Positions 1 through 64,000 of a stretch of 64,000 nucleotides of DNA are shown here, piece after piece; position 1 is the first letter of the stretch; every line of letters starts with the position of its first letter. The stretch is from Corallococcus sp. NCRR (GTDB lineage: Bacteria; Myxococcota; Myxococcia; Myxococcales; Myxococcaceae). The DNA lies in assembly GCF_026965535.1 (NCBI RefSeq), contig NZ_CP114039.1:6200001-6264000 (forward strand), read 5' to 3'. The notes under the pieces are model-generated. The model was given only the letters and a program-made list of their open reading frames with translations. It was not told the origin of the DNA and made no database searches. The position numbers were made by a program, and so were the translations under genes.

Positions 1-1003
1 GCTGGAGCGGATTGGACGCGCGTTGGATGTCATTCATCGCCCGGACCTGGTCGCTGTTGGCGCGTTTGGAGTTGCGCTTCGTGCACTTGTCGTCGTCACA
101 CGGCGGCGAGTCCTTCCACCAGGGGAACTGGGGGTCGGAGGCGATGATCATCGTGAAGGCGTTGAGGTCCGACACCGGAGGCATTGTCTTGGTGAAGCTC
201 GGCGTCGCGCAGGTAGGGGGGACCGTCCCCGCGCCCCGGCCATAGGAGTCCTTCGGGATGATGTGCGCGTCCTTGCGGCACAGCGCGCCGTCGTCCTTGT
301 AGCCGTCCGGGCATGACGTCCAGCACACCGGGCCGACGCCGTGGTAGCTGGCCTTGCACTTCAGATAGCAGAGCGCGCCGTCCTGTTCCTCGTCGGCGCC
401 GCAGGTGTGCATGGGGCTGCCCGCGCCCCGGCCATAGGAGTTCTTGGCGAAGATGTGGGCGTCCCGCCAGCAGGTGCAGCCATCGTTCCTGTAGCCCGAA
501 GGGCAGCGAGAGCAGCCCTTGTCAAAGGTCAGGCCGCACTTGTCATACGCGGCGCAGCGCGAGGTGTTGGCGCTCTTGGCCTTCGCATCGCGCCGGCACA
601 GGGCCCCGTCGTCCTTGTAGCCGTCCGGGCACTTCTGCCAGCACACCGGGCCCACGCCATCGTAATTCGTCCTGCACTTCGGGTAGCACAGCCCGCCATC
701 CTGCTCTTGTTTGTCGCCGCACCCGAACAGCGTGCCGGCCCCGCGGCCATAGGAGTCCTTCGGGATGATGTGCGCGTCCTTGCGGCACAGCGCGCCATCA
801 TCCTTGTAGCCGTCCGGGCAGTCTGCCCAGCAGACCGGGCCCACGCCCTTGAAGTCTTCCTTGCACCGCTCGTAACAGAGCCCGCCTTCGTAGTGCTTCC
901 CGCGGTTGCAGGTCGTCTCCACGTTGCGAGGCTCTTCGTCCGCGCCGGAGCGGACCGGCACACCCACGCACAGCATCGCGAGCAGCAGCCACGCGCTCTT
1001 CAT
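1..1003 (-). CDS. Secreted Cys-rich repeat protein with start of a metallophosphoesterase-like domain (3' end beyond window)
   Basis: The frame opens with ATG at 1003 and stays open to the window edge, so at least 334 residues are present and the C-terminus is missing. Residues 1-21 form a Sec signal peptide (MKSAWLLLAMLCVGVPVRSG). Four Cys-rich units follow, each built around Y-x-G-V-G-P-V-C-W, then C-P-D-G-Y-K-D-D-G-A-L-C-R and a spacer K-D-S-Y-G-R-G-A-G; one unit is shorter and degenerate. After the repeats comes a hydrophobic strand ending in A-S-D-P-Q-F-P-W-W. This resembles the first metal-binding motif of calcineurin-type phosphoesterases. I infer an exported phosphoesterase behind a disulfide-rich adhesive region; only the signal peptide and repeats are directly visible. 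Confidence 0.75.
   Translation of the reverse strand, partial: MKSAWLLLAMLCVGVPVRSGADEEPRNVETTCNRGKHYEGGLCYERCKEDFKGVGPVCWADCPDGYKDDGALCRKDAHIIPKDSYGRGAGTLFGCGDKQEQDGGLCYPKCRTNYDGVGPVCWQKCPDGYKDDGALCRRDAKAKSANTSRCAAYDKCGLTFDKGCSRCPSGYRNDGCTCWRDAHIFAKNSYGRGAGSPMHTCGADEEQDGALCYLKCKASYHGVGPVCWTSCPDGYKDDGALCRKDAHIIPKDSYGRGAGTVPPTCATPSFTKTMPPVSDLNAFTMIIASDPQFPWWKDSPPCDDDKCTKRNSKRANSDQVRAMNDIQRASNPLQ
241..314 (-). repeat. Internal DNA repeat, copy near the 3' end of the Cys-rich gene
   Basis: About 74 bp that recur at 748-821 with only two mismatches (gtcgtc here against atcatc there). Both copies encode the same Cys-rich unit, so the repeat is recent or kept uniform by gene conversion. Confidence 0.85.
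748..821 (-). repeat. Internal DNA repeat, copy near the 5' end of the Cys-rich gene
   Basis: Partner of the 74-bp repeat at 241-314. It codes the K-D-A-H-I-I-P-K-D-S-Y-G-R-G spacer and the neighbouring C-P-D-G-Y-K-D-D-G unit. Confidence 0.85.
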
Positions 1004-1203
1004 GTCACGTCCCCCTCTTGCGGTCTCGTGCACCGGGACCGGGATGGGACGCCGACAGAGCAATCCAGGCGCCAACCCCGCTGCTCACGGCGGTCCGGAG
1101 TGTTTCATCGGGCCGGTGCCGCGCGCCGTGCGTCCGTTGCGTACGCAGCGAACGCGACACGCGTTGCGTCCGCACGCAGGCCCCGTGCTACCGCCACCGG
1201 AGC

Positions 1204-7296
<6,093 letters not shown>

Positions 7297-7547
7297 CAAT
7301 CGCACTCGTTAACACACGCAAAACGGGGCCGGGCGGAGCCTGTCTCGCGAAGGTTGGCCCCTCGACGTGGGCCCCGGAAGGCGACCGGCCAGACCCCTCC
7401 TCGGAGAGGCTGCCCGCATGCCCGCCGTCAGGACGGGCGGACGTCCGCCGCCCCCGCCGGCTACAGCGGGGGGCCCGTTGCCTTGGGCGCTCCCTGGGGC
7501 TTGCTGGCGTACATCCGCGGAGCGTTTTCAAGCGTTCCCTCTCCGGC

Positions 7548-8483
7548 TCAACCCTCACGGGCCTTGCGGCGGTACTCGCCGGGAGGCACGCCCATCTCCC
7601 GCCGGAAGGCCCGATTGAAGGCGAACTCGGACTCGTAACCCACGCGGCCCGCGATGGCCGCGAGCCCGTCCTGTCCCTCACGCAGCGCGTGCGCGGCCTC
7701 CTGCATCCGGAGCCGCGTGAGGTACTCATGCGGTGCCACGCCCACCTCGCTCGCGAAGCGCCGCGCGAGCGTCGCCCTCGAGGTCCCCGAGCGCCGCGCC
7801 AGCTCGCTCACGGTCCAGCCGTGCCCCGGCTCCGCGTGCATCCAGCCCAGGGCGCTGGCGAGCGTCGGATCGCCGAGCGCCCCCAACCAGCCCGCGCCGC
7901 CCGGCGGCTGCGCGTCGGCCCAGGCGCGAAGCACCTGCACCAGGAGGATGTCGAGCAACCGGGAGACGATGACCGAGGCGCCCCGCTCACCCCGCTCGTA
8001 CTCCCGTTCGAGCAGCGACACCGTGGGCAACAGCGCACGCGCGTCCTCGGAGGCCCCGCGCAGGTGGACCCGCTCGGGAAGCAGCCGCAACACGGGGTGC
8101 GCCCCCGGTTCGTCGAACGCGTAGAAGCCGCAGAGCACCCGCGACTCCACGCCGTCCCCGCCCAGCACATACGCGGAAGCCCCTTCGCCACGTGTCGCCA
8201 GCCACTCCTCCACCGGCAGCTTGGGGCTGCGGGGCGAGTCCGCCATGGAATGCCCGTCGCCGCGCGGCAGCAGCACGACATCCCCCGGCCCCAGCGCGAC
8301 GGTGTCCCGGCCCTGCGTGAGGTGGCAGGAGCCGGCGAGGACCAGATGCAGGGACGCCGAGGCCGTGGGAGCAAAGCGCAGCCCCCAGGGGGCCCGCGCC
8401 ACGGTGCGGCAGTAGAGCTGCCCGCGCAGTCGGGTCCGCTCGAGGATCTGCCCCAGCAGGTCGGAGGCGTGTGAGAGGGCCAT
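7548..8483 (-). CDS. AraC-family transcriptional regulator with cupin sensor domain
   Basis: 311 residues. The N-terminal ~100 residues form a cupin-like barrel (L-G-P-G-D-V-V-L-L-P-R-G typical of AraC_binding_2/cupin_6). The C-terminal ~100 residues carry the two AraC helix-turn-helix motifs, the second with the signature V-G-Y-E-S-E-F-A-F-N-R-A-F-R-R and ending P-P-G-E-Y-R-R. It is divergent from the DUF4267-type membrane gene starting at 8631, the usual arrangement for an AraC protein and its target. It probably senses a small molecule; ligand and regulon cannot be read from sequence. Confidence 0.92.
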   Translation of the reverse strand: MALSHASDLLGQILERTRLRGQLYCRTVARAPWGLRFAPTASASLHLVLAGSCHLTQGRDTVALGPGDVVLLPRGDGHSMADSPRSPKLPVEEWLATRGEGASAYVLGGDGVESRVLCGFYAFDEPGAHPVLRLLPERVHLRGASEDARALLPTVSLLEREYERGERGASVIVSRLLDILLVQVLRAWADAQPPGGAGWLGALGDPTLASALGWMHAEPGHGWTVSELARRSGTSRATLARRFASEVGVAPHEYLTRLRMQEAAHALREGQDGLAAIAGRVGYESEFAFNRAFRREMGVPPGEYRRKAREG

Positions 8484-8630
8484 GGCCTTGAGGCTAGCAG
8501 CGGGCTGTCCCCAACGCTCGCGCCTTGAGCGTTTCAGACAAAAGGTTGAGCCATCCGCGAATGGCCACTTCGCGGTCCGGACGTCACATTCACGTCCATG
8601 AACGACACCCGCGCTGCCGCTGGAGGCCTC

Positions 8631-9056
8631 ATGAACCCGAACCCCTCACCATTGTCCTGGAAGCTCACCTCGCCCACGGCCCTGGCCACCTTGCTGCTGG
8701 GCGCCTTCATGCTGTTCCTCAGCCTCAACGCCGTGCGGGACCCGCTCAGCGCGGCCAGGGGCTTCGGTCTGCGCGACTCCGGGAGCGAGGTCATCCCCTG
8801 GCTGTACGTGAAGGCGGGCCGGGACCTGGGCGTGGCCCTGGCGATGTTCGCCCTGGTGGCCATCCGGCAGCGGCAGGCCGCGGGCGCCTTCGTCCTCGCC
8901 TGCATGGTGATGCCCCTTGTGGACGCGCTGACCGTGATGCGTGGCGGTGCCTCACTCGCCTTCGCGCTCGCGGTCCACGGGAGCGCGGCGCTCTACGGCG
9001 TCGTACTGGCCGCCGCGCTGCTCCGCCCCCGGAAGGTGCCCGCTGTTGTGTCCTGA
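8631..9056 (+). CDS. Small integral membrane protein, DUF4267-like
   Basis: 141 residues, four predicted membrane helices (A-T-L-L-L-G-A-F-M-L-F-L near the N-terminus, then V-A-L-A-M-F-A-L-V, F-V-L-A-C-M-V-M-P-L and a last helix ending before R-P-R-K). The R-D-P-x-x-A-A-R-G-F-G-L segment followed by K-A-G-R-D-L-G is typical of the DUF4267 family of unknown function. I chose ATG 8631 because GGAGG sits 4 bases upstream; an in-frame ATG at 8598 has no ribosome binding site. Divergent from the AraC gene and plausibly controlled by it. Confidence 0.82.
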   Translation: MNPNPSPLSWKLTSPTALATLLLGAFMLFLSLNAVRDPLSAARGFGLRDSGSEVIPWLYVKAGRDLGVALAMFALVAIRQRQAAGAFVLACMVMPLVDALTVMRGGASLAFALAVHGSAALYGVVLAAALLRPRKVPAVVS

Positions 9057-9069
9057 TGCGCTTTGCCGG

Positions 9070-9465
9070 TTACCCGCCGACAGCGGGCAGGTCGCACTCC
9101 CAGGTACCCTGGTACGAGCAGATGCAGTTGCTGGGCGTCTGTTCGTCCACGCAGCAGTCCGTCCAGACGTTGGGGCCCACGTTGCAACTGGAGCCATGCA
9201 TGGACCAGCACGACCCGGCGGTGCAGGCGCCGCCAGTCGGGGGCGGGGGGCAGTACTGGTAGACGCCATCACACTGCACGCTGAAGCCATCCACCGCGGA
9301 GCAGGCGGAGCCCTGACAGGAGAGCGTCCCCGTCTGGCAGGTCGTCGAACACGAGACGAGGGCTCCGGACTGCTGACCCCATTCTTCTGGGGATTCATTG
9401 GACGCCAGACCACCACAGGCCGTCAGGCCGGCCCACATCGCGGACAACATCAGGAAGCGCTTCAT
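9070..9465 (-). CDS. Small Cys-rich lipoprotein
   Basis: 131 residues. A signal peptide ends in the lipobox L-T-A-C (Cys17), so the product should be lipid-anchored. The mature part has about 17 cysteines in closely spaced pairs (C-S-T-T-C, C-C-V-D, C-I-C-S-Y-Q-G-T-W-E-C), implying a disulfide-stabilised surface domain. AAGGA lies 6 bases before the ATG. It is convergent with the DUF4267-like gene, only 13 bp apart. No family recognised; the function is unknown. Confidence 0.8.
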   Translation of the reverse strand: MKRFLMLSAMWAGLTACGGLASNESPEEWGQQSGALVSCSTTCQTGTLSCQGSACSAVDGFSVQCDGVYQYCPPPPTGGACTAGSCWSMHGSSCNVGPNVWTDCCVDEQTPSNCICSYQGTWECDLPAVGG

Positions 9466-9638
9466 CCACGGTCCTTGCAGGAGGAGAGAGGAATTGAAGC
9501 ACGACGCTGGCGGCCAGGCGAGGCTTGCGAGCCCTGCGCCACCGGCACAATCCCAGCCATACCCTGAGCAGTCGTGGCGCGAACCTGCCCAGGCGGTGCG
9601 CGCCGATGTTCCGTCGGCCGTCGCGAGGCGGGCTGGGA

Positions 9639-12600
9639 TCAGGGGGTATAGACCTCTCCCGGTCCTTCGGAGGTCCCCATGACGAGGACCCTGCCGTCGA
9701 GCAGCCGTGTCGCTTGGTGCCCGCTGCGAGGTTCGGTCATGGAGCCGGTCGCACTCCAGGTGCCCGACGTGGGGTCATAGAGTTCCGCCGACGAGAGAAG
9801 GATCCGGGGAGGATCCGGCGGGAAGGGATAGACCTCTCCTCCCGCGACGAGGACCTTGCCGTTGAGCAGCAGCGTGGCTGAGTGCCCGTTGCGACCACTC
9901 ATGCCACCGGTAACGCTCCAGGTGCCCGAGGCCGGATCGTACAACTCCGCTGCCCTCGAGACTTGATCGGATACGTAGTCGTATCCCCCCGCGATGAGGA
10001 CCTCTCCATTGGCCAGCAGCGTCGATGAGCTGGTGGCGGTTCTGGCGATTCCGATGGGGGCGTCGGTCGTGCTCCAGGCATCCGAGACCGGGTCGTACAG
10101 CCTCCACAGGGGATTGCTCCGGAAGAGGACCTGTCCGTTGGCCAGCAGCGTCGCGGGCCCGAAGTGGGGCGGGGGTGGGGTGGGGCTCGCGGTCCAGGTA
10201 TCCGACGCGGGATCGTAGAACCACATCGCCGAGCTTGATTCAGCGAGGACCTGGCCGCTGGGCAGCAGCGCCACCAGACGCAGGGGCTCGGGCAGTGCGT
10301 GGGCGGCGCTCCAGGTGCCCGAGGTCGGATCGTACAGCTCCGCCGTCAGGAGGGGAGCGCTGAGGGTTCCTCCTCCCCAGACGAGAATCCTGCCATCGAG
10401 CAGTGGCGTCGCCGTGTGCCCGCCGCGCGCCGCGGCCATCGAGCCGGTCGCGTGCCAGGTGTTCCAGGTCGGGTCGTACACTTCCGCGGTTGCGAGAGGA
10501 ACTCCACTGGGAGAGACACCGCCCGCGATGAGGACCTGTCCATCGGGCAGCAGGCTCACCGACTGCCCGAGGCGAGGCTCGAGCGTGGCGCTGATAGGGC
10601 TCCAGGTGCCCGAGGGTGGGCCGAACACCTCCGCCGTCGCCGTGAGGCCACCGGCGACCAGGACCCGGCCGTCGGGCAACAGCGTCGCCGTGTGGCCATC
10701 GTGCCCTTCGGCCATGGGCTCCGTCAGGAGCCAGGTGCCCGAGGCCGGATCGTACACCTCCGTCACCTCGCGGAAGGGCCCCACGACGAGGACCTGACCG
10801 TTCAGCAGCAGGGTCGCCGTATGTGTATAGGCAGGCAGGAGCAGGGAGCCCGTCTCACTCCAGGTGTTCGAGCTGGGGTCATACAGCTCCGCCATCGTGG
10901 GGAGCGGAGTGTCTCCACCTGCGACGAGGACTCTTCCGTCGGGCAGCAGGGTCGCCGTGTGCTCGTAGCGAGTCGAGAGCATGGAAGCTGCGGCGCTCCA
11001 GGTGTCCGAGCTGGGATCGTACAGCTCCGCCGTCGCGAGGGCTCCGCTGTCGAAGTCGTATCCCCCGGTCACGAGGACCTTGCCGTTGGGCAGCAGCGTC
11101 GCCGTGTGCCCGTAATAGCGATGTGAAGTCATGGGACCGGTCGCGGCCCATGTGCCGGAGCTCGGGTCATACACTTCCGCGAAGGGACCCACGTTGGTGG
11201 TGTCGCCTCGTCCGACGACAAGGACCTTGCCATCGGGCAGCAGTGTCGCCGTGTGCCCCAGGCGAGGGGCGGTCATGGAGCCGGTGGCACTCCAGGTGCC
11301 CGAGGCCGGATCATAGAGCTCTGCGGTCACGAGGGGGGTGTCGTCACCACCGTCTCCCCCTGCGACGAGGACCTTGCCGTTGGGCAGCAGCGTCGCCGTG
11401 TGACTGAAGCGAGGCGTGGCCATGGAGCCGGTAGCACTCCAGGTGCCCGAGGTCGGGTTGTAGATCTCCGCTGTCTCGACAGCGGTGAAATTGCGAATGA
11501 GCGGAGGAATTTCGATCGCTCCCCCCGCGACGAGGACCCTGCCGTTGGGCAGCAGCGTCGCCGTGGCATCGAGGCGAGGTGTGCTCATCGATCCCGTCAG
11601 GACCCAAGCCCCCGCGGTGGAACAGTCTGGCAGCCCCGCCACCGGGAAGCTCCGGGTGACCCTCAGGCCGAAGGCATTGGTCACGGTGGCGGTGATGGTG
11701 GGAGTGGTGCTGGCCCTGACGCAGAGGGGGGCGGTCCAGGTGACGCGGCTGCGAGTGGCGTCACCCGTGGCCGTGTCCAGCACGCCCGCGGTGGCGGCCC
11801 AGGAGAACGACAGGGCGGAGCCCTCGGGATCGCTGGCGACCACCTCGTAGGTGAGCACCTGTCCGCCGGTGGCGGTGTCCGAGGAACGGTAGGAGCGAAC
11901 GATGACGGGAGCGAGGTGGGGGACCGGGGGGCGGTGGCCCACGCAGAGGGCGACGGTGCCCGTGTTCTGCCCACCGCGCCCATCCCAGATCGAGACCGTC
12001 AGACGACAGTTGTTGCAGGCCCCTTCGGGCAGCGCCGTGGGCGTGAACAGGGGGGCGCTGGAGTGGGCGTTGATCCAGGTGCCCGCGCACGTCGCGCTCC
12101 AGGAGTAGGAGAGGCTGTCTCCCTCCGGGTCGGACGCGGAGACGGAGAGGGAGGTCTGCTGCCCGACGGCGAGCTGCGTGGGGACGGCGCTGAACGCGTC
12201 GACCCGCGGGGAGCTGTTGAAGGAGATGAGCAGCGCCGCTTCCCCCTCTGAACCGTCCTCGGTCACGTTGACGAGCAGGAGGAGGTTCGAGGCCAGTCCG
12301 CGTGAGTCCATCACGGTGAGGGAGAGCTGCTGCATTCCCGGGGAGTCAGGCGCCGTCCAGTACGTCGAGGCCGAGGAGGGCGAGGTGAAGGAGCCCGCGG
12401 TGGCGCTCCAGGCGTAGAAGAGCCTGTCACCCGGATTGGGGTCATGAGCCCTGGCGCTCAAGCTGATCTGGCGGCCCAAGGGCACGGAGGTGGAAGAGAC
12501 CACCAGCGAGTCGATGAGCGGCGCCTCGTTGTCGAAGGGAGGCGGAGGGTTGAGCTCCTGGAGGGTGATGGCGACGAAGGTCGTCTGTCCGGCGAGGATG

Positions 12601-12917
12601 AAGACGCCGGAGGCGGAGCCCGAGAAGAGCAGGGTGCCCGAGGCGTCGAAGGCCTGGGCCAGGAAGGAGCGGTCCGGGCCCGCGGGGATGTTGCCAATGG
12701 TGCCACCCCAGACACCATCGGTCTGGGCCAAGTCCACGGTCACCGAGGGAATGTCCGGGCCACTCGAAGTGACGGAGACGCGGGAGATGCCAGAGGCGAG
12801 CGCCTGGGGCGCGGAGACGGCGAACCGCGCCGAGCCGGTGTCAGACGAAGTGGCGGAACAGCCCGCGAACAGCGCCAGGCTGAGTGCCAGCACCAGCGAA
12901 AACGAAGCTCTCCTCAT
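9639..12917 (-). CDS. Large kelch-repeat surface lipoprotein with N-terminal Ig/PKD-like domains
   Basis: 1092 residues. Lipobox L-F-A-G-C near residue 19. Residues ~25-430 contain repeated Ig/PKD-like beta domains marked by Y-x-W-S-A-T and W-T-A-P. From ~430 to the end there are 14 kelch units, recognisable by H-T-A-T-L-L-P-x-G-K-V-L-V-A-G-G and A-E-L-Y-D-P-x-S-G-T-W-S-A-T-G-S-M. Fourteen blades suggest two seven-bladed or several smaller propellers. Units 6, 9-11 and 14 have diverged and lack the GG pair. Probably a cell-surface binding or adhesion protein; no catalytic residues are evident. A G-rich stretch precedes the ATG. Confidence 0.92.
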   Translation of the reverse strand: MRRASFSLVLALSLALFAGCSATSSDTGSARFAVSAPQALASGISRVSVTSSGPDIPSVTVDLAQTDGVWGGTIGNIPAGPDRSFLAQAFDASGTLLFSGSASGVFILAGQTTFVAITLQELNPPPPFDNEAPLIDSLVVSSTSVPLGRQISLSARAHDPNPGDRLFYAWSATAGSFTSPSSASTYWTAPDSPGMQQLSLTVMDSRGLASNLLLLVNVTEDGSEGEAALLISFNSSPRVDAFSAVPTQLAVGQQTSLSVSASDPEGDSLSYSWSATCAGTWINAHSSAPLFTPTALPEGACNNCRLTVSIWDGRGGQNTGTVALCVGHRPPVPHLAPVIVRSYRSSDTATGGQVLTYEVVASDPEGSALSFSWAATAGVLDTATGDATRSRVTWTAPLCVRASTTPTITATVTNAFGLRVTRSFPVAGLPDCSTAGAWVLTGSMSTPRLDATATLLPNGRVLVAGGAIEIPPLIRNFTAVETAEIYNPTSGTWSATGSMATPRFSHTATLLPNGKVLVAGGDGGDDTPLVTAELYDPASGTWSATGSMTAPRLGHTATLLPDGKVLVVGRGDTTNVGPFAEVYDPSSGTWAATGPMTSHRYYGHTATLLPNGKVLVTGGYDFDSGALATAELYDPSSDTWSAAASMLSTRYEHTATLLPDGRVLVAGGDTPLPTMAELYDPSSNTWSETGSLLLPAYTHTATLLLNGQVLVVGPFREVTEVYDPASGTWLLTEPMAEGHDGHTATLLPDGRVLVAGGLTATAEVFGPPSGTWSPISATLEPRLGQSVSLLPDGQVLIAGGVSPSGVPLATAEVYDPTWNTWHATGSMAAARGGHTATPLLDGRILVWGGGTLSAPLLTAELYDPTSGTWSAAHALPEPLRLVALLPSGQVLAESSSAMWFYDPASDTWTASPTPPPPHFGPATLLANGQVLFRSNPLWRLYDPVSDAWSTTDAPIGIARTATSSSTLLANGEVLIAGGYDYVSDQVSRAAELYDPASGTWSVTGGMSGRNGHSATLLLNGKVLVAGGEVYPFPPDPPRILLSSAELYDPTSGTWSATGSMTEPRSGHQATRLLDGRVLVMGTSEGPGEVYTP

Positions 12918-13031
12918 GAAGCAGCCCCCCGTGTTCCCAGTTTCTCTGGGCAGGGGGGACTTTCAGGGATTGATGGAGGCGCTGCCTATTGCCCCAGCAG
13001 TCCGTGCTCCGTTACGTGCTGGACGCGCGGC

Positions 13032-14429
13032 TCAGCCATACAGCTCGCTCAGCGGTCCCGGCGCGATGCGCGTGCTGCCCTCCTGTCCGAAGGTGTTGAA
13101 GTCCGCGTCTCCGAACGCGTGGCCGAGCGTGTTGAAGAGGTTGGAGACCTGCCGGTTCCGGGGCGCGTCGTACTTTGGGTACACGACCGTGCGCCCGTCG
13201 GTTTTCAGGCCCAGCGCGTTGCCGCCCACCACGAGCTTCGGCCACTCACGCGAGGTGGAGTGGTGTTGCTCGCCGTTGTCGGACATGAAGACGATCGCCG
13301 TGTGATCCAGCATCGAGCCGCTCGCGCCGACTTCGGGCGTGGCGGCCAGCGTCCTGGCCAGGTTCGCCACCAACTGCACGTGGCGGCGGGTGACCTCGGC
13401 GACCTTCTCCCAGTTCTGCCCCGCATCCAGGCCGTGCTGCAGGTTGTGTCGCGCGACGTCGCTCACGTCCGGGCCGTAGGCCACGTCGAAGCCCGAGGTG
13501 CCCGTCGCCAGCACGACCGTGTTCGTCAGCCCGCCCAGAAGGGCCGCCGTGGCGATCTGGAACTGCGCCTCGAACCACTTCAGCGAGTCGGGCGGTGAGC
13601 CCGCGCCGGTGAGCAGCGGGTTGTCCTTGGGCGCTACGGGCAGGTAGGGCCGCACGCGGTCCGCCATTCCGGTGAGCTGATCCTCTCGCGTGCGCAGCGA
13701 CTCGAGTGAGGAGACGTAGCGCTCCAGCTTCAGCCGCTCGTTGGAGTTGCCCTTGAACTCCGCCAGCGCCTTGCGCGAGTCGGCCAGCGCGAAGTCGAAG
13801 AGCATCTTGCGATCGCGCCCATTCGTCGAGCCGCCGAGCAGCGAGCCGAAGGTGCTGTCGAACGCGAGCGACGGGTTGACGATGATGCCCGCGGGCTTGC
13901 GGGGCCCGAGCGCGCAGGTCTCGTACACGATCGACACGCGCGCGGAGCTGGTGCCCAGGCGCAGCACGTCGAACGGTGCTCCCCGGCGCAGGCGGGGTGC
14001 GATCACCGCGTCGAAGGTCGCGCCCGCGCCGTTCACCGCGCAGCTCAGCCCGCCCGTCCCGCTGGAGTGCCCGCCGCCCGCGATGAGGTTCGAGAGCCCC
14101 AGCAGCACCGCGGAGCGGTTCACCAGGTCGATCTTGCCGGCAGACTCCGCCAGCGGCCCGAGGCTGATCGCGCTGGCGAGGTTGTCGCCCTCGCGCACCA
14201 GCGGCGTGTCCTTGTACGCGTCCCAGAAGAGGCGGTCGGACGTGTTGGCGCGTCCCCCCAGCGCCGCGCGCGTGCCCGTGCTCAGGAGCGCGCGGGGGTA
14301 GACGCCATTGCACTCGAGGACCAGCACCACGCGCGCCGGCAACGCCGACGACTGGGCATAGACGTCGCGGAAGTAGGGCGCGAATAGGCCGGCGGCCATG
14401 CCCTTCAGGACGGTTCGTCGCGAGAACAT
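13032..14429 (-). CDS. DUF1552 family exported protein (Tat-type signal)
   Basis: About 465 residues starting F-S-R-R-T-V-L-K-G-M-A-A-G-L-F-A-P, a twin-arginine signal. The family is DUF1552, related to alkaline phosphatase/sulfatase-like folds; H-S-S-G-T-G-G and the late F-M-S-D-N-G-E-Q-H-H segment support this. The gene overlaps the upstream DUF1592 gene: a GTG at 14438 would share GTGA with its stop, while ATG 14429 is preceded by GGAGAG. DUF1552 and DUF1592 genes are commonly paired in myxobacteria and planctomycetes. Role unknown; likely periplasmic and folded before export. Confidence 0.88.
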   Translation of the reverse strand: MFSRRTVLKGMAAGLFAPYFRDVYAQSSALPARVVLVLECNGVYPRALLSTGTRAALGGRANTSDRLFWDAYKDTPLVREGDNLASAISLGPLAESAGKIDLVNRSAVLLGLSNLIAGGGHSSGTGGLSCAVNGAGATFDAVIAPRLRRGAPFDVLRLGTSSARVSIVYETCALGPRKPAGIIVNPSLAFDSTFGSLLGGSTNGRDRKMLFDFALADSRKALAEFKGNSNERLKLERYVSSLESLRTREDQLTGMADRVRPYLPVAPKDNPLLTGAGSPPDSLKWFEAQFQIATAALLGGLTNTVVLATGTSGFDVAYGPDVSDVARHNLQHGLDAGQNWEKVAEVTRRHVQLVANLARTLAATPEVGASGSMLDHTAIVFMSDNGEQHHSTSREWPKLVVGGNALGLKTDGRTVVYPKYDAPRNRQVSNLFNTLGHAFGDADFNTFGQEGSTRIAPGPLSELYG

Positions 14430-14434
14430 GGCAG

Positions 14435-16771
14435 TCACTCTCCAGCCTGCGGCGCACGCCGCGTCTTCCAGGTGTCGCTGGTCATCAGCGTGGTCAGCAT
14501 CTTGGAGAACGAGCCGTGGTTCTGATCATAGGCCTGCTCCATCTGCGTCAGCGTGCAGGCGTCGGTCGGGTTCTCCGGGCGTCCCATGAAGTAGCGGAAG
14601 GCCTGCCGCACGAAGCAGCGTTTCACGTGCGGCGAGGTCGCCAGTCGCTCGCTCATTTCCACCGCGTCGCGCACCGGACCTTCCAGCGCGGGGTCCGGCA
14701 TCGACGTGAGCGTCGAGCTTCCGTCCGGCGTGGTCCAGCCTCCGCTGGGCGAGTGATCCCGAGCGCGCAGGAAGCCCGCGTGGTTGTAGATCTCGAAGGG
14801 CAGGCCGAGCGGCTCCATCAGCCGGTGACAGCCCTGACACTGCGCTCCGGCGGTCGCCTCCTGCAGGCGGCGGCGCGCGTTCTTGTCGGCGGCGTGAGCG
14901 CCGACCTGGGCCGCCACCTGCACGCTGCTGAGCGGCGGGACGAAGCCGCACAGGAGGTTCTCGCGCACCCACTTGCCGCGGTGGACGATGGACGGATCGT
15001 CCTCGAAGTTGCCGCCGTGCGCGGCCAGCCACACCGGGTGGGTCAGCACGCCCGCGCGCTCCGTGGCAGGCAGCGTCTTCCAGCGGCCCGCGACGGTCGC
15101 CGGGAGGATCTCGCTGACGTTGTAGGGGTGCGAGAGGCCCTTGTGCGAGTCGTAGGCCGCGTTCTGCATGGACGGCACGTAGAAGGTGCGCGTGGTGAGC
15201 AGGTTCGCCAGCACGTCCTTGTCCTCGACCACCACCCGCGCGATCAGATCGTCGAACTGCTGGATGAAGGTCGGCTCCAGCGGATGGAAGTTGGTGAGCA
15301 GGTTGTCGTACGAGACCGAGCTGATGTAGCCGAGCCCCTCGAGCTCGAAGCGCGAGGTCGCCGCCGGGGACTCCTTGAACACCGCGGACACGTGCCCGTA
15401 GCCGAGCCACTCGCGGAAGAAGCCCGCGACGCCGTCACCCAGCCAGTACTGCCCGCGCTTGGAGCGCTGCTCCTCGTTGTAGTCCTGCACCAGGTCGAAG
15501 CGCGGGGTCCCGTTCTGGTTGGCGTCGACGCCGCCCAGGTACTTCTGGATCAGGGCCGCGGTCGTCGCATCCTGCGTGAGCGAGCCATCCTTCGCGGCGA
15601 CGGCCACGTCCGCCAGATGTCCCTCGAGGGGCGCGGAATAGTACGGCCACACGAAGCTCGGCGTGGCCGAGGGCGCGCGCCCCGCCAGGGCGTAGGTCAG
15701 CTGCGAGCCCAGCTCGAGGCTGGTCAGTGCCACGCGACCGTCGGTCGGATCGCCACCCATCTCACGGCGGAACATGGCGCCGGTCATCATCCACGCGGCG
15801 TTGGAGATCCGCGTGATGGAGTCCGCGCGGATCTGCGGGGAGTAGCTCGGTTCCTGCGCGATGACCGTGGTCGCGAAGGCGGTGAGGCGGGTGAGCTCAT
15901 CCTCGGTGGGCGGGCGGAAGAAGACGCCGAACTCGAGCATCTGGCCGAGGTGGAAGCGCTTGCAGGTGTCGCTCGGGTTCGCGTCGTTGAACATGCAGCT
16001 GAAGCGGTTGTTGGTGAAGACCCGCTCCATCCGGTTGCCGTCCGGGTAGTTCATCGTCCACGGCGAGGCGGCCGCGCCGACCACTGGCAGGAACAGCTCC
16101 ACCGTGGCCTCGTCCAGCGTCTCGTCCGTGGCCCAGGAGCTGTATTGCTCGATGGCGCTGGGATCGAGCGGGTTGTCGTAGAAGCTGAACCCGGTCCAAC
16201 TGCGCTCGACCGAGCCACCGACGTTGCGGGTGAACTCGCGCCGGTTCATGCGGCGGATGCGCGTCGGCGCATCCGAGCGCACGCCGTCGGTACAGGTGAA
16301 GAGCGCGGACTGATCGAGCAGGTTGGGCTCGGCCACCACGGTCACGGGCGGCCCGTCCGTGCCGCTGCAGAGGGGCATCCCCTCCTTGATCCAGGTCTCG
16401 AGCGCGGTGCGCTCGGCCGCGGTCGCGCGCTGATGGGGGGCTGGGGGCATCGGAGACGCGTCGTCGCGCATGCGGATGAGCGCGCGCTGGGCGTTGCTGA
16501 GCTTCCCATCCATCGCCGAGCTCACCCGCATGTCGTGCAGGGTGCGCAGCGGCATCGTCGCGCCCTGGGTCGGCATCGCGCCGTGACAGCTGGCGCAGCG
16601 ATTGGCGAGCACCGACTGCACCACGCACGCGGCGCTCGCGTTCCCACCGGGATCCACCGGGTCCACTGGGTCCACGGGGTTGTTGGTGCCGCCGTCGTTG
16701 GTGTTTGGCCCGATGTTGCCCTTGCACGCAACGAGGCTCACCAGTGCGGCCAGCAGGAGGACGCGGTTCAT
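14435..16771 (-). CDS. DUF1592 family lipoprotein with two haem-type CxxCH motifs
   Basis: 778 residues with lipobox L-V-A-C at residue ~16, followed by an Asn/Pro-rich linker (VDPVDPVDPG). A cytochrome-c-like motif C-A-S-C-H lies at residue ~60 and a second, C-Q-G-C-H-R-L-M-E-P-L-G, near residue 650. The order matches the Planctomycete-type DUF1587/DUF1592/DUF1588/DUF1585 series. It probably binds covalent haem on the periplasmic side. It is the first gene of a two-gene operon with the DUF1552 protein, whose start overlaps its stop. The CxxCH motifs suggest electron transfer, but substrate and partner are unknown. Confidence 0.88.
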   Translation of the reverse strand: MNRVLLLAALVSLVACKGNIGPNTNDGGTNNPVDPVDPVDPGGNASAACVVQSVLANRCASCHGAMPTQGATMPLRTLHDMRVSSAMDGKLSNAQRALIRMRDDASPMPPAPHQRATAAERTALETWIKEGMPLCSGTDGPPVTVVAEPNLLDQSALFTCTDGVRSDAPTRIRRMNRREFTRNVGGSVERSWTGFSFYDNPLDPSAIEQYSSWATDETLDEATVELFLPVVGAAASPWTMNYPDGNRMERVFTNNRFSCMFNDANPSDTCKRFHLGQMLEFGVFFRPPTEDELTRLTAFATTVIAQEPSYSPQIRADSITRISNAAWMMTGAMFRREMGGDPTDGRVALTSLELGSQLTYALAGRAPSATPSFVWPYYSAPLEGHLADVAVAAKDGSLTQDATTAALIQKYLGGVDANQNGTPRFDLVQDYNEEQRSKRGQYWLGDGVAGFFREWLGYGHVSAVFKESPAATSRFELEGLGYISSVSYDNLLTNFHPLEPTFIQQFDDLIARVVVEDKDVLANLLTTRTFYVPSMQNAAYDSHKGLSHPYNVSEILPATVAGRWKTLPATERAGVLTHPVWLAAHGGNFEDDPSIVHRGKWVRENLLCGFVPPLSSVQVAAQVGAHAADKNARRRLQEATAGAQCQGCHRLMEPLGLPFEIYNHAGFLRARDHSPSGGWTTPDGSSTLTSMPDPALEGPVRDAVEMSERLATSPHVKRCFVRQAFRYFMGRPENPTDACTLTQMEQAYDQNHGSFSKMLTTLMTSDTWKTRRAPQAGE

Positions 16772-16857
16772 CCGGCCAGTCTGGCATGGACGGCGGGTGA
16801 AACAGCAAGCGGGTTCCGCGAGACGGGCTCAGCGCGGTAAAATGCGAGGGAACGCCC

Positions 16858-17382
16858 ATGACAACATCACTCTACGACCTCAGCGTGCCGACCTTCCTGC
16901 AGACCGTGAGGGCCGTGGCAGGCTTTCTCGACCGTGCGGCCAGACACTGCGCGGAGACGGGGGCGAATCCCGACGACTTCGTGAACGTGCGCCTCTTCGA
17001 CGACATGGCGCCCTTCCACTTCCAGGTCGAAGCCACATGGCACCATTCCGTGTGGGGAGTGGAAGCTCTCAAGACGGGTGTGTTCTCCCCGCCGCCCTTG
17101 GTTGGACCCGTTCCTTTCGCCGACCTGCAGGCGATGATGGGCAAGTCGGAAGAGGCGCTGGAGGCGTTCACGCCCGACGAGATAAATCCATGCGCGGGCA
17201 AGGAGCTGGATCTTCAGATCGGTCCGCGGAGGCTCGCCTTCACGTCGGAGACGTTCATCCTCTCGTTCTCCTTGCCGAACTTCCATTTCCACGCTGTCAC
17301 TGCCTACGACATCCTCCGCTCGCGCGGTGTACCGATCGGCAAGCGTGATTACGAAGGCCGGCTGCGCACGAGATCAGCCTGA
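16858..17382 (+). CDS. DUF1993 family cytosolic protein
   Basis: 174 residues; start fixed by GAGGGAA 6 bases upstream. The sequence matches the DUF1993 pattern: an N-terminal T-F-L-Q-T-V-R-A, D-D-M-A-P-F-H-F-Q-V, and the C-terminal N-F-H-F-H-A-V-T-A-Y-D-I-L-R followed by G-V-P-I-G-K-R-D-Y. The family has a DinB-like four-helix fold with conserved histidines that could bind metal. Divergent from the DUF1592 gene. No biochemical function is established. Confidence 0.85.
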   Translation: MTTSLYDLSVPTFLQTVRAVAGFLDRAARHCAETGANPDDFVNVRLFDDMAPFHFQVEATWHHSVWGVEALKTGVFSPPPLVGPVPFADLQAMMGKSEEALEAFTPDEINPCAGKELDLQIGPRRLAFTSETFILSFSLPNFHFHAVTAYDILRSRGVPIGKRDYEGRLRTRSA

Positions 17383-17409
17383 GCCGGAGAGCCGTTGTGG
17401 GGGCAGCGG

Positions 17410-17673
17410 ATGCCTCCCAAAGCTATCCTCTTCCGAATGACCATCCTTGAGCCGGTGTTGCTGGGCGGCGCACTCCTGGGATGCATCACGGGGGCGGTGT
17501 GGGGCTTCATCTCCGGCGGGTGGGCTTGGGGCGTGGGAGGCTTCTTCGCGGGCTTGCTGCTGGGCCCCATCGTCATTCCGCTCGTGCTCGCGGCCATGTC
17601 CATTCTGTTCATGGCAGTGATCTGGGGACCCCGGAAGACGTGGCGACACCTCAGGGGCCAGCAAGACGCGTAG
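17410..17673 (+). CDS. Small two-helix membrane protein
   Basis: 87 residues from ATG 17410, which has a GGGGG run 6 bases upstream; a second ATG at 17437 is possible. Two long hydrophobic helices (V-L-L-G-G-A-L-L-G-C through F-F-A-G-L-L-L-G-P and I-V-I-P-L-V-L-A-A-M-S-I-L) are joined by a Gly/Trp-rich turn, and the C-terminus is basic. No family recognised. It starts 27 bp after the DUF1993 gene and may be cotranscribed. Confidence 0.6.
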   Translation: MPPKAILFRMTILEPVLLGGALLGCITGAVWGFISGGWAWGVGGFFAGLLLGPIVIPLVLAAMSILFMAVIWGPRKTWRHLRGQQDA

Positions 17674-17713
17674 CGACTCAGCGGGGCTGAGAGATGCGCT
17701 GAGCGCGACCGGC

Positions 17714-17737
17714 CCCGCCGCGTCCTCACGCGGCGGG
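17714..17737. terminator. Hairpin between convergent genes
   Basis: A perfect 9-bp stem (CCCGCCGCG / CGCGGCGGG) around the loop TCCTCA, lying between the convergent small membrane gene and the YccF gene. There is no T-run, so termination activity is inferred from position and symmetry. Confidence 0.5.
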
Positions 17738-17752
17738 AACCGGGGGAGGCGC

Positions 17753-18124
17753 TCAGCCGCGAATGCGCTTGCCGAAGGGCGCGAACGCGACCATTCCGAG
17801 CTTGAGGTGCTGCAGCGCGAACGGAATGCCGATGATCGTCAGCGCCAGGCCGACGCCGATGACGACGTTGGTGAGGAAGATCCAGATTCCAGCGAAGAGT
17901 GCCCAGACGACGTTGAGCCCGAAGCTCATCGCGCCCGCGCTGGGAAGATCCTCGATGTCCTTGCCGAAGGGCATCAGCGCGAGGCCGGCCATCTTGAAGC
18001 ACTGCACGCCGAACGGGATGCCGACGAGGGTGAGGCAGAGCAACAGCCCACCGAGCAGGTACTCGAGGCAGAGCACCAGCCCTCCGCCGAAGATGATCCA
18101 CAACAGGTTCAGGAGCAGGTTCAT
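17753..18124 (-). CDS. YccF/DUF307 family membrane protein
   Basis: 123 residues from ATG 18124. It has the two duplicated halves typical of YccF: L-L-C-L-T-L-V-G-I-P-F-G-V-Q-C-F-K and L-A-L-T-I-I-G-I-P-F-A-L-Q-H-L-K-L, each followed by a P-F-G-K segment. Three or four membrane helices. YccF proteins are widespread inner-membrane proteins of unknown function. The open frame extends upstream to 18373, but that part has shadow composition and is excluded. Confidence 0.85.
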   Translation of the reverse strand: MNLLLNLLWIIFGGGLVLCLEYLLGGLLLCLTLVGIPFGVQCFKMAGLALMPFGKDIEDLPSAGAMSFGLNVVWALFAGIWIFLTNVVIGVGLALTIIGIPFALQHLKLGMVAFAPFGKRIRG

Positions 18125-18185
18125 GATCGGTTTATACGTTGGAGTCGTCAGTCGATGACATGAACCCGTCTGATGAACGAAGCGG

Positions 18186-20192
18186 CTACTCCTCCGCGGC
18201 CTCCTGCGGCTCCTGGAAGTCCACGTCGAAGTTGACGCGCTGGCCGGGCTCGATGGTGAAGGTCTTCTGCCAGTGTGACGGGCCCACGTTGACGTTGAGG
18301 CGGTGGTAGCCCTCGAAGACGTCCAGCTCCTCCACGGGCACCGTGCCCACGGGCTTGCCGTCCACGGAGACATTGGCTCCGGCGGGACCGCGCACGTTGA
18401 TGAAGGCCTTGTTGAGGAAGAACTGGTAGGCGGAGCGGCCCGTGGGGGCCACCGTCACCGTGCGCGACACGGAGATGCCGAGCGCGCCGTTGGTGAAGGT
18501 CAGCAGGTGCTTGCCCGGCGGCAGCGACGCGGACAGCGGCGTGCGGCCCAGCAGCGCGTTGTTGAGCGTGACCTCCACGCGCGGCTCCACGGTGAGGTCC
18601 AGGATGCCCATCACGGGGCCCGCGTCCACACCGGCATCCACGCCCGCGTCCTCGACGCCCGCGTCGAAGGGCTCGGCCACGACGATGGGCAGGCCCGCGT
18701 CGAAGGTCTCCACCGTCATCGTGCCCTGGAGCTGGCGCTGGACGATGACCGCGCCCGCGCCGAGCGTCAGCACGAGTCCGCCCACCACGTACGGCACCCA
18801 GGAGCGTGAAGGCTTCTGCGCGACCACCGTCTGCGCCGTGGGGCTCGCCGCGCCGCCGAAGATGGGGCCCGAGGGCCGCGTCTCCGGGGATGCGGCCGGA
18901 GCAGGGGAGGGTGTCGCGGCCTGTGCCGTGGCGCCCGCAGGCACCGAGGCGGCGCTCGTGTTCGGCCCCGACGTGTGCGCTGTCGCAGCGACCGGAGCGG
19001 TCGACGTGTTCTTCGCGGGCGTCGCTGCCTGCGCGCTCTGCGTGACAGCGGCCGTCGAAGCCTGCACGGGCGTGGAGGTCTGAGCCACCGGCGTCTGCGC
19101 GGGCGCGGCGGCCTGCACGGGCGCGGAGGCCACAGGCTGCACAGTCGCCGGCTTGCTGGCTTCCGCCGAGGAGAACTCCGGCACCTTGCTCTTCACGGGC
19201 TCCGCGAGCCCCGCGCCGTTCGCGATGAGCTCCGCGATCTGCGGCGCCGGCATGCCCGCCTTCGCCAGCGCCTCCGCGATGCCCTTCTCAATCGTCGCCC
19301 GCCGCGCCGCGCGAGCCTCGGCCTCCGGCGGGAACAACTTCGCCAGGTGCTCCGCGAACTCCTCGTGCGTGGGCAACTTCCCAATCGCATCCACCAGCGC
19401 CTCGCGGAACGCGAGCGCCGACGGATAGCGCTCCAGCGCCCGCTTCGTCGTCGCGCGGCGCACGACGGCGTCCAGCTTCAGCGGCACGTCCGCCGGCATC
19501 GGGGGCAAGGCGCGGTTGAGCACCGCCTTGTCCGGATCCGCCGACTCCTTGAACGGCATCTTCCCCGTGAGGCACTCGTGCAGCGTGAGCCCCAGGAGGA
19601 ACACGTCCGACTGCACGTTGACCGCCTCACGTCCGCCCAGGAGCTGCTCCGGGGACGTGTACGCGCGGCGGTTCTTCACGCGCTTGCCACCGCGCTCGCG
19701 CGGCGCCACGGACAGCGCGCCGTAGCCCGTCACCTTCGTGTAGCCGCTGAAGGACACCATCAGCGTCTCGGGCCGGATGTCTCCGTGCACCAGCGGCGAG
19801 CCGTCGTCGTTGCCCGCCACGTGCGCGTAGTGCAGCCCCATGGCCGCGTCCGCCACCACCAGCGCCGCGAACGCGGGCGACATGCGCGGGTTCGCTTCCA
19901 GCACGCGCCGCAGCGGCTCGCCGTCCGCGAACTCGGTGACGCGCGCCAGGCCCCCGTCCAGCTTCTCCAGGCCGTGTACGCGCAGGATGTTCGGGTGCTC
20001 GAAGACGATGGCGCGGTTCGTCTCGCGCTCCAGGCGCGCCACCAGCTCCGGGTTCTGCGCGATTTCAGGCGGTGCCCAGATGAGCACCACGGGGCGGGGC
20101 GTGGCACCTTCCTCCAGCGACAGTCCGAGGAAGGCACGCGAGCCCTCTCCGGCGAGGAGGGGGCCGAGTGACTGATAGCGAGGCGAACTCAT
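18186..20192 (-). CDS. Ser/Thr kinase-like pseudokinase with membrane segment and PEGA repeats
   Basis: 668 residues. Residues ~5-275 have a protein-kinase fold: a Gly loop (A-G-E-G-S-R-A-F-L-G), H-P-N-I-L, a catalytic-loop relic H-G-D-I-R-P-E-T, S-P-E in place of APE, and S-D-V-F-L-L-G. Key residues are lost: the VAIK Lys is Trp (V-V-L-I-W, ~39), the catalytic-loop Asn is Thr (~143) and DFG is G-Y-G (~156-158). It therefore probably binds or scaffolds rather than phosphorylates. An Ala/Pro/Thr-rich linker (~330-480), one membrane helix (~485-510) and two C-terminal PEGA-like units (~545-660) follow, placing PEGA outside the inner membrane. Confidence 0.92.
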   Translation of the reverse strand: MSSPRYQSLGPLLAGEGSRAFLGLSLEEGATPRPVVLIWAPPEIAQNPELVARLERETNRAIVFEHPNILRVHGLEKLDGGLARVTEFADGEPLRRVLEANPRMSPAFAALVVADAAMGLHYAHVAGNDDGSPLVHGDIRPETLMVSFSGYTKVTGYGALSVAPRERGGKRVKNRRAYTSPEQLLGGREAVNVQSDVFLLGLTLHECLTGKMPFKESADPDKAVLNRALPPMPADVPLKLDAVVRRATTKRALERYPSALAFREALVDAIGKLPTHEEFAEHLAKLFPPEAEARAARRATIEKGIAEALAKAGMPAPQIAELIANGAGLAEPVKSKVPEFSSAEASKPATVQPVASAPVQAAAPAQTPVAQTSTPVQASTAAVTQSAQAATPAKNTSTAPVAATAHTSGPNTSAASVPAGATAQAATPSPAPAASPETRPSGPIFGGAASPTAQTVVAQKPSRSWVPYVVGGLVLTLGAGAVIVQRQLQGTMTVETFDAGLPIVVAEPFDAGVEDAGVDAGVDAGPVMGILDLTVEPRVEVTLNNALLGRTPLSASLPPGKHLLTFTNGALGISVSRTVTVAPTGRSAYQFFLNKAFINVRGPAGANVSVDGKPVGTVPVEELDVFEGYHRLNVNVGPSHWQKTFTIEPGQRVNFDVDFQEPQEAAEE

Positions 20193-20245
20193 GGGAACGG
20201 CATGCTAGTGCCCTTCCCGTCGATCCTGGAATCCCCGGGTCGCGC

Positions 20246-21586
20246 CTAGAGTCGCTGGCCTTCGAAAGGCAGCGTCAGGTGGTAGCCGTAACGCCCGCGT
20301 CGCACGAGCAACAGCACGCTACGTCCCCGTCGCGCCGTCAGCAGGGCTTCACGGAAAGTGTCACCCGTGGGGACAGGCTGATTGTTCATCCGCAGCAGCA
20401 CGTCCCCCGGCTCCAGCCCGATCTCCGAGGCGGCCGAGCCCGGACGCACGGACGCGATCGCCATCCCGCCCTTGCTCTCCTTCACGCGCAGTCCCAGCTT
20501 CTCCCACGCCAGGTTCTCAAGCAGGCGAGCCGGAAATTCGATGGGCGTCACCTGCACCGTGCGGTTGCCGCCTGCTCGGAAGAGGACCAGGGGGAAGACC
20601 GAGCGGGCCGGATAACCGCGCACGCGCGAGTCGAAATCCTCCGCGTCCTGGATCCGCGAACCGCCCAGCTCCGCGACCACGTCACCGCGCTGCACACCGG
20701 CCTGCGCGGCGGGGCTGTCCGGATCCACGTTGGTCACGATGACGCCGTACGTGCGGTCCCACCCGAGCCGCGCGGCCACCTGCGAGGGCAGGTCCGCCGT
20801 GTCCATGCCCACCCACGCGGGGCGCACCTTCCCGAAGCGCGTGAGCTCCTCCACGATGCGCCGCACCTTGTCCGCGGGGATGGCGAAGCCGATGCCCTGC
20901 CCGTTGGCGTAGATGGCCGTGTTGATGCCGATGATCTCCCCGTCCACGTTGAGCAGCGGCCCGCCGGAGTTGCCCGGATTGATGGCCGCGTCCGTCTGGA
21001 GGAAGTCGTTGTAGACGCGGTCGTCCGCGCGGAAGGTGCGGCCCGTGGCGGACACCACGCCCGCCGTGACGGTCTTGCTCAGGCCGAACGGACTGCCGAT
21101 GGCGACCACCGTCTCGCCAATCATCAGGTCGCTGCTGGTGCCCAGCTTCGCGGTGGGCAGGGGCTCCTTCGCGTTGACCTTGAGGACCGCCAGGTCGTTG
21201 TTCGCGTCACTGCCCACCACCTCCGCGTCGAAGGTGCGCCCGTCGGCGAGCACCACGTGGATGGCGGACGCGCCCCGGATGACGTGGTCGTTCGTCACGA
21301 TGATGCCGGACGGGTCGATGATGGCGCCGCTGCCCAGGCCGGTGATGCGCTGGCGCGTCTCCGGCTGCGCCATCCCCTGACCGAAGAACTCCTCCAGCGG
21401 CGAGCGGGGCCGGCCCCGGAAGCGCGACTCCACCTCCTGTTCGGTGCCGATGTAGACGACCGCCGGGGAGACCTTCTGAACCACCTCCACCACGTCGCTG
21501 CGGCGCCGGGACAGGTCCGCGTGCGCCGGGAGCGCCAGCACGAGCCCCCACAGCAAGAGCCCCCACCGGATGTGTGCTGCCCTCAT
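20246..21586 (-). CDS. HtrA/DegP-type periplasmic serine protease with two PDZ domains
   Basis: 446 residues with a Sec signal peptide ending A-L-P-A-H-A. The trypsin-like domain has the full triad: His ~101 in T-N-D-H-V, Asp ~131 in N-N-D-L-A-V-L, Ser ~207 in G-N-S-G-G-P-L-L. Two PDZ domains follow (~265-350 and ~360-445), as in DegP/DegQ. Start supported by GGAGGAAGG. Acts in periplasmic quality control by degrading misfolded envelope proteins. It lies directly upstream of the pseudokinase in the same direction, 53 bp apart, so the two may share a transcript. Confidence 0.95.
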   Translation of the reverse strand: MRAAHIRWGLLLWGLVLALPAHADLSRRRSDVVEVVQKVSPAVVYIGTEQEVESRFRGRPRSPLEEFFGQGMAQPETRQRITGLGSGAIIDPSGIIVTNDHVIRGASAIHVVLADGRTFDAEVVGSDANNDLAVLKVNAKEPLPTAKLGTSSDLMIGETVVAIGSPFGLSKTVTAGVVSATGRTFRADDRVYNDFLQTDAAINPGNSGGPLLNVDGEIIGINTAIYANGQGIGFAIPADKVRRIVEELTRFGKVRPAWVGMDTADLPSQVAARLGWDRTYGVIVTNVDPDSPAAQAGVQRGDVVAELGGSRIQDAEDFDSRVRGYPARSVFPLVLFRAGGNRTVQVTPIEFPARLLENLAWEKLGLRVKESKGGMAIASVRPGSAASEIGLEPGDVLLRMNNQPVPTGDTFREALLTARRGRSVLLLVRRGRYGYHLTLPFEGQRL

Positions 21587-21843
21587 GCCTTCCTCCGTAC
21601 GCCGCCGGGAATTGTCTCCCGGAAGACAGTCTGAATGTCGGGAAGGCCTCAGCCATTCCCTGGGTGTCTGGAAGCGGCGTCCCGCTCTTCATAGACCAGA
21701 TGGTGCGGCCGTGATCGAACGCACTTTCAGGCAGAACGTCCTTGCCCTGGGCCGATTGCGGCGTTGGGGGAGCAGGGGCCGCCCTGGGAGTCCCGGCGCG
21801 GCGTGTCGCTGGCTGCCCGCGGGGGCCTTGGGAGTGGTTGCGC

Positions 21844-22851
21844 ATGAGTCTCGTCCTGGTCGCGGATGACGAACCCGCCGTGCTGGAAGTCCTGAGCCAG
21901 GTGATTGAGGACCTGGGGCACGACGTGGTGCGCGCGAGGGATGGCGAGGAGGCCCTGGCGCTCGCCCGCGCCCACCGTCCGCGGCTGGTGGTGACGGACC
22001 ACATGATGCCGCGCATGAGCGGCATGGAGCTGTGCAGCCGGCTGAAGCAGGAGCCGGGCCTGCGCGAGGTGCCCATCATCCTCTTGAGCGCCGTGCTCCA
22101 GCAGGGCTCTCCGGACGCGGCCGCGTTCCTCAACAAGCCCTTTGAGATCACCGACTTCGAGGCGCTGGTCCACGACGTGCTGGCGAAGGCCCCCGCCGCG
22201 CCCCCGGAGCCCGCCACGCCCGTGGAGGCGCTGAGCCGGTGGGTGGCGCAGTCGCTCCAGGGGCCGCTGGAGGCCGCGAAGCACGAGCTGCGCGCGCTTC
22301 GGGACCTGCCGCCGCCGGGCAGGGGCGCGGTGGAGGCGCTGGGCGCGCAGCTCCAGTCGCTGGAGCGCATGGGCCGCTACCTCCAGGACGCCGCCCGGCT
22401 GAGCGCGGGCAGCGTGACGTTGCGGCCGGTGGAGGGCGACCTGCGCCAGCCGCTGGAGGCCTCTCTCGCGCGGTGCCGCACCCTGGGGCCCGGCGTGCCG
22501 GTGGAGGTGACGGTGCCCCCGGAGGCGGTGGGCCTGAGGTTCGACCCGGAGCGGCTGGAGCAGGTGTTCGACGTGCTCCTGTCGAACGCGGCCCGGCAGG
22601 GCGGGGTGCGCGTGGAGCTCCAGTCGTCCGCGGAGCAGGTGCTGGTGCGCGTGAGCGACCCGGGGCCGGGCATCCCCGAAGCGGAGCTGCCCCGGCTGTT
22701 CCAGCCCTTCCCGGAGGGCCCCGCGCGCGAAGAGGCGCTGGGGCTCTACGTGGCCTCGGAGCTGGCGAAGCTACATGGCGGCGCGCTCTCCGCCGAGTCG
22801 CGCCCCGGGCAGGGCGCGACGTTCAGCGTGTCGCTGCCGCGCGTGGCCTGA
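21844..22851 (+). CDS. Response regulator fused to a histidine-kinase-like ATPase lacking the phosphoacceptor His
   Basis: 335 residues. Residues 1-115 are a receiver with D8/D9, phospho-Asp 52 (V-V-T-D-H-M-M-P) and Lys 98 (L-N-K-P-F). Residues ~125-195 resemble a HisKA helix pair, but the H-box position reads V-A-Q-S-L-Q-G-P-L, so the usual His is Gln ~136. Residues ~220-335 are an HATPase_c domain with an N-box (V-L-L-S-N-A-A), G1 (S-D-P-G-P-G-I-P) and a shortened G2 (A-L-G-L-Y-V-A). A non-phosphorylating output or docking role is inferred. GGGAGTGG precedes ATG 21844. Divergent from HtrA. Confidence 0.88.
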   Translation: MSLVLVADDEPAVLEVLSQVIEDLGHDVVRARDGEEALALARAHRPRLVVTDHMMPRMSGMELCSRLKQEPGLREVPIILLSAVLQQGSPDAAAFLNKPFEITDFEALVHDVLAKAPAAPPEPATPVEALSRWVAQSLQGPLEAAKHELRALRDLPPPGRGAVEALGAQLQSLERMGRYLQDAARLSAGSVTLRPVEGDLRQPLEASLARCRTLGPGVPVEVTVPPEAVGLRFDPERLEQVFDVLLSNAARQGGVRVELQSSAEQVLVRVSDPGPGIPEAELPRLFQPFPEGPAREEALGLYVASELAKLHGGALSAESRPGQGATFSVSLPRVA

Positions 22852-22855
22852 CGCC

Positions 22856-23893
22856 TCAGGCCTTCTGCGACTTCAGCATCCAGCCGATCATCTTGTAGAG
22901 CAGGCGGGCGCCCACGTTGGCGTCCCACTCGCTGCCCTCCGGGTCGGGGGCCACTTCGGTGAGGTCGAAGCCGACGATGGTGCGGCCCGAGCGCACGACG
23001 CCCGCGACGAGCGCGGTGGCCTCCGGGAAGGACAGGCCGCCGGGAACCGGGGTGCCGGTGTGCGGGCACAGCACGGGGTCCAGGCCGTCGATGTCGAAGG
23101 ACAGGTAGACCTGCTGCGGCAGCTTGTCGACGATCTGCTTCACCTGCTGGTTCCAGGGCAGACCGTCGAAGCGGTTCTGCTGGAGGACGGCGTCGTAGAA
23201 CGCGTGGATGCGGCCGCCGGAGTCCTCGATGTAGCGGTGCTCGTTCTCGCTCATGTCGCGCAGGCCCACCTGGACCAGCGTCTTCACGCCCGGGATGCGC
23301 TCGCACACGTTGTAGAAGATGGACGCGTGCGACCAGGTGAAGCCCTCGTACGCGACGCGCAGGTCGGCGTGCGCGTCCAGGTGCAGCACGCCCATGCCGG
23401 GGTACTTCTCCGCGTGGGCCTGGATGATGCCGAAGGAAATGGCGTGGTCTCCGCCCACGGCGGCCACGAGCTTGCCCTGCTCCAGCCACTGCTTCGCGGT
23501 GCGGTAGACGTGCTCGTTGAGCTTCTCGCTGAAGCCGTTCACGTCCTTCGCCGCGGCGAGCAGCTCGTCCTCGCCGGACTCGATGCCGCCCGCTTCGATG
23601 ACGAGCTGGGCGCGCTCCTTGGCGCGCTCGTTCCACATGTGCAGGTCGGCGGGGGCCTCCAGCATGGCGATGCCGCGCTCGTAGGGCCGGCCGGTCTCCA
23701 CGTCGAACAGGTCCACCTGCTTGCTGGCCTCCAGCAGTGCCGCGGGGCCGTCGGACGTGCCTCCGCCGTAGCTGGTGGTGGCCTCGAAGGGCACGGGGAT
23801 GACGACGACGTGGGCCTCGTCGGGAGAGTGGGGGAGGCCGAAGATGCCGGAGCCCGGCTGCGCGGCGGCGGCGGGGTCGAAGTGGGTAGCCAT
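22856..23893 (-). CDS. speB: Agmatinase/ureohydrolase (SpeB family)
   Basis: 345 residues from ATG 23893. The Mn-binding motifs of the arginase/agmatinase family are all present: V-G-G-D-H-A-I-S-F, H-L-D-A-H-A-D-L-R and S-F-D-I-D-G-L-D-P. The family hydrolyses guanidino compounds to urea; agmatine to putrescine is the likeliest reaction, but guanidinobutyrase or formiminoglutamase activity cannot be excluded. Convergent with the receiver/ATPase gene, only 4 bp apart. Much of the open frame upstream of 23893 is non-coding shadow. Confidence 0.88.
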   Translation of the reverse strand: MATHFDPAAAAQPGSGIFGLPHSPDEAHVVVIPVPFEATTSYGGGTSDGPAALLEASKQVDLFDVETGRPYERGIAMLEAPADLHMWNERAKERAQLVIEAGGIESGEDELLAAAKDVNGFSEKLNEHVYRTAKQWLEQGKLVAAVGGDHAISFGIIQAHAEKYPGMGVLHLDAHADLRVAYEGFTWSHASIFYNVCERIPGVKTLVQVGLRDMSENEHRYIEDSGGRIHAFYDAVLQQNRFDGLPWNQQVKQIVDKLPQQVYLSFDIDGLDPVLCPHTGTPVPGGLSFPEATALVAGVVRSGRTIVGFDLTEVAPDPEGSEWDANVGARLLYKMIGWMLKSQKA

Positions 23894-23971
23894 GGCGGCG
23901 CAGGATACGGTTCCGCTCCCCGGGCGCAATGGCTTCGGTGGTGCCTGGCGGCAGGGCAGGGAGGAAACGGG

Positions 23972-24400
23972 ATGGCGACGCGGAAGAAGACGGTGGCGAA
24001 GCGCAAGGGCGGGCTCACGGTGGACGACGTGCGCGAAATGGCGCTTGCCCTGCCGTCGACGGAGGAGCGCCCCTCCTATGGAACACCCGGGTTCCGGGTG
24101 AGCGACAAGCTCTTCGCGCGGGTGCTGGATGACGACTCCATCGTCATCAAGGTGGACTTCGACCACCGCGAGGCCCTGTTGGACTCCAAGCCCGACATGT
24201 TCGAAGTGACGCCGCACTATCAAGACTGGCCCATGGTCATCGTGCGGCTGAGGACCGTGGACCGGCGCCTGCTGCAGGTCCTGCTCGAGGAGGCCTGGCG
24301 CCGCTGCGCCTCCGCCAGGGTGCTCAAGGCGCTGGAGCCCGCAACGGCCGCTCCCAAGCGAGCGGCGAAGAAGGCTCCCGCCCGCAAGCGGAGCGTGTAG
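23972..24400 (+). CDS. MmcQ/YjbR family DNA-binding-like protein
   Basis: 142 residues, start at ATG 23972 with GGGAGGAAAC upstream. The core (D-D-V-R-E-M-A-L-A-L-P, then Y-G-T-P-G-F-R-V-S-D-K-L-F-A-R and L-L-E-E-A-W-R-R) matches the MmcQ/YjbR double-wing fold, a family of unknown function that resembles DNA-binding proteins. A Lys/Ala/Pro-rich tail (R-A-A-K-K-A-P-A-R-K-R) and a basic N-terminus would favour nucleic-acid binding. Divergent from the ureohydrolase gene. Confidence 0.85.
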   Translation: MATRKKTVAKRKGGLTVDDVREMALALPSTEERPSYGTPGFRVSDKLFARVLDDDSIVIKVDFDHREALLDSKPDMFEVTPHYQDWPMVIVRLRTVDRRLLQVLLEEAWRRCASARVLKALEPATAAPKRAAKKAPARKRSV

Positions 24401-24405
24401 CGGCC

Positions 24406-25395
24406 TCAGTCCCAGCGGACGACGATCTTCCCCACGGTGCTGTTGCCCGCCATCCGCTCCAACCCGGAGCGGAGCTCCGTCATGGGCAATACGGCATCCA
24501 CCACGGCCCGCAGCGCGCCGGAGTCGAACAGGGGCAACAGCTGCCGCTCCGCCACCTGCGTGAGCAGCATCTTCTCCTCCGCGGGCCGGCTGCGGAGCAC
24601 CGTCCCCTTGAGCGTGAGCCGCTTGCGCATCACCGGCCCCAGGTCCAGCTCCGCGCGCACGCCCGCCACCGAGCCCACCTGCATCAGCCGCCCGAGGCGC
24701 GCCATGGCCTTCACGGACTCCGGCAGGTACGCGCCCCCCACCAGGTCCAGGCACACGTCCGCGCCACGGCCGTCCGTCGCGGCGAGCACCGCGTCCGCGA
24801 ACACCGGCGGGTTGCTCTCACACAGCACCGTATGGCCCACGCCCCACTCGGAGGCCCTGGCCAGCTTGTCCTTGTTCCGCCCCGTGCCCACCACCCGCAC
24901 GCCCATGGCCCGGCAGATGAGCGCCGCGGCGGAACCCACGCCGCTCGCCACCGCGTGCACCAGCACCGTCTCCCCGGGCTTCAGGTCCGCCTGGAGCACC
25001 AGCGCGTCGTAAGCCGTGAGGTACGCCTCCGGCAGCGCCGCCGCGTCCGCGAAGTCCAGCCCCTTCGGCATGTGCAGCACCTCGCGCTCGTGCGTGGTGA
25101 GCACTTCACTCCACGCGCCGCCGCCCACCAGCCCCATCACCCGGTCGCTTGGCTGGAACCTGCTCGCGCGCGGGCCCACCGCCACCACCTCACCCGCGTA
25201 CTCCAGCCCCGGCACGTCCTGTGGCACGTCGGGCGGCGGCGGATACGCACCGCGCACCTGGAGCAGGTCCGCGCGGTTCAGCGCGCTCGCCCGCACGCGC
25301 ACCTGCACGTCGTAGGGCCCCGGCACCGGCTCCGGCCGCTCGTCGAACGCGAGGACCTCCGGACCGCCCGGCTTCGTGATGCGCACGACCTTCAT
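24406..25395 (-). CDS. NADPH:quinone oxidoreductase, zeta-crystallin/PIG3-type MDR protein
   Basis: 329 residues starting M-K-V-V-R-I-T-K-P-G-G-P-E-V-L, the classic quinone oxidoreductase opening. It has R-V-R-A-S-A-L-N-R-A-D-L-L-Q and a Rossmann nucleotide site (V-H-A-V-A-S-G-V-G-S-A-A). No structural or catalytic zinc cysteines are present, as expected for the zinc-free branch. It likely reduces quinones using NADPH. Convergent with the MmcQ gene, 5 bp apart. Confidence 0.92.
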   Translation of the reverse strand: MKVVRITKPGGPEVLAFDERPEPVPGPYDVQVRVRASALNRADLLQVRGAYPPPPDVPQDVPGLEYAGEVVAVGPRASRFQPSDRVMGLVGGGAWSEVLTTHEREVLHMPKGLDFADAAALPEAYLTAYDALVLQADLKPGETVLVHAVASGVGSAAALICRAMGVRVVGTGRNKDKLARASEWGVGHTVLCESNPPVFADAVLAATDGRGADVCLDLVGGAYLPESVKAMARLGRLMQVGSVAGVRAELDLGPVMRKRLTLKGTVLRSRPAEEKMLLTQVAERQLLPLFDSGALRAVVDAVLPMTELRSGLERMAGNSTVGKIVVRWD

Positions 25396-25431
25396 GACCT
25401 GCCCCCTTACCGGAAGAAGACCCATCCATCG

Positions 25432-26433
25432 TTACAACAACAGCCACGTCACCAACCCGAAGTACGCCAGCAGCGTCACGTTGTCGGACACCGCCAGCAC
25501 CAGCGGCGCCGACGCCAGGTGCGGATCCACCTTCAGCCGCTTGAAGAGGAACGGCAGCACGCCGCCCAGGCTCGACGCCAACGTGGCGGACACCGTCACC
25601 GCCACGAACAGCGCCAGGGGAAAGCCGAACCCCGGCGAATAGATGCGCCCCAGCAGCGCCACCACCGCCGCCGCCATCAACCCCGCCAGGCTCGCGGCCA
25701 GCACTTCGCGCGCCACCCGCTTCTTGTCCACGTCGCCTTGCGTGACCATCGACACCGAGACCGCCGTCGTCTGCACGCCCAGGCTCTCCGACAGCACCAG
25801 CACCATGGGGATGAAGGCGCTCACCACCACCAGCTCCGCCACCGTGCGCTCGAACAGCCGTGTCGTCGTGGCCGCCAGGAACCCGCCCGCGATGTTCACG
25901 AGCAGCCATGGGAAGCGCTTGAGCGCCATGCGCCCGGGCCGCGTCTCGCGCGCCTCGTCCTGGGGCAGGCCCACGAAGCGGTAGACCTCGTCGCGCACGC
26001 GGCCCTCCACCTCGTCGAAGAGCGTGTCGGAGAACGCGTCCACGAACTGGTTCATCTCCACCACGCCCACGATGCGCCCCTCCGCGTCCACCACCGGGAA
26101 GGCCAGGAAGCGGTAGGTGACGAAGAAGTCCTCCACCAGCGCGTCGGAGGCGTCCACGGGCAGCTTCACCACCCGCGTGAACATCAGCGACGCGATCTGC
26201 TCGTCGGGCGCCGCGCGGATCAGCTTGCGGATGGGCACCACGCCCACCAGCCGGCCGGCCGGGTCACACGCGTAGCAGTAGAAGATCTCCCCCGTGCCCG
26301 GGTGGGCGCGCAGCTTCTCCAGCGCCTGGGCGACCGTGTCCTCCACGCCCACGGCGGTGAAGTCCCGGGACAGCCGGTCGCCCTGCAACAGCGTGTGAGC
26401 GGTCTCCGGAGGCATCTTCACGGGGCCGGGCAC
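25432..26433 (-). CDS. MgtE-like divalent cation transporter without N-domain
   Basis: About 333 residues. Two CBS domains (~20-150; G-V-V-P-I-R-K-L and G-R-I-V-G-V-V-E-M-N-Q-F) precede an MgtE-type channel domain with five helices, marked by F-P-W-L-L-V-N-I-A-G, F-I-P-M-V-L-V-L-S-E-S-L-G-V-Q-T-T and A-P-L-V-L-A-V-S-D-N-V. The N-terminal MgtE_N superhelix is absent, so Mg gating would rely on CBS only. GTG 26433 has AGGA 6 bases upstream; ATG 26415 lacks one. Lies 36 bp upstream of the oxidoreductase in the same direction. Confidence 0.88.
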   Translation of the reverse strand: MPGPVKMPPETAHTLLQGDRLSRDFTAVGVEDTVAQALEKLRAHPGTGEIFYCYACDPAGRLVGVVPIRKLIRAAPDEQIASLMFTRVVKLPVDASDALVEDFFVTYRFLAFPVVDAEGRIVGVVEMNQFVDAFSDTLFDEVEGRVRDEVYRFVGLPQDEARETRPGRMALKRFPWLLVNIAGGFLAATTTRLFERTVAELVVVSAFIPMVLVLSESLGVQTTAVSVSMVTQGDVDKKRVAREVLAASLAGLMAAAVVALLGRIYSPGFGFPLALFVAVTVSATLASSLGGVLPFLFKRLKVDPHLASAPLVLAVSDNVTLLAYFGLVTWLLL

Positions 26434-26485
26434 GAAACGTCCTGGCCCGCCGGAGCGTCAAGGCTTATCTAGGACTCCATCCGCC

Positions 26486-26692
26486 ATGTCACTCGCGCCG
26501 TGTCCCATCTGTCAGAAGCCCGTGCCTCCGCGTCCGGAGAACACCTCTCAACCCTTCTGCTCCCGCCGCTGCCGCGCCGTCGACCTGGGCCGCTGGCTGG
26601 GGGAGGAGTACCGCGTGCCCGACCGGCAGGCCGAGCAGCAGGAGGACGAGCTGCCCTCCGACGGTGAGCCGCGCCGCCATCACGACGCCTGA
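26486..26692 (+). CDS. yacG: DNA gyrase inhibitor YacG (zinc protein)
   Basis: 68 residues with the complete YacG signature: C-P-I-C near the N-terminus, then P-F-C-S-R-R-C-R-A-V-D-L-G-R-W. The four cysteines form a zinc finger. YacG binds GyrB and inhibits gyrase in enterobacteria. The acidic tail is variable. Divergent from the MgtE-like gene. Confidence 0.92.
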   Translation: MSLAPCPICQKPVPPRPENTSQPFCSRRCRAVDLGRWLGEEYRVPDRQAEQQEDELPSDGEPRRHHDA

Positions 26693-26848
26693 GCCGTCGC
26701 CGCTGTCCACCGCTGGAAGATTCCCGGACCGCTCGAACGACAGGGCAGGGGAGCGCGCCGCCGGAAGGCCCGCGCCCGTGCGCCCCGAAGGGCAGGGGCA
26801 GGGCGTGCCGCTGGAGTCGCGCGAAGAGTGACGGTATACCCGCCTGCC

Positions 26849-27922
26849 GTGAAACGCGCCGTCAACCTCATCGCCAGCCTGCTCGTCACTGTCGCCTTCA
26901 TGTGGTGGGCCTTCCGGGACACGGACGTGTCCACGCAGGTCGCCAGCCTCAAGGCGGCCAACTACGCGTGGCTGTTGCCGTACTTCCTGTGCCTCGCCTG
27001 CATTCACGTCTTCCGCACGCTGCGCTGGGGCGCGTTGCTGTCGGGCCTGGAGCACGTGCCGTTCCGCAAGCTGAACGAAGCGTCCGGCATCGGCTTCATG
27101 ATGCTGCTGGTGCTGCCGTTCCGGCTGGGGGAGTTCGCGCGCCCCTTTCTCATCGCCCAGCGCAGCTCCATCCGCCGCAGCGCGGCCATGACGTCCGTGG
27201 TGCTGGAGCGCATCGTGGACGGCCTCTTCGTCGCGGCGCTGTTCCGCGTGCTGCTCTTCTTCGTCCCCACGGAGACCCCCGAGGTCCGGTACGTGAAGCT
27301 GGGCGCGTGGCTGATGTTCGCCGTGTTCGGCGGCGGCCTGGTGTTCCTGCTGCTGGGCCTGTGGCAGCAGGAGCGCACGGTGCGGCTGGTGCGCGCCACC
27401 GTGGGCCGCTTCTCCCCGGGCGTCGCGGACAAGGTGGCGGACATCGTGGACAGCTTCGTGGGGGCCATGCGCCAGCTCCCCGACCGCAAGCACATCGCCC
27501 TCTTCTTCCTCTACACGTTCGCCTACTGGGGCATGAACGGCCTGGGCATGGCGCTGCTCGCGCGCGCCTTCGACTGCTCCGGCGCGGCGCCGGGCATGGC
27601 CTGCGAGCCCATGAACCTCACGCTGTTCCAGTCCTACATCGTGATGTGCGTGCTGGTGGTGGGCGTGATGATCCCCGCCGCGCCCGGGATGATGGGCACC
27701 TTCCAGGCCGCCACCAAGGTGGGCCTGGGGTTGTTCATGCCCGCCGCGATGGTGAACGCGCACGGGCTCGCCTACGCGAACGTGCTGTGGCTGTGCCAGA
27801 CGCTGCAGCAGATCGTCATCGGCCTCGTCCTGCTGTCCATCAGCCACATGTCCTTCCGTGAGCTGGCGGGGAAGATGAAGAAGGACGACGACACCACGGT
27901 CACCCGCTCGTCGGCGGCCTGA
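26849..27922 (+). CDS. Lysylphosphatidylglycerol synthase-type flippase-like membrane protein (UPF0104)
   Basis: About 357 residues with eight or so membrane helices and no soluble synthase domain. The family pattern is visible in L-R-W-G-A-L-L, L-P-F-R-L-G-E-F-A-R-P-F-L, V-V-L-E-R-I-V-D-G-L and P-A-A-P-G-M-M-G-T-F-Q. These proteins resemble the MprF flippase half and may move aminoacylated or other lipids. GTG 26849 starts at the conserved K-R-A-V-N-L; GTG 26828 is an alternative, and neither has a strong ribosome site. Confidence 0.88.
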   Translation: MKRAVNLIASLLVTVAFMWWAFRDTDVSTQVASLKAANYAWLLPYFLCLACIHVFRTLRWGALLSGLEHVPFRKLNEASGIGFMMLLVLPFRLGEFARPFLIAQRSSIRRSAAMTSVVLERIVDGLFVAALFRVLLFFVPTETPEVRYVKLGAWLMFAVFGGGLVFLLLGLWQQERTVRLVRATVGRFSPGVADKVADIVDSFVGAMRQLPDRKHIALFFLYTFAYWGMNGLGMALLARAFDCSGAAPGMACEPMNLTLFQSYIVMCVLVVGVMIPAAPGMMGTFQAATKVGLGLFMPAAMVNAHGLAYANVLWLCQTLQQIVIGLVLLSISHMSFRELAGKMKKDDDTTVTRSSAA

Positions 27923-27934
27923 GGCCCTCCGGCG

Positions 27935-28408
27935 CTACGGGGCGGGCTGGTGGGCCTGCCCTCCGTCGGTGGGGGGCGGTGACGCGGGAGGCACCTGCTG
28001 GGCGCGCACGCTGTTGCGCACCTGCTCGGTGACGGAGGCTGGATCCACGGAGCCCTTGAAGGTGCCGAAGGGCGTCTCCAGGCGCTGCTCGTGCTTGCCG
28101 TCGGTGCCCGGCGGACCGCACCAGGCCTTTTCGGAATCCTTCAGCGAGGCCACGGGCGTGTGCACCGCGGTGCGCGTCCGCGTGGTGGACTTGGCCACGA
28201 GCACGTGGCCGCGCATCAGCACGCAGTGGTCCTCGTCGAAGTACCAGGCCGCCGAGCCGTCCGAGAACTCCTGCGCCCGCTCCGGTCCCCGGCCCATGGT
28301 GTCCGCCACCTGGGCGGCCGTCATGCCGGGGTAGAGCTTCTCGAAACCGGGGGTGGCGCAGCCGGTGGCGGCCAGCGCGAACAATGCGGACAGCAGGGAG
28401 GGACGCAT
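27935..28408 (-). CDS. BamE/SmpA-like outer-membrane lipoprotein
   Basis: 157 residues with a lipobox A-T-G-C at residue ~17. The next segment, Y-P-G-M-T-A-A-Q-V-A-D-T-M-G-R-G-P, is typical of the SmpA/OmlA (BamE) fold, and A-A-W-Y-F-D-E-D fits the following strand. The Pro/Gln-rich tail is unstructured. It may serve in the outer-membrane assembly machinery, but the BamE role is inferred from the motif alone. Convergent with the UPF0104 gene, 12 bp apart. Confidence 0.75.
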   Translation of the reverse strand: MRPSLLSALFALAATGCATPGFEKLYPGMTAAQVADTMGRGPERAQEFSDGSAAWYFDEDHCVLMRGHVLVAKSTTRTRTAVHTPVASLKDSEKAWCGPPGTDGKHEQRLETPFGTFKGSVDPASVTEQVRNSVRAQQVPPASPPPTDGGQAHQPAP

Positions 28409-28500
28409 CCGGGGCGCGGCTCCTGGAAGGAGAGGCGGGACACCCTAGCGTGTTCCTCCCGGACCGCTCCAGGAGGGGCCTGGAGCCGATGACGGGAGGA

Positions 28501-28578
28501 TTACAGCTCCTGCTCCAGCCAGCGCGACAGCCGTTCGCGCAGCGACCGGACCCGGCGGCGGAGCAGGGGGCCGCTCAC
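28501..28578 (-). CDS. Candidate 25-residue basic small protein overlapping the RHH stop
   Basis: GTG at 28578 shares GTGA with the stop of the upstream ribbon-helix-helix gene, and the frame ends at TAA 28501. The product is a basic amphipathic helix (R-R-R-V-R-S-L-R-E-R-L-S-R-W-L-E-Q-E-L). Translational coupling is possible. There is no homology to call on, so it may be chance. Confidence 0.4.
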   Translation of the reverse strand: MSGPLLRRRVRSLRERLSRWLEQEL

Positions 28579-28829
28579 GACTCGCCTTCCGTCTTGGCGG
28601 GCATGCGGCCGTACTTGGACAGCAGGTCCTCCACGGCTTCACGCAGGTACTCGCTCTGGTGGATGCGGGTGCGCCGCGCCAGTTCGCGCAGCTTGTGCAC
28701 CTGCTCCTCGGGGACGAGGACGTGGGTGGAGACGATGTCGGCCTCGGGGCTTCGGACCTCACCGGGTTCCACCGCGGACGGGGACGACGGAGCGTCGGGG
28801 CTCAGCGGGCTGGCGCTTCCATCCTGCAT
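28575..28829 (-). CDS. Ribbon-helix-helix (CopG/Arc-type) DNA-binding protein
   Basis: 84 residues from ATG 28829, with GGAGGAAG upstream. A disordered acidic/Pro-rich N-terminus (~40 residues) precedes an RHH domain: strand S-T-H-V-L-V-P, helix E-E-Q-V-H-K-L-R-E-L-A-R-R-T, turn R-I-H-Q-S-E-Y-L-R-E-A-V-E-D-L-L. RHH proteins dimerise and bind operators; many are antitoxins or autorepressors. The only candidate partner is the 25-residue frame overlapping its stop. Confidence 0.88.
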   Translation of the reverse strand: MQDGSASPLSPDAPSSPSAVEPGEVRSPEADIVSTHVLVPEEQVHKLRELARRTRIHQSEYLREAVEDLLSKYGRMPAKTEGES

Positions 28830-29191
28830 CGGGCTTCCTCCAGGAATGCTGCTACAGGCCGCTACCGACCTGGCGTGGGCATTAGGGGGTCGGCCTCTCG
28901 TGCCGTCAAAAAAAGGAACAGCCGACGCGGGTGGTTGACTCGGAACCCGGTGCGCTGTTACTCGCGCATCCACGTAAGGGGAGTAGTTCCCGCCCGGCAG
29001 CGAGGGGCGGAGGGGCGCTCGACACACTGGCTGGTGACAGCCCGGGCCCCCATCCCGCGCAAGCGCGCGAGACGAACGAGACCTTCGGACAGGGATAACG
29101 CTCCCTGGCCGAGGTCCGTCGTGCGCGCTCCTCCCTGAAGCGCTCCACCCCACGACATCCTCCGCGCCAGGAACTGGGATGGGGTGCCATC
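28830..29191 (+). other. Intergenic leader of the Mn exporter gene
   Basis: 362 bp without a supported protein gene between the divergent RHH and GDT1-type genes. It contains an A-run at 28908-28914, the yybP-ykoY-like element (28970-29100) and about 90 bp of expression platform before GTG 29192. Promoters for both genes must lie near 28830-28970; no clean -35/-10 pair could be assigned. Confidence 0.6.
28970..29100 (+). ncRNA. yybP-ykoY-type manganese riboswitch (candidate)
   Basis: Two hallmark conserved segments are present in the right order and distance: AAGGGGAGTAG at 28976-28986 and CGAGACCTT at 29077-29085, separated by paired GC-rich arms. In this class the two loops dock to hold Mn(II). 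The gene 90 bp downstream is a GDT1/TMEM165 Mn exporter, the commonest partner of this riboswitch. Mn binding would be expected to switch expression on. Exact stem boundaries were not folded. Confidence 0.8.
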
Positions 29192-29764
29192 GTGTCGTTG
29201 GAAGCCATTGTCGGTTCATTCGTTCTCGTCGCCGCCAGTGAGATGGGGGACAAGACCCAACTGCTGGCGTTCTCGCTGGCGTCCCGGTTCCGCAAGCCGT
29301 GGGTCGTGCTGGGCGGCATCTTCGTGGCCACGGTGGCCAACCACGCGCTGGCGTCGTCGGTGGGCACGTGGGTGTCCACGCACGTCCCCGCGCGGGTGAT
29401 GGCGCTGCTGCTGGCGGTGATGTTCCTGGGCTTCGGCCTGTGGACGCTCAAGCCCGACACGCTGGATGAAGACGGCGGCAAGCCCCCGCGCTTCGGCGCC
29501 TTCCTCACCACGGTGGCGCTCTTCTTCATGGCGGAGATGGGGGACAAGACGCAGCTGGCCACCATGGCGGTGGCCGCGCGCTACCAGGCCCCGGTGCTGG
29601 TGACGCTGGGGACGACGGCGGGGATGCTGCTGTCGGACGGGCTCGCGGTGTTCCTGGGCGACCGGCTGTCCGGCCGGGTGAACATGAAGTACGTGCGCTG
29701 GGTGACCGCCGCGCTCTTCTTCCTCTTCGGCTTCGTGTCGCTCTGGACGGCCTGGCGCGGCTGA
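29192..29764 (+). CDS. GDT1/TMEM165 (UPF0016) family Mn(II) exporter
   Basis: 190 residues, about six helices in two homologous halves, each with the ion-binding signature E-x-G-D-K-T: S-E-M-G-D-K-T-Q-L-L at ~16-25 and A-E-M-G-D-K-T-Q-L-A at ~113-122. The family exports manganese or exchanges cations for protons. GTG 29192 follows a GGGG segment. The upstream yybP-ykoY-like leader strongly supports manganese as substrate. Confidence 0.92.
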   Translation: MSLEAIVGSFVLVAASEMGDKTQLLAFSLASRFRKPWVVLGGIFVATVANHALASSVGTWVSTHVPARVMALLLAVMFLGFGLWTLKPDTLDEDGGKPPRFGAFLTTVALFFMAEMGDKTQLATMAVAARYQAPVLVTLGTTAGMLLSDGLAVFLGDRLSGRVNMKYVRWVTAALFFLFGFVSLWTAWRG

Positions 29765-29777
29765 GGCTTCGCGGAAG

Positions 29778-29814
29778 GCCCCGGCGTGCAGGGACGCCGG
29801 GGCGACGCCGGGGC
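29778..29814. terminator. Bidirectional terminator with alternative 3' arms
   Basis: Stem GCCCCGGCGT (29778-29787) can pair perfectly with ACGCCGGGGC at 29794-29803 or with a second copy at 29805-29814 followed by TTT. It lies between the convergent GDT1 and alcohol dehydrogenase genes. Confidence 0.65.
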
Positions 29815-29826
29815 TTTGGGGGGCGG

Positions 29827-30870
29827 CTACTTCAGGCTCGCCGTGTCGATGACGAAGCGGTAGCGCACGTCGTTCTTCAGCATGCGCTCGTAGGCGTCGT
29901 TGATCTTCTGGATGGGGATGACCTCCACGTCGGCGGCCACCTGGTGCTTCGCGCAGAAGTCGAGCATCTCCTGCGTCTCCCGGATGCCGCCAATCATCGA
30001 GCCGCCCAGCTTGAGTCGGCGGGGGATGAGCGAGAAGGCCGCCAGCGGCGTGGGGTTCTCCGGCGCGCCCACGATGATCATCGTGCCGTCCGTCTTCAGC
30101 AGGCTGAGGTAGGCGTTGTAGTCGTGCTGCGCGGAGACGGTGTCCAGGATGAAGTCGAAGGACCGCCGCAGCTTCTTGAACGTCGCCTTGTCGGACGTGG
30201 CCTCGAAGTGCGCGGCGCCCAGGGCGAGCGCGTCGTCGCGCTTGGACGGCGAGGTGCTCAGCACCGTCACCTCCGCGCCCATCGCCCGGGCCAGCTTCAC
30301 GGCCATGTGGCCCAGGCCGCCCAGCCCCACGACGGCCAGCTTGCTGCCGGCCTTCACGCCGTAATAGCGCAGCGGCGAGTACGTGGTGATGCCCGCGCAC
30401 AGGAGCGGCGCGGCGCGGTCCAGGGGGATGCCCTCCGGGATGCGCACCACGTACTTCGCGTCCACGGTGATGCGCGTGGAGTAGCCGCCGTAGGTGGGCT
30501 GGCCGTCGTATTCGCGGCCGTTGTAGGTGTTCACCGCGCCCCGCTCGCAGTACTGCTCGTCGCCCGCGAGGCACTGGGGGCACTCGCGGCACGAGTCCAC
30601 GAAGCAGCCCACGCCCACGGTGTCACCCACCTTGAACGTGGTGACGGCGCTGCCCACCTGCGACACCCTGCCCACGATCTCGTGGCCCGGGACCATGGGG
30701 AAGAGGGCGCCGCCCCACTCGTCGCGGGCCTGGTGGATGTCCGAGTGGCACACGCCGCAGTACTGGATGTCGATGAGCACGTCCTGGGCACGCGGCTCGC
30801 GGCGCTCCACGGTGAAGGGGCCGAGCGCGGCCTTCGCGCTGGGGGCGGCATAGGCAGGGGTCGTAGGCAA
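29827..30870 (-). CDS. Zinc-dependent NADP(H) alcohol dehydrogenase, YahK/CAD-like
   Basis: 347 residues from TTG 30870, chosen because AGGAG lies 6 bases upstream. The catalytic zinc site is C-G-V-C-H-S-D and G-H-E; the structural zinc site is C-x2-C-x2-C-x7-C (C-R-E-C-P-Q-C-L-A-G-D-E-Q-Y-C). The Rossmann motif is G-L-G-G-L-G-H-M-A. This matches the broad-substrate aldehyde-reducing YahK/cinnamyl alcohol dehydrogenase branch. The physiological aldehyde is unknown. Confidence 0.92.
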   Translation of the reverse strand: MPTTPAYAAPSAKAALGPFTVERREPRAQDVLIDIQYCGVCHSDIHQARDEWGGALFPMVPGHEIVGRVSQVGSAVTTFKVGDTVGVGCFVDSCRECPQCLAGDEQYCERGAVNTYNGREYDGQPTYGGYSTRITVDAKYVVRIPEGIPLDRAAPLLCAGITTYSPLRYYGVKAGSKLAVVGLGGLGHMAVKLARAMGAEVTVLSTSPSKRDDALALGAAHFEATSDKATFKKLRRSFDFILDTVSAQHDYNAYLSLLKTDGTMIIVGAPENPTPLAAFSLIPRRLKLGGSMIGGIRETQEMLDFCAKHQVAADVEVIPIQKINDAYERMLKNDVRYRFVIDTASLK

Positions 30871-30990
30871 GGGAGGCTCCTGAGGGGTAACGAAGCAGGG
30901 ACGGCAATGTAGCGACGCCGGAGCCTTCATGCCCGGGGAACAGCCGGCGCAGTGGACCTGCCCGGGGAGCATCCAGGAGACTCCGCGCCC

Positions 30991-31491
30991 ATGAGCCAGG
31001 AACGTCTGCAGCAATCCCTGTCCGCGGGTCCCCACCACCTCCTCTCCCGCCTGGTCGGCACGTGGGACGGCGTCGCGCGCACGTGGTTCCAGCCCGACAA
31101 ACTGGAGGATGAGTCGCCCACCTCCGGCACCTTCCGGAGCGTGCTCGACGGCCGCTTCGTGGTGTACGAGTACACGTCCGCCTTTGGGGGCAAGCCGCTG
31201 TCCGGCATCGCGACGCTGGGTTACCACCTGGACGGGCGGCGGTTCACCCTGTCGTGGGTGGACACCTTCCACGTCGGCACGGACATCATGGCGCTGCAGG
31301 GAGAGGCCGGGGTGGACGACCGCATCTCCGTCACCGGCAGCTACTCCACCGGTGAGCAGTCGCCCCGCTGGGGCTGGCGCGTGGACCTCGAGCTCACCGG
31401 TCCGGATGCGCTGGTCATCACGCACTTCAACATCGAGCCGGGTGCGGCACCGCAGAAGGCCATCGAACTCCAGTACCAGCGCCGGAGCTGA
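30991..31491 (+). CDS. DUF1579 family protein
   Basis: 166 residues from ATG 30991 (AGGAGA upstream; a longer start at 30952 is less likely). The family pattern is clear: L-V-G-T-W-D-G, F-R-S-V-L-D-G-R-F-V-V-Y-E-Y, G-I-A-T-L-G-Y and F-T-L-S-W-V-D-T-F-H. DUF1579 proteins form a lipocalin-like barrel of unknown ligand. Divergent from the alcohol dehydrogenase gene. Confidence 0.85.
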   Translation: MSQERLQQSLSAGPHHLLSRLVGTWDGVARTWFQPDKLEDESPTSGTFRSVLDGRFVVYEYTSAFGGKPLSGIATLGYHLDGRRFTLSWVDTFHVGTDIMALQGEAGVDDRISVTGSYSTGEQSPRWGWRVDLELTGPDALVITHFNIEPGAAPQKAIELQYQRRS

Positions 31492-31535
31492 ATCAGCGAG
31501 GCAAGGGATGGCTCGCTAGGTTGCTAATTCTCGTA

Positions 31536-31564
31536 TTGGAGGTAAAAGACGTTTTGCATGGTAT
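31536..31564 (+). promoter_or_regulatory. Candidate promoter in a local AT-rich dip
   Basis: TTGGAG (31536-31541), a 17-base spacer containing an A/T-rich run, then TGGTAT (31559-31564). The region is strikingly AT-rich for this window and lies 47 bases before the first duplicated lipoprotein gene. Matches to consensus are only partial. Confidence 0.35.
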
Positions 31565-31611
31565 GGTCGGAGCGCCGTGCACCCCGCCGGCATCATCCGG
31601 AAGGACTCCCC

Positions 31612-31896
31612 ATGCATGTGAAGACGCTCATCGCCAGCCTCGCGTTCGGTTCGCTCCTGATGGCCTGCGGCCCGGAGGCGGGGTTGGAGGCGCACGCCTC
31701 CGATGCTCCTGCGCTCGCCACCACGGAGCAGGGCCTCTGTGAGGGCTGGGACGACGGTGCGCGCCGCTGTTCCATCAAGTGCACCTCCACCAGTGGGTGG
31801 ATCACCCTGGACACGCCGATCGCCAAGGGTCACTGCCAGGAAACGGCCAACTCCTTCTGTGGCCGTACCGCCTACGGCGCCTGCTGGAGCTACTGA
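31612..31896 (+). CDS. Small Cys-rich lipoprotein, copy 1 of a tandem pair
   Basis: 94 residues from ATG 31612 (GGAAGGA upstream). The signal peptide ends in lipobox L-M-A-C (Cys18). The mature part is G-W-D-D-G-A-R-R-C-S-I-K-C-T-S-T-S, then C-Q-E-T-A-N-S-F-C-G-R-T-A-Y-G-A-C-W, giving six cysteines in a conserved spacing. The next gene is a close paralogue; a more distant relative occurs at 58764. Likely a disulfide-rich surface or outer-membrane protein; function unknown. Confidence 0.88.
   Translation: MHVKTLIASLAFGSLLMACGPEAGLEAHASDAPALATTEQGLCEGWDDGARRCSIKCTSTSGWITLDTPIAKGHCQETANSFCGRTAYGACWSY
31738..31793 (+). repeat. Tandem-duplication repeat, copy 1
   Basis: 56 bp matching 32059-32114 with a single visible mismatch, inside the two paralogous lipoprotein genes. 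It shows the duplication is recent or homogenised. Confidence 0.9.
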
Positions 31897-31935
31897 AAAA
31901 CCTCTCGCCTGGAATTCCGAAAAGGATCCATCCCC

Positions 31936-32217
31936 ATGAAGATGAAGACCCTGCTTGCCAGCCTCGCGTTCGGTTCCCTCCTGATGGCCTGTGGTGGAAT
32001 GGAGACGGAGGCGCCCGTCACGGAGGAGCCCTCCATCGCCACGTCCGAGCAGCCGTTGTGTGAGGGCTGGGACGACGGCGCGCGCCGCTGTTCCATCAAG
32101 TGCACCTCCACCAGCGCCTGGCTCACCCTCACCGACAACGTTCCCAAGGGCGAGTGCCAGAACAGGGCCAACTACTACTGTGGCCGTACCGCCTACGGCG
32201 CCTGCTGGAGCTTCTGA
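31936..32217 (+). CDS. Small Cys-rich lipoprotein, copy 2 of a tandem pair
   Basis: 93 residues. Same layout as its neighbour: K-M-K-T-L-L-A-S-L-A-F-G-S-L-L-M-A-C signal/lipobox, a short variable acidic linker, the G-W-D-D-G-A-R-R-C-S-I-K-C core and C-Q-N-R-A-N-Y-Y-C-G-R-T-A-Y-G-A-C-W. The linker has diverged most, the cysteine core least. It starts 39 bp after copy 1, so the two are probably cotranscribed. The last 25 bp overlap the 3' end of the opposite-strand methyltransferase gene. Confidence 0.88.
   Translation: MKMKTLLASLAFGSLLMACGGMETEAPVTEEPSIATSEQPLCEGWDDGARRCSIKCTSTSAWLTLTDNVPKGECQNRANYYCGRTAYGACWSF
32059..32114 (+). repeat. Tandem-duplication repeat, copy 2
   Basis: Partner of 31738-31793; offset 321 bp. 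Confidence 0.9.
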
Positions 32218-32765
32218 GCCAGAAGCCGCGCCTCATGACGCCCGGCGTCCGTCCAGTCCTCGGTGAATGAGAGGGATTGGAGCCCCTGGAGCAGGGTGGG
32301 CAGTTCCCCCTCCTCCAGGAGGAAGCGCGCGGACGGGTGCGGATGGCGTTGCAGGTTGCGCCGGGTGGGCTGGGCGAAGACGAACAACCCACCCGGTGCG
32401 AGCAGCCGTGGCACGGCGGCGAGGAGCGGCCGCCAGAGGTAGTTCGAGCACACGACCAGGTCGAACGGACCGGGCGGCAACGCATCCGTCTCCAGGTCCA
32501 GGCGCAGGCGCGTGAGTGTCACGCCCGCGTCGCGCGCGAGTCCTTCCGCCCGCGCCAGCGCCACGTCGGAGATGTCCACCAGGGTGACGTCCAGGCCGCG
32601 TCGCGCGAGCCAGCACGCGTCGTGTCCCGGACCGCCTGCCAGGTCCAGCGCCCGGCCCGTGTGAGGCAGCCGGTCCTCGAGCGAGCGGAGGAAGCCAGAG
32701 GGCTCCCGCGTCGCGGTGGCCTGCTGGTGCTTGTCGTTCCAGCGCTGGCGATCCTCCTGGGACAT
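32193..32765 (-). CDS. Class I SAM-dependent methyltransferase
   Basis: 190 residues, AAAGGAACC upstream of ATG 32765. Motif I is L-D-L-A-G-G-P-G-H-D-A, motif II V-T-L-V-D-I-S, motif IV F-D-L-V-V-C-S-N-Y-L, the standard SAM-binding Rossmann fold of the Methyltransf_25/TehB-like group. Substrate unknown. Its stop lies inside the 3' end of the second Cys-rich lipoprotein gene, a 25-bp convergent overlap, suggesting the lipoprotein copy or this gene was joined by a rearrangement. Confidence 0.88.
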   Translation of the reverse strand: MSQEDRQRWNDKHQQATATREPSGFLRSLEDRLPHTGRALDLAGGPGHDACWLARRGLDVTLVDISDVALARAEGLARDAGVTLTRLRLDLETDALPPGPFDLVVCSNYLWRPLLAAVPRLLAPGGLFVFAQPTRRNLQRHPHPSARFLLEEGELPTLLQGLQSLSFTEDWTDAGRHEARLLAQKLQQAP

Positions 32766-32785
32766 GGCTCGGTTCCTTTGGGGGA

Positions 32786-33601
32786 CTACTTCGGGTTCAT
32801 CAGCGCGTTGAGGGACGGGTAGCTGGCGGCGGCTTCGAACAGGCTCGGAGAGTGTCCCTCGCGGAGGAACGCGGAGGCGAGCGCCCCGGCCCGGCCCCAG
32901 ATGGCCTCCGAGATGGCGGACCCGGCGCTGAGCCGCCGCACCCCTAGCCTCTGAAGCTCCGCCGCGGCGGGGAGGTCCTGCCGCGCGAGCACGTTCACGG
33001 GCAGCGACGTGCTCCGGGTGAGGGCCTGGATTTCAGCGGCATCCGTGACGCCCGCGGCGAAGAGGCCATCCGCGCCGGCCTGCTGGTAGCGGGCGGCACG
33101 GGCCAGGGTCTCCTCCACGCGGCGCTCGGGTGGCACGAGCTTGCGCAGGTAGACGTCCGTGCGCGCGTTGACGAAGACGTCCACGCCCAGGCGCGCGCCC
33201 GCCTGCTTCACGCGTTCAATCTTCGCGGCGAGCAGCTCCGGAGGACCGTTGCCGTCCTCCAGGTTGCAGCCCACGGCGCCCTCGGACAAAAGGCGGGCCA
33301 CGTTCTCCGCGGCGGTGGCCGGGTCATCCGAGTAGCCCGCCTCGGCGTCCACGGTGAGGGGCACCCGGATGGCGCGGGCGATGGTGCGCACCGTGTGGAC
33401 GAGCACGTCCACGGGCAGCGCATTGCCGTCCGGGAAGCCCAGGGCCCAGGCGATGCCGGCGCTGGTGGTGGCGATGGCCTTCGCGCCCAGGCTCTCGAAG
33501 AGGCGGGCGCTGCCGGCGTCCCAGGCATTCGAAAGCAGGAGCAGGTCCGGGCCCTGGTGCAGCGCGCGGAAGGTGGCGGCGGTGTCGGGACGGGCGGTCA
33601 T
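32786..33601 (-). CDS. Isocitrate lyase/PEP mutase superfamily protein
   Basis: 271 residues with the PEP mutase/ICL barrel motifs: N-A-W-D-A-G-S-A-R near the N-terminus, T-V-D-A-E-A-G-Y for Mg binding, N-L-E-D and F-V-N-A-R-T-D-V-Y. The isocitrate lyase K-K-C-G-H signature is absent, so it is a C-C or P-C bond enzyme of the broader family (2-methylisocitrate lyase-like or phosphonopyruvate hydrolase-like). It is 20 bp upstream of the methyltransferase in the same direction. Confidence 0.85.
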   Translation of the reverse strand: MTARPDTAATFRALHQGPDLLLLSNAWDAGSARLFESLGAKAIATTSAGIAWALGFPDGNALPVDVLVHTVRTIARAIRVPLTVDAEAGYSDDPATAAENVARLLSEGAVGCNLEDGNGPPELLAAKIERVKQAGARLGVDVFVNARTDVYLRKLVPPERRVEETLARAARYQQAGADGLFAAGVTDAAEIQALTRSTSLPVNVLARQDLPAAAELQRLGVRRLSAGSAISEAIWGRAGALASAFLREGHSPSLFEAAASYPSLNALMNPK

Positions 33602-33634
33602 GCGTGGGAACTCCGATGTTGGGGTGAGAGGGAT

Positions 33635-34156
33635 TCAGGCGTGCGTCTGCTCATGATTGAGCAGCCAGCGTTTGCGTTCCAGGCCTCCTGCATAACCCGT
33701 GAGCGAGGCATTGGCACCGACAACGCGGTGGCACGGGACGACGATGCTGATGGGATTGGCGCCATTGGCCAGGCCCACGGCGCGGATGGCCTTGGGCCGT
33801 CCGATGCGTTCGGCGAGCCGCCCATAGGTGGTCGTCGTACCGGCGGGAATCTCCCGGAGGGCGCGCCAGACCTCGCGCTGGAAGGGTGTGCCGCCGGTCT
33901 CCACGGGGAGGGATGCGATGGCGCCCAGGTCTCCGCGCAGATACGCCTGGAGCGCGGAGGTGCGGCCGAAGGGATCGCGCGCGGGTTCCAGGACGCAGCC
34001 GTTCTCGCCGTAGTGCAGGCGCAGGAGCCGGTGCATGCGGGCCTCGTAGCCCTCCCAGTCCAGCGCGCGCAGGCGGCCTTCCTCATCGCAGACGAGGAGC
34101 GCCACGCCAGCGGGGGTGGGCGAGGAATCGATGAAGAAGCGCGGACGGTCAGGCAT
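33635..34156 (-). CDS. ogt: Methylated-DNA-[protein]-cysteine S-methyltransferase (Ogt type)
   Basis: 173 residues from ATG 34156. The active-site motif I-V-V-P-C-H-R-V-V-G (Cys ~142) and the helix G-T-T-T-T-Y-G-R-L-A-E-R-I-G-R-P are intact. It removes methyl groups from O6-methylguanine in a suicide reaction. The start overlaps the 3' end of the Ada-AlkA fusion gene by 8 bp, so it is translationally coupled and supplies the C-terminal Ada function that the fusion lacks. Confidence 0.95.
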   Translation of the reverse strand: MPDRPRFFIDSSPTPAGVALLVCDEEGRLRALDWEGYEARMHRLLRLHYGENGCVLEPARDPFGRTSALQAYLRGDLGAIASLPVETGGTPFQREVWRALREIPAGTTTTYGRLAERIGRPKAIRAVGLANGANPISIVVPCHRVVGANASLTGYAGGLERKRWLLNHEQTHA

Positions 34157-35708
34157 GGGCTTTCCGGCGGGGAGGAGCGGTGGGGAGGCGCCGCGCTCGG
34201 GTGTTGGTTTGAGGATCCGGCCTGGGCTCACGGGCCTGGAGGGCCACCGAGGTCCAGAGGTGTTGGGCTGCGTACGCGCGCCAGGGGCTCCAGGCTTCGG
34301 CGCGTCGCAGCAGCGCTTCCGGCGTGGGCCGTGGGCTCCCGGCTTCCGTCGCGGCGCGCAGCAGGGCGACGTCGGAGGCGGGAAACGCATCCGGCTCCCG
34401 GACGGCGCGGAGGGCGATGTACTGGGCGGTCCACTCGCCGATGCCGGGCAGGCGCGTGAAGCGGGCCACGGTGTCCGCGAGCGACGGGCCGGGTTGAAAC
34501 AGCGAAGAATCGGCCGCGACGGCCGCGGCGAACTGGGAGATCGCCCGTGCCCGAGCGGCCGGCATGCCCAGGCCGGTGAGGTCCGCCGCGGCGAGGACTT
34601 CGGGACGGGGGAAGGCGCGCTGGAGCCGGGCGTCGCCGGTGAGCGCCGGATCCAGGCTTTCGCCATGCAGGCCCAGGAGCCGCTGTCCCAACTGCCGCGC
34701 GGCGGCGGTCGTCACCTGCTGGCCGAGGATGGCGCGGACCGCCAGCTCGAAGCCGTCCCAGCCGCCCGGGGCGCGAAGGCCGGGACGCGCGGCGAGGAGG
34801 GGCGCGAGCAGGGCATCCGTCGACAGGTGGGCCCGGATGGACTCCACGTCCGCGCCCACGTCGAAGACGCGCCGGACCTGGGCGACGACGGAGGGCAGCA
34901 TCCGCACGTCGCTGACACGAAGGGTGGCGCGCAGGGCATCGAGCCCCGGTGCGGGTGACACCTCCACGGCGCCCTGGCCCCAGGCATTCGTGAACGTGCG
35001 CAGATAGCGGCCGGGCTCGACGTGCTCCATGCCGGTGAATGCGCGGGCCGTCAGCCAGGCCACCATCGCGTCCCAGTCGTAGGGAGGCCGGTAGGGGATG
35101 AGGAGCGTCACCTCGGGGCCCGAGGATGTCACCGGAGCCGCCCGGGCACGGCGGAGGGCGCCCGGAGGCCGGCCGTAGAGCGACTGGAAGACGGCGTTGA
35201 AGCGCCGCACGCTGCCGAAGCCGGACGCGAGGGCGACCTCCGCCATGGAGAGGGAGGTTTCGTGGATGAGCTGCCGGGCGAAGAGCACGCGGCGCGTCTG
35301 GGCCACGGCGACCGGTGATGCGCCCAGGTGTTGGTGGAAGAGCCGGCGCAGCTGCCGGTCTCCAACGCCGAGCCGGTCCGCCAGCGCCTCGACGCTGGCC
35401 TCGTCGGCGTCCATCAGGCCGTCCGCGATGAGCGCCAGGGCGCGCGAGACGGTGACGGAGGTGCCGCGCCAGGGGGCCAGCGAGGGCGAGGCCTCGGGCC
35501 GGCAGCGGAGGCAGGGCCGGAAGCCCGCCTCCTGGGCGGCGGCGGCGGTGGGGTAGAAGGTGCAGTTCTCGAAGCGGGGCGCGCGGGCCGGGCAGATGGG
35601 GCGGCAGTAGATGCGCGTCGTCTTCACGGCGGTGAAGAACCGCCCGTCGAAGCGGGAGTCCCGCGTCGTCAGCGCGCGGTAGCAGGCGGTGGGGTCCAGG
35701 CCGTCCAT
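34149..35708 (-). CDS. Ada-type regulator fused to AlkA 3-methyladenine DNA glycosylase
   Basis: 519 residues in three parts. Residues ~5-80: Ada methyl-phosphotriester zinc domain with Cys35, Cys39, Cys66 and Cys69 (C-R-P-I-C-P-A-R; F-R-P-C-L-R-C-R-P-E). Residues ~85-185: AraC helix-turn-helix (A-S-G-F-G-S-V-R-R-F-N-A-V-F). Residues ~200-500: AlkA with helix-hairpin-helix L-P-G-I-G-E-W-T-A-Q-Y-I and catalytic Asp ~446 in F-P-A-S-D. It senses alkylation damage, activates repair genes and excises alkylated bases. It heads an operon with ogt. Confidence 0.95.
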   Translation of the reverse strand: MDGLDPTACYRALTTRDSRFDGRFFTAVKTTRIYCRPICPARAPRFENCTFYPTAAAAQEAGFRPCLRCRPEASPSLAPWRGTSVTVSRALALIADGLMDADEASVEALADRLGVGDRQLRRLFHQHLGASPVAVAQTRRVLFARQLIHETSLSMAEVALASGFGSVRRFNAVFQSLYGRPPGALRRARAAPVTSSGPEVTLLIPYRPPYDWDAMVAWLTARAFTGMEHVEPGRYLRTFTNAWGQGAVEVSPAPGLDALRATLRVSDVRMLPSVVAQVRRVFDVGADVESIRAHLSTDALLAPLLAARPGLRAPGGWDGFELAVRAILGQQVTTAAARQLGQRLLGLHGESLDPALTGDARLQRAFPRPEVLAAADLTGLGMPAARARAISQFAAAVAADSSLFQPGPSLADTVARFTRLPGIGEWTAQYIALRAVREPDAFPASDVALLRAATEAGSPRPTPEALLRRAEAWSPWRAYAAQHLWTSVALQAREPRPDPQTNTRARRLPTAPPRRKAHA

Positions 35709-35795
35709 GGGGGGAACGTCCCACGGCGGGCCCTGGATGTCTGGCCGTTTTCGGACGTGGACGTGGGCCCCCGGGATGCAGGCCAGTCGGCTCGC

Positions 35796-36194
35796 CTACC
35801 ACCTCACCGTCAGGGCGGTCGTCCTCCCGTGCTCGACCGTCGTGGTTTCTTCGTGGCGGCCGAGCGCGGCGTGCTCCAGCAGGACTTGGACCTTCGCCCC
35901 GTCGACACGAACCGCTGGCGTCGGGGACATGCCCACGAAGGCACCGTTGATCCATACGCGGGCGCGCGGGATGGCGATGACCTGGAGACGCGTCGGCTCG
36001 GCTTCCACGGCAGGCGTACTCCATCCCCTGGAGCGACCGCCGCCGCCACCCCCGTGACAGTGATAGCCCCCCGTGGCCCGTTCGTTGTGACAGCCGGAGC
36101 TGTTGGTACGTCCCGGATGTGCCCACGCGAGGTGTGAACACACCAGCGCCGCGATGGCACCCAATCCCAGCATCACCTTGCTGCCGCGCCTCAT
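35796..36194 (-). CDS. Secreted YHYH-type protein with C-terminal PEGA-like domain
   Basis: 132 residues from ATG 36194, with a signal peptide ending S-H-L-A-W-A. The mature start H-P-G-R-T-N-S-S-G-C-H-N and G-G-Y-H-C-H-G matches the YHYH-type motif, which is expected to bind metal through Cys and His. After a Gly/Arg hinge, residues ~70-130 resemble a PEGA strand set (A-R-V-W-I-N-G-A-F-V-G-M-S-P-T-P). ATG and the stop of the upstream zinc-knuckle gene share ATGA, so the two are coupled. Confidence 0.8.
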   Translation of the reverse strand: MRRGSKVMLGLGAIAALVCSHLAWAHPGRTNSSGCHNERATGGYHCHGGGGGGRSRGWSTPAVEAEPTRLQVIAIPRARVWINGAFVGMSPTPAVRVDGAKVQVLLEHAALGRHEETTTVEHGRTTALTVRW

Positions 36195-38566
36195 GGATCC
36201 ACCCGTCCAATCTGTGCTTCGACCAGCGTGTCGTGATGCCATCCGAGCAGGGCCGTGTGCCGCCCCAGGCGAACCGTCACATGGGCCACGCCCCTGCCTG
36301 CATGCACGAGGTCCTTCGCGGAGAACTCCTGGCCCGTGAAGCGCTTCGCCGCGGTCTGGAGCGCCGCGGGCGACAGCCCCGCCTGCCCATGGTCCGGCGC
36401 GGTGACGTAGAGGCCCCGGGTCATGCCCTGACCAATGAACAGGTACGTGAGCGTTCCCGGAGGCGCGTCCACCACGCGGAACACGTCCGCGCGCTGCATC
36501 TCCAGTCCGGAGGGACCGAGCTGCGCCTGGGCGACCTCCACGGGCTCACCGAGGGGAAACCGATTGCGCAGCAATGCCTCTCTGCGGCCGAGGATCGCGG
36601 CCCGGGCGGCGGCCACGTCAGGGTCGCCGCCGAGCACCGCGAGCAGGGCATCCGCCTCCTCGTCCGCGGTGCGCAGCTCTCGCAGCGAAGCCCCGAGCCC
36701 TCCCGCGTGGGCCGTGGCCTTCGCCAGCCGGGTGAGCTCCGCGCCCCGGAAGGAGGCCAGGGCGGCCCGAGCCGTTTCACCCGTGTCGACCGCCACCGCG
36801 GCGTGGAGGGCCGTGGCGCGGCAGCGCACATCGCGGGCAGGGCATGCGTGTTCCTGACGCAGGTAGGCCTGGGTGAGCAGCGGCTCGGGACGTTCGGCGG
36901 CGAGCGTCCGGGCCTGGATGCGGGACAGGACCTGGATGGCCTCGGCCAGGTCTCCCTTCTCCAGCGCGGCTTTGCCCTTCGCGATGCGGAGGTCCTCCAG
37001 CTTCGCCCGAAGTCCATCCATGACGGAGGCCTGAGCCCGCTCGGTGGACAGGGCCTTCAGCTCGGCCTCCACCCGGTCCTCTTCGCCACGTTCCAGCGCG
37101 GACCGCGCCCAGGCTTCGCGCAGCTTCACGCACTCTGCCTCCAGCGGGTCGGTTCCCTTTCCGGAGCCCGCGTAATGGCGGATGAGCTTCACGGCGTCGC
37201 GATTGTCCATGCCCCGGATGCGCGCGAGAACGAACGCGTTCCGCGCCTCGATGTACTCGGGGCTGGATTCACCGCTGGCCTCCAGCAGGTCCGCGTGCAG
37301 CTCGGCTTCACGAAGCTGACCGGCGGACGTCAGGCGAGCCAGTTCCGGAACCGAAGGACGGATGAAGAGGAAGCATCCCGCGAGGACGAGCGCGCAGAGT
37401 CCCGTCAGTCCGATACCAATCCGGTCGTGCCACCGCGCGGGGGATTTCGCGCCACCGGTGCGTCGACGGCGCAGCGCGCTCGCGACCCACCACCAGGTTC
37501 CGGGCCAGAGCCCCAGGATCGCCAACATGGCGAGCCCGCTCTGGGCCGGTTCTTCGTAGAACTTGTGCCGTGAAATGAAAGCGCCAACCAGGAAGGGCAC
37601 GGCGAAGAAGCCCGCCATGGCCACGCCCATCAGGGCTCCGACGCGCCGGTGGAATGCGGAGGTATCGCGGGCCTGAGTGGGCTGGAGACCGTGTCCCAGC
37701 AGGTGGATGAACCCGGGCCTGCCCGCGAATTCAAAACAGACGGTCGCGGACGGAGCTTCAAAGACATCCAATGTCTGGGAAAGGATTCGTGCGCGCAGCG
37801 GTTCGAGCTCGGGCTCCAGCGACGCCCGCGCGGCGATGAAGCCCGCGGCACGGATCTCCTCTCCCAGCGCGGAGTCGGGCAGGGGACCTGCGTGCTCCAC
37901 GGAAGCCAGGGCACGTGCTCCCGGCCATTGGAGGGCCCGCTTCGAATCCTCCAGCAGGCCCTTGTGAGAGGAAAGGGCCTTCGCATCCGGCCACGTACGC
38001 ACCTGGGTGCGTTCGACGGTCGACACCTTCAGCCACCGGCGCAGCGTCCCCGAGCCCCGGCAGGTGCGGCAGCCCACCAGGCCCTTCGTGCAGCGGACGC
38101 ACTTCTTCGTGCCCTTACCCCGGCACTCCGTGCAGTTCACCATCCGGTAGCTCTTGCGCGCCCGGCTCATCCGCCGGCCGGACCCGCCGCAGCCGGAGCA
38201 ACTCGCGCGAAGGGAGCCCCGGCACGTGGGGCACGTCACCTGGCCGGCGCCTTGACAGTCCCCGCACACGGCGAGGTGGGAGGACTGTTCGGCCAGGGCC
38301 TCCGGGGACGCGCTCCACAGGTCCAGTGTGTCGAGTGAGACCGGGGGCGTGGAGCGGGAGCTTCGGGCCGTGTTCGCGCCGCCCGCGTAGGCCTCCGCCG
38401 CCCAGGTGCCGGTACGGACGGCGTACCGGGTGACGAGCCGCCCGTAGCGGAGCACGGACGCGTCGACCCGGGTGATGAGGTCCGCGAAACCAAGGGGGCC
38501 CAGCCGCCAGCGCGACCAGCGGATGGCCGCGGCCCGGGCCTTCGAGTGGATTTCCTCATCCAACAT
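36191..38566 (-). CDS. Membrane protein with DnaJ-type zinc-knuckle repeats and helical C-terminal region
   Basis: 791 residues from ATG 38566, preceded by GGGGGAGT. Residues ~100-175 hold six or so C-x-x-C-x-G-x-G knuckles (C-G-D-C-Q-G-A-G, C-S-G-C-G-G-S-G, C-T-E-C-R-G-K-G, C-R-T-C-R-G-S-G), the Cys-rich fold of DnaJ without a J-domain. Three membrane helices follow (~309-331, 343-365, 383-402). The ~390 residues after them are mostly helical and TPR-like, likely periplasmic. Coupled to the YHYH/PEGA gene by ATGA. It may be a membrane-bound redox or chaperone-like factor; no close characterised homologue is recognised. Confidence 0.85.
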   Translation of the reverse strand: MLDEEIHSKARAAAIRWSRWRLGPLGFADLITRVDASVLRYGRLVTRYAVRTGTWAAEAYAGGANTARSSRSTPPVSLDTLDLWSASPEALAEQSSHLAVCGDCQGAGQVTCPTCRGSLRASCSGCGGSGRRMSRARKSYRMVNCTECRGKGTKKCVRCTKGLVGCRTCRGSGTLRRWLKVSTVERTQVRTWPDAKALSSHKGLLEDSKRALQWPGARALASVEHAGPLPDSALGEEIRAAGFIAARASLEPELEPLRARILSQTLDVFEAPSATVCFEFAGRPGFIHLLGHGLQPTQARDTSAFHRRVGALMGVAMAGFFAVPFLVGAFISRHKFYEEPAQSGLAMLAILGLWPGTWWWVASALRRRRTGGAKSPARWHDRIGIGLTGLCALVLAGCFLFIRPSVPELARLTSAGQLREAELHADLLEASGESSPEYIEARNAFVLARIRGMDNRDAVKLIRHYAGSGKGTDPLEAECVKLREAWARSALERGEEDRVEAELKALSTERAQASVMDGLRAKLEDLRIAKGKAALEKGDLAEAIQVLSRIQARTLAAERPEPLLTQAYLRQEHACPARDVRCRATALHAAVAVDTGETARAALASFRGAELTRLAKATAHAGGLGASLRELRTADEEADALLAVLGGDPDVAAARAAILGRREALLRNRFPLGEPVEVAQAQLGPSGLEMQRADVFRVVDAPPGTLTYLFIGQGMTRGLYVTAPDHGQAGLSPAALQTAAKRFTGQEFSAKDLVHAGRGVAHVTVRLGRHTALLGWHHDTLVEAQIGRVDP

Positions 38567-38680
38567 CGTGCGGACTCCCCCCGGAGCATGGGTGCTGCGC
38601 CTCGGGACAGGGGAATCGGACCGCGCCAGGAGGGGACCTGACAATCCCCCTGAAGGGGGACGGGCGGGCGCTGCGGCAAG

Positions 38681-38720
38681 AAAAAGCCCCGGAATCACTT
38701 GGGAAAGTGACTCCGGGGCT
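38681..38720 (-). terminator. Rho-independent terminator after tRNA-Met
   Basis: A near-perfect 16-bp stem (AGCCCCGGA... / ...CCGGGGCT) with one mismatch and a 4-base loop, followed on the minus strand by five T's. It lies 6 bp beyond the tRNA 3' end. Confidence 0.92.
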
Positions 38721-38726
38721 GCTTGA

Positions 38727-38800
38727 TGGCCAGGGTCAGACTTGAACTGACTACCTGCGGATTATGAGACCGCCGCTCTAACCAGGTGAGCTACCTGGCC
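38727..38800 (-). tRNA. tRNA-Met (anticodon CAU, elongator type)
   Basis: A 74-nt cloverleaf reads from 38800 to 38727: acceptor GGCCAGG/CCTGGCC, D-arm GCTC...GAGC, anticodon loop CTCATAA, T-arm GTCAG TTCAAGT CTGAC, discriminator A. Loop CTCATAA is that of elongator tRNA-Met; the GGG/CCC anticodon pairs of the initiator are absent. The CCA end is not encoded. The top anticodon-stem pair is T-T mismatched. Ile2 (CAU) is a less likely alternative. Confidence 0.9.
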
Positions 38801-38945
38801 GTGAAGCCCCGCCCGTATACCGGGCCAGGGCCGTGACCGCAAGAACTTCGGACGAGGCCCCGGGCCCGTCCTGACGGGGCTGCGAGAGGGCCTTCCGACC
38901 TCCGCCCCTGGACCGGCTGCCTGCTGGGGCGACGGGGGCTCCAGG

Positions 38946-40418
38946 CTACTGGTAGCGAGCTACCCAGAGGGTGTCGCCATCCGTGGTGGTCTCGATCCAC
39001 ACCGCCGTCGCATGCCCATTCAGGTCCATGGCCCCCGTGATGGCGCCCACGACGGCTCCCGGCGCGGACCGCAGGGGCTCCGGGGCCCGGAAGTTGCCAG
39101 GGGCGTATTGGTAGCTCGCCCAGGCTGTGTGGTCGGACTGGGCCCAGAAGGCGACCTGGTCACCGGCCGGGTCGGAGCCGAGCACGGGGTATCCGCCCAG
39201 CACGGTGCCTCCGAGCCTCGGGTTGTTCGGGTCGACGCTGCGGTCGAAGCGCGGACGGATGTCCCAGTCCTCCTTCGCCGCGATGTACACGCGTCCCTCG
39301 GCGGCTCCGGTGAGGGGAGGGGGATGGGGCAGGTAAAGCCAGCCGGCCAATGCATCGCCCGTGTTCGTCGCGATGACGATGGAGGGGTTGAACATGCCTC
39401 CGTAATCGGAGATGTGCGAATCGATGCGCACGGAGGGCTGCCATGTGTTGCTCGCACGGTCGTAGCGGCGTGCGTCGATTCCCTGCATCAGTTTGCCGTC
39501 CAGCGTCGAAAGCTGCTGTGGCCAGACGGCGATCGCGTTGCCCGCCGCGTCCATGGCGATGGCGGGCGTCGAGGCCGCGCCGTAGTTCGTCCGGCTCAAA
39601 ATCGAATCGCTACACCACTGGAGCTTGTCGGCATTGAACGCACTGCCATGAATGGCCTGGGTCCCGCGGGCGTCCGCCTGCTGCCACAACACGAGCGCAT
39701 TGCCGTTCACGTCGAGGGCGGCGGCGGGCCAGAGCGACGGGGTGTCGCGCGCCGAGTTGAGGGGCACCGGCGGCTGGATCCACCGGTTGCTGGCCGCCGC
39801 ATAGCGCATGGCCATCACCCGGTGCTCGGCGGGCTTGCACAGCGTCTTGCAGAGCGTGGTCCACACGAAGACCGCGTCACCCGTGGGGGACATGGCCAGA
39901 CGCATGGTGGGTGTGTCGTCCAGGGGGAACGTGAGCTGTAGCGCGAGGCTCCATTGGCTCGTCGCCGCCGAAAAGCGGCTCGCGAAGAGGGTGTCGCCGG
40001 CCGGGGTCTGCTGGAGCCAGACAGCGATGGCATTGCCCTGCTCATCCGCGGCCAGACTGCTCCGGAGAACGTGGCCGGGTTGGGATTGGAGCGGCTGCTC
40101 GGGCGTCCACGTGTCGGATGTGGCGACATAGCGGCTGGCGTAGAGCGCCGTGTAGTCGTAGGGCGCGTTCTGCGTCGTGACATGCGCGAAGACGGCGATC
40201 GCGCTCCCGGAGGGGCCCGCCACCACGCGCGTGTGCTCCCAGGACAGCGACGGTCCGGTGGAGAGCCGCTGGGGCTTGCTCCAGCGCATGATGCTCGCAG
40301 CCCCCGCGATTGGATTTCGCGGGGAGGGGGCCGTCCCCAGGGGGCAGGTCGCGCACCCGAGCTCACACAGCATCAATCCCATCACAAACATCAAGACGCA
40401 ACGGGAATGGACTCTCAT
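38946..40418 (-). CDS. Beta-propeller-like surface lipoprotein
   Basis: 490 residues with lipobox E-L-G-C. The body is a series of repeats of the form D-x-x-G-N-A-I-A-V-W-x-Q followed by A-S-R/Y-x-x-x-x-x-x-W, at least seven times, for example D-E-Q-G-N-A-I-A-V-W, D-V-N-G-N-A-L-V-L-W and D-A-A-G-N-A-I-A-V-W. This is typical of an Asp-box-like propeller. Function unknown; likely on the outer membrane or exported. It is preceded by the 112-bp gap to the kinase gene on the same strand. Confidence 0.85.
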   Translation of the reverse strand: MRVHSRCVLMFVMGLMLCELGCATCPLGTAPSPRNPIAGAASIMRWSKPQRLSTGPSLSWEHTRVVAGPSGSAIAVFAHVTTQNAPYDYTALYASRYVATSDTWTPEQPLQSQPGHVLRSSLAADEQGNAIAVWLQQTPAGDTLFASRFSAATSQWSLALQLTFPLDDTPTMRLAMSPTGDAVFVWTTLCKTLCKPAEHRVMAMRYAAASNRWIQPPVPLNSARDTPSLWPAAALDVNGNALVLWQQADARGTQAIHGSAFNADKLQWCSDSILSRTNYGAASTPAIAMDAAGNAIAVWPQQLSTLDGKLMQGIDARRYDRASNTWQPSVRIDSHISDYGGMFNPSIVIATNTGDALAGWLYLPHPPPLTGAAEGRVYIAAKEDWDIRPRFDRSVDPNNPRLGGTVLGGYPVLGSDPAGDQVAFWAQSDHTAWASYQYAPGNFRAPEPLRSAPGAVVGAITGAMDLNGHATAVWIETTTDGDTLWVARYQ

Positions 40419-40528
40419 GGGGACAGCGCGTGGATCTACTCCCTGTCCCCCTGACGGGGTCAGTGTCCGCGAGTCCCCTCCGCGCGCTCAGAAGGCAACG
40501 GCTGGGGGCCCTGGCGCCCGAGCCGTCG

Positions 40529-42259
40529 TCACTCCCGTCGCTCCGCCCCACGCTGTCGGAGCAGCGCCGCGGCCCGGGTCCGGACGCTGGCCATGGGGTG
40601 CTCGCGGGCGGCCTCCTCCAATGAAGGCACCGCGGCCTCGCCCAGGTCCTTGCGGAGGAAGTCCTCGCAGGTGCCGTGGAACCGGTCGCTGACGAGGCAG
40701 CGGATGGCGTCCTGGATGACGACCGGCGCGTTGCCGTACGCGGCGTCATTGCGCAGTGCCGCCCGGTAGGCCGCCACGCCGTCCACCCAGCGGAGGTTGT
40801 CGAAGTCGACGTTCCCCTCCAGATAGCGGACGTAGGCGCTCGCCGGGTACTTCGCCGCCAGCTTCTTCAACGCCGCCAGGGCCGCGTCCCGCCGCTGCGC
40901 CTTGATCAACCGATGCACGTCGTCGATGCCCGGGAGCTGCTCCACGACGGGCTGCCAGGCCGTGGCTCCCGCTGGAGCCTCCGCCCGTGCTTCCTCGGCT
41001 GGCGGGGCCATGGGCGACGGCCGCTCCGGGGACACCGGCGCCGGGCCCGCGGACCTTGACGCCAACGCCCACCCGCCAAGACCCACCGCGACCATGGAGA
41101 GCACGACGGCGCCTCCCACCACCCGGCGCGAGCGGCTCTGGACGGGCGGGGGCTTCATGGGTCCAGAGCGGAGCGTGGCCTCGGACTCCTCCTTCCTGGC
41201 CACGGCCTCCGTCGGAGCCACCGGTGCGGGCTCCGGCGCGCGGGCTTCGGCCTGAACGCCCACCGGCGTCGCCCGGGGCTGCGCACGGGCGTTTCGGGTC
41301 GCGAGCACCTCCTCCTTGGGACGTGCCGGCATGGGCGTGGAGGCTCGCGCCGCCCCCGATGCATCGCCGGCCACGGGCGCCACGGAGCGCACCTCCGGAC
41401 CCGCTCCGGCCCCTTCGAGCGCGGCCAGGAACTCCGTGGCGGACTGGAAGCGATCCCCCGGGGCCTTCTCCATCGCCTTCGCCAGCGTCGCTTCGAGCTC
41501 CGCGTTGAAGCCCGCGTCAGGAGCGGCGTCGCGCAACCGGGGCGGCGTCACCTCGCGCTGCATGCGCAGCAGCTCCGCGTTGCTGGTGGCGTTGAAGGGT
41601 TTCTTCCCGGTGAGCAGCTCGTAGAGCAGCACGCCGGTGGAGTACAGGTCCGTGGGCGGACCCACCGGCTCGCCGTGGATCTGCTCCGGGGCCATGTAGG
41701 ACGGTGTCCCGAGCATCATCCCCGACGTGAGGCCCGTCACCTCGTCACGCAGCTTGGCGAGCCCGAAGTCGAGGATGCGCACCTGCTCCCCGAGCCCCAC
41801 GGCGTGGGTGACGATGATGTTCTCGGGCTTGATGTCGCGGTGGATGATGCCCTGGTCGTGCGCATGGGCCAGACCCGCGAGCACCTGCCGCACGGCGCTC
41901 AGGGCCCGGGCCGGGGGCAGCGGGCCGTCGCGCAGCAGCGCCCGCAGCGTCTCGCCGGTGACGAAGTCCATCACCATGTACGGCGACTCCTGATCCACGC
42001 CGAAGTCGATGACCGATACGCAGCACGGATGGGTGAGGCGGCTCATCGCGCGCGCCTCGACCTGGAAGCGCTTGCGGAAGTCGTCATCCCGCGCCGCCCA
42101 CGCGTGCAGGAACTTGATGGCGACGGACTTGCCGACCTCCAGCCGCTCGCCCCGGTACACCATGCCCATGCCACCGGCGGCGAGCCGCTCGATGATGCGG
42201 TAGCGCTCCTGCAATACCGAGCCGATGCGAGGATCCGTCACGGCCGTGGGCTCATTCAT
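40529..42259 (-). CDS. Active-type Ser/Thr protein kinase with membrane anchor
   Basis: 576 residues from ATG 42259. Kinase domain residues ~18-275 with all catalytic residues: G-G-M-G-M-V, VAIK Lys49, H-R-D-I-K-P-E-N (Asp142), D-F-G (Asp164) and A-P-E. A linker leads to one membrane helix (~375-395), then a C-terminal ~170 residues of helical TPR-like repeats. It is a PknB-like receptor kinase with its C-terminal domain outside the cytoplasm. Unlike the pseudokinase at 18186, the catalytic set is complete. Confidence 0.95.
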   Translation of the reverse strand: MNEPTAVTDPRIGSVLQERYRIIERLAAGGMGMVYRGERLEVGKSVAIKFLHAWAARDDDFRKRFQVEARAMSRLTHPCCVSVIDFGVDQESPYMVMDFVTGETLRALLRDGPLPPARALSAVRQVLAGLAHAHDQGIIHRDIKPENIIVTHAVGLGEQVRILDFGLAKLRDEVTGLTSGMMLGTPSYMAPEQIHGEPVGPPTDLYSTGVLLYELLTGKKPFNATSNAELLRMQREVTPPRLRDAAPDAGFNAELEATLAKAMEKAPGDRFQSATEFLAALEGAGAGPEVRSVAPVAGDASGAARASTPMPARPKEEVLATRNARAQPRATPVGVQAEARAPEPAPVAPTEAVARKEESEATLRSGPMKPPPVQSRSRRVVGGAVVLSMVAVGLGGWALASRSAGPAPVSPERPSPMAPPAEEARAEAPAGATAWQPVVEQLPGIDDVHRLIKAQRRDAALAALKKLAAKYPASAYVRYLEGNVDFDNLRWVDGVAAYRAALRNDAAYGNAPVVIQDAIRCLVSDRFHGTCEDFLRKDLGEAAVPSLEEAAREHPMASVRTRAAALLRQRGAERRE

Positions 42260-42501
42260 GGGCGCGCACGATAACAAGCGCAGGCGCGAAACCGATGCTC
42301 ACCTGTCGTCGGTTCGTTCTCACACGCGCGGTGGAACGTCTGGGGAAGTCGCACCTGGCGAGGCGCGGCTGCGCACCCACCACGACTGGATGGGGTACCG
42401 CGCAATGACAGCGTGGCTCGGGAGCGGTGGCGAAGTAGAGTCGAAAGCTCCGCAACCCTCGGCTGTCCCGAGATTCCCTTTTCCGCCCCTCCGGAGCTGA
42501 A

Positions 42502-43119
42502 GTGACGCTCGTCCCGCTTCTTGTCGTCGTCCTCGCATCCACGGCAACCGCAGGTGACGTCCCCCGCTCGGGCTATTTCGGCGCGGGAGTCAACCTGGAG
42601 CCCCTCTCCGTGGGGCCCGTGCAGGCGTTCTCGGGCGGCCGGGTCGCGGTCGGCATCAGCCTGCAGGCAGCGCTCCAGATTGATCTCGGTTCCCGGTGGG
42701 CGTTCCGCCTGCCAGTGGAGGCGGGGGTCGGCGGCTCCGGGGACTCCACCTTCTCCGAAGTGGGCGTCACCCCGGGGCTGCTCTACCGCTGGCGCTCCGA
42801 CGCGGACCAGCGATGGGTTCCGTACCTGGGAGCCGGGTTGAAGCTTGGCGCAGCGGGGGCGGGCAGGGAGTTTTTGGGGCTCCCACTCGTCACCACCGTG
42901 CAGTCGCTCGACCTGGACTTCGATGACGACGACGGCGACTCTGATGATCCCAACTTCGAGTCGCGCCTGGGCGCCTTCCCGGAGGTCTGGGCCGGAGTGG
43001 AGTGGCACCCCAACCGGTGGTTCTCGCTCAACGTGCAAGCGGCCTACACCTACGTGCGGGTGCTGGGCACGAACGTTCACCTGCTGCATGAACGGGTGGG
43101 CGTGAGGTTCTCCCTCTAA
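42502..43119 (+). CDS. Outer-membrane beta-barrel protein
   Basis: 205 residues with a signal peptide (L-V-V-V-L-A-S-T-A-T-A). GTG 42502 follows GGAG with good spacing. The mature part alternates aromatic/Gly strands (Y-F-G-A-G-V-N-L, Y-L-G-A-G-L-K-L, V-W-A-G-V-E-W), with an acidic insert (F-D-D-D-D-G-D-S-D-D) that may bind Ca, and ends V-R-F-S-L, a typical barrel C-terminus. Divergent from the Ser/Thr kinase gene across a 242-bp gap in which no promoter was identified. Confidence 0.82.
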   Translation: MTLVPLLVVVLASTATAGDVPRSGYFGAGVNLEPLSVGPVQAFSGGRVAVGISLQAALQIDLGSRWAFRLPVEAGVGGSGDSTFSEVGVTPGLLYRWRSDADQRWVPYLGAGLKLGAAGAGREFLGLPLVTTVQSLDLDFDDDDGDSDDPNFESRLGAFPEVWAGVEWHPNRWFSLNVQAAYTYVRVLGTNVHLLHERVGVRFSL

Positions 43120-43146
43120 CGCACCGCCACGCGGAGGGCGCGCTCG

Positions 43147-43509
43147 TCAGCGCTGCTGTTGCCCGGGCGAGGAAGGCTGCCCCTGTTGTGGGGTGCCGCT
43201 TCCGCTCATGCAGCGCTGCATCCTCTCCGCCATGCGCTGGACGTCCTCGACCTGACCGGGGTCCTTCGCGGTGAGCCGAAGGACGGCCCCTGTCGGCGTC
43301 TGCTCCACCTTCACGTCTGCCTTTCCGCGCATGGGGCAGCTCATTCCCGCTCCGCCCATGCCATGGCCCATCATTCCGCAGGGGCAGCCGGCTTGCTGCT
43401 GCGCGGGGGCATTCGTCTGGCGCTCGGAATTCGGAGTGCCTTGGGCTCCAGCGAGCGGTCCGACGAGCAGTCCCGTGGTGATGAGCAGACCGTATCCAAG
43501 CTTCCTCAT
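43147..43509 (-). CDS. Secreted Cys/Met-rich protein, possible copper binder
   Basis: 120 residues from ATG 43509 (GGAGGAAA upstream). A signal peptide (L-L-V-G-P-L-A-G-A) precedes a linker and the segment C-P-C-G-M-M-G-H-G-M-G-G-A-G-M-S-C-P-M, in which Cys, Met and His could bind Cu(I). The rest is a helical region and a Gln/Pro tail. It lies opposite the remnant of a copper oxidase gene. The copper role is inferred from composition and neighbour. Confidence 0.7.
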   Translation of the reverse strand: MRKLGYGLLITTGLLVGPLAGAQGTPNSERQTNAPAQQQAGCPCGMMGHGMGGAGMSCPMRGKADVKVEQTPTGAVLRLTAKDPGQVEDVQRMAERMQRCMSGSGTPQQGQPSSPGQQQR

Positions 43510-43721
43510 GGCATTTCCTCCCAGGCTCGAACTTCCCCAGGGAAAAGCTGCTGCCGGAGCTGGAGGATGGCCTGCCCGAGCCAGCGTGGGACGGCGGTGG
43601 AGGCGGTGGATTGCCGCCTGAATCCCTGGCGGAGCCGTGAGGTGGTGAACCCCCCTGGACCGCGGGACATCGACAGGGGGCCTCATCCTGGCTGCCATCG
43701 CGGAATGGCCACGAGGTCCCC

Positions 43722-44089
43722 ATGAGCACCCGCACCCCCGATACCGAGCACGCACCGGTCCTCGAGGAGGACGTCCCCGGAACCCTGACCCGGCGCCCGG
43801 CTACATGATGATGGGCCAGATAGGCATGGCTCAGATGGGTGAGATGGGGATGCCTGTCCCGTCCAACTCCATTCCCATGATGGGACGCCAGGGCAAGCAC
43901 GACTCCATCACCATGGGTGGCATGCTCACCGTGCTCAAGGTCCGCGAGCGCCTGGATGGATACAAGGACCCGGGCTGGTATGACAACCCACCCGGCACGC
44001 GGGCCCAGGCGGCGAGCACGGATGCGCTGCGCCGGGACGGCATCGACGTGGAGGCCCCGGCTCTGGTGGAGCCCGGCTCACCGGCTTGA
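43722..44089 (+). pseudogene. Probable remnant of a multicopper oxidase C-terminus
   Basis: A frame from 43805 to 44089 reads G-Q-I-G-M-A-Q-M-G-E-M-G-M-P and N-S-I-P-M-M-G, then I-T-M-G-G-M-L-T-V-L-K-V-R-E and D-P-G-W-Y-D-N-P-P-G-T, which resembles the C-terminal tail of myxobacterial multicopper oxidases. A second short frame begins at ATG 43722 and stops at the start of the first; an in-frame path across both needs a frameshift. The rest of the oxidase, including most copper ligands, is missing. Confidence 0.5.
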
Positions 44090-44123
44090 TGCTGGAACAG
44101 GCTTCCGGGCAGGCTGGACGGCC

Positions 44124-44582
44124 ATGGCCCCCATCACCTTCCGCATCGCCCGCGACACGGATCTGCCTGGCATCCTCCAACTGCTCGCGGATGACGCCAT
44201 CGCGCAGGCCCGCACAGGCTACACGGCGGAGGTCAGTCCCTCCGTCCGCGCCGCGTTCGACGACATCGCCGCCGACCCGAACAACGAGCTCATCGTGGGT
44301 GAACAGGACGGGCAGGTCGTCGCCACGTTGCAGCTCACGTACATCCCCGGCCTGAGCCGGGGCGGCATGCGCCGGGCGTTGGTGGAGGCGGTGCGCGTGC
44401 GCTCGGACCTGCGGGGGCAGCGCATTGGTGAGGCGTTGATGGTGGACGCCATGGAGCGCTCGCGGGCGCGGGGCTGCGGGCTGATGCAGCTCACGACGGA
44501 CAAGCTCCGCCACGAAGCCCACCGCTTCTATGCGCGGCTGGGATTCGTGGCGAGCCACGAGGGCATGAAGCGCCCCCTTTGA
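44124..44582 (+). CDS. GNAT family N-acetyltransferase
   Basis: 152 residues from ATG 44124. The acetyl-CoA loop is R-V-R-S-D-L-R-G-Q-R-I-G-E-A-L, preceded by the strand T-L-Q-L-T-Y-I-P-G-L-S and followed by H-E-A-H-R-F-Y-A-R-L-G-F. This is a typical small GNAT enzyme; the acceptor is unknown. Convergent with the VOC gene, 1 bp apart. Confidence 0.92.
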   Translation: MAPITFRIARDTDLPGILQLLADDAIAQARTGYTAEVSPSVRAAFDDIAADPNNELIVGEQDGQVVATLQLTYIPGLSRGGMRRALVEAVRVRSDLRGQRIGEALMVDAMERSRARGCGLMQLTTDKLRHEAHRFYARLGFVASHEGMKRPL

Positions 44583-44583
44583 A

Positions 44584-44994
44584 TCACTGCTGCGGCTGCG
44601 CGGCGGCCGGGTCCATCCAGAACGGCTCCCACTGGTGGCCGTCCAGGTCCGAGAAGCTGCGCTGGTACATGAAGCCCATGTCCGTCTTGTCCTTGGTCTC
44701 CTTCGCGCCCGCCGCCAGCGCCTTCTCCATCAGCGCGTCCACGGCGGCGCGGTTCTCCTGGGACAGCGCGATGATCACCTCCGTCGTCTTCGTGGCGTCC
44801 GCGACCTCCTTCTGGGTGAACGTCTTGAAGAAAGGCTTCACGAGCAACATCACGTAGATGTCCTCGCTGATGACCATGCACGTGGCGTTGGCGTCGGTGA
44901 ACTGGGGGTTGAACGTGTAGCCCAGCTTCGTGAAGAAACCGACCGCGCGATCCAGCGACTCGACGGGGAGGTTGACGAAGATCTTGGTGCCCAT
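44584..44994 (-). CDS. VOC family glyoxalase/bleomycin-resistance-like protein
   Basis: 136 residues, CCAGGAGAC before the ATG. The opening I-F-V-N-L-P-V-E-S-L-D-R-A-V-G-F-F-T-K-L-G and the closing F-S-D-L-D-G-H-Q-W-E-P-F-W-M mark the VOC fold. The DGH(Q)WE motif near the C-terminus is typical of the YaeR/lactoylglutathione-lyase-like subgroup. It likely binds a metal through its Glu/His set; the substrate is unknown. Confidence 0.9.
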   Translation of the reverse strand: MGTKIFVNLPVESLDRAVGFFTKLGYTFNPQFTDANATCMVISEDIYVMLLVKPFFKTFTQKEVADATKTTEVIIALSQENRAAVDALMEKALAAGAKETKDKTDMGFMYQRSFSDLDGHQWEPFWMDPAAAQPQQ

Positions 44995-45117
44995 GGTGCG
45001 TCTCCTGGCGGAAGAAAGTGGATGAGGTGAACGACGCCTTCACCCTCGCGACGAATGTGCTCCGGTGGGATCGACACCGGATTTATTTTTTCCCGAGCCG
45101 CCGCCAACCCGCCGGAA

Positions 45118-46488
45118 TCACAGCACCTTGCCGGGGTTGAGCAGGCCCAGCGGATCGAGCGCGCTCTTGATCGCCTGGTGCAGGCGCAGCGTCTCCGGGC
45201 CCAGCTGCGCGCCCAGGAACCCGCGCTTGAGGGAGCCCACGCCGTGCTCGCCCGTGATGGTGCCTCCCAGGGCCAGCGCCGCGTGCAGGATGTCGTCGAA
45301 CGCTTGCTTCGCCCGCGCCAGCGCCGCTGGATCCTTCCGGTCGAAGACGACGGTGGGGTGCATGTTCCCATCGCCCGCGTGCCCGAAGGTCCCGATGAGC
45401 ACCCCGTGCACTCGCGCGATGCGCTCCACCGCCGCGAGCAACTCCGGGATGCGCACGACGGGCACGCCCACGTCATCCAGCAGCGTGGCACCGCGCTGCT
45501 CCAGCGCCGGGAAGGCGAAGCGCCGGGCGCCCATGAGCAGCTCGCCCTCGGCCTCGTCGGCGGTGCTCATCACGGAGGTCGCTCCGGCCCGCTCACAGGA
45601 CGCGACCATCAGCGCCAGCTCCTCTTCGCCCTGCACGCCTCCCGCGTCGGAGCGCGCGATGAGCAGGGCCTCGGCGGTGACGTCCAGGCCCATGGGCTTC
45701 CAGGACTCCACGGCGCGCACGGTGGTGCGGTCCATCAGCTCCAGCACGGACGGGCGCGAGCGCTCCATGATGTCGCAGACGGCCGTGCCCGCGCTCACGA
45801 GCGTGGGGAACGCGGCAACCAGCGTCGTCGCCTTTGGCGGCCGGGGGCGCAGCCGCAGCGTCGCCTCGGTGAGGACGCCCAGCGTGCCCTCCGACCCGAT
45901 GAAGAGCCGCGTCAGGTCATAGCCCGCCACGTTCTTCACCGTCCGCCCGCCGGTGCGCACCACGGTGCCGTCCGCGAGCACCGCCTCCAACCCCAGCACC
46001 GCGTCGCCCGTCACGCCGTACTTCACGCAGCACAGTCCTCCCGCGTTGGTGGCCAGGTTGCCGCCGATGGAGGAGAACTCCCAGCTCGCGGGATCCGGCG
46101 CGTACCAGAGGCCCTGCTCCGCGGCGGCGGCCTTCACCGCGCCGTTGAGCGCGCCGGGCTGGACGACGGCCAGCATGCCGCGCCGGTCCACCTCCAGGAT
46201 GCGGTTCATCCGCATGAGCGACAGGACGATGCAGCCCTCGCTCGCGTTCGCGCCGCCCGACAGGCCCGAGCCCGCGCCTCGGGGCACCACCGGCACGCGC
46301 AGCGCCGTGGCCACGCGGAGCACGGCCTGCACTTCGGCCGTGGACGCGGGCCGCACCAGCACCCTCGGCATGCCCGAGGACGCCCACTCCGCCTGGTCGC
46401 GCCGGTGCGCCGCGAGCACGTCGGGATCCGTGATGATCGCCTCCGCCGGCAGCACCTCCGCCAGCGCTCGCTCCACGTCGACCGTCAT
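45118..46488 (-). CDS. glcD: FAD-linked oxidase, glycolate oxidase subunit D-like
   Basis: 456 residues from ATG 46488 (GGGAGG upstream). The FAD_binding_4 site is P-R-G-A-G-S-G-L-S-G-G-A, and the C-terminal FAD-oxidase domain carries F-G-H-A-G-D-G-N-M-H-P and T-G-E-H-G-V-G. It oxidises glycolate or D-lactate and passes electrons onward. No glcE/glcF or Fe-S partner follows, so it could be a stand-alone D-lactate or D-2-hydroxyacid dehydrogenase. The frame upstream of 46488 is shadow. Confidence 0.88.
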   Translation of the reverse strand: MTVDVERALAEVLPAEAIITDPDVLAAHRRDQAEWASSGMPRVLVRPASTAEVQAVLRVATALRVPVVPRGAGSGLSGGANASEGCIVLSLMRMNRILEVDRRGMLAVVQPGALNGAVKAAAAEQGLWYAPDPASWEFSSIGGNLATNAGGLCCVKYGVTGDAVLGLEAVLADGTVVRTGGRTVKNVAGYDLTRLFIGSEGTLGVLTEATLRLRPRPPKATTLVAAFPTLVSAGTAVCDIMERSRPSVLELMDRTTVRAVESWKPMGLDVTAEALLIARSDAGGVQGEEELALMVASCERAGATSVMSTADEAEGELLMGARRFAFPALEQRGATLLDDVGVPVVRIPELLAAVERIARVHGVLIGTFGHAGDGNMHPTVVFDRKDPAALARAKQAFDDILHAALALGGTITGEHGVGSLKRGFLGAQLGPETLRLHQAIKSALDPLGLLNPGKVL

Positions 46489-46534
46489 GAAGGCCTCCCA
46501 GGCTCTGGAACGTGAACGCCGGGCCGGCCCCCCG

Positions 46535-47314
46535 TCATCCGTTGCCTGACGCCTCAGCTTGCCTCGGCGGCGCAGCCGCTTCACCCAGGACCTGCGCCAG
46601 GAACGTCCGCAAGGCGGCGTCCGCGCGCCTCGCGGCGACCGGGTGGTATTGGATGCCCGCTTCGGGCCTCTGGGCGCCGGGGAAGGTGAAGGCATGCATC
46701 GCGTGGCCGTAGGCCTGGAGCTGCCAATCCGCGCCCGCCTCGGTCAGCTCCCGCGCGATGCCCAGCACCGCGTCCGGCTTCGCGGTCGGATCTTCCCATC
46801 CGTGCAGCAGGAGGATGCTCGCGGAGATGGGCGGCTGGGGGCCCAACCGTGGCGGGTGGAGCATCCCGTGAACGCTCACGGCGCCCCTCAAGCCCTCCGG
46901 TGCCGCGCGGGCCAGGTCGAGCGCGCAGAGCCCTCCGAAGCAGTAGCCCAGCACCGCGACGCGCTCCGGGTCCACGCGCGGGTGACGCCTCGCGGCCTCC
47001 AGCGCCGCACGCATGCGCCGGCGGAGCAGCGCGCGGTCTTCCAGGAAGGGCCCCATGAGGTGCGAGTTGTCCCCCGTCACCTCGCCCCGCATGCCCTTGC
47101 CATACACATCCAGGGCGAAGCCCACGTAGCCCTGTGCCGCGAACCGCTCGGCCATCGCGCGGATGATGGCGTTCTGCCCATCCCACGCATGGGCAAGCAG
47201 CACACAGGGGCGCGGGCCCGCGTGGGCGGAGTCGTGGGCGACGTACCCTTCACAGTGCGTCTCCCCGTCGGCGTAATCGAGGAACCCGGCATGGAGGGAC
47301 ATGGTGGAGCCCAC
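46535..47314 (-). CDS. Dienelactone hydrolase family protein
   Basis: About 259 residues, alpha/beta hydrolase. The nucleophile is the Cys in G-Y-C-F-G-G; the Asp lies in H-G-W-E-D-P and the His in Y-G-H-A-M-H-A-F. The family hydrolyses dienelactone or similar esters. GTG 47314 has AGGAAGG four bases upstream; ATG 47302 is a weaker alternative. It is 46 bp upstream of glcD in the same direction. Confidence 0.85.
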   Translation of the reverse strand: MGSTMSLHAGFLDYADGETHCEGYVAHDSAHAGPRPCVLLAHAWDGQNAIIRAMAERFAAQGYVGFALDVYGKGMRGEVTGDNSHLMGPFLEDRALLRRRMRAALEAARRHPRVDPERVAVLGYCFGGLCALDLARAAPEGLRGAVSVHGMLHPPRLGPQPPISASILLLHGWEDPTAKPDAVLGIARELTEAGADWQLQAYGHAMHAFTFPGAQRPEAGIQYHPVAARRADAALRTFLAQVLGEAAAPPRQAEASGNG

Positions 47315-47368
47315 GCTGCCTTCCTGCCGCCCGGGCCGTCTTGAACGAATGCGACATGCCCGAGTCTT

Positions 47369-48187
47369 TCAGAGGAAGTGCGCGAGCGCCGGGGCCTCCC
47401 GGCGGGGGTTGAAGTAGTCCGCCATCATCGAGCGCGGTGTCCGGTCGAAGCGCCCGGGTGTCAGGCCCAGGTAGCGGCGCCACATGCGGATGCGGTGGGC
47501 CTGGTCGCTGAACCCCTCGTGCGGATCCCCTTGCCCCGTCTGCGCCGCGAGCAGGCTGTGGTGGATCCGCTCCAATGCGGCCAACTGCCGGGGCGAGTGT
47601 CCGAGGTGCTCCTGGAACCAGCGCTCCAACTGCCGCGTCGACACGTCCACGGCCCGCGCCGCGGCTTCTACTCGCGACGTGCGGCGCAGCACGTCCCAGG
47701 CCCGCGTGAGCCGCTCGGTCTCGGGAAGAGGCTTCGTCGTGGCCAGCCGTTCGAGCAGCCAGGCGTCCAGCCGCGCGGCGACCCGGTGGGGCTCCCACGC
47801 GGCCGACAGGTCCTCCACGAGCCGCCGGGACGCGCCATCGCCCAGCACCGCACCCAGCTCCAGCAGGTCGTCCCCGGTGGACGGGCCGCTCGCGGGAAAC
47901 AGGCGCGCGAGCCCCACCGGCGTCAGCATGACCATCACGAAGGCGCAGCCCTCTCCCGAGCGCCAATCGCGGCGGTGGGATTGGATGCCGAGGAGCGAGG
48001 CGCGCGGGCCTCCCGCCGCGAAGTCGCTCGTGCACGGCCGGCCGAAGTTGAGGGTCAGCACCGCCGTGGGCGACGGCGCCGTCTGGATGGGCCGTCCCTC
48101 GTGGGCACCCTTCAGGTCCTGGATGAACCAGTACCCCTGCACCAGGGTGGACAGCGGCGCGACGGGGGCTTGCTTGAGGAAGTGCAC
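47369..48187 (-). CDS. AraC-family transcriptional regulator
   Basis: About 272 residues if GTG 48187 is used. An N-terminal DUF6597-like sensor region (Y-W-F-I-Q-D, then V-L-T-L-N-F-G-R-P) precedes the AraC helix-turn-helix pair (S-T-R-Q-L-E-R-W-F-Q-E-H-L-G-H-S-P-R-Q-L and F-S-D-Q-A-H-R-I-R-M-W-R-R-Y-L-G-L-T-P-G). Divergent from the pseudouridine synthase gene. It lies 54 bp upstream of the hydrolase/glcD pair on the same strand and may control it. Confidence 0.85.
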   Translation of the reverse strand: MHFLKQAPVAPLSTLVQGYWFIQDLKGAHEGRPIQTAPSPTAVLTLNFGRPCTSDFAAGGPRASLLGIQSHRRDWRSGEGCAFVMVMLTPVGLARLFPASGPSTGDDLLELGAVLGDGASRRLVEDLSAAWEPHRVAARLDAWLLERLATTKPLPETERLTRAWDVLRRTSRVEAAARAVDVSTRQLERWFQEHLGHSPRQLAALERIHHSLLAAQTGQGDPHEGFSDQAHRIRMWRRYLGLTPGRFDRTPRSMMADYFNPRREAPALAHFL

Positions 48188-48236
48188 GGCAAAACATAGT
48201 CCGAGAAGCCGTCCTCCAGGCGAAGATGGGGCCCGG

Positions 48237-49676
48237 ATGAAGACCCCAACAGACGAGGCGGACCTCATCCAGCCCCTGGCGCTCGTCGAAGGTCCGCTGC
48301 CCACGCGGCTGGCGAATCCCTTCCACCCAGCGCCTCCAGGCCCCTGGGGCCTCCGCGCGGCGCAGGCGCTCCAGCAGCGGCTGCGGCGAGAACCCGCGTC
48401 CTCCGAAGCCCTGTGGCGGCCCGGTGGCGGCAAGATGTTCGGCGTGCTGGTGGTCGTGGCACCTGACGGGCGGGTGGGGTACCTGAGCGCCTTCTCCGGG
48501 ATGCTGAACGGCGCGTGGAACGTGGAGGGCTTCGTGTCGCCGCTGTTCGACCCGGTGGCCCGCAACGCGTTCTGGCCCGCGGGAGAGGCAGAGCTGGCCA
48601 AGCTGGAACACCAGCACGCGGCGCTGTGCCAGGAAGCGGAGGCGCTGCGCGCACAGGGACGCGCTGATTCGCTGCGCGACGTGGAAGCGCGCCTGGCGGA
48701 CGTGGAGCACGTGCGCGCCGAACGTTCGCGTGCTTTGTGGCGTCAGGTGACCCAGGGATATGTCATTCCCAATGCACGCGGTGAAACCCAGACACTGGCC
48801 TCGCTGTTCGCGCCCAAGCCGCCTCCCGGTGGCGCCGGTGACTGCGCCGCTCCCAAGCTGCTGGCGTATGCCTTTCGCAACGGATTGACGCCCCTGGAGC
48901 TCGCGGAGTTCTGGTGGGGAGCCCCGCCGCTCGATGGCCGCCGGGAGTCCGGTGCGTACTACCCGGCGTGTGACAACAAGTGCGGCACGGTGCTGCCGTA
49001 CATGCTGCGGGGATTGGTGGTGGAGCTGGCTCCCGCCGCGCCAGCCGTCCCCGGACCGCGCGTCCTCCATGAAGACCCGTGGCTCCTCGTCATCGACAAG
49101 CCCGAGGGACTGCCCACGCTCCCCGGACGCCATGCGCCCACGCGCGACTCGGTGCTCGTCCGGCTCCAGCCCCGGTTCCCGGACCTGGTCCCCGCCAGCT
49201 TCCTCCACGAACTGGACCCGGAATCCTCCGGCCTCCTCGTCATCGCCCGGGACGCGGTGACCCGCGCCTCGCTCCAGCGCCAGTTCTCCCAGCGCGAGGC
49301 GGAGCAGCGTCACGTCGCCTGGGTGGACGGCCTCGTGGAGGGCGACGCCGGCCTCATCGACCTGCCGCTGCGCCCGGTGGCCCACGCGACCTTGGAGGAC
49401 TGCGTGGACGCCCGCCACGGCAAGCGGACCCGGAGCGCGTGGAAGGTCCTCCGTCGCGAAGCGGCCCGGACCCGGGTGGAATTCGTTCCAACGACCCAAG
49501 TGCCCCACACGTTGCGTATCCATGCCGCGCATCGCCTGGGGCTGGGACTGCCCATCACCGGGGACGCGCGCTTGGGTCGAGAGGACGTGCGGCTGATGCT
49601 CCATGCCGACGCGCTGGCCTTCGTGCATCCACGCACCGGCGAGCGTCTGGTGTTCGCTTCGCCCGCGCCATTTTGA
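48237..49676 (+). CDS. RluA-family pseudouridine synthase with long N-terminal domain
   Basis: 479 residues from ATG 48237. The C-terminal ~210 residues are the RluA catalytic domain: V-I-D-K-P-E-G-L-P-T-L-P-G, H-E-L-D-P-E-S-S-G-L-L-V (catalytic Asp ~327) and H-T-L-R-I-H-A-A-H. The N-terminal ~265 residues include a helical coiled-coil-like segment (~110-165) and a Cys pair (C-D-N-K-C) of the type found in larger RluA proteins. It converts uridine to pseudouridine in tRNA or rRNA; the exact site is unknown. Confidence 0.9.
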   Translation: MKTPTDEADLIQPLALVEGPLPTRLANPFHPAPPGPWGLRAAQALQQRLRREPASSEALWRPGGGKMFGVLVVVAPDGRVGYLSAFSGMLNGAWNVEGFVSPLFDPVARNAFWPAGEAELAKLEHQHAALCQEAEALRAQGRADSLRDVEARLADVEHVRAERSRALWRQVTQGYVIPNARGETQTLASLFAPKPPPGGAGDCAAPKLLAYAFRNGLTPLELAEFWWGAPPLDGRRESGAYYPACDNKCGTVLPYMLRGLVVELAPAAPAVPGPRVLHEDPWLLVIDKPEGLPTLPGRHAPTRDSVLVRLQPRFPDLVPASFLHELDPESSGLLVIARDAVTRASLQRQFSQREAEQRHVAWVDGLVEGDAGLIDLPLRPVAHATLEDCVDARHGKRTRSAWKVLRREAARTRVEFVPTTQVPHTLRIHAAHRLGLGLPITGDARLGREDVRLMLHADALAFVHPRTGERLVFASPAPF

Positions 49677-49788
49677 AGTCTGGCCGTCTGGATTGTTTGA
49701 TCAATTCAAAGGCCCGCGGCGACCAAGGGAAAGAGAAGGGCGGGAAGGCCCTTCATGGACAGACACCCCCACCTTGGAGAGGAATCCC

Positions 49789-50328
49789 ATGACCTACGCA
49801 CGCAAGAACCCCGGCTCGAAGTCCTTCATCACGGGCCTGCTGCTCGCCGCGACGGCTCTCACCGGCTGCGGACAGGACGACATCGACCGCAAGTACCAGG
49901 GGACGTACGCGCTGGATCTCCAGCTCGACACCGGCGCGAAGGTGGCCGAGGGAGACCTGGACGTGGGCTTCAACGTCTACAACGACGATGACGCCATCAT
50001 CTCGATGAACAAGCTGCTGTGCACCCTCTCCGCCAGCTACAAGGCGAAGGTCGCGCTGCCCGGCGAGGACGGCAAAGAGGTGGAGGTCGAGCTGCTGAGC
50101 GACGTGCGCCCGGATCAGATCCTCGTGTGCCCCGTGCCCGCGGAGCTGGGGGAGAACCTCTGGCTGCACTTCCGCCTGGGCCTGGGTCGCGTCGAGAAAC
50201 AGCAGCTCATCATCGACTACGACGGCACCGTGGTGCGCGGCACGCTCGATGAGGTCTCGAACGGCCAGGGCATCCGCGTGGGGACCTTCGACTACACGTT
50301 CCAGGGCAACGAAGTGGCAGTGCCCTGA
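49789..50328 (+). CDS. Hypothetical lipoprotein
   Basis: 179 residues from ATG 49789, with GGAGAGGAA upstream. Lipobox L-T-G-C at ~Cys26. The mature domain looks like a beta-rich barrel or sandwich (D-V-G-F-N-V-Y, L-W-L-H-F-R-L-G-L-G-R-V, V-G-T-F-D-Y-T-F). Two cysteines (C-T-L-S and V-C-P-V) may pair. No family recognised. Confidence 0.75.
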   Translation: MTYARKNPGSKSFITGLLLAATALTGCGQDDIDRKYQGTYALDLQLDTGAKVAEGDLDVGFNVYNDDDAIISMNKLLCTLSASYKAKVALPGEDGKEVEVELLSDVRPDQILVCPVPAELGENLWLHFRLGLGRVEKQQLIIDYDGTVVRGTLDEVSNGQGIRVGTFDYTFQGNEVAVP

Positions 50329-50515
50329 TTCACCCGGCGCAATCCCAGCGTCCATCGCGCGACACCGGGTGTGAGTGGCCCCAGCGGCTTTCCACATCCT
50401 GCCTTCGTCGCGGTGGACGTCGGGTGCCGTGCATTGACCCCTCCCGGCAGGTGCTTGCGTGATTCCCGCGTTGCGCGCATACCCTGACTTTCGCGCAGAG
50501 AGGGGGGCAGGCGTC

Positions 50516-51133
50516 GTGCTCAAACTCAGAACCGAAGCCGAAGCCTGGATGCCCTTGTCGGGCGATGCGGAGCGCCACGCGCTGGACCACCCGTGGCCTT
50601 CCCCTGAGCAGGGCAGCGTGCGCTTCGTCGTGGGCGAGGACTTCTTCCGTCTGGAACACGACGCCCGGCTGGAGCTCTACCGCGACCTGTCGGAGCGGAT
50701 GCTCGCCGTGTTCCGCGAACTCACCCCGCCCGGCGGCTGGCTCTACGCGTTGGATCCGCAGCACCCCTGCTACCGCTTCTACCCGCACGTCCGCTTCGAG
50801 TCCGGCGCGACGCTGGAGGAGATGACCGGGCTCTACACGCGTGAGCACATGGAGCGCGTGGAGCGCGGCATCCACCCGCCGTCGTTCGAACCGCGCTGGG
50901 CCATGGACGTCCACCCGGCGGGGGACCCGGAACACCTCTTCGCGCCGCCGGACTTCCAGTTCGTCTTCGCCGCGCGCTACCGCGTGGGCAACTTCGACGG
51001 GCTGGAGGCCCCGGGCAGGGGCCCCATCGAGACGGAGACTTACGAACTCTTGGGACAGCGCCTCATCGCGGCCGTGGACAGGAACCCGCCGGCGCTCTTC
51101 CAGCGCGCGCGCAGGTTGGGGCCCGACGACTGA
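50516..51133 (+). CDS. DUF2716-like protein
   Basis: 205 residues from GTG 50516, preceded by the strong AGAGAGGGGGG; an earlier GTG at 50459 has none. The central W-L-Y-A-L-D-P-Q-H-P-C-Y-R-F-Y-P-H resembles the DUF2716 core, which also has W-M-P before and a G-N-F element after it. The family is uncharacterised. It may be a nuclease- or phage-associated cytosolic protein; the call is moderate. Confidence 0.6.
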   Translation: MLKLRTEAEAWMPLSGDAERHALDHPWPSPEQGSVRFVVGEDFFRLEHDARLELYRDLSERMLAVFRELTPPGGWLYALDPQHPCYRFYPHVRFESGATLEEMTGLYTREHMERVERGIHPPSFEPRWAMDVHPAGDPEHLFAPPDFQFVFAARYRVGNFDGLEAPGRGPIETETYELLGQRLIAAVDRNPPALFQRARRLGPDD

Positions 51134-51148
51134 GGGCAACCCGGACCG

Positions 51149-51343
51149 TCAGGCCGGGCGGGACACGCCGCGCGGCCGGGGCGCACCCTCGTAATAGAGG
51201 TTGGCGCGCCCCTCGCCGTAGACGACCAGCACCCGGTCGTTCTCCTCCAGGAGCCCGGACGTCTTCTGCGTGACCTTGCGGACCAGCGTGTCGAGCTGTG
51301 CCGGACCCTGCTTGCTGCTGGCCCGGACCGTGACGACTGGCAT
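51149..51343 (-). CDS. 4-oxalocrotonate tautomerase-like protein
   Basis: 64 residues. M-P-V-V-T-V-R gives the catalytic N-terminal Pro after Met removal. The helix K-Q-G-P-A-Q-L-D-T-L-V-R-K-V-T and the strand V-L-V-V-Y-G-E-G-R match the 4-OT fold, which forms hexamers. AGGAGCGG precedes the ATG. The Arg residues expected in the active site are not all at standard positions, so the substrate is uncertain. Convergent with the DUF2716-like gene. Confidence 0.75.
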   Translation of the reverse strand: MPVVTVRASSKQGPAQLDTLVRKVTQKTSGLLEENDRVLVVYGEGRANLYYEGAPRPRGVSRPA

Positions 51344-51452
51344 TCGGTGTTCCGCTCCTGGTGACCTCCCGCGACGGCAGGAAGGGCGTTGCGTGTCATA
51401 GCCAACGGAACACTTCGTTGACAAGTGCGCGCTGCCACGATGGATAGAGGTC

Positions 51453-52073
51453 ATGCTCCACCTCGCTCGCGCATTGCTGGTTGCTTCGCTTGCCCTGGTC
51501 TCCACGTCCGCCGCCGCGCAGTCGCGTGAAGCCCTGGACCTGCGGGGCCACGTGTCGCCCACGCCCTTCTGGCTGCCCCGGGGCGTGTTCCTGGGCACGC
51601 AGATCAACAACGGCGCCATCATCCCCAACCTGCGCATCCAGTGGGAGTTCACCATCTTCCAGGACCGCAAGGACGCGTGGATCGCCGTCCTGGAGGGTGG
51701 GGTGGGGTGGGCGGCGACATTGCCCGAGAGCGCGCTGGCCGGCCGCAACCTCTACCTCCCGGTGACCTCCTACTACGAGCACAACGCGCAGCTGGGCTTC
51801 GGCTACCGCAACCACCTGCCGGGCAAGGTCCACTGGGGCTTCCAGGTCACCGGCGGCCCCACCTTCTACGGCGCCCATTTCACCACCCAGCCTCCGGACC
51901 GCCGCGTCGCGGGCTCCGTCCAGGGGCGCGTCCAGATTGGCTACCAACTGCCCCGGGACGTGGGCGTGGGCGTGGCGCTGGGCTACTCGGAGCCCTTCGG
52001 CCTGAAGAACCGCAGCTTCGCGCGTGACTTCGTGGGTGGCGTGAACATCGGATTTTTCGCGGATTGGCGGTAA
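51453..52073 (+). CDS. Outer-membrane beta-barrel protein
   Basis: 206 residues with a signal peptide (L-L-V-A-S-L-A-L-V-S-T-S-A-A-A-Q). The mature part has alternating strands and ends G-V-N-I-G-F-F-A-D-W, close to a barrel end with a penultimate aromatic. It begins the plus-strand run with the FHA and PP2C genes; the tautomerase gene diverges from it. Confidence 0.78.
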   Translation: MLHLARALLVASLALVSTSAAAQSREALDLRGHVSPTPFWLPRGVFLGTQINNGAIIPNLRIQWEFTIFQDRKDAWIAVLEGGVGWAATLPESALAGRNLYLPVTSYYEHNAQLGFGYRNHLPGKVHWGFQVTGGPTFYGAHFTTQPPDRRVAGSVQGRVQIGYQLPRDVGVGVALGYSEPFGLKNRSFARDFVGGVNIGFFADWR

Positions 52074-52143
52074 GGGCGCGGTACACTCCCTGCGCGAGAG
52101 CGGCCCCGCCTGCTGGTGCGGGTAGGGCGCCACTTCCACGTCC

Positions 52144-52656
52144 ATGGTCGAGCTGCTCAGTGCCCACGTCGCGCGCTACCTGCGCAACCGCGAGGAGTTC
52201 GAACGGGGACTCCCGGCGGGGCTCCTCCTCTTCACGCCCCCACTGGGCGGGGTGACTCCCTCCGACCAGGAGGAGTACCCCATCCGGACGGTGACCAACG
52301 CGGGGCCGCCGACGCTCGGGCAGGACGAACCCATCGTCTTCCCGGTGCTCAAGTCCCAGGGCAACGCCTTCGGCCGGGGCATCACCGTGGGGCGCACCGG
52401 CAACAACGACGTCGTCCTGGATGACGGCAGCGTGTCCCGTTTTCACGCGTGGTTTTCACGGGACGCGGGGGATACCGGTTTTCTACTGACAGATGCGGGT
52501 TCGAAGAACGGCTCGTACGTGGCCGGGGGCCGGCTGTTGGCCCGCAAACCCATGGCGGTGGAGGACGGGGTCCGGCTGCGCTTCGGTCAGGTGGAGGTCA
52601 GCTTCTACACGGCGGGAGGCTTCGCGCGCCTGCTGTCGGTGCGCCTGCAACCCTGA
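52144..52656 (+). CDS. FHA domain protein
   Basis: 170 residues. The FHA core is I-T-V-G-R-T-G-N-N-D-V-V-L-D-D-G-S-V-S-R-F-H-A (phospho-Thr binding through Arg/Ser/His) and S-K-N-G-S-Y-V. It reads phospho-threonine on partners, probably substrates of Ser/Thr kinases. The PP2C phosphatase 71 bp downstream can remove such phosphates, so the two likely work in one switch. Confidence 0.93.
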   Translation: MVELLSAHVARYLRNREEFERGLPAGLLLFTPPLGGVTPSDQEEYPIRTVTNAGPPTLGQDEPIVFPVLKSQGNAFGRGITVGRTGNNDVVLDDGSVSRFHAWFSRDAGDTGFLLTDAGSKNGSYVAGGRLLARKPMAVEDGVRLRFGQVEVSFYTAGGFARLLSVRLQP

Positions 52657-52727
52657 AGCCTTGCCACGTCTTCGGCGGCCTGCGTAACGTGCGGAGTCAC
52701 CCTCTAGGCACGGATGGAGCGTTCGCG

Positions 52728-54005
<1,278 letters not shown>

Positions 54006-54030
54006 AGCGGGAACTCCCACGCCCCCCGGG

Positions 54031-54048
54031 GCGTCCTCAAGAGGACGC
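54031..54048 (+). terminator. Hairpin after the PP2C gene
   Basis: GCGTCCTC (54031-54038) and GAGGACGC (54041-54048) form an 8-bp inverted repeat; AATTTT follows about 7 bases later. Position 26 bp after the stop suits a terminator, but the loop would have to open a pair or two. Confidence 0.45.
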
Positions 54049-54116
54049 TCTGGAATTTTCCGGGGGAAACCGTCGTTGGGGGGCCGGCCTGGGAGTAAGG
54101 TCCCGGCCGCGTACAC

Positions 54117-57092
54117 ATGCGCAAATGGGTCTTCATCGCGGTGGCCGCCGTGCTGGCGCTCGCCGCCATCATGCTGGGGCCCCGGTGGGGCGCTCCGGCC
54201 GCGCGCCCCGTCTCGCCCGTCTCCGCCAGCTCCATCCGTCAGGGGATGCCCGCCTTCAACGCGGTGGCGGTGTCGTCCGGTGCGCAGGAGGGGCTGACGC
54301 TCACCGGGCGCGTGCTGGACGGCAACGGCCGGCCGGTGGCGGACGCGGAGGTGTCGCTCGCGGCCTCGGCGGAGCGGACGCTGGCGGACGTGCGGTGCGA
54401 CGAGTGCGGACTGGCGCTGCTGGCCTGCACCGCGCATGAGACGGCGCTGCACACGCGGGCCTTCTTCGAACAGCAGCAGGGCTTCCTCACCGCGCGCGCC
54501 ACGGTGCGCACGGACGCGGAAGGGAAGTTCCGCTTCGAGCACCTGGCGGGCGTGTCCTTCACGGTGTGGGCGCGCTCGGCGGGGCTGGGCGTGGCGCTCA
54601 AGGACCGGGCCGCGCCGGGCGAGGCGGTGGAGCTGTACCTGCCGCCCTTGCGGAGCATCACCGGCACGGTGGTGGATGACTCCGGGCAGGCGAGGCCCGG
54701 GGCGCGCGTGCGCGCGGTGTCGCGCAAGGTGCCGCTTCCCTTCGAGGCCGTGGCGGGCGCGGGCGGAGCCTTCACGCTGTCCGGCCTGGGCGAGGGCCCC
54801 TTCTACGTGCTCGCGGACGCGGAGGGCTTCCAGCCCGCGGTGGCGCAGCAGGTGGAGGCGGACTCGCAGCCCCTGCGCCTGAAGCTGACGCCGTCGCGCA
54901 CGCTGGAGGTGCGCGTGCTGCGCGACGGGGCGCCCGCGGCGGCGACGGTGCGGCTGCGTGGAGACCACCTGACGCGCGAGGAGCACGCGAAGGCGGAGGG
55001 TGGGCCGGTGCGCTTCAACGGCCTGTACCCGGACGAGGTGGTGGTGACGGCGGAGGCGCCGGGCTTCGGCTCCACGCCCCAGACGCTCACGCTGTCGCAG
55101 CGGGTGACGCAGGTGACGCTGGTGCTGGAGGCCGCGGGCCGGCTGCTCGTCACGATTGTCGACGAGGACGGTCAGCCGGTGCCCAACCCGCAGCTGCTCC
55201 TGCGCACGGTGGCGGGCGACCTCATCCGCCGCGACGCGGTGCCCACCGGGGCCCTGGCGGAGCTGGGGCCGCTGGCGCCGGGCGAGTACGTGCTGGAGGG
55301 GCAGGCGGAGGGCTTCACCGCGGCGCAGTTGCCCGCGCGTGTGTCGCCGGGCGAGACGCCGCTGGAGCTGGAGCTGGCGAAGGCGACGGTCATCAGCGGG
55401 CAGGTCATCGACGAGTACGGCCGGCCCGCGGCGGGCGTGTCCGTGCTGGTGCAGCCCACGGGCGGCGTGGTGAACGCGGGCGAGGACGGCCACTTCACGG
55501 CGCAGGTGCCCATGCCGGGGCTCTACACGCTGCACGCGCACCACTCCGAGTGGGGCGGCGGCAGCGTGCAGGCGTCGGCGCCCGCGACGGACGTGACACT
55601 GTCGCTGGAGGCGAAGGCGGGCGCGGACGTGACGGTGACGAGCGGAGGCCGGCGGGTCGAGGGCGCGGACGTGACGATGTGGGCGGATCCGGAGAACATC
55701 TTCCGCAGCGACCGCCCCTCCGGGCCGGACGGCGTGGTGCCCATGCGCGGCCTGCCGCCGGGCACGTACCAGTTGGTCGCGTCGCATCCGGAGTACCTGC
55801 CATCGAGCCCCCGGCCGGTGACGGTGCAGGACGGGACGAAGCAGCAGGTGACGGTGGAGCTGGAGGCGGGCGCGCAGCTCACGGGCGACGTGGTGGACGA
55901 AGACGGCCAGCCGGTGGTGGGCGCGGCGATGAGCGTGGCGCCGCGCGTGGCGGAGCCGACGCAGTCGGACTCGAGCGGCCACTTCGAGTTCCGCGCGCTG
56001 CGGCCGGACCGCACCTACGCGGTGGAGGCGCGCCACGCGAGCTACGAGCCGCTGGAGCGGCCGCAGGGCAAGCCGGGCGGGCCGCCGGTGCAGGTGAAGA
56101 TGCGCCGGCGCACGACGTTCCGGGGCCGCGTGGTGGACGACTCCGGCCAGGCGGTGCGCCGCTTCCGGGTGGACGAGCACGACGTGAACAGCCCGGACGG
56201 GCGCTTCGAGCTGCCGCTGTCCACGGCGGGCGACCGGCTCATCGTCGCGGTGGACGCGGCGGGGTACGAGCCGCAGGTAGTGGACCGCCCCTCGACGCCG
56301 CAGGACATGGGCGACATCGTGCTGGTGAAGGCGCCGTCGGTATCCGGGCGGGTGCGGGACGCGTCGGGTGGCGCGGTGCCGGACGCGGTGGTGACGTGCG
56401 ACGTGTGCGACGGGTCGGTGTTGTCCGGGCCGGACGGCAACTTCACGCTGGCGAGCCCGCCCTTCGTGCCGCGCTTCACGGTGTCCGCGCGCAAGGGCAA
56501 GGTGAGCGGCACGCAGGAGGTGCCGCGAGGCAGCACGGCGCCGGTGGAGCTGACCCTCAAGCCCGCGACGCACCTGACGGGCCGGGTGTACCTGGCGGAC
56601 GGGCAGCCCGCGGCGGGCGCGCAGGTGGAGGGGCTCAACGCGGACCGCAGCGAGACGGTGTCGCTGATCACAGGCGCGGATGGCCGCTACAGCGCGGACC
56701 TGTCCCCGGGCAACTACCGCTTCGTGGTGGGCGGGCGCGGCGCGGGCCAGCCGGCGGTGGTGGTGCGGGTGGCGGGCACGGAGATGACGTTGGACCTGGG
56801 CCCGGTGCCGGGGACGGGCTCCGTGACGGTCCTCATCCAGCCGGAGCGGGGCAAGGCGCTGTGGGTGGTGCCTGGGGACGTGGGCGCGGTGGGCAATCCG
56901 CCCACGGAGCTGTTGCGCTCGCCCTTCGCGCAGTTGGTGTACCAGCCCATGTCGGAGCGGGTGGTGGTGCAGGGGCTGCGGCCGGGCCGGTACACGCTGG
57001 TATGGGGGTACTTCCACGCGGAGATGCCCGGGTCGGGCCCGGTGGTGCGCTCGGTGGACGTTCCCACCCAGGGCGAGGTGTCCCTGCGGTAG
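54117..57092 (+). CDS. Large exported protein with ~8 carboxypeptidase-regulatory-like (Ig-fold) repeats
   Basis: 991 residues with an N-terminal membrane anchor or signal ([13 protein letters not shown]). The rest is a string of CarboxypepD_reg-type domains, each marked by G-x-V-V-D-x-x-G-Q-P-V-x-G-A, for example [29 protein letters not shown] and [11 protein letters not shown] count about eight. No protease site is visible. It probably serves as an adhesin or envelope scaffold. Confidence 0.9.
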
Positions 57093-57132
57093 TCGTGTTG
57101 CGACCGGGCGGGCCGGCGCGTAATGAAGCCGC

Positions 57133-58350
57133 ATGGACGCATCCGCATTGAAGGGTCGCCGCATCATCGTCGGCGTGGGTGGCGGCATCGCGGCGTACAA
57201 GGCCTGCGAGCTGGTGCGTGAGCTGGGCCGAGCAGGCGCGGACGTGCGGGTGGCCATGACGGAGGCCGCGCGCCAGTTCGTCACCCCGCTGACCTTCCAG
57301 GCGCTCGTGGGGCACCCGCCGCTCACGGACTACTTCGACCCGGCGCAGGAGGGGAACTTCGGCCACCTGGACCTGGCCCGCTGGGGCGAGCTCTACGTGG
57401 TGGCGCCCGCGACGGCGGACCTCATCGCGAAGATCCGCGCGGGCTTCGGCGGGGACGCGGTGACGACGTCGCTGCTCGCCTTCAAGGGGCCGGTGGTGCT
57501 GGCGCCCGCGATGAACGTGGCGATGTGGGAGAACGCCCGGACGCAGGAGAACGTGGCGTCGCTGCTGGCGGAGTCGCGGTTCAGCACGGTGGGGCCGGGC
57601 GCGGGGATGCTGGCGTGCGGCGACGTGGGGGCGGGGAGGCTGGCGGACGTGGGCGCCATCGTGTCCTCGGTGGCCGCGAGGCTGGGGGGTGGTCCGCTCA
57701 CGGGCAAGACGGTGCTGGTGACGGCGGGTCCCACGCGCGAATACCTGGATCCGGTGCGGTTCATCTCCAATCCGTCCACGGGGAAGATGGGCCTGGCGCT
57801 GGCGCACGAGGCACGGGCGCTGGGCGCGAAGGTGACGGTGGTGCTGGGCCCGGTGGGCGCGGTGGACCGCACGGGCCTGGAGGTCGTGGACGTGGTGAGC
57901 GCGGAAGACATGGCGCGCGAGGTGTTGTCGCGAGTGGAGTCCGCGGACGCGTTCATCGCCACCGCGGCGGTGAGCGACTGGAGGCCGGAGACGCGCGCGC
58001 CGCAGAAGGTGAAGAAGGGCGAGGGCTCCGAGAACCTCAAGCTGGTGCGCACGCCGGACGTGCTCCTGGAGGCGTCACGCAAGGTGGCGGGGAAGGCGAA
58101 GCGTCCGGTGCTGGTGGGCTTCGCGGCGGAAACCGAGCGGGTGGTGGAGCACGCGCGCGAGAAGCTGGAGCGCAAGGGCCTGGACGCCATCGTCGCCAAC
58201 GACGTCACCGCGGAGGGCGCGGGGTTCGGGACGGAGACGAACCAGGTGACGGTGATTTCGCGCGGTGGTCCTGACCAGGTGCTGCAGGGCAGCAAGCGCG
58301 CGGTGGCGGCGGAGATTCTTGCGCTGCTGCTCGTGTCACCGCGCGGCTGA
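57133..58350 (+). CDS. coaBC: Bifunctional phosphopantothenoylcysteine decarboxylase / phosphopantothenate-cysteine ligase
   Basis: 405 residues. The CoaC half has [19 protein letters not shown] and [13 protein letters not shown] (FMN site and catalytic Cys). The CoaB half starts near residue 190 with [22 protein letters not shown] and the A-A-V-S-D-W segment. It makes 4'-phosphopantetheine for coenzyme A. It follows the repeat protein by 40 bp but is functionally unrelated. Confidence 0.97.
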
Positions 58351-58588
58351 GCGCTTCAACAAGGAGCACGGGCTCACACGGGAGATAGGGCTCGCCGTCC
58401 CGCACTTCTTCGCGTCGGCAATGGCGGCGGCCCGCCCCGACCTGGTGGCGGGAGTGCCCCTGCGCACAGTGGAGATGCCCTTTCCGTCACCGCGCATGAC
58501 CCAAAGCCTCATCTGGCACACCCGGACGGATGCGGACCCGGGTGCGTGCTACTTCCGCTCGCTCGTTGTGGAAGCGCTCGGGGAGTGA
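58346..58588 (+). pseudogene. C-terminal remnant of a LysR-type regulator
   Basis: The frame ends at TGA 58588 and reads V-P-H-F-F-A-S-A-M-A-A-A-R-P-D-L-V-A-G-V-P and W-H-T-R-T-D-A-D-P-G-A-C-Y-F-R-S-L-V-V-E-A-L, the end of LysR effector domains. No start codon, DNA-binding domain or N-terminal two thirds exist upstream, where coaBC ends. A shortened duplicate of its last ~60 bp lies at 59201-59257. Confidence 0.75.
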
Positions 58589-58763
58589 CTTGGAACGCAG
58601 AGAACAGGCAAGGCCCATGCTCTCACTTCTTGTTGTTCGGGAATGCCTTTGAGAGCGCACTGACACCACATCTTGGAGCAGGTGCCAATGGACGCCGTCC
58701 GCACGAGATTGTCGACGCCTGCGTGAGGTACCCCACCCGCAGCGCATCTCTCGAAAGGCGGAA

Positions 58764-59129
58764 ATGATGAAGACCCGTTTCGGCGGTGTTGGCGTCCTTC
58801 TCCTCGGTGCGACTCTTGCGGTCGGGTGCGGTGGCGGTGAGTTGGATGTCCCGGAGGGTTCACAGGGGCCTGTCACGGTTGAGAGCGGCAGTCCCTCCGA
58901 AGTGGAGCCGGCCGCCGGTTCGGAATTCACCTCTCGGGCGCAGGAAGAGGAGCGGAGCGTCGGAGCTTCCGCGGCTTGCTGCTACGCAGCCTGCACCGGA
59001 GATAACCGTCCGGGCCACTTCTATGGCCCGTTCCGGAGCGTCATCTACGGCAACTGCGCGAACTACGGGACCTACTACTGCGGACAGCGAGGCTGGACGC
59101 TCGAGAAGGCGAAGTGGGACAACTGTTGA
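58764..59129 (+). CDS. Small Cys-rich lipoprotein (related to the 31.6-32.2 kb pair)
   Basis: 121 residues, AAAGGCGG before the ATG. Lipobox A-V-G-C at ~Cys22. A long acidic linker (~25-65) leads to a Cys-rich end: A-C-C-Y-A-A-C-T-G, C-A-N-Y-G-T-Y-Y-C-G-Q-R-G-W, K-W-D-N-C. The Y-Y-C-G-x-x-x-W segment matches the N-Y-Y-C-G-R-T-A-Y element of the lipoprotein at 31936. Function unknown. Confidence 0.82.
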   Translation: MMKTRFGGVGVLLLGATLAVGCGGGELDVPEGSQGPVTVESGSPSEVEPAAGSEFTSRAQEEERSVGASAACCYAACTGDNRPGHFYGPFRSVIYGNCANYGTYYCGQRGWTLEKAKWDNC

Positions 59130-59200
59130 GCCACCGCTTTCTCCAGCGCATGGGTTGCGTCGATAAATGGCATCCCCCGCCTGGAGAGATGCCATCTCGG

Positions 59201-59257
59201 CCGCCGCGCATGACCAGGTGCCTCATCGCGCTCGCCGTCGAAGCGCTCAGGGAATGA
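59201..59257 (+). repeat. Shortened duplicate of the LysR remnant's 3' end
   Basis: cgcgcatgacc, gcctcat, ctcg, aagcgctc and g-g-a/g-a-t-g-a follow in the same order as at 58492-58588, with about 50 bp missing in the middle. It overlaps the 3' end of the opposite-strand reductase gene. Confidence 0.6.
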
Positions 59258-60305
59258 CCTTGCGGCGGCGGTAGTCCTCGAAGACCTCGCGGAAACTCGC
59301 CTCTGTCTCGATGTGCCCCGGGAACCCGTGGCGGCGCGCCTTGGACGGGTCCGCGAGGAAGTCGAAGTTGATCGAGAACATCCCCTGGGCATGACGCCAG
59401 GGGTTGATGTCCGTGTAGGGAGTGGGGGCGAGCCCGTGCTTCGCCACCATCCTGTCCCAGAGCGGTGCCTTGTCCGCCATCGTCTCCACCAGGGAGATGG
59501 GCAGGGGCGGGGCCACCTTCAGGTCGAACATGCGGGCGATCTTCGGCCACAGCTCGCTCCAGCGGAACTGGTCGCCGTTGTTGATGTTGAAGGCCTGGTT
59601 CGCGGCCTCGGGGCTCGTCGCCGCCCACAGCATTGCGTGCGCCAAAAGCCGCGCGTCCGTGATGTCCATGAGGACGTCGTACGCGGATGGCGGTCCGGGG
59701 AAGCGCAGTGGGATGCCCAGTTCCTTCGACATGGACGCGTACACCGCGATGGCCAACGCCACGTTCATCGGCGTGCCCATCGCGTAGCCCACGACGACGG
59801 ACGGGCGGAGCGCGGACCACGTCCACCCCTTGCCCTGCTGCCGCTGCTCCAGGAAGACCTGCTGATCCACGTTGAACGAGGGCGGCATGTGCGGCGCGTC
59901 CGTCTCCCGGGCGGGCGTCTTGAAGGGGCCCAATTGCGCGCCGTAGACCTTGTAGCCCTGCATCAGGTTGATGTGCTGGAGGTTCCTGGCGACAGGCTCC
60001 ACGGCGTCCACCACGTTAACGAGCATGGCGACGTTGGGCGCCACCAGCTCCGCGAGCGTCGGCCGGTCCTGGTAGGCGGCGTAGAAGATGTGGGTCACCT
60101 GCGTCAGGCCGCTCAGCTTTTCGCGGCTATTGGCCGCGTCGAGCAGGTCCACGGAGATGAAGCGCACACCCGGGCGGTTCTCTCCTCCGCGCCGCGACAG
60201 GCCGATGACCTCCCAGCCGCCGAGTGCTTCCAGGTGTTCGATGAGGTTGAGTCCCGCGATTCCGTTGGCTCCGACGACCAGGGCGACATTCTTGGGGGAT
60301 GACAT
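59247..60305 (-). CDS. NAD-dependent epimerase/dehydratase, PRISE-like SDR reductase
   Basis: 352 residues. The Rossmann site is V-V-G-A-N-G-I-A-G-L-N-L-I, and Q-G-Y-K-V-Y-G and F-N-I-N-N-G-D-Q-F-R-W-S-E-L-W are typical of progesterone 5-beta-reductase/iridoid synthase-like (PRISE) enzymes. They reduce activated enones. ATG 60305 has GGAGAA upstream; ATG 60317 is also possible. Divergent from the LysR gene 115 bp away, which likely regulates it. Confidence 0.9.
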   Translation of the reverse strand: MSSPKNVALVVGANGIAGLNLIEHLEALGGWEVIGLSRRGGENRPGVRFISVDLLDAANSREKLSGLTQVTHIFYAAYQDRPTLAELVAPNVAMLVNVVDAVEPVARNLQHINLMQGYKVYGAQLGPFKTPARETDAPHMPPSFNVDQQVFLEQRQQGKGWTWSALRPSVVVGYAMGTPMNVALAIAVYASMSKELGIPLRFPGPPSAYDVLMDITDARLLAHAMLWAATSPEAANQAFNINNGDQFRWSELWPKIARMFDLKVAPPLPISLVETMADKAPLWDRMVAKHGLAPTPYTDINPWRHAQGMFSINFDFLADPSKARRHGFPGHIETEASFREVFEDYRRRKVIP

Positions 60306-60397
60306 GGGGTTCTCCATGCGGCCCCACGTGGATCCGTTTCCGGGCCGCACGGGTTTAGTATTCGTGGGCCTTGTCACGCAGTAGAGCCGCCCCAGGC

Positions 60398-60417
60398 ACA
60401 AGGCTTGTGAGTTCAAG
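60398..60417 (+). promoter_or_regulatory. Candidate LysR operator
   Basis: An exact inverted repeat ACAAG-G-CTTGT (60398-60408) and an overlapping CTTG-N6-CAAG end just before the LysR ATG, in the shared intergenic region. LysR boxes are of the T-N11-A type; autoregulation and control of the divergent reductase are inferred. Confidence 0.4.
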
Positions 60418-60420
60418 TCA

Positions 60421-61323
60421 ATGGCGCGTCTGGAAATCAATCGCTCCGGGGAGATGGAGGTCTTCGTCCGGGTCGTGGAGCAGGAGGGCTTCTCCGCCGC
60501 GGCGCGCACGCTGCGGATGACGCCGTCGGCGGTCAGCAAGCTCGTCGCGCGGCTGGAAGCCCGTCTGGGCGCACGGCTCGTGCACCGCAACACCCGGGGC
60601 CTCCAGCTCACGTCCGAAGGCTGCGTCTTCTACGAGCGCAGCGTGCAGGTGCTCGCGGAGTTGGAGGCCGCCGAGCGTGGTGTCACGTCCCACGACGCGC
60701 CGTCGGGCCGCGTGCGCGTGAACACCAACGTGCCCTACGGCACGCACTTCCTCCTGCCGCAGGTCCTCGCGTTCCAGGAGCGCTACCCGGGCATCCGCCT
60801 GGACATCGGGCTCACGGACCACGTGGTGGACCTGCTGGAGGATCGCGCGGACGTGGCCATTCGCGCGGGCCCGCTCAAGTCGTCCAACCTCGTCGCGCGC
60901 AGGCTCGGAGAGACGCGCAAGGTCATCGTGGGTTCACCTGCGTACCTGAAGCGCATGGGCACTCCGAAGTCCGCAGCGGACCTGGAACGGCATGCGCGCA
61001 TGGGGGCCAGTCACACGCCCGCGTTGGAGCAGTGGCCCCTCGTGGAGCGCGGCGCCACCGTGAACGTGCCGGTTTCCGGCTCGCTGTTCGCCAGTGACGG
61101 AGAAGCCCTGCGGCACCTGGCGCTCACGGGGGCTGGACTCGCGCGGATCGCTGCGTTCCAGGTGCGCGAGGACCTCAAGGCCGGACGGCTCAGTACCGTG
61201 CTGGAAGAGCGCAACCCGGGGGACACCGTCGTCTTCCACGCGGTGTTCCTGGAGCCCACGAAGCACCTCCCGGCGCGCATCCGGGCGTTCCTCGACTACT
61301 TCGCCGAAGTGGGCATGGGCTGA
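60421..61323 (+). CDS. LysR-type transcriptional regulator
   Basis: 300 residues. N-terminal winged helix (F-V-R-V-V-E-Q-E-G-F-S-A-A-A-R-T-L-R-M-T-P-S-A-V-S-K-L, with the V-A-R-L-E recognition helix end) and a type-2 periplasmic-binding-like effector domain. Divergent from the PRISE-like reductase, the standard LysR/target layout; it probably responds to a related enone or its product. Confidence 0.95.
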   Translation: MARLEINRSGEMEVFVRVVEQEGFSAAARTLRMTPSAVSKLVARLEARLGARLVHRNTRGLQLTSEGCVFYERSVQVLAELEAAERGVTSHDAPSGRVRVNTNVPYGTHFLLPQVLAFQERYPGIRLDIGLTDHVVDLLEDRADVAIRAGPLKSSNLVARRLGETRKVIVGSPAYLKRMGTPKSAADLERHARMGASHTPALEQWPLVERGATVNVPVSGSLFASDGEALRHLALTGAGLARIAAFQVREDLKAGRLSTVLEERNPGDTVVFHAVFLEPTKHLPARIRAFLDYFAEVGMG

Positions 61324-61334
61324 GCCGGGCGAGC

Positions 61335-61808
61335 CTATTCCTCCGGCGGCTCGCTGCTTAGCCAGAACGCGCGGTTGCCGCTGCGAAGCGCCTTCTCAAG
61401 GAAGTCTTCGAAGGACGAGGCGATACGTTCCACCTGGGGGTACGTCTCGTGCCACGCGTCGAAGAGCGGGTAGCGGCCATTCACAGTCTGCGCCACGTCC
61501 ATGACGACGTAGTTGGTGTCCTGCATATCCACGAGTGTGTACTGCGATGCGGCTCCGTCCTCATCTTCTTCCGAGGCCCTGATCGCACGTCGCGCGCGCT
61601 GAATCTCGTCGAGTGGGAGGACGCGGTACTTCGCGTCTGGCAACGTCTCGAAGAGCGTGCATCCATCGCAGTGCAGGTAGAAGGCGCGCAGATCCGGGTC
61701 CAGGTTCCAGCCGACGCGCGCCTCAAAGGCGGTGATCTGCGCGGGCGTCGCGGGCGGACGCGGGAAGTGGAGCCGGGAGACTTCAGCCAGCAGTCGGTCC
61801 ATGGCCAT
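61335..61808 (-). CDS. SMI1/KNR4 family protein, probable immunity protein
   Basis: 157 residues, GAGGAG 5 bases before ATG 61808. The SMI1/KNR4 fold is indicated by I-T-A-F-E-A-R-V-G-W-x-L-x-x-D-L-R-A-F-Y-L-H-C-D-G, Y-R-V-L-P-L-D-E-I-Q and F-E-D-F-L-E-K-A. SMI1/KNR4 proteins are the most frequent immunity proteins of bacterial polymorphic toxins. It starts 9 bp after the nuclease-like lipoprotein gene and is surely cotranscribed with it, so it probably neutralises that toxin. Confidence 0.9.
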   Translation of the reverse strand: MAMDRLLAEVSRLHFPRPPATPAQITAFEARVGWNLDPDLRAFYLHCDGCTLFETLPDAKYRVLPLDEIQRARRAIRASEEDEDGAASQYTLVDMQDTNYVVMDVAQTVNGRYPLFDAWHETYPQVERIASSFEDFLEKALRSGNRAFWLSSEPPEE

Positions 61809-61817
61809 GAAGGCTCC

Positions 61818-62462
61818 TCAATCCACGTAGGGGCGCGCAGGCCCAGGCGTCAACCACTTGCCCCCTGGGGCATAACAAGCGGGGTATTCCTTGTTGAAGA
61901 TTCCGTGCACGTCCCCAGGTACCGGCAGCACATTGTCTTTCGCCACAGGTGCTCCGCCGTGGCCAAGGTCGAAGATATGGTGCCCGGCCCATGGCACCCC
62001 GTTGGGGTTGGTGGGCCACTCGCCGAATTCAGAACTCCACTCGCGCCGATAGCGTGCGCGCGCATTGTCCCAGGTGTCCCGCCGCCACTTCCCGTCCGAT
62101 ACCGCCGGATAGTCACAGCAGCAGTGGGTGATGGCCATTCGACCACCGGCCTCCGCTGGCATGAAGAAGTAGCGCCCCTTCCAGTCCCCCTTGATGTCGG
62201 CCAGCCACATGCAGCCCATGAGTGCATGGCCCTGCGACGCGCACTTCGACTCGCAGCGGGACAGGAACTCAGCACTGCACTGCCAGGGCCCATAATAGAT
62301 GGTCGTCTGGAGTTGACCGCCATCCGGCGTTCTGAGGACCGGCGCCACCCACTTCGCCATGGCGGGCTTGCCCGTGGTGCCGAGGGTGGCCGACCCGCAC
62401 CCAACAAGAGCCACGATGGACGCCGCGCTCGCGGCACGCCGGATGGGACGAATGGCTGTCAC
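61818..62462 (-). CDS. Lipoprotein with C-terminal HNH-nuclease-like toxin domain (SitA-like)
   Basis: 214 residues from GTG 62462, the only suitable start. Basic N-terminus (R-P-I-R-R), hydrophobic core and lipobox V-A-L-V-G-C (Cys ~22). The C-terminal half contains W-A-G-H-H-I-F-D-L-G-H-G-G, then D-N-V-L-P-V and D-V-H-G-I-F-N-K, a His-Asn-His set with the GG turn of HNH/beta-beta-alpha-Me nucleases. A Cys cluster (C-C-C-D-Y) may bind zinc. With an SMI1/KNR4 gene 9 bp on and a lipoprotein gene 49 bp before, it resembles SitA toxins of the outer-membrane-exchange kin system. Confidence 0.85.
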   Translation of the reverse strand: MTAIRPIRRAASAASIVALVGCGSATLGTTGKPAMAKWVAPVLRTPDGGQLQTTIYYGPWQCSAEFLSRCESKCASQGHALMGCMWLADIKGDWKGRYFFMPAEAGGRMAITHCCCDYPAVSDGKWRRDTWDNARARYRREWSSEFGEWPTNPNGVPWAGHHIFDLGHGGAPVAKDNVLPVPGDVHGIFNKEYPACYAPGGKWLTPGPARPYVD

Positions 62463-62511
62463 GGCAGGCGGTGATAGCGCGACGTGCCCGCGTTCGACAA
62501 TCAAGCTCGGG

Positions 62512-63417
62512 CTAACGCGAGCCCACGGACGCGACCTGTCCCGGCACCGCTTCCACGCCGTGGAGGAACGTGTACTGCTCCACTTGCACGGACTCGTGGT
62601 AGTCGGGCTCTTCACCCTCGTCGGCCCAGTTCACGCGATCCATGCGGACGAGCCGCGATGAGTACGGCAGCAGTGTCGCGGGATCCGTCACCAACTCCAA
62701 CTCCAGCCGTGCGTAGCGGCCCTGCGTGTCATCCTTCTGGCCCACGGGCTCGCGCACGACGTGCAGCCTCGCGCACCTGGGCTCAGGCACGGCGTCGGAG
62801 CAGGGCACGCCCACGTCCAATTGCTGGCGGTCCTCCGCGGGCACCTCTTCGGACTTCTTGAGGCCCGTGCCCACGGCGATGGTCGTTGCGATGACCTCCA
62901 GCTTGCCCGGTTTGAAACGCCCGCCATGCCAGCTGCCCACCCACTGGTTCCACCGGTCGCGGGCGTCCCGCTCCAATCCATTCGTGAGCGCCTTCGTCAT
63001 CTGCGCCTTCTTCCGAGGGCTGACCGGCAGCGCGTCCAGCAACTCCAGTCCGGGGCCTTCCTCCAGCGGATCAATCCCCTGGAAGTCCCCCTGTGCGTCG
63101 ATGATGGACGTGGCCAGGGGCTCCACGAAGGCAGGGAAGGGGGCCTCCGTCACCTCCACGTCGTGAATGCCCAGTCGACGTGCGCCATTCGCGTCCGCGG
63201 GGCCCAGCGTCAGCGTGAAGCGCCGCTGCGCTGTCCTCCGGTCGCTCCAGTCCGTGCGCACGTTCACCGTGTGGACCACCCGCATGATGGATTGCTCAGG
63301 CCAGCCGTAGCGCAGCGACACCAGGTCCCGGTTCAACAGGCCGCCCATCGTGGCGCAGCCCATGACACTGGAAGACAAGACGGCGACGAGGAGCCACTGG
63401 CGCATGGAGGAAGCCAT
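62512..63417 (-). CDS. Lipoprotein heading the toxin/immunity operon (SitB-like position)
   Basis: 301 residues from ATG 63417 (ATG 63405 is possible). Lipobox V-M-G-C at ~Cys19. The mature part is beta-rich with K-K-A-Q-M-T-K-A-L-T-N-G-L-E-R-D-A and Y-H-E-S-V-Q-V-E-Q-Y. No known enzymatic motif. It is the first gene of the three-gene unit, which is where SitB lipoproteins lie in sitBAI operons; family membership is inferred from position only. Confidence 0.75.
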   Translation of the reverse strand: MASSMRQWLLVAVLSSSVMGCATMGGLLNRDLVSLRYGWPEQSIMRVVHTVNVRTDWSDRRTAQRRFTLTLGPADANGARRLGIHDVEVTEAPFPAFVEPLATSIIDAQGDFQGIDPLEEGPGLELLDALPVSPRKKAQMTKALTNGLERDARDRWNQWVGSWHGGRFKPGKLEVIATTIAVGTGLKKSEEVPAEDRQQLDVGVPCSDAVPEPRCARLHVVREPVGQKDDTQGRYARLELELVTDPATLLPYSSRLVRMDRVNWADEGEEPDYHESVQVEQYTFLHGVEAVPGQVASVGSR

Positions 63418-63489
63418 GGCCCACCACGATAACAACGGGAGTCCCTCCGCGCGGCACGGCGTGACGCCCGAACCGCGCGGACCGGACAC

Positions 63490-63897
63490 TCAGGCCATGG
63501 CCGTCGCGGCACCTCGACGCAGGCCCGCGTACTCCAGCGCCGCGAACACCGCGACCGCCAGCGCTTGCGCCATGACGAACGCCACCCCCAGGCCCGTGGG
63601 CGTCGTCGGCCCGTGCGTCAGCAGCAGCACGCTGTCCACCACCCACATCGCGTTCACCGCGACCACGCACCACACCGGCCAGGCGGGCAGGGTGGCCCGC
63701 GAGGCCAGGTACACCAGCAGCAACGCGAAGGGGATCAGCCCCAGCCCCGCCGCGCGCAGGATGCCCGGCTCCAGCCCGGTCAGCTCCCCGAGCGGACCCG
63801 CGGCCAGCGCCCCCAACAGCCCCGTCGCCCCGCTGGCGACTCCGTCCAGCAGCAGCACGCGGCGCAACAGGCTTCCCGACACGTTCGTCTTGGTCAT
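63490..63897 (-). CDS. Small four-helix membrane protein
   Basis: 135 residues, AAGGGGAC upstream of the ATG. Four hydrophobic helices: L-L-L-D-G-V-A-S-G-A-T-G-L-L-G, A-A-G-L-G-L-I-P-F-A-L-L-L-V-Y-L, V-W-C-V-V-A-V-N-A-M-W-V-V-D and V-A-F-V-M-A-Q-A-L-A-V-A-V-F-A. Resembles uncharacterised SPW-type integral membrane proteins found in actinobacteria and myxobacteria. It lies 72 bp upstream of the toxin operon in the same direction; nothing links them functionally. Confidence 0.8.
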   Translation of the reverse strand: MTKTNVSGSLLRRVLLLDGVASGATGLLGALAAGPLGELTGLEPGILRAAGLGLIPFALLLVYLASRATLPAWPVWCVVAVNAMWVVDSVLLLTHGPTTPTGLGVAFVMAQALAVAVFAALEYAGLRRGAATAMA

Positions 63898-64000
63898 GGC
63901 AGACGTCCCCTTCAGTGGAATGGATGAACGCGACGGCGCGGGCCCTGGGAAGGCCGTCCGTCGTTGATGGACAAGATGCGCGGCCGGGTGCGCGGCGTCG

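Follow-up and report, generated by a model that had tools for sequence, protein, structure and literature searches.

Within the window analysed here, a 64,000-nucleotide stretch of the Corallococcus sp. NCRR genome (contig NZ_CP114039.1, positions 6,200,001 to 6,264,000), a forward-strand gene encodes a receiver followed by a kinase-like helix pair (DHp) and an ATPase (CA) domain, and is flanked by two conserved genes (Table 1). Its ATG at 21844 has GGGAG just before it; a longer frame starting with TTG at 21742 is also mechanically possible, but conservation among aligned relatives begins only at the ATG. Pfam searches placed Response_reg at residues 4-107 (E 8.4e-21, above the cut-off) and HATPase_c at residues 234-333 (E 3.7e-22), with HisKA absent among the five families matching at E up to 1; none of the best 25 of 133 NCBIfam matches reached its cut-off. 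The predicted structure had a mean pLDDT of 86.1 and a pTM of 0.60, so the domains are to be trusted more than their mutual placement. Foldseek, run on the whole model, returned LvrB of Leptospira (PDB 8vc9) as the top match (E 6.8e-18), and Pfam, the model and Foldseek all gave the order receiver-DHp-CA, bearing out the receiver-first layout proposed in a preliminary description of this DNA.

Table 1. Features of the receiver-kinase locus, in coordinates of the window.
Feature	Coordinates	Strand	Basis
Divergent gene, presumably an HtrA-like protease; conserved neighbour	20246..21586	-	Upstream in 63/63 orthologue loci
Whole gene: receiver, kinase-like helix pair, HATPase; 335 aa	21844..22851	+	ORF
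Receiver domain, residues 2-115; phosphoacceptor D52 at 21997-21999	21847..22188	+	Pfam, key residues, model
Pro/Ala-rich linker, residues 116-125, non-helical in the model	22189..22218	+	Model
DHp-like helix 1, residues 126-152, broken at 138	22219..22299	+	Model
Gln136 codon (CAG), phospho-histidine position	22249..22251	+	Alignment
DHp-like helix 2, residues 159-187	22318..22404	+	Model
Stretch whose counterpart is missing in nine Myxococcus-code orthologues, residues about 176-302 (approximate)	22369..22749	+	Codon count against L035/L037
GHKL/HATPase domain with degenerate N and G2 boxes, residues 196-332	22429..22839	+	Pfam, residues, model
Convergent gene, presumably agmatinase-like; conserved neighbour	22856..23893	-	Downstream in 56/63 loci, within the flanks fetched

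Orthologues were sought in 145 genomes of the order at a threshold of 1e-50. Matches were obtained in 64, one of which (G115) matched only through a paralogue, leaving 63 orthologue-bearing genomes; one copy was read per genome, 54 full-length and nine short, and the frame is open in all 63. The eight copies that could be named belong to Corallococcus, Myxococcus, Hyalangium and Archangium. The two neighbours, which from their sequences we take to be an HtrA-like protease and an agmatinase-like protein, define a conserved gene slot. In 1.5 to 4 kb of flanking sequence, or as much as the contig allowed, the agmatinase-like gene was missed at seven loci (L019, L031, L038, L039, L065, L066 and L067). 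One record carrying the gene and its neighbours in the form of the Myxococcus genus code (L112) is titled Comamonas sp. KCTC 72670, a name that is probably wrong. In the intergenic region between the HtrA-like and receiver genes (window 21587-21843), a TGTCGGGAA block is present in eight of nine aligned sequences across genera, the ninth having TGTTGGGAA in its place; the block may serve the HtrA-like gene as a promoter or operator.

Among the 82 genomes without an orthologue, the slot was examined in 21, some of which did not have both neighbours on one contig, and a His-bearing ancestor still residing there was not found. The gene is absent from G108 and G115 (Myxococcus code) and from G081, where the HtrA-agmatinase gap is 37, 110 and 87 bp, respectively, and the sole match to the window protein in the stretches from these genomes was a 33% receiver elsewhere in L184. 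Since these genomes are nested in gene-bearing genera, loss is likelier than never having had the gene. In G092, G122 and G123 the HtrA and agmatinase genes adjoin, and in G084, G087, G088 and G090 a secreted-looking frame of roughly 220-240 aa lies between them, without a tblastn match to the window protein. In loci L180-L183, from four other genus codes, such a frame of roughly 220-240 aa, starting like a signal peptide, takes the place of the receiver gene.

The nearest paralogue in the same genome (C1:9216091-9217164, L002) shares 45% identity and the same domain order with the window protein, but differs in retaining the H-box His, Glu and Thr together with the scored ATP-box residues, as do all 27 paralogue copies read (H-box HE(L/I)KTP). 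Alignment of the window H-box, VAQSLQGPL, with the paralogue VAHELKTPL places Gln136 in the His position, confirming the earlier proposal that the phosphoacceptor has been replaced by Gln. The expectation of a fixed His-to-Gln change fared less well across orthologues: 62 of 63 do not have His, but Gln occupies the site in only 28, the others having Arg (26), Lys (3), Glu (3), Ala (1), Asn (1) or His (1). This distribution rules out a recent mutation of one species. Not one of the 63 orthologues keeps the Glu that comes after His in a working H-box, and the Asn/Thr preceding the H-box Pro has also been lost. The only orthologue with His, L038, carries it in the context VGHALQGPL; because this His has no acidic neighbour and the sister copy of L038 has Gln at the site, it is likely a chance return.

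We also looked for another conserved His at residues 126-187. None was found, the commonest occurring in 11 of the 63 orthologues, and the loss of the phosphoacceptor thus withstands the objection that a different His of the helix pair might serve. The sequence HELRAL at residues 147-152 of the window protein resembles an H-box, but H147 is unique to it, and we reject an alternative phosphoacceptor His.

Own-genome outgroups L003, L005, L007 and L010 all have His, as do all ten of 14 distant relatives in which our pattern found the motif. A 50-row tree was built from 28 of the 54 full-length orthologues, five of the nine short ones, 14 of the 27 paralogues and three outgroups (L003, L005 and L007); L010 entered only another tree, which also took 14 of the 27 paralogues, and L093 was dropped before counting as a duplicate of L002. 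The orthologues form one group (92/74) and the paralogues another (97/95), with the deepest orthologue, L072, on a long branch. On this tree the His/non-His character needs two changes, and the letter at site 136 at least 11 (47 of its 50 rows); the simplest history has a single loss of the catalytic His, on the stem leading to the orthologue lineage. The paralogue is absent, at E 1e-48 and with draft genomes included, from 18 of the 63 orthologue-bearing genomes, and we therefore reject an obligate partnership with it as a rule.

The two halves of the protein have had different histories. Receiver residues D8, D9, D52, S82 and K98 are invariant in all 63 orthologues and the domain qualifies as a receiver (PF00072), supporting a domain that would be fit to be phosphorylated. 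The most conserved helix is alpha 1, the usual phosphodonor face of a receiver, with a commonest-residue fraction of 0.98 in orthologues versus 0.78 in paralogues; beta 1 reached 0.99 versus 0.86. Apart from these two elements and from beta 5 and alpha 5, receiver conservation was no higher than in the paralogues, being about equal for beta 2, alpha 2, alpha 3 and beta 4. Of the 45 species with both genes, we compared 24, namely those with the paralogue sequence in hand, minus G096 and G102, whose orthologues are truncated. Over their 276 non-independent pairs, mean pairwise identity (orthologue versus paralogue) was 0.82 versus 0.74 in the receiver, 0.60 versus 0.84 in DHp helix 1, 0.51 versus 0.75 in DHp helix 2 and 0.59 versus 0.70 in CA. 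Across ten disjoint species pairs, the orthologue receiver was slower in eight (one-sided p 0.055) and the orthologue DHp faster in eight (one-sided p 0.055), and CA was faster in only six (p 0.38).

Omega was estimated by a simple counting method on GC-rich codons, so that only relative values are meaningful, for pairs from chosen close clades, leaving out those with a synonymous difference of 0 or of at least 0.6; the tail of one truncated pair gave no value. In five full-length orthologue clades, omega was 0.02-0.16 for the receiver, 0.26-0.60 for DHp and 0.25-0.65 for CA, compared with 0.14-0.27, 0.12-0.28 (helices) and 0.28-0.37, respectively, in three paralogue sets. In no clade that yielded a value did CA omega reach 1, and because the Corallococcus values (0.25-0.30) are close to those of the paralogues, this domain may still matter in Corallococcus. 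From these comparisons, constraint is relaxed in the helix pair and less clearly in the ATPase; neither evolves neutrally.

The preliminary description held that receiver and HATPase motifs remain. This applies to the receiver and only in part to the ATPase: the window protein retains N248, D272, G274, G276, F286 and G300, but the first N-box Asn is replaced by Val244 and the G2 box, REEALGL, carries E296 and A298 at positions normally taken by Gly. Among the 54 full-length orthologues, the first N-box Asn is kept in one, the second in 39 and the G1 Asp in 52. An unbroken G2 glycine triad is seen in 14 of the 54, compared with 27 of 27 paralogues, which also keep the five core ATP residues; all seven scored ATP-box positions survive in only five orthologues.

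Decay has gone furthest in the nine short orthologues, from M. eversor, another Myxococcus and seven genomes assigned to Myxococcus only by genus code (g19). These share an in-frame loss of 126 codons at the same place, counted against sister copies L035/L037 as a reduction from 133 to seven codons between QL and VA(S/T)EL, which removes most of the ATPase, including the N, G1 and F boxes, and joins DHp helix 2 to the last ATPase helix. They form one clade (support 100; 100/99 for the five included in the 50-row tree), occupy the same gene slot as the full-length forms and encode proteins of 208-211 aa in open frames under purifying selection (overall omega 0.12-0.30). In the model of the 211-aa M. 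eversor copy (mean pLDDT 76.1, mostly 66-80 in the helices), a receiver is followed by a helical hairpin and a disordered tail. The W.A..LQGPL..A...L helix persists in this clade.

In domain order and length class, the window protein matches LvrB, described as the prototype Rec-controlled histidine kinase, in which receiver phosphorylation frees the catalytic domain (PMC13269768). According to the same source, LvrB keeps His161 and is an active kinase; the window protein has lost its His, the 63 orthologues hold a single one between them, and its ATP-binding boxes are incomplete. LvrB is also described as having a coiled-coil signalling helix between receiver and DHp. The linker of the window protein is Pro-rich and non-helical in the model, which may mark a difference; at least two Pro lie between L113 and W133 in all 63 orthologues, but also in 25 of the 27 His-bearing paralogues. 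DivL of Caulobacter (PDB 4q20) shares with the window protein a kept kinase fold with a replaced phospho-His, the pseudo-histidine kinase type. To our knowledge, DivL has no receiver of its own. It is described as having PAS domains and a Tyr at the site (PMC4211667), which in the window family varies among seven residues; in this family the ATPase is also being lost. We read the window protein as an LvrB-type Rec-controlled kinase turned pseudokinase.

The best explanation, which we hold to be probable, is that the kinase became a pseudokinase that kept its receiver input and works as a response regulator charged by another kinase. The ancestor would have been a receiver-DHp-CA histidine kinase of LvrB layout, whose family duplicated, with a His-bearing sister copy retained elsewhere in many genomes. 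The catalytic His would then have been lost and the helix pair drifted, while selection preserved the receiver, above all beta 1 and alpha 1, which would normally meet a phosphodonor. D52 would be phosphorylated by another kinase or phosphotransfer protein, the resulting change of receiver shape may alter dimerisation or a protein contact of the helical hairpin, and the ATPase may be a vestige, dispensable in at least one lineage. Because the input is under strong selection, no phosphoacceptor is left and the ATP site is impaired or absent, we infer phosphorylation in trans, the borrowed hairpin as output and a separate protein as partner. Retention of the orthologue where the paralogue is missing speaks for this explanation; CA omega below 1, the weaker contrast across the ten pairs, the five orthologues with all ATP boxes, the limited excess of receiver conservation, the long branch of L072 and the orthologue support of 92/74 count against it. 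A precedent for the output is the M. xanthus single-domain response regulator EpsW, whose phosphorylated receiver is described as acting by direct protein contact (PMC12802240); by analogy, the short clade suggests an EpsW-like output, with the difference that the receiver of the window family is joined to a dimer-type helical hairpin and, for most species, also to a degenerate ATPase. A further-reaching version is put forward tentatively, at rather less than even chances: a stepwise series in which a kinase was turned back into a response regulator, the His being lost, receiver and hairpin kept as a phosphorylation-controlled dimer switch and most of the ATPase dropped in one clade, after which the gene may vanish. 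The receiver-plus-hairpin of the M. eversor group would then be a new type of receiver output, derived from the dimerisation helices of a kinase.

Alternatively, as in DivL or RetS, the working output could be the kinase half rather than the receiver alone: pairing with a genuine histidine kinase, or docking on it or on a phosphorylated regulator, it would tune that partner up or down, with the receiver setting the timing. DivL, which lacks the His, has been described as sensing DivK~P (PMC4211667). Its structure is the best match for the DHp-CA half of the window protein (4q20_B, Z 22.3, 215 aligned, rmsd 4.8), although RetS (6dk7_C, Z 21.4) and ordinary kinases (20-21) are nearly tied, and the kinase half remains under purifying selection. 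A docking role is possible, but compared with the His-bearing paralogue conservation has fallen most in the helix pair, through which docking usually takes place, nine orthologues have dispensed with most of CA and the protein shows no tie to a paralogue so often missing; we regard this alternative as unlikely.

The preliminary description suggested an ATP-binding switch or a docking protein, controlled through phosphorylation of the receiver. In the switch, the HATPase domain would bind nucleotide but transfer no phosphate, under the control of the receiver. N248, D272, G274, G276 and G300 are indeed all present in 29 of the 54 full-length orthologues, the window protein among them, and the low CA omega of Corallococcus is in keeping with it. 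As a family-wide mechanism, however, it is not borne out and seems unlikely from sequence, given the near-universal loss of the first N-box Asn, the broken G2 triads, including that of the window protein itself, and the nine orthologues with the domain mostly deleted; overall, we judge this switch very improbable, although ATP binding may persist in Corallococcus itself. Were the protein a pure phosphate sink, its receiver would do no more than take phosphoryl groups off a kinase that also serves a real regulator. This would account for a receiver that is intact and strongly conserved, donor face included, and for the want of a catalytic output; in M. xanthus, DifD together with the DifG phosphatase is a described example (PMC12802240). 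Such a sink leaves unexplained both the W.A..LQGPL..A...L helix in the short clade and the continued selection on the kinase half, and is very improbable. A still active kinase with another phosphoacceptor, or a pseudogene, is largely refuted: the H-box-like HELRAL is confined to the window protein, the His of L038 is not followed by Glu and is accompanied by a broken G1 box, and the open frames and omega below 1 reject a pseudogene.

His-less HisKA domains are described as making up about 0.9% of those sampled (722 of 76,471; PMC12632262). Having no HisKA match at E up to 1, the window protein might escape such a HisKA-based count. In its own genome, 12 of the best 150 of 171 HATPase_c candidates had no HisKA match upstream (HisKA list: best 150 of 179 candidates). 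Seven of the 12 are stretches of 399-420 nt that presumably belong to CheA, and the remainder comprise the window protein and four others that were read, of which L192 and L195 have an H-box His, L193 has none and L194 is ambiguous; the window protein is thus not unique in its genome. L193 (C1:9618777-9619118, +) is a HATPase protein with an apparent receiver-like stretch upstream, no H-box His (AADLATQMDQLG) and N, G1 and G2 boxes that look largely intact. At L196/L197 (C1:8305567, 8304666), a kinase keeps the H-box SHDLRGSL and has apparently lost its ATP boxes, and the short receiver protein beside it is the one most like the window receiver (44%). The giant hybrid kinase noted earlier is indeed present in the window (1204-7305, -). 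This 2033-aa protein has several H-boxes and receivers and is encoded about 14.5 kb from the receiver gene; no link to the window receiver protein was seen.

Our literature search, which covered mostly openly accessible work, recognised no paper on the window gene or on a His-less receiver-first myxobacterial kinase. M. xanthus/M. fulvus pairs of altered length are tabulated in PMC4603909 by locus tags, none of which we could match to the window gene, and the pseudokinases in the available text of PMC6791715 are Ser/Thr kinases. In the papers covered, very few His-less HisKA domains have been assigned a function.

Pseudo-histidine kinases such as DivL are already known, and what is new is the stepwise series; it is this comparative series, rather than any uniqueness of the window protein, that is of interest. 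A domain-based name of "histidine kinase" for the orthologue group would mislead. The successive states occur side by side among present-day species, all in one conserved gene slot, and the His-bearing sister copy provides a control, thereby making it testable which half of a receiver-kinase fusion signals after catalysis has been lost.
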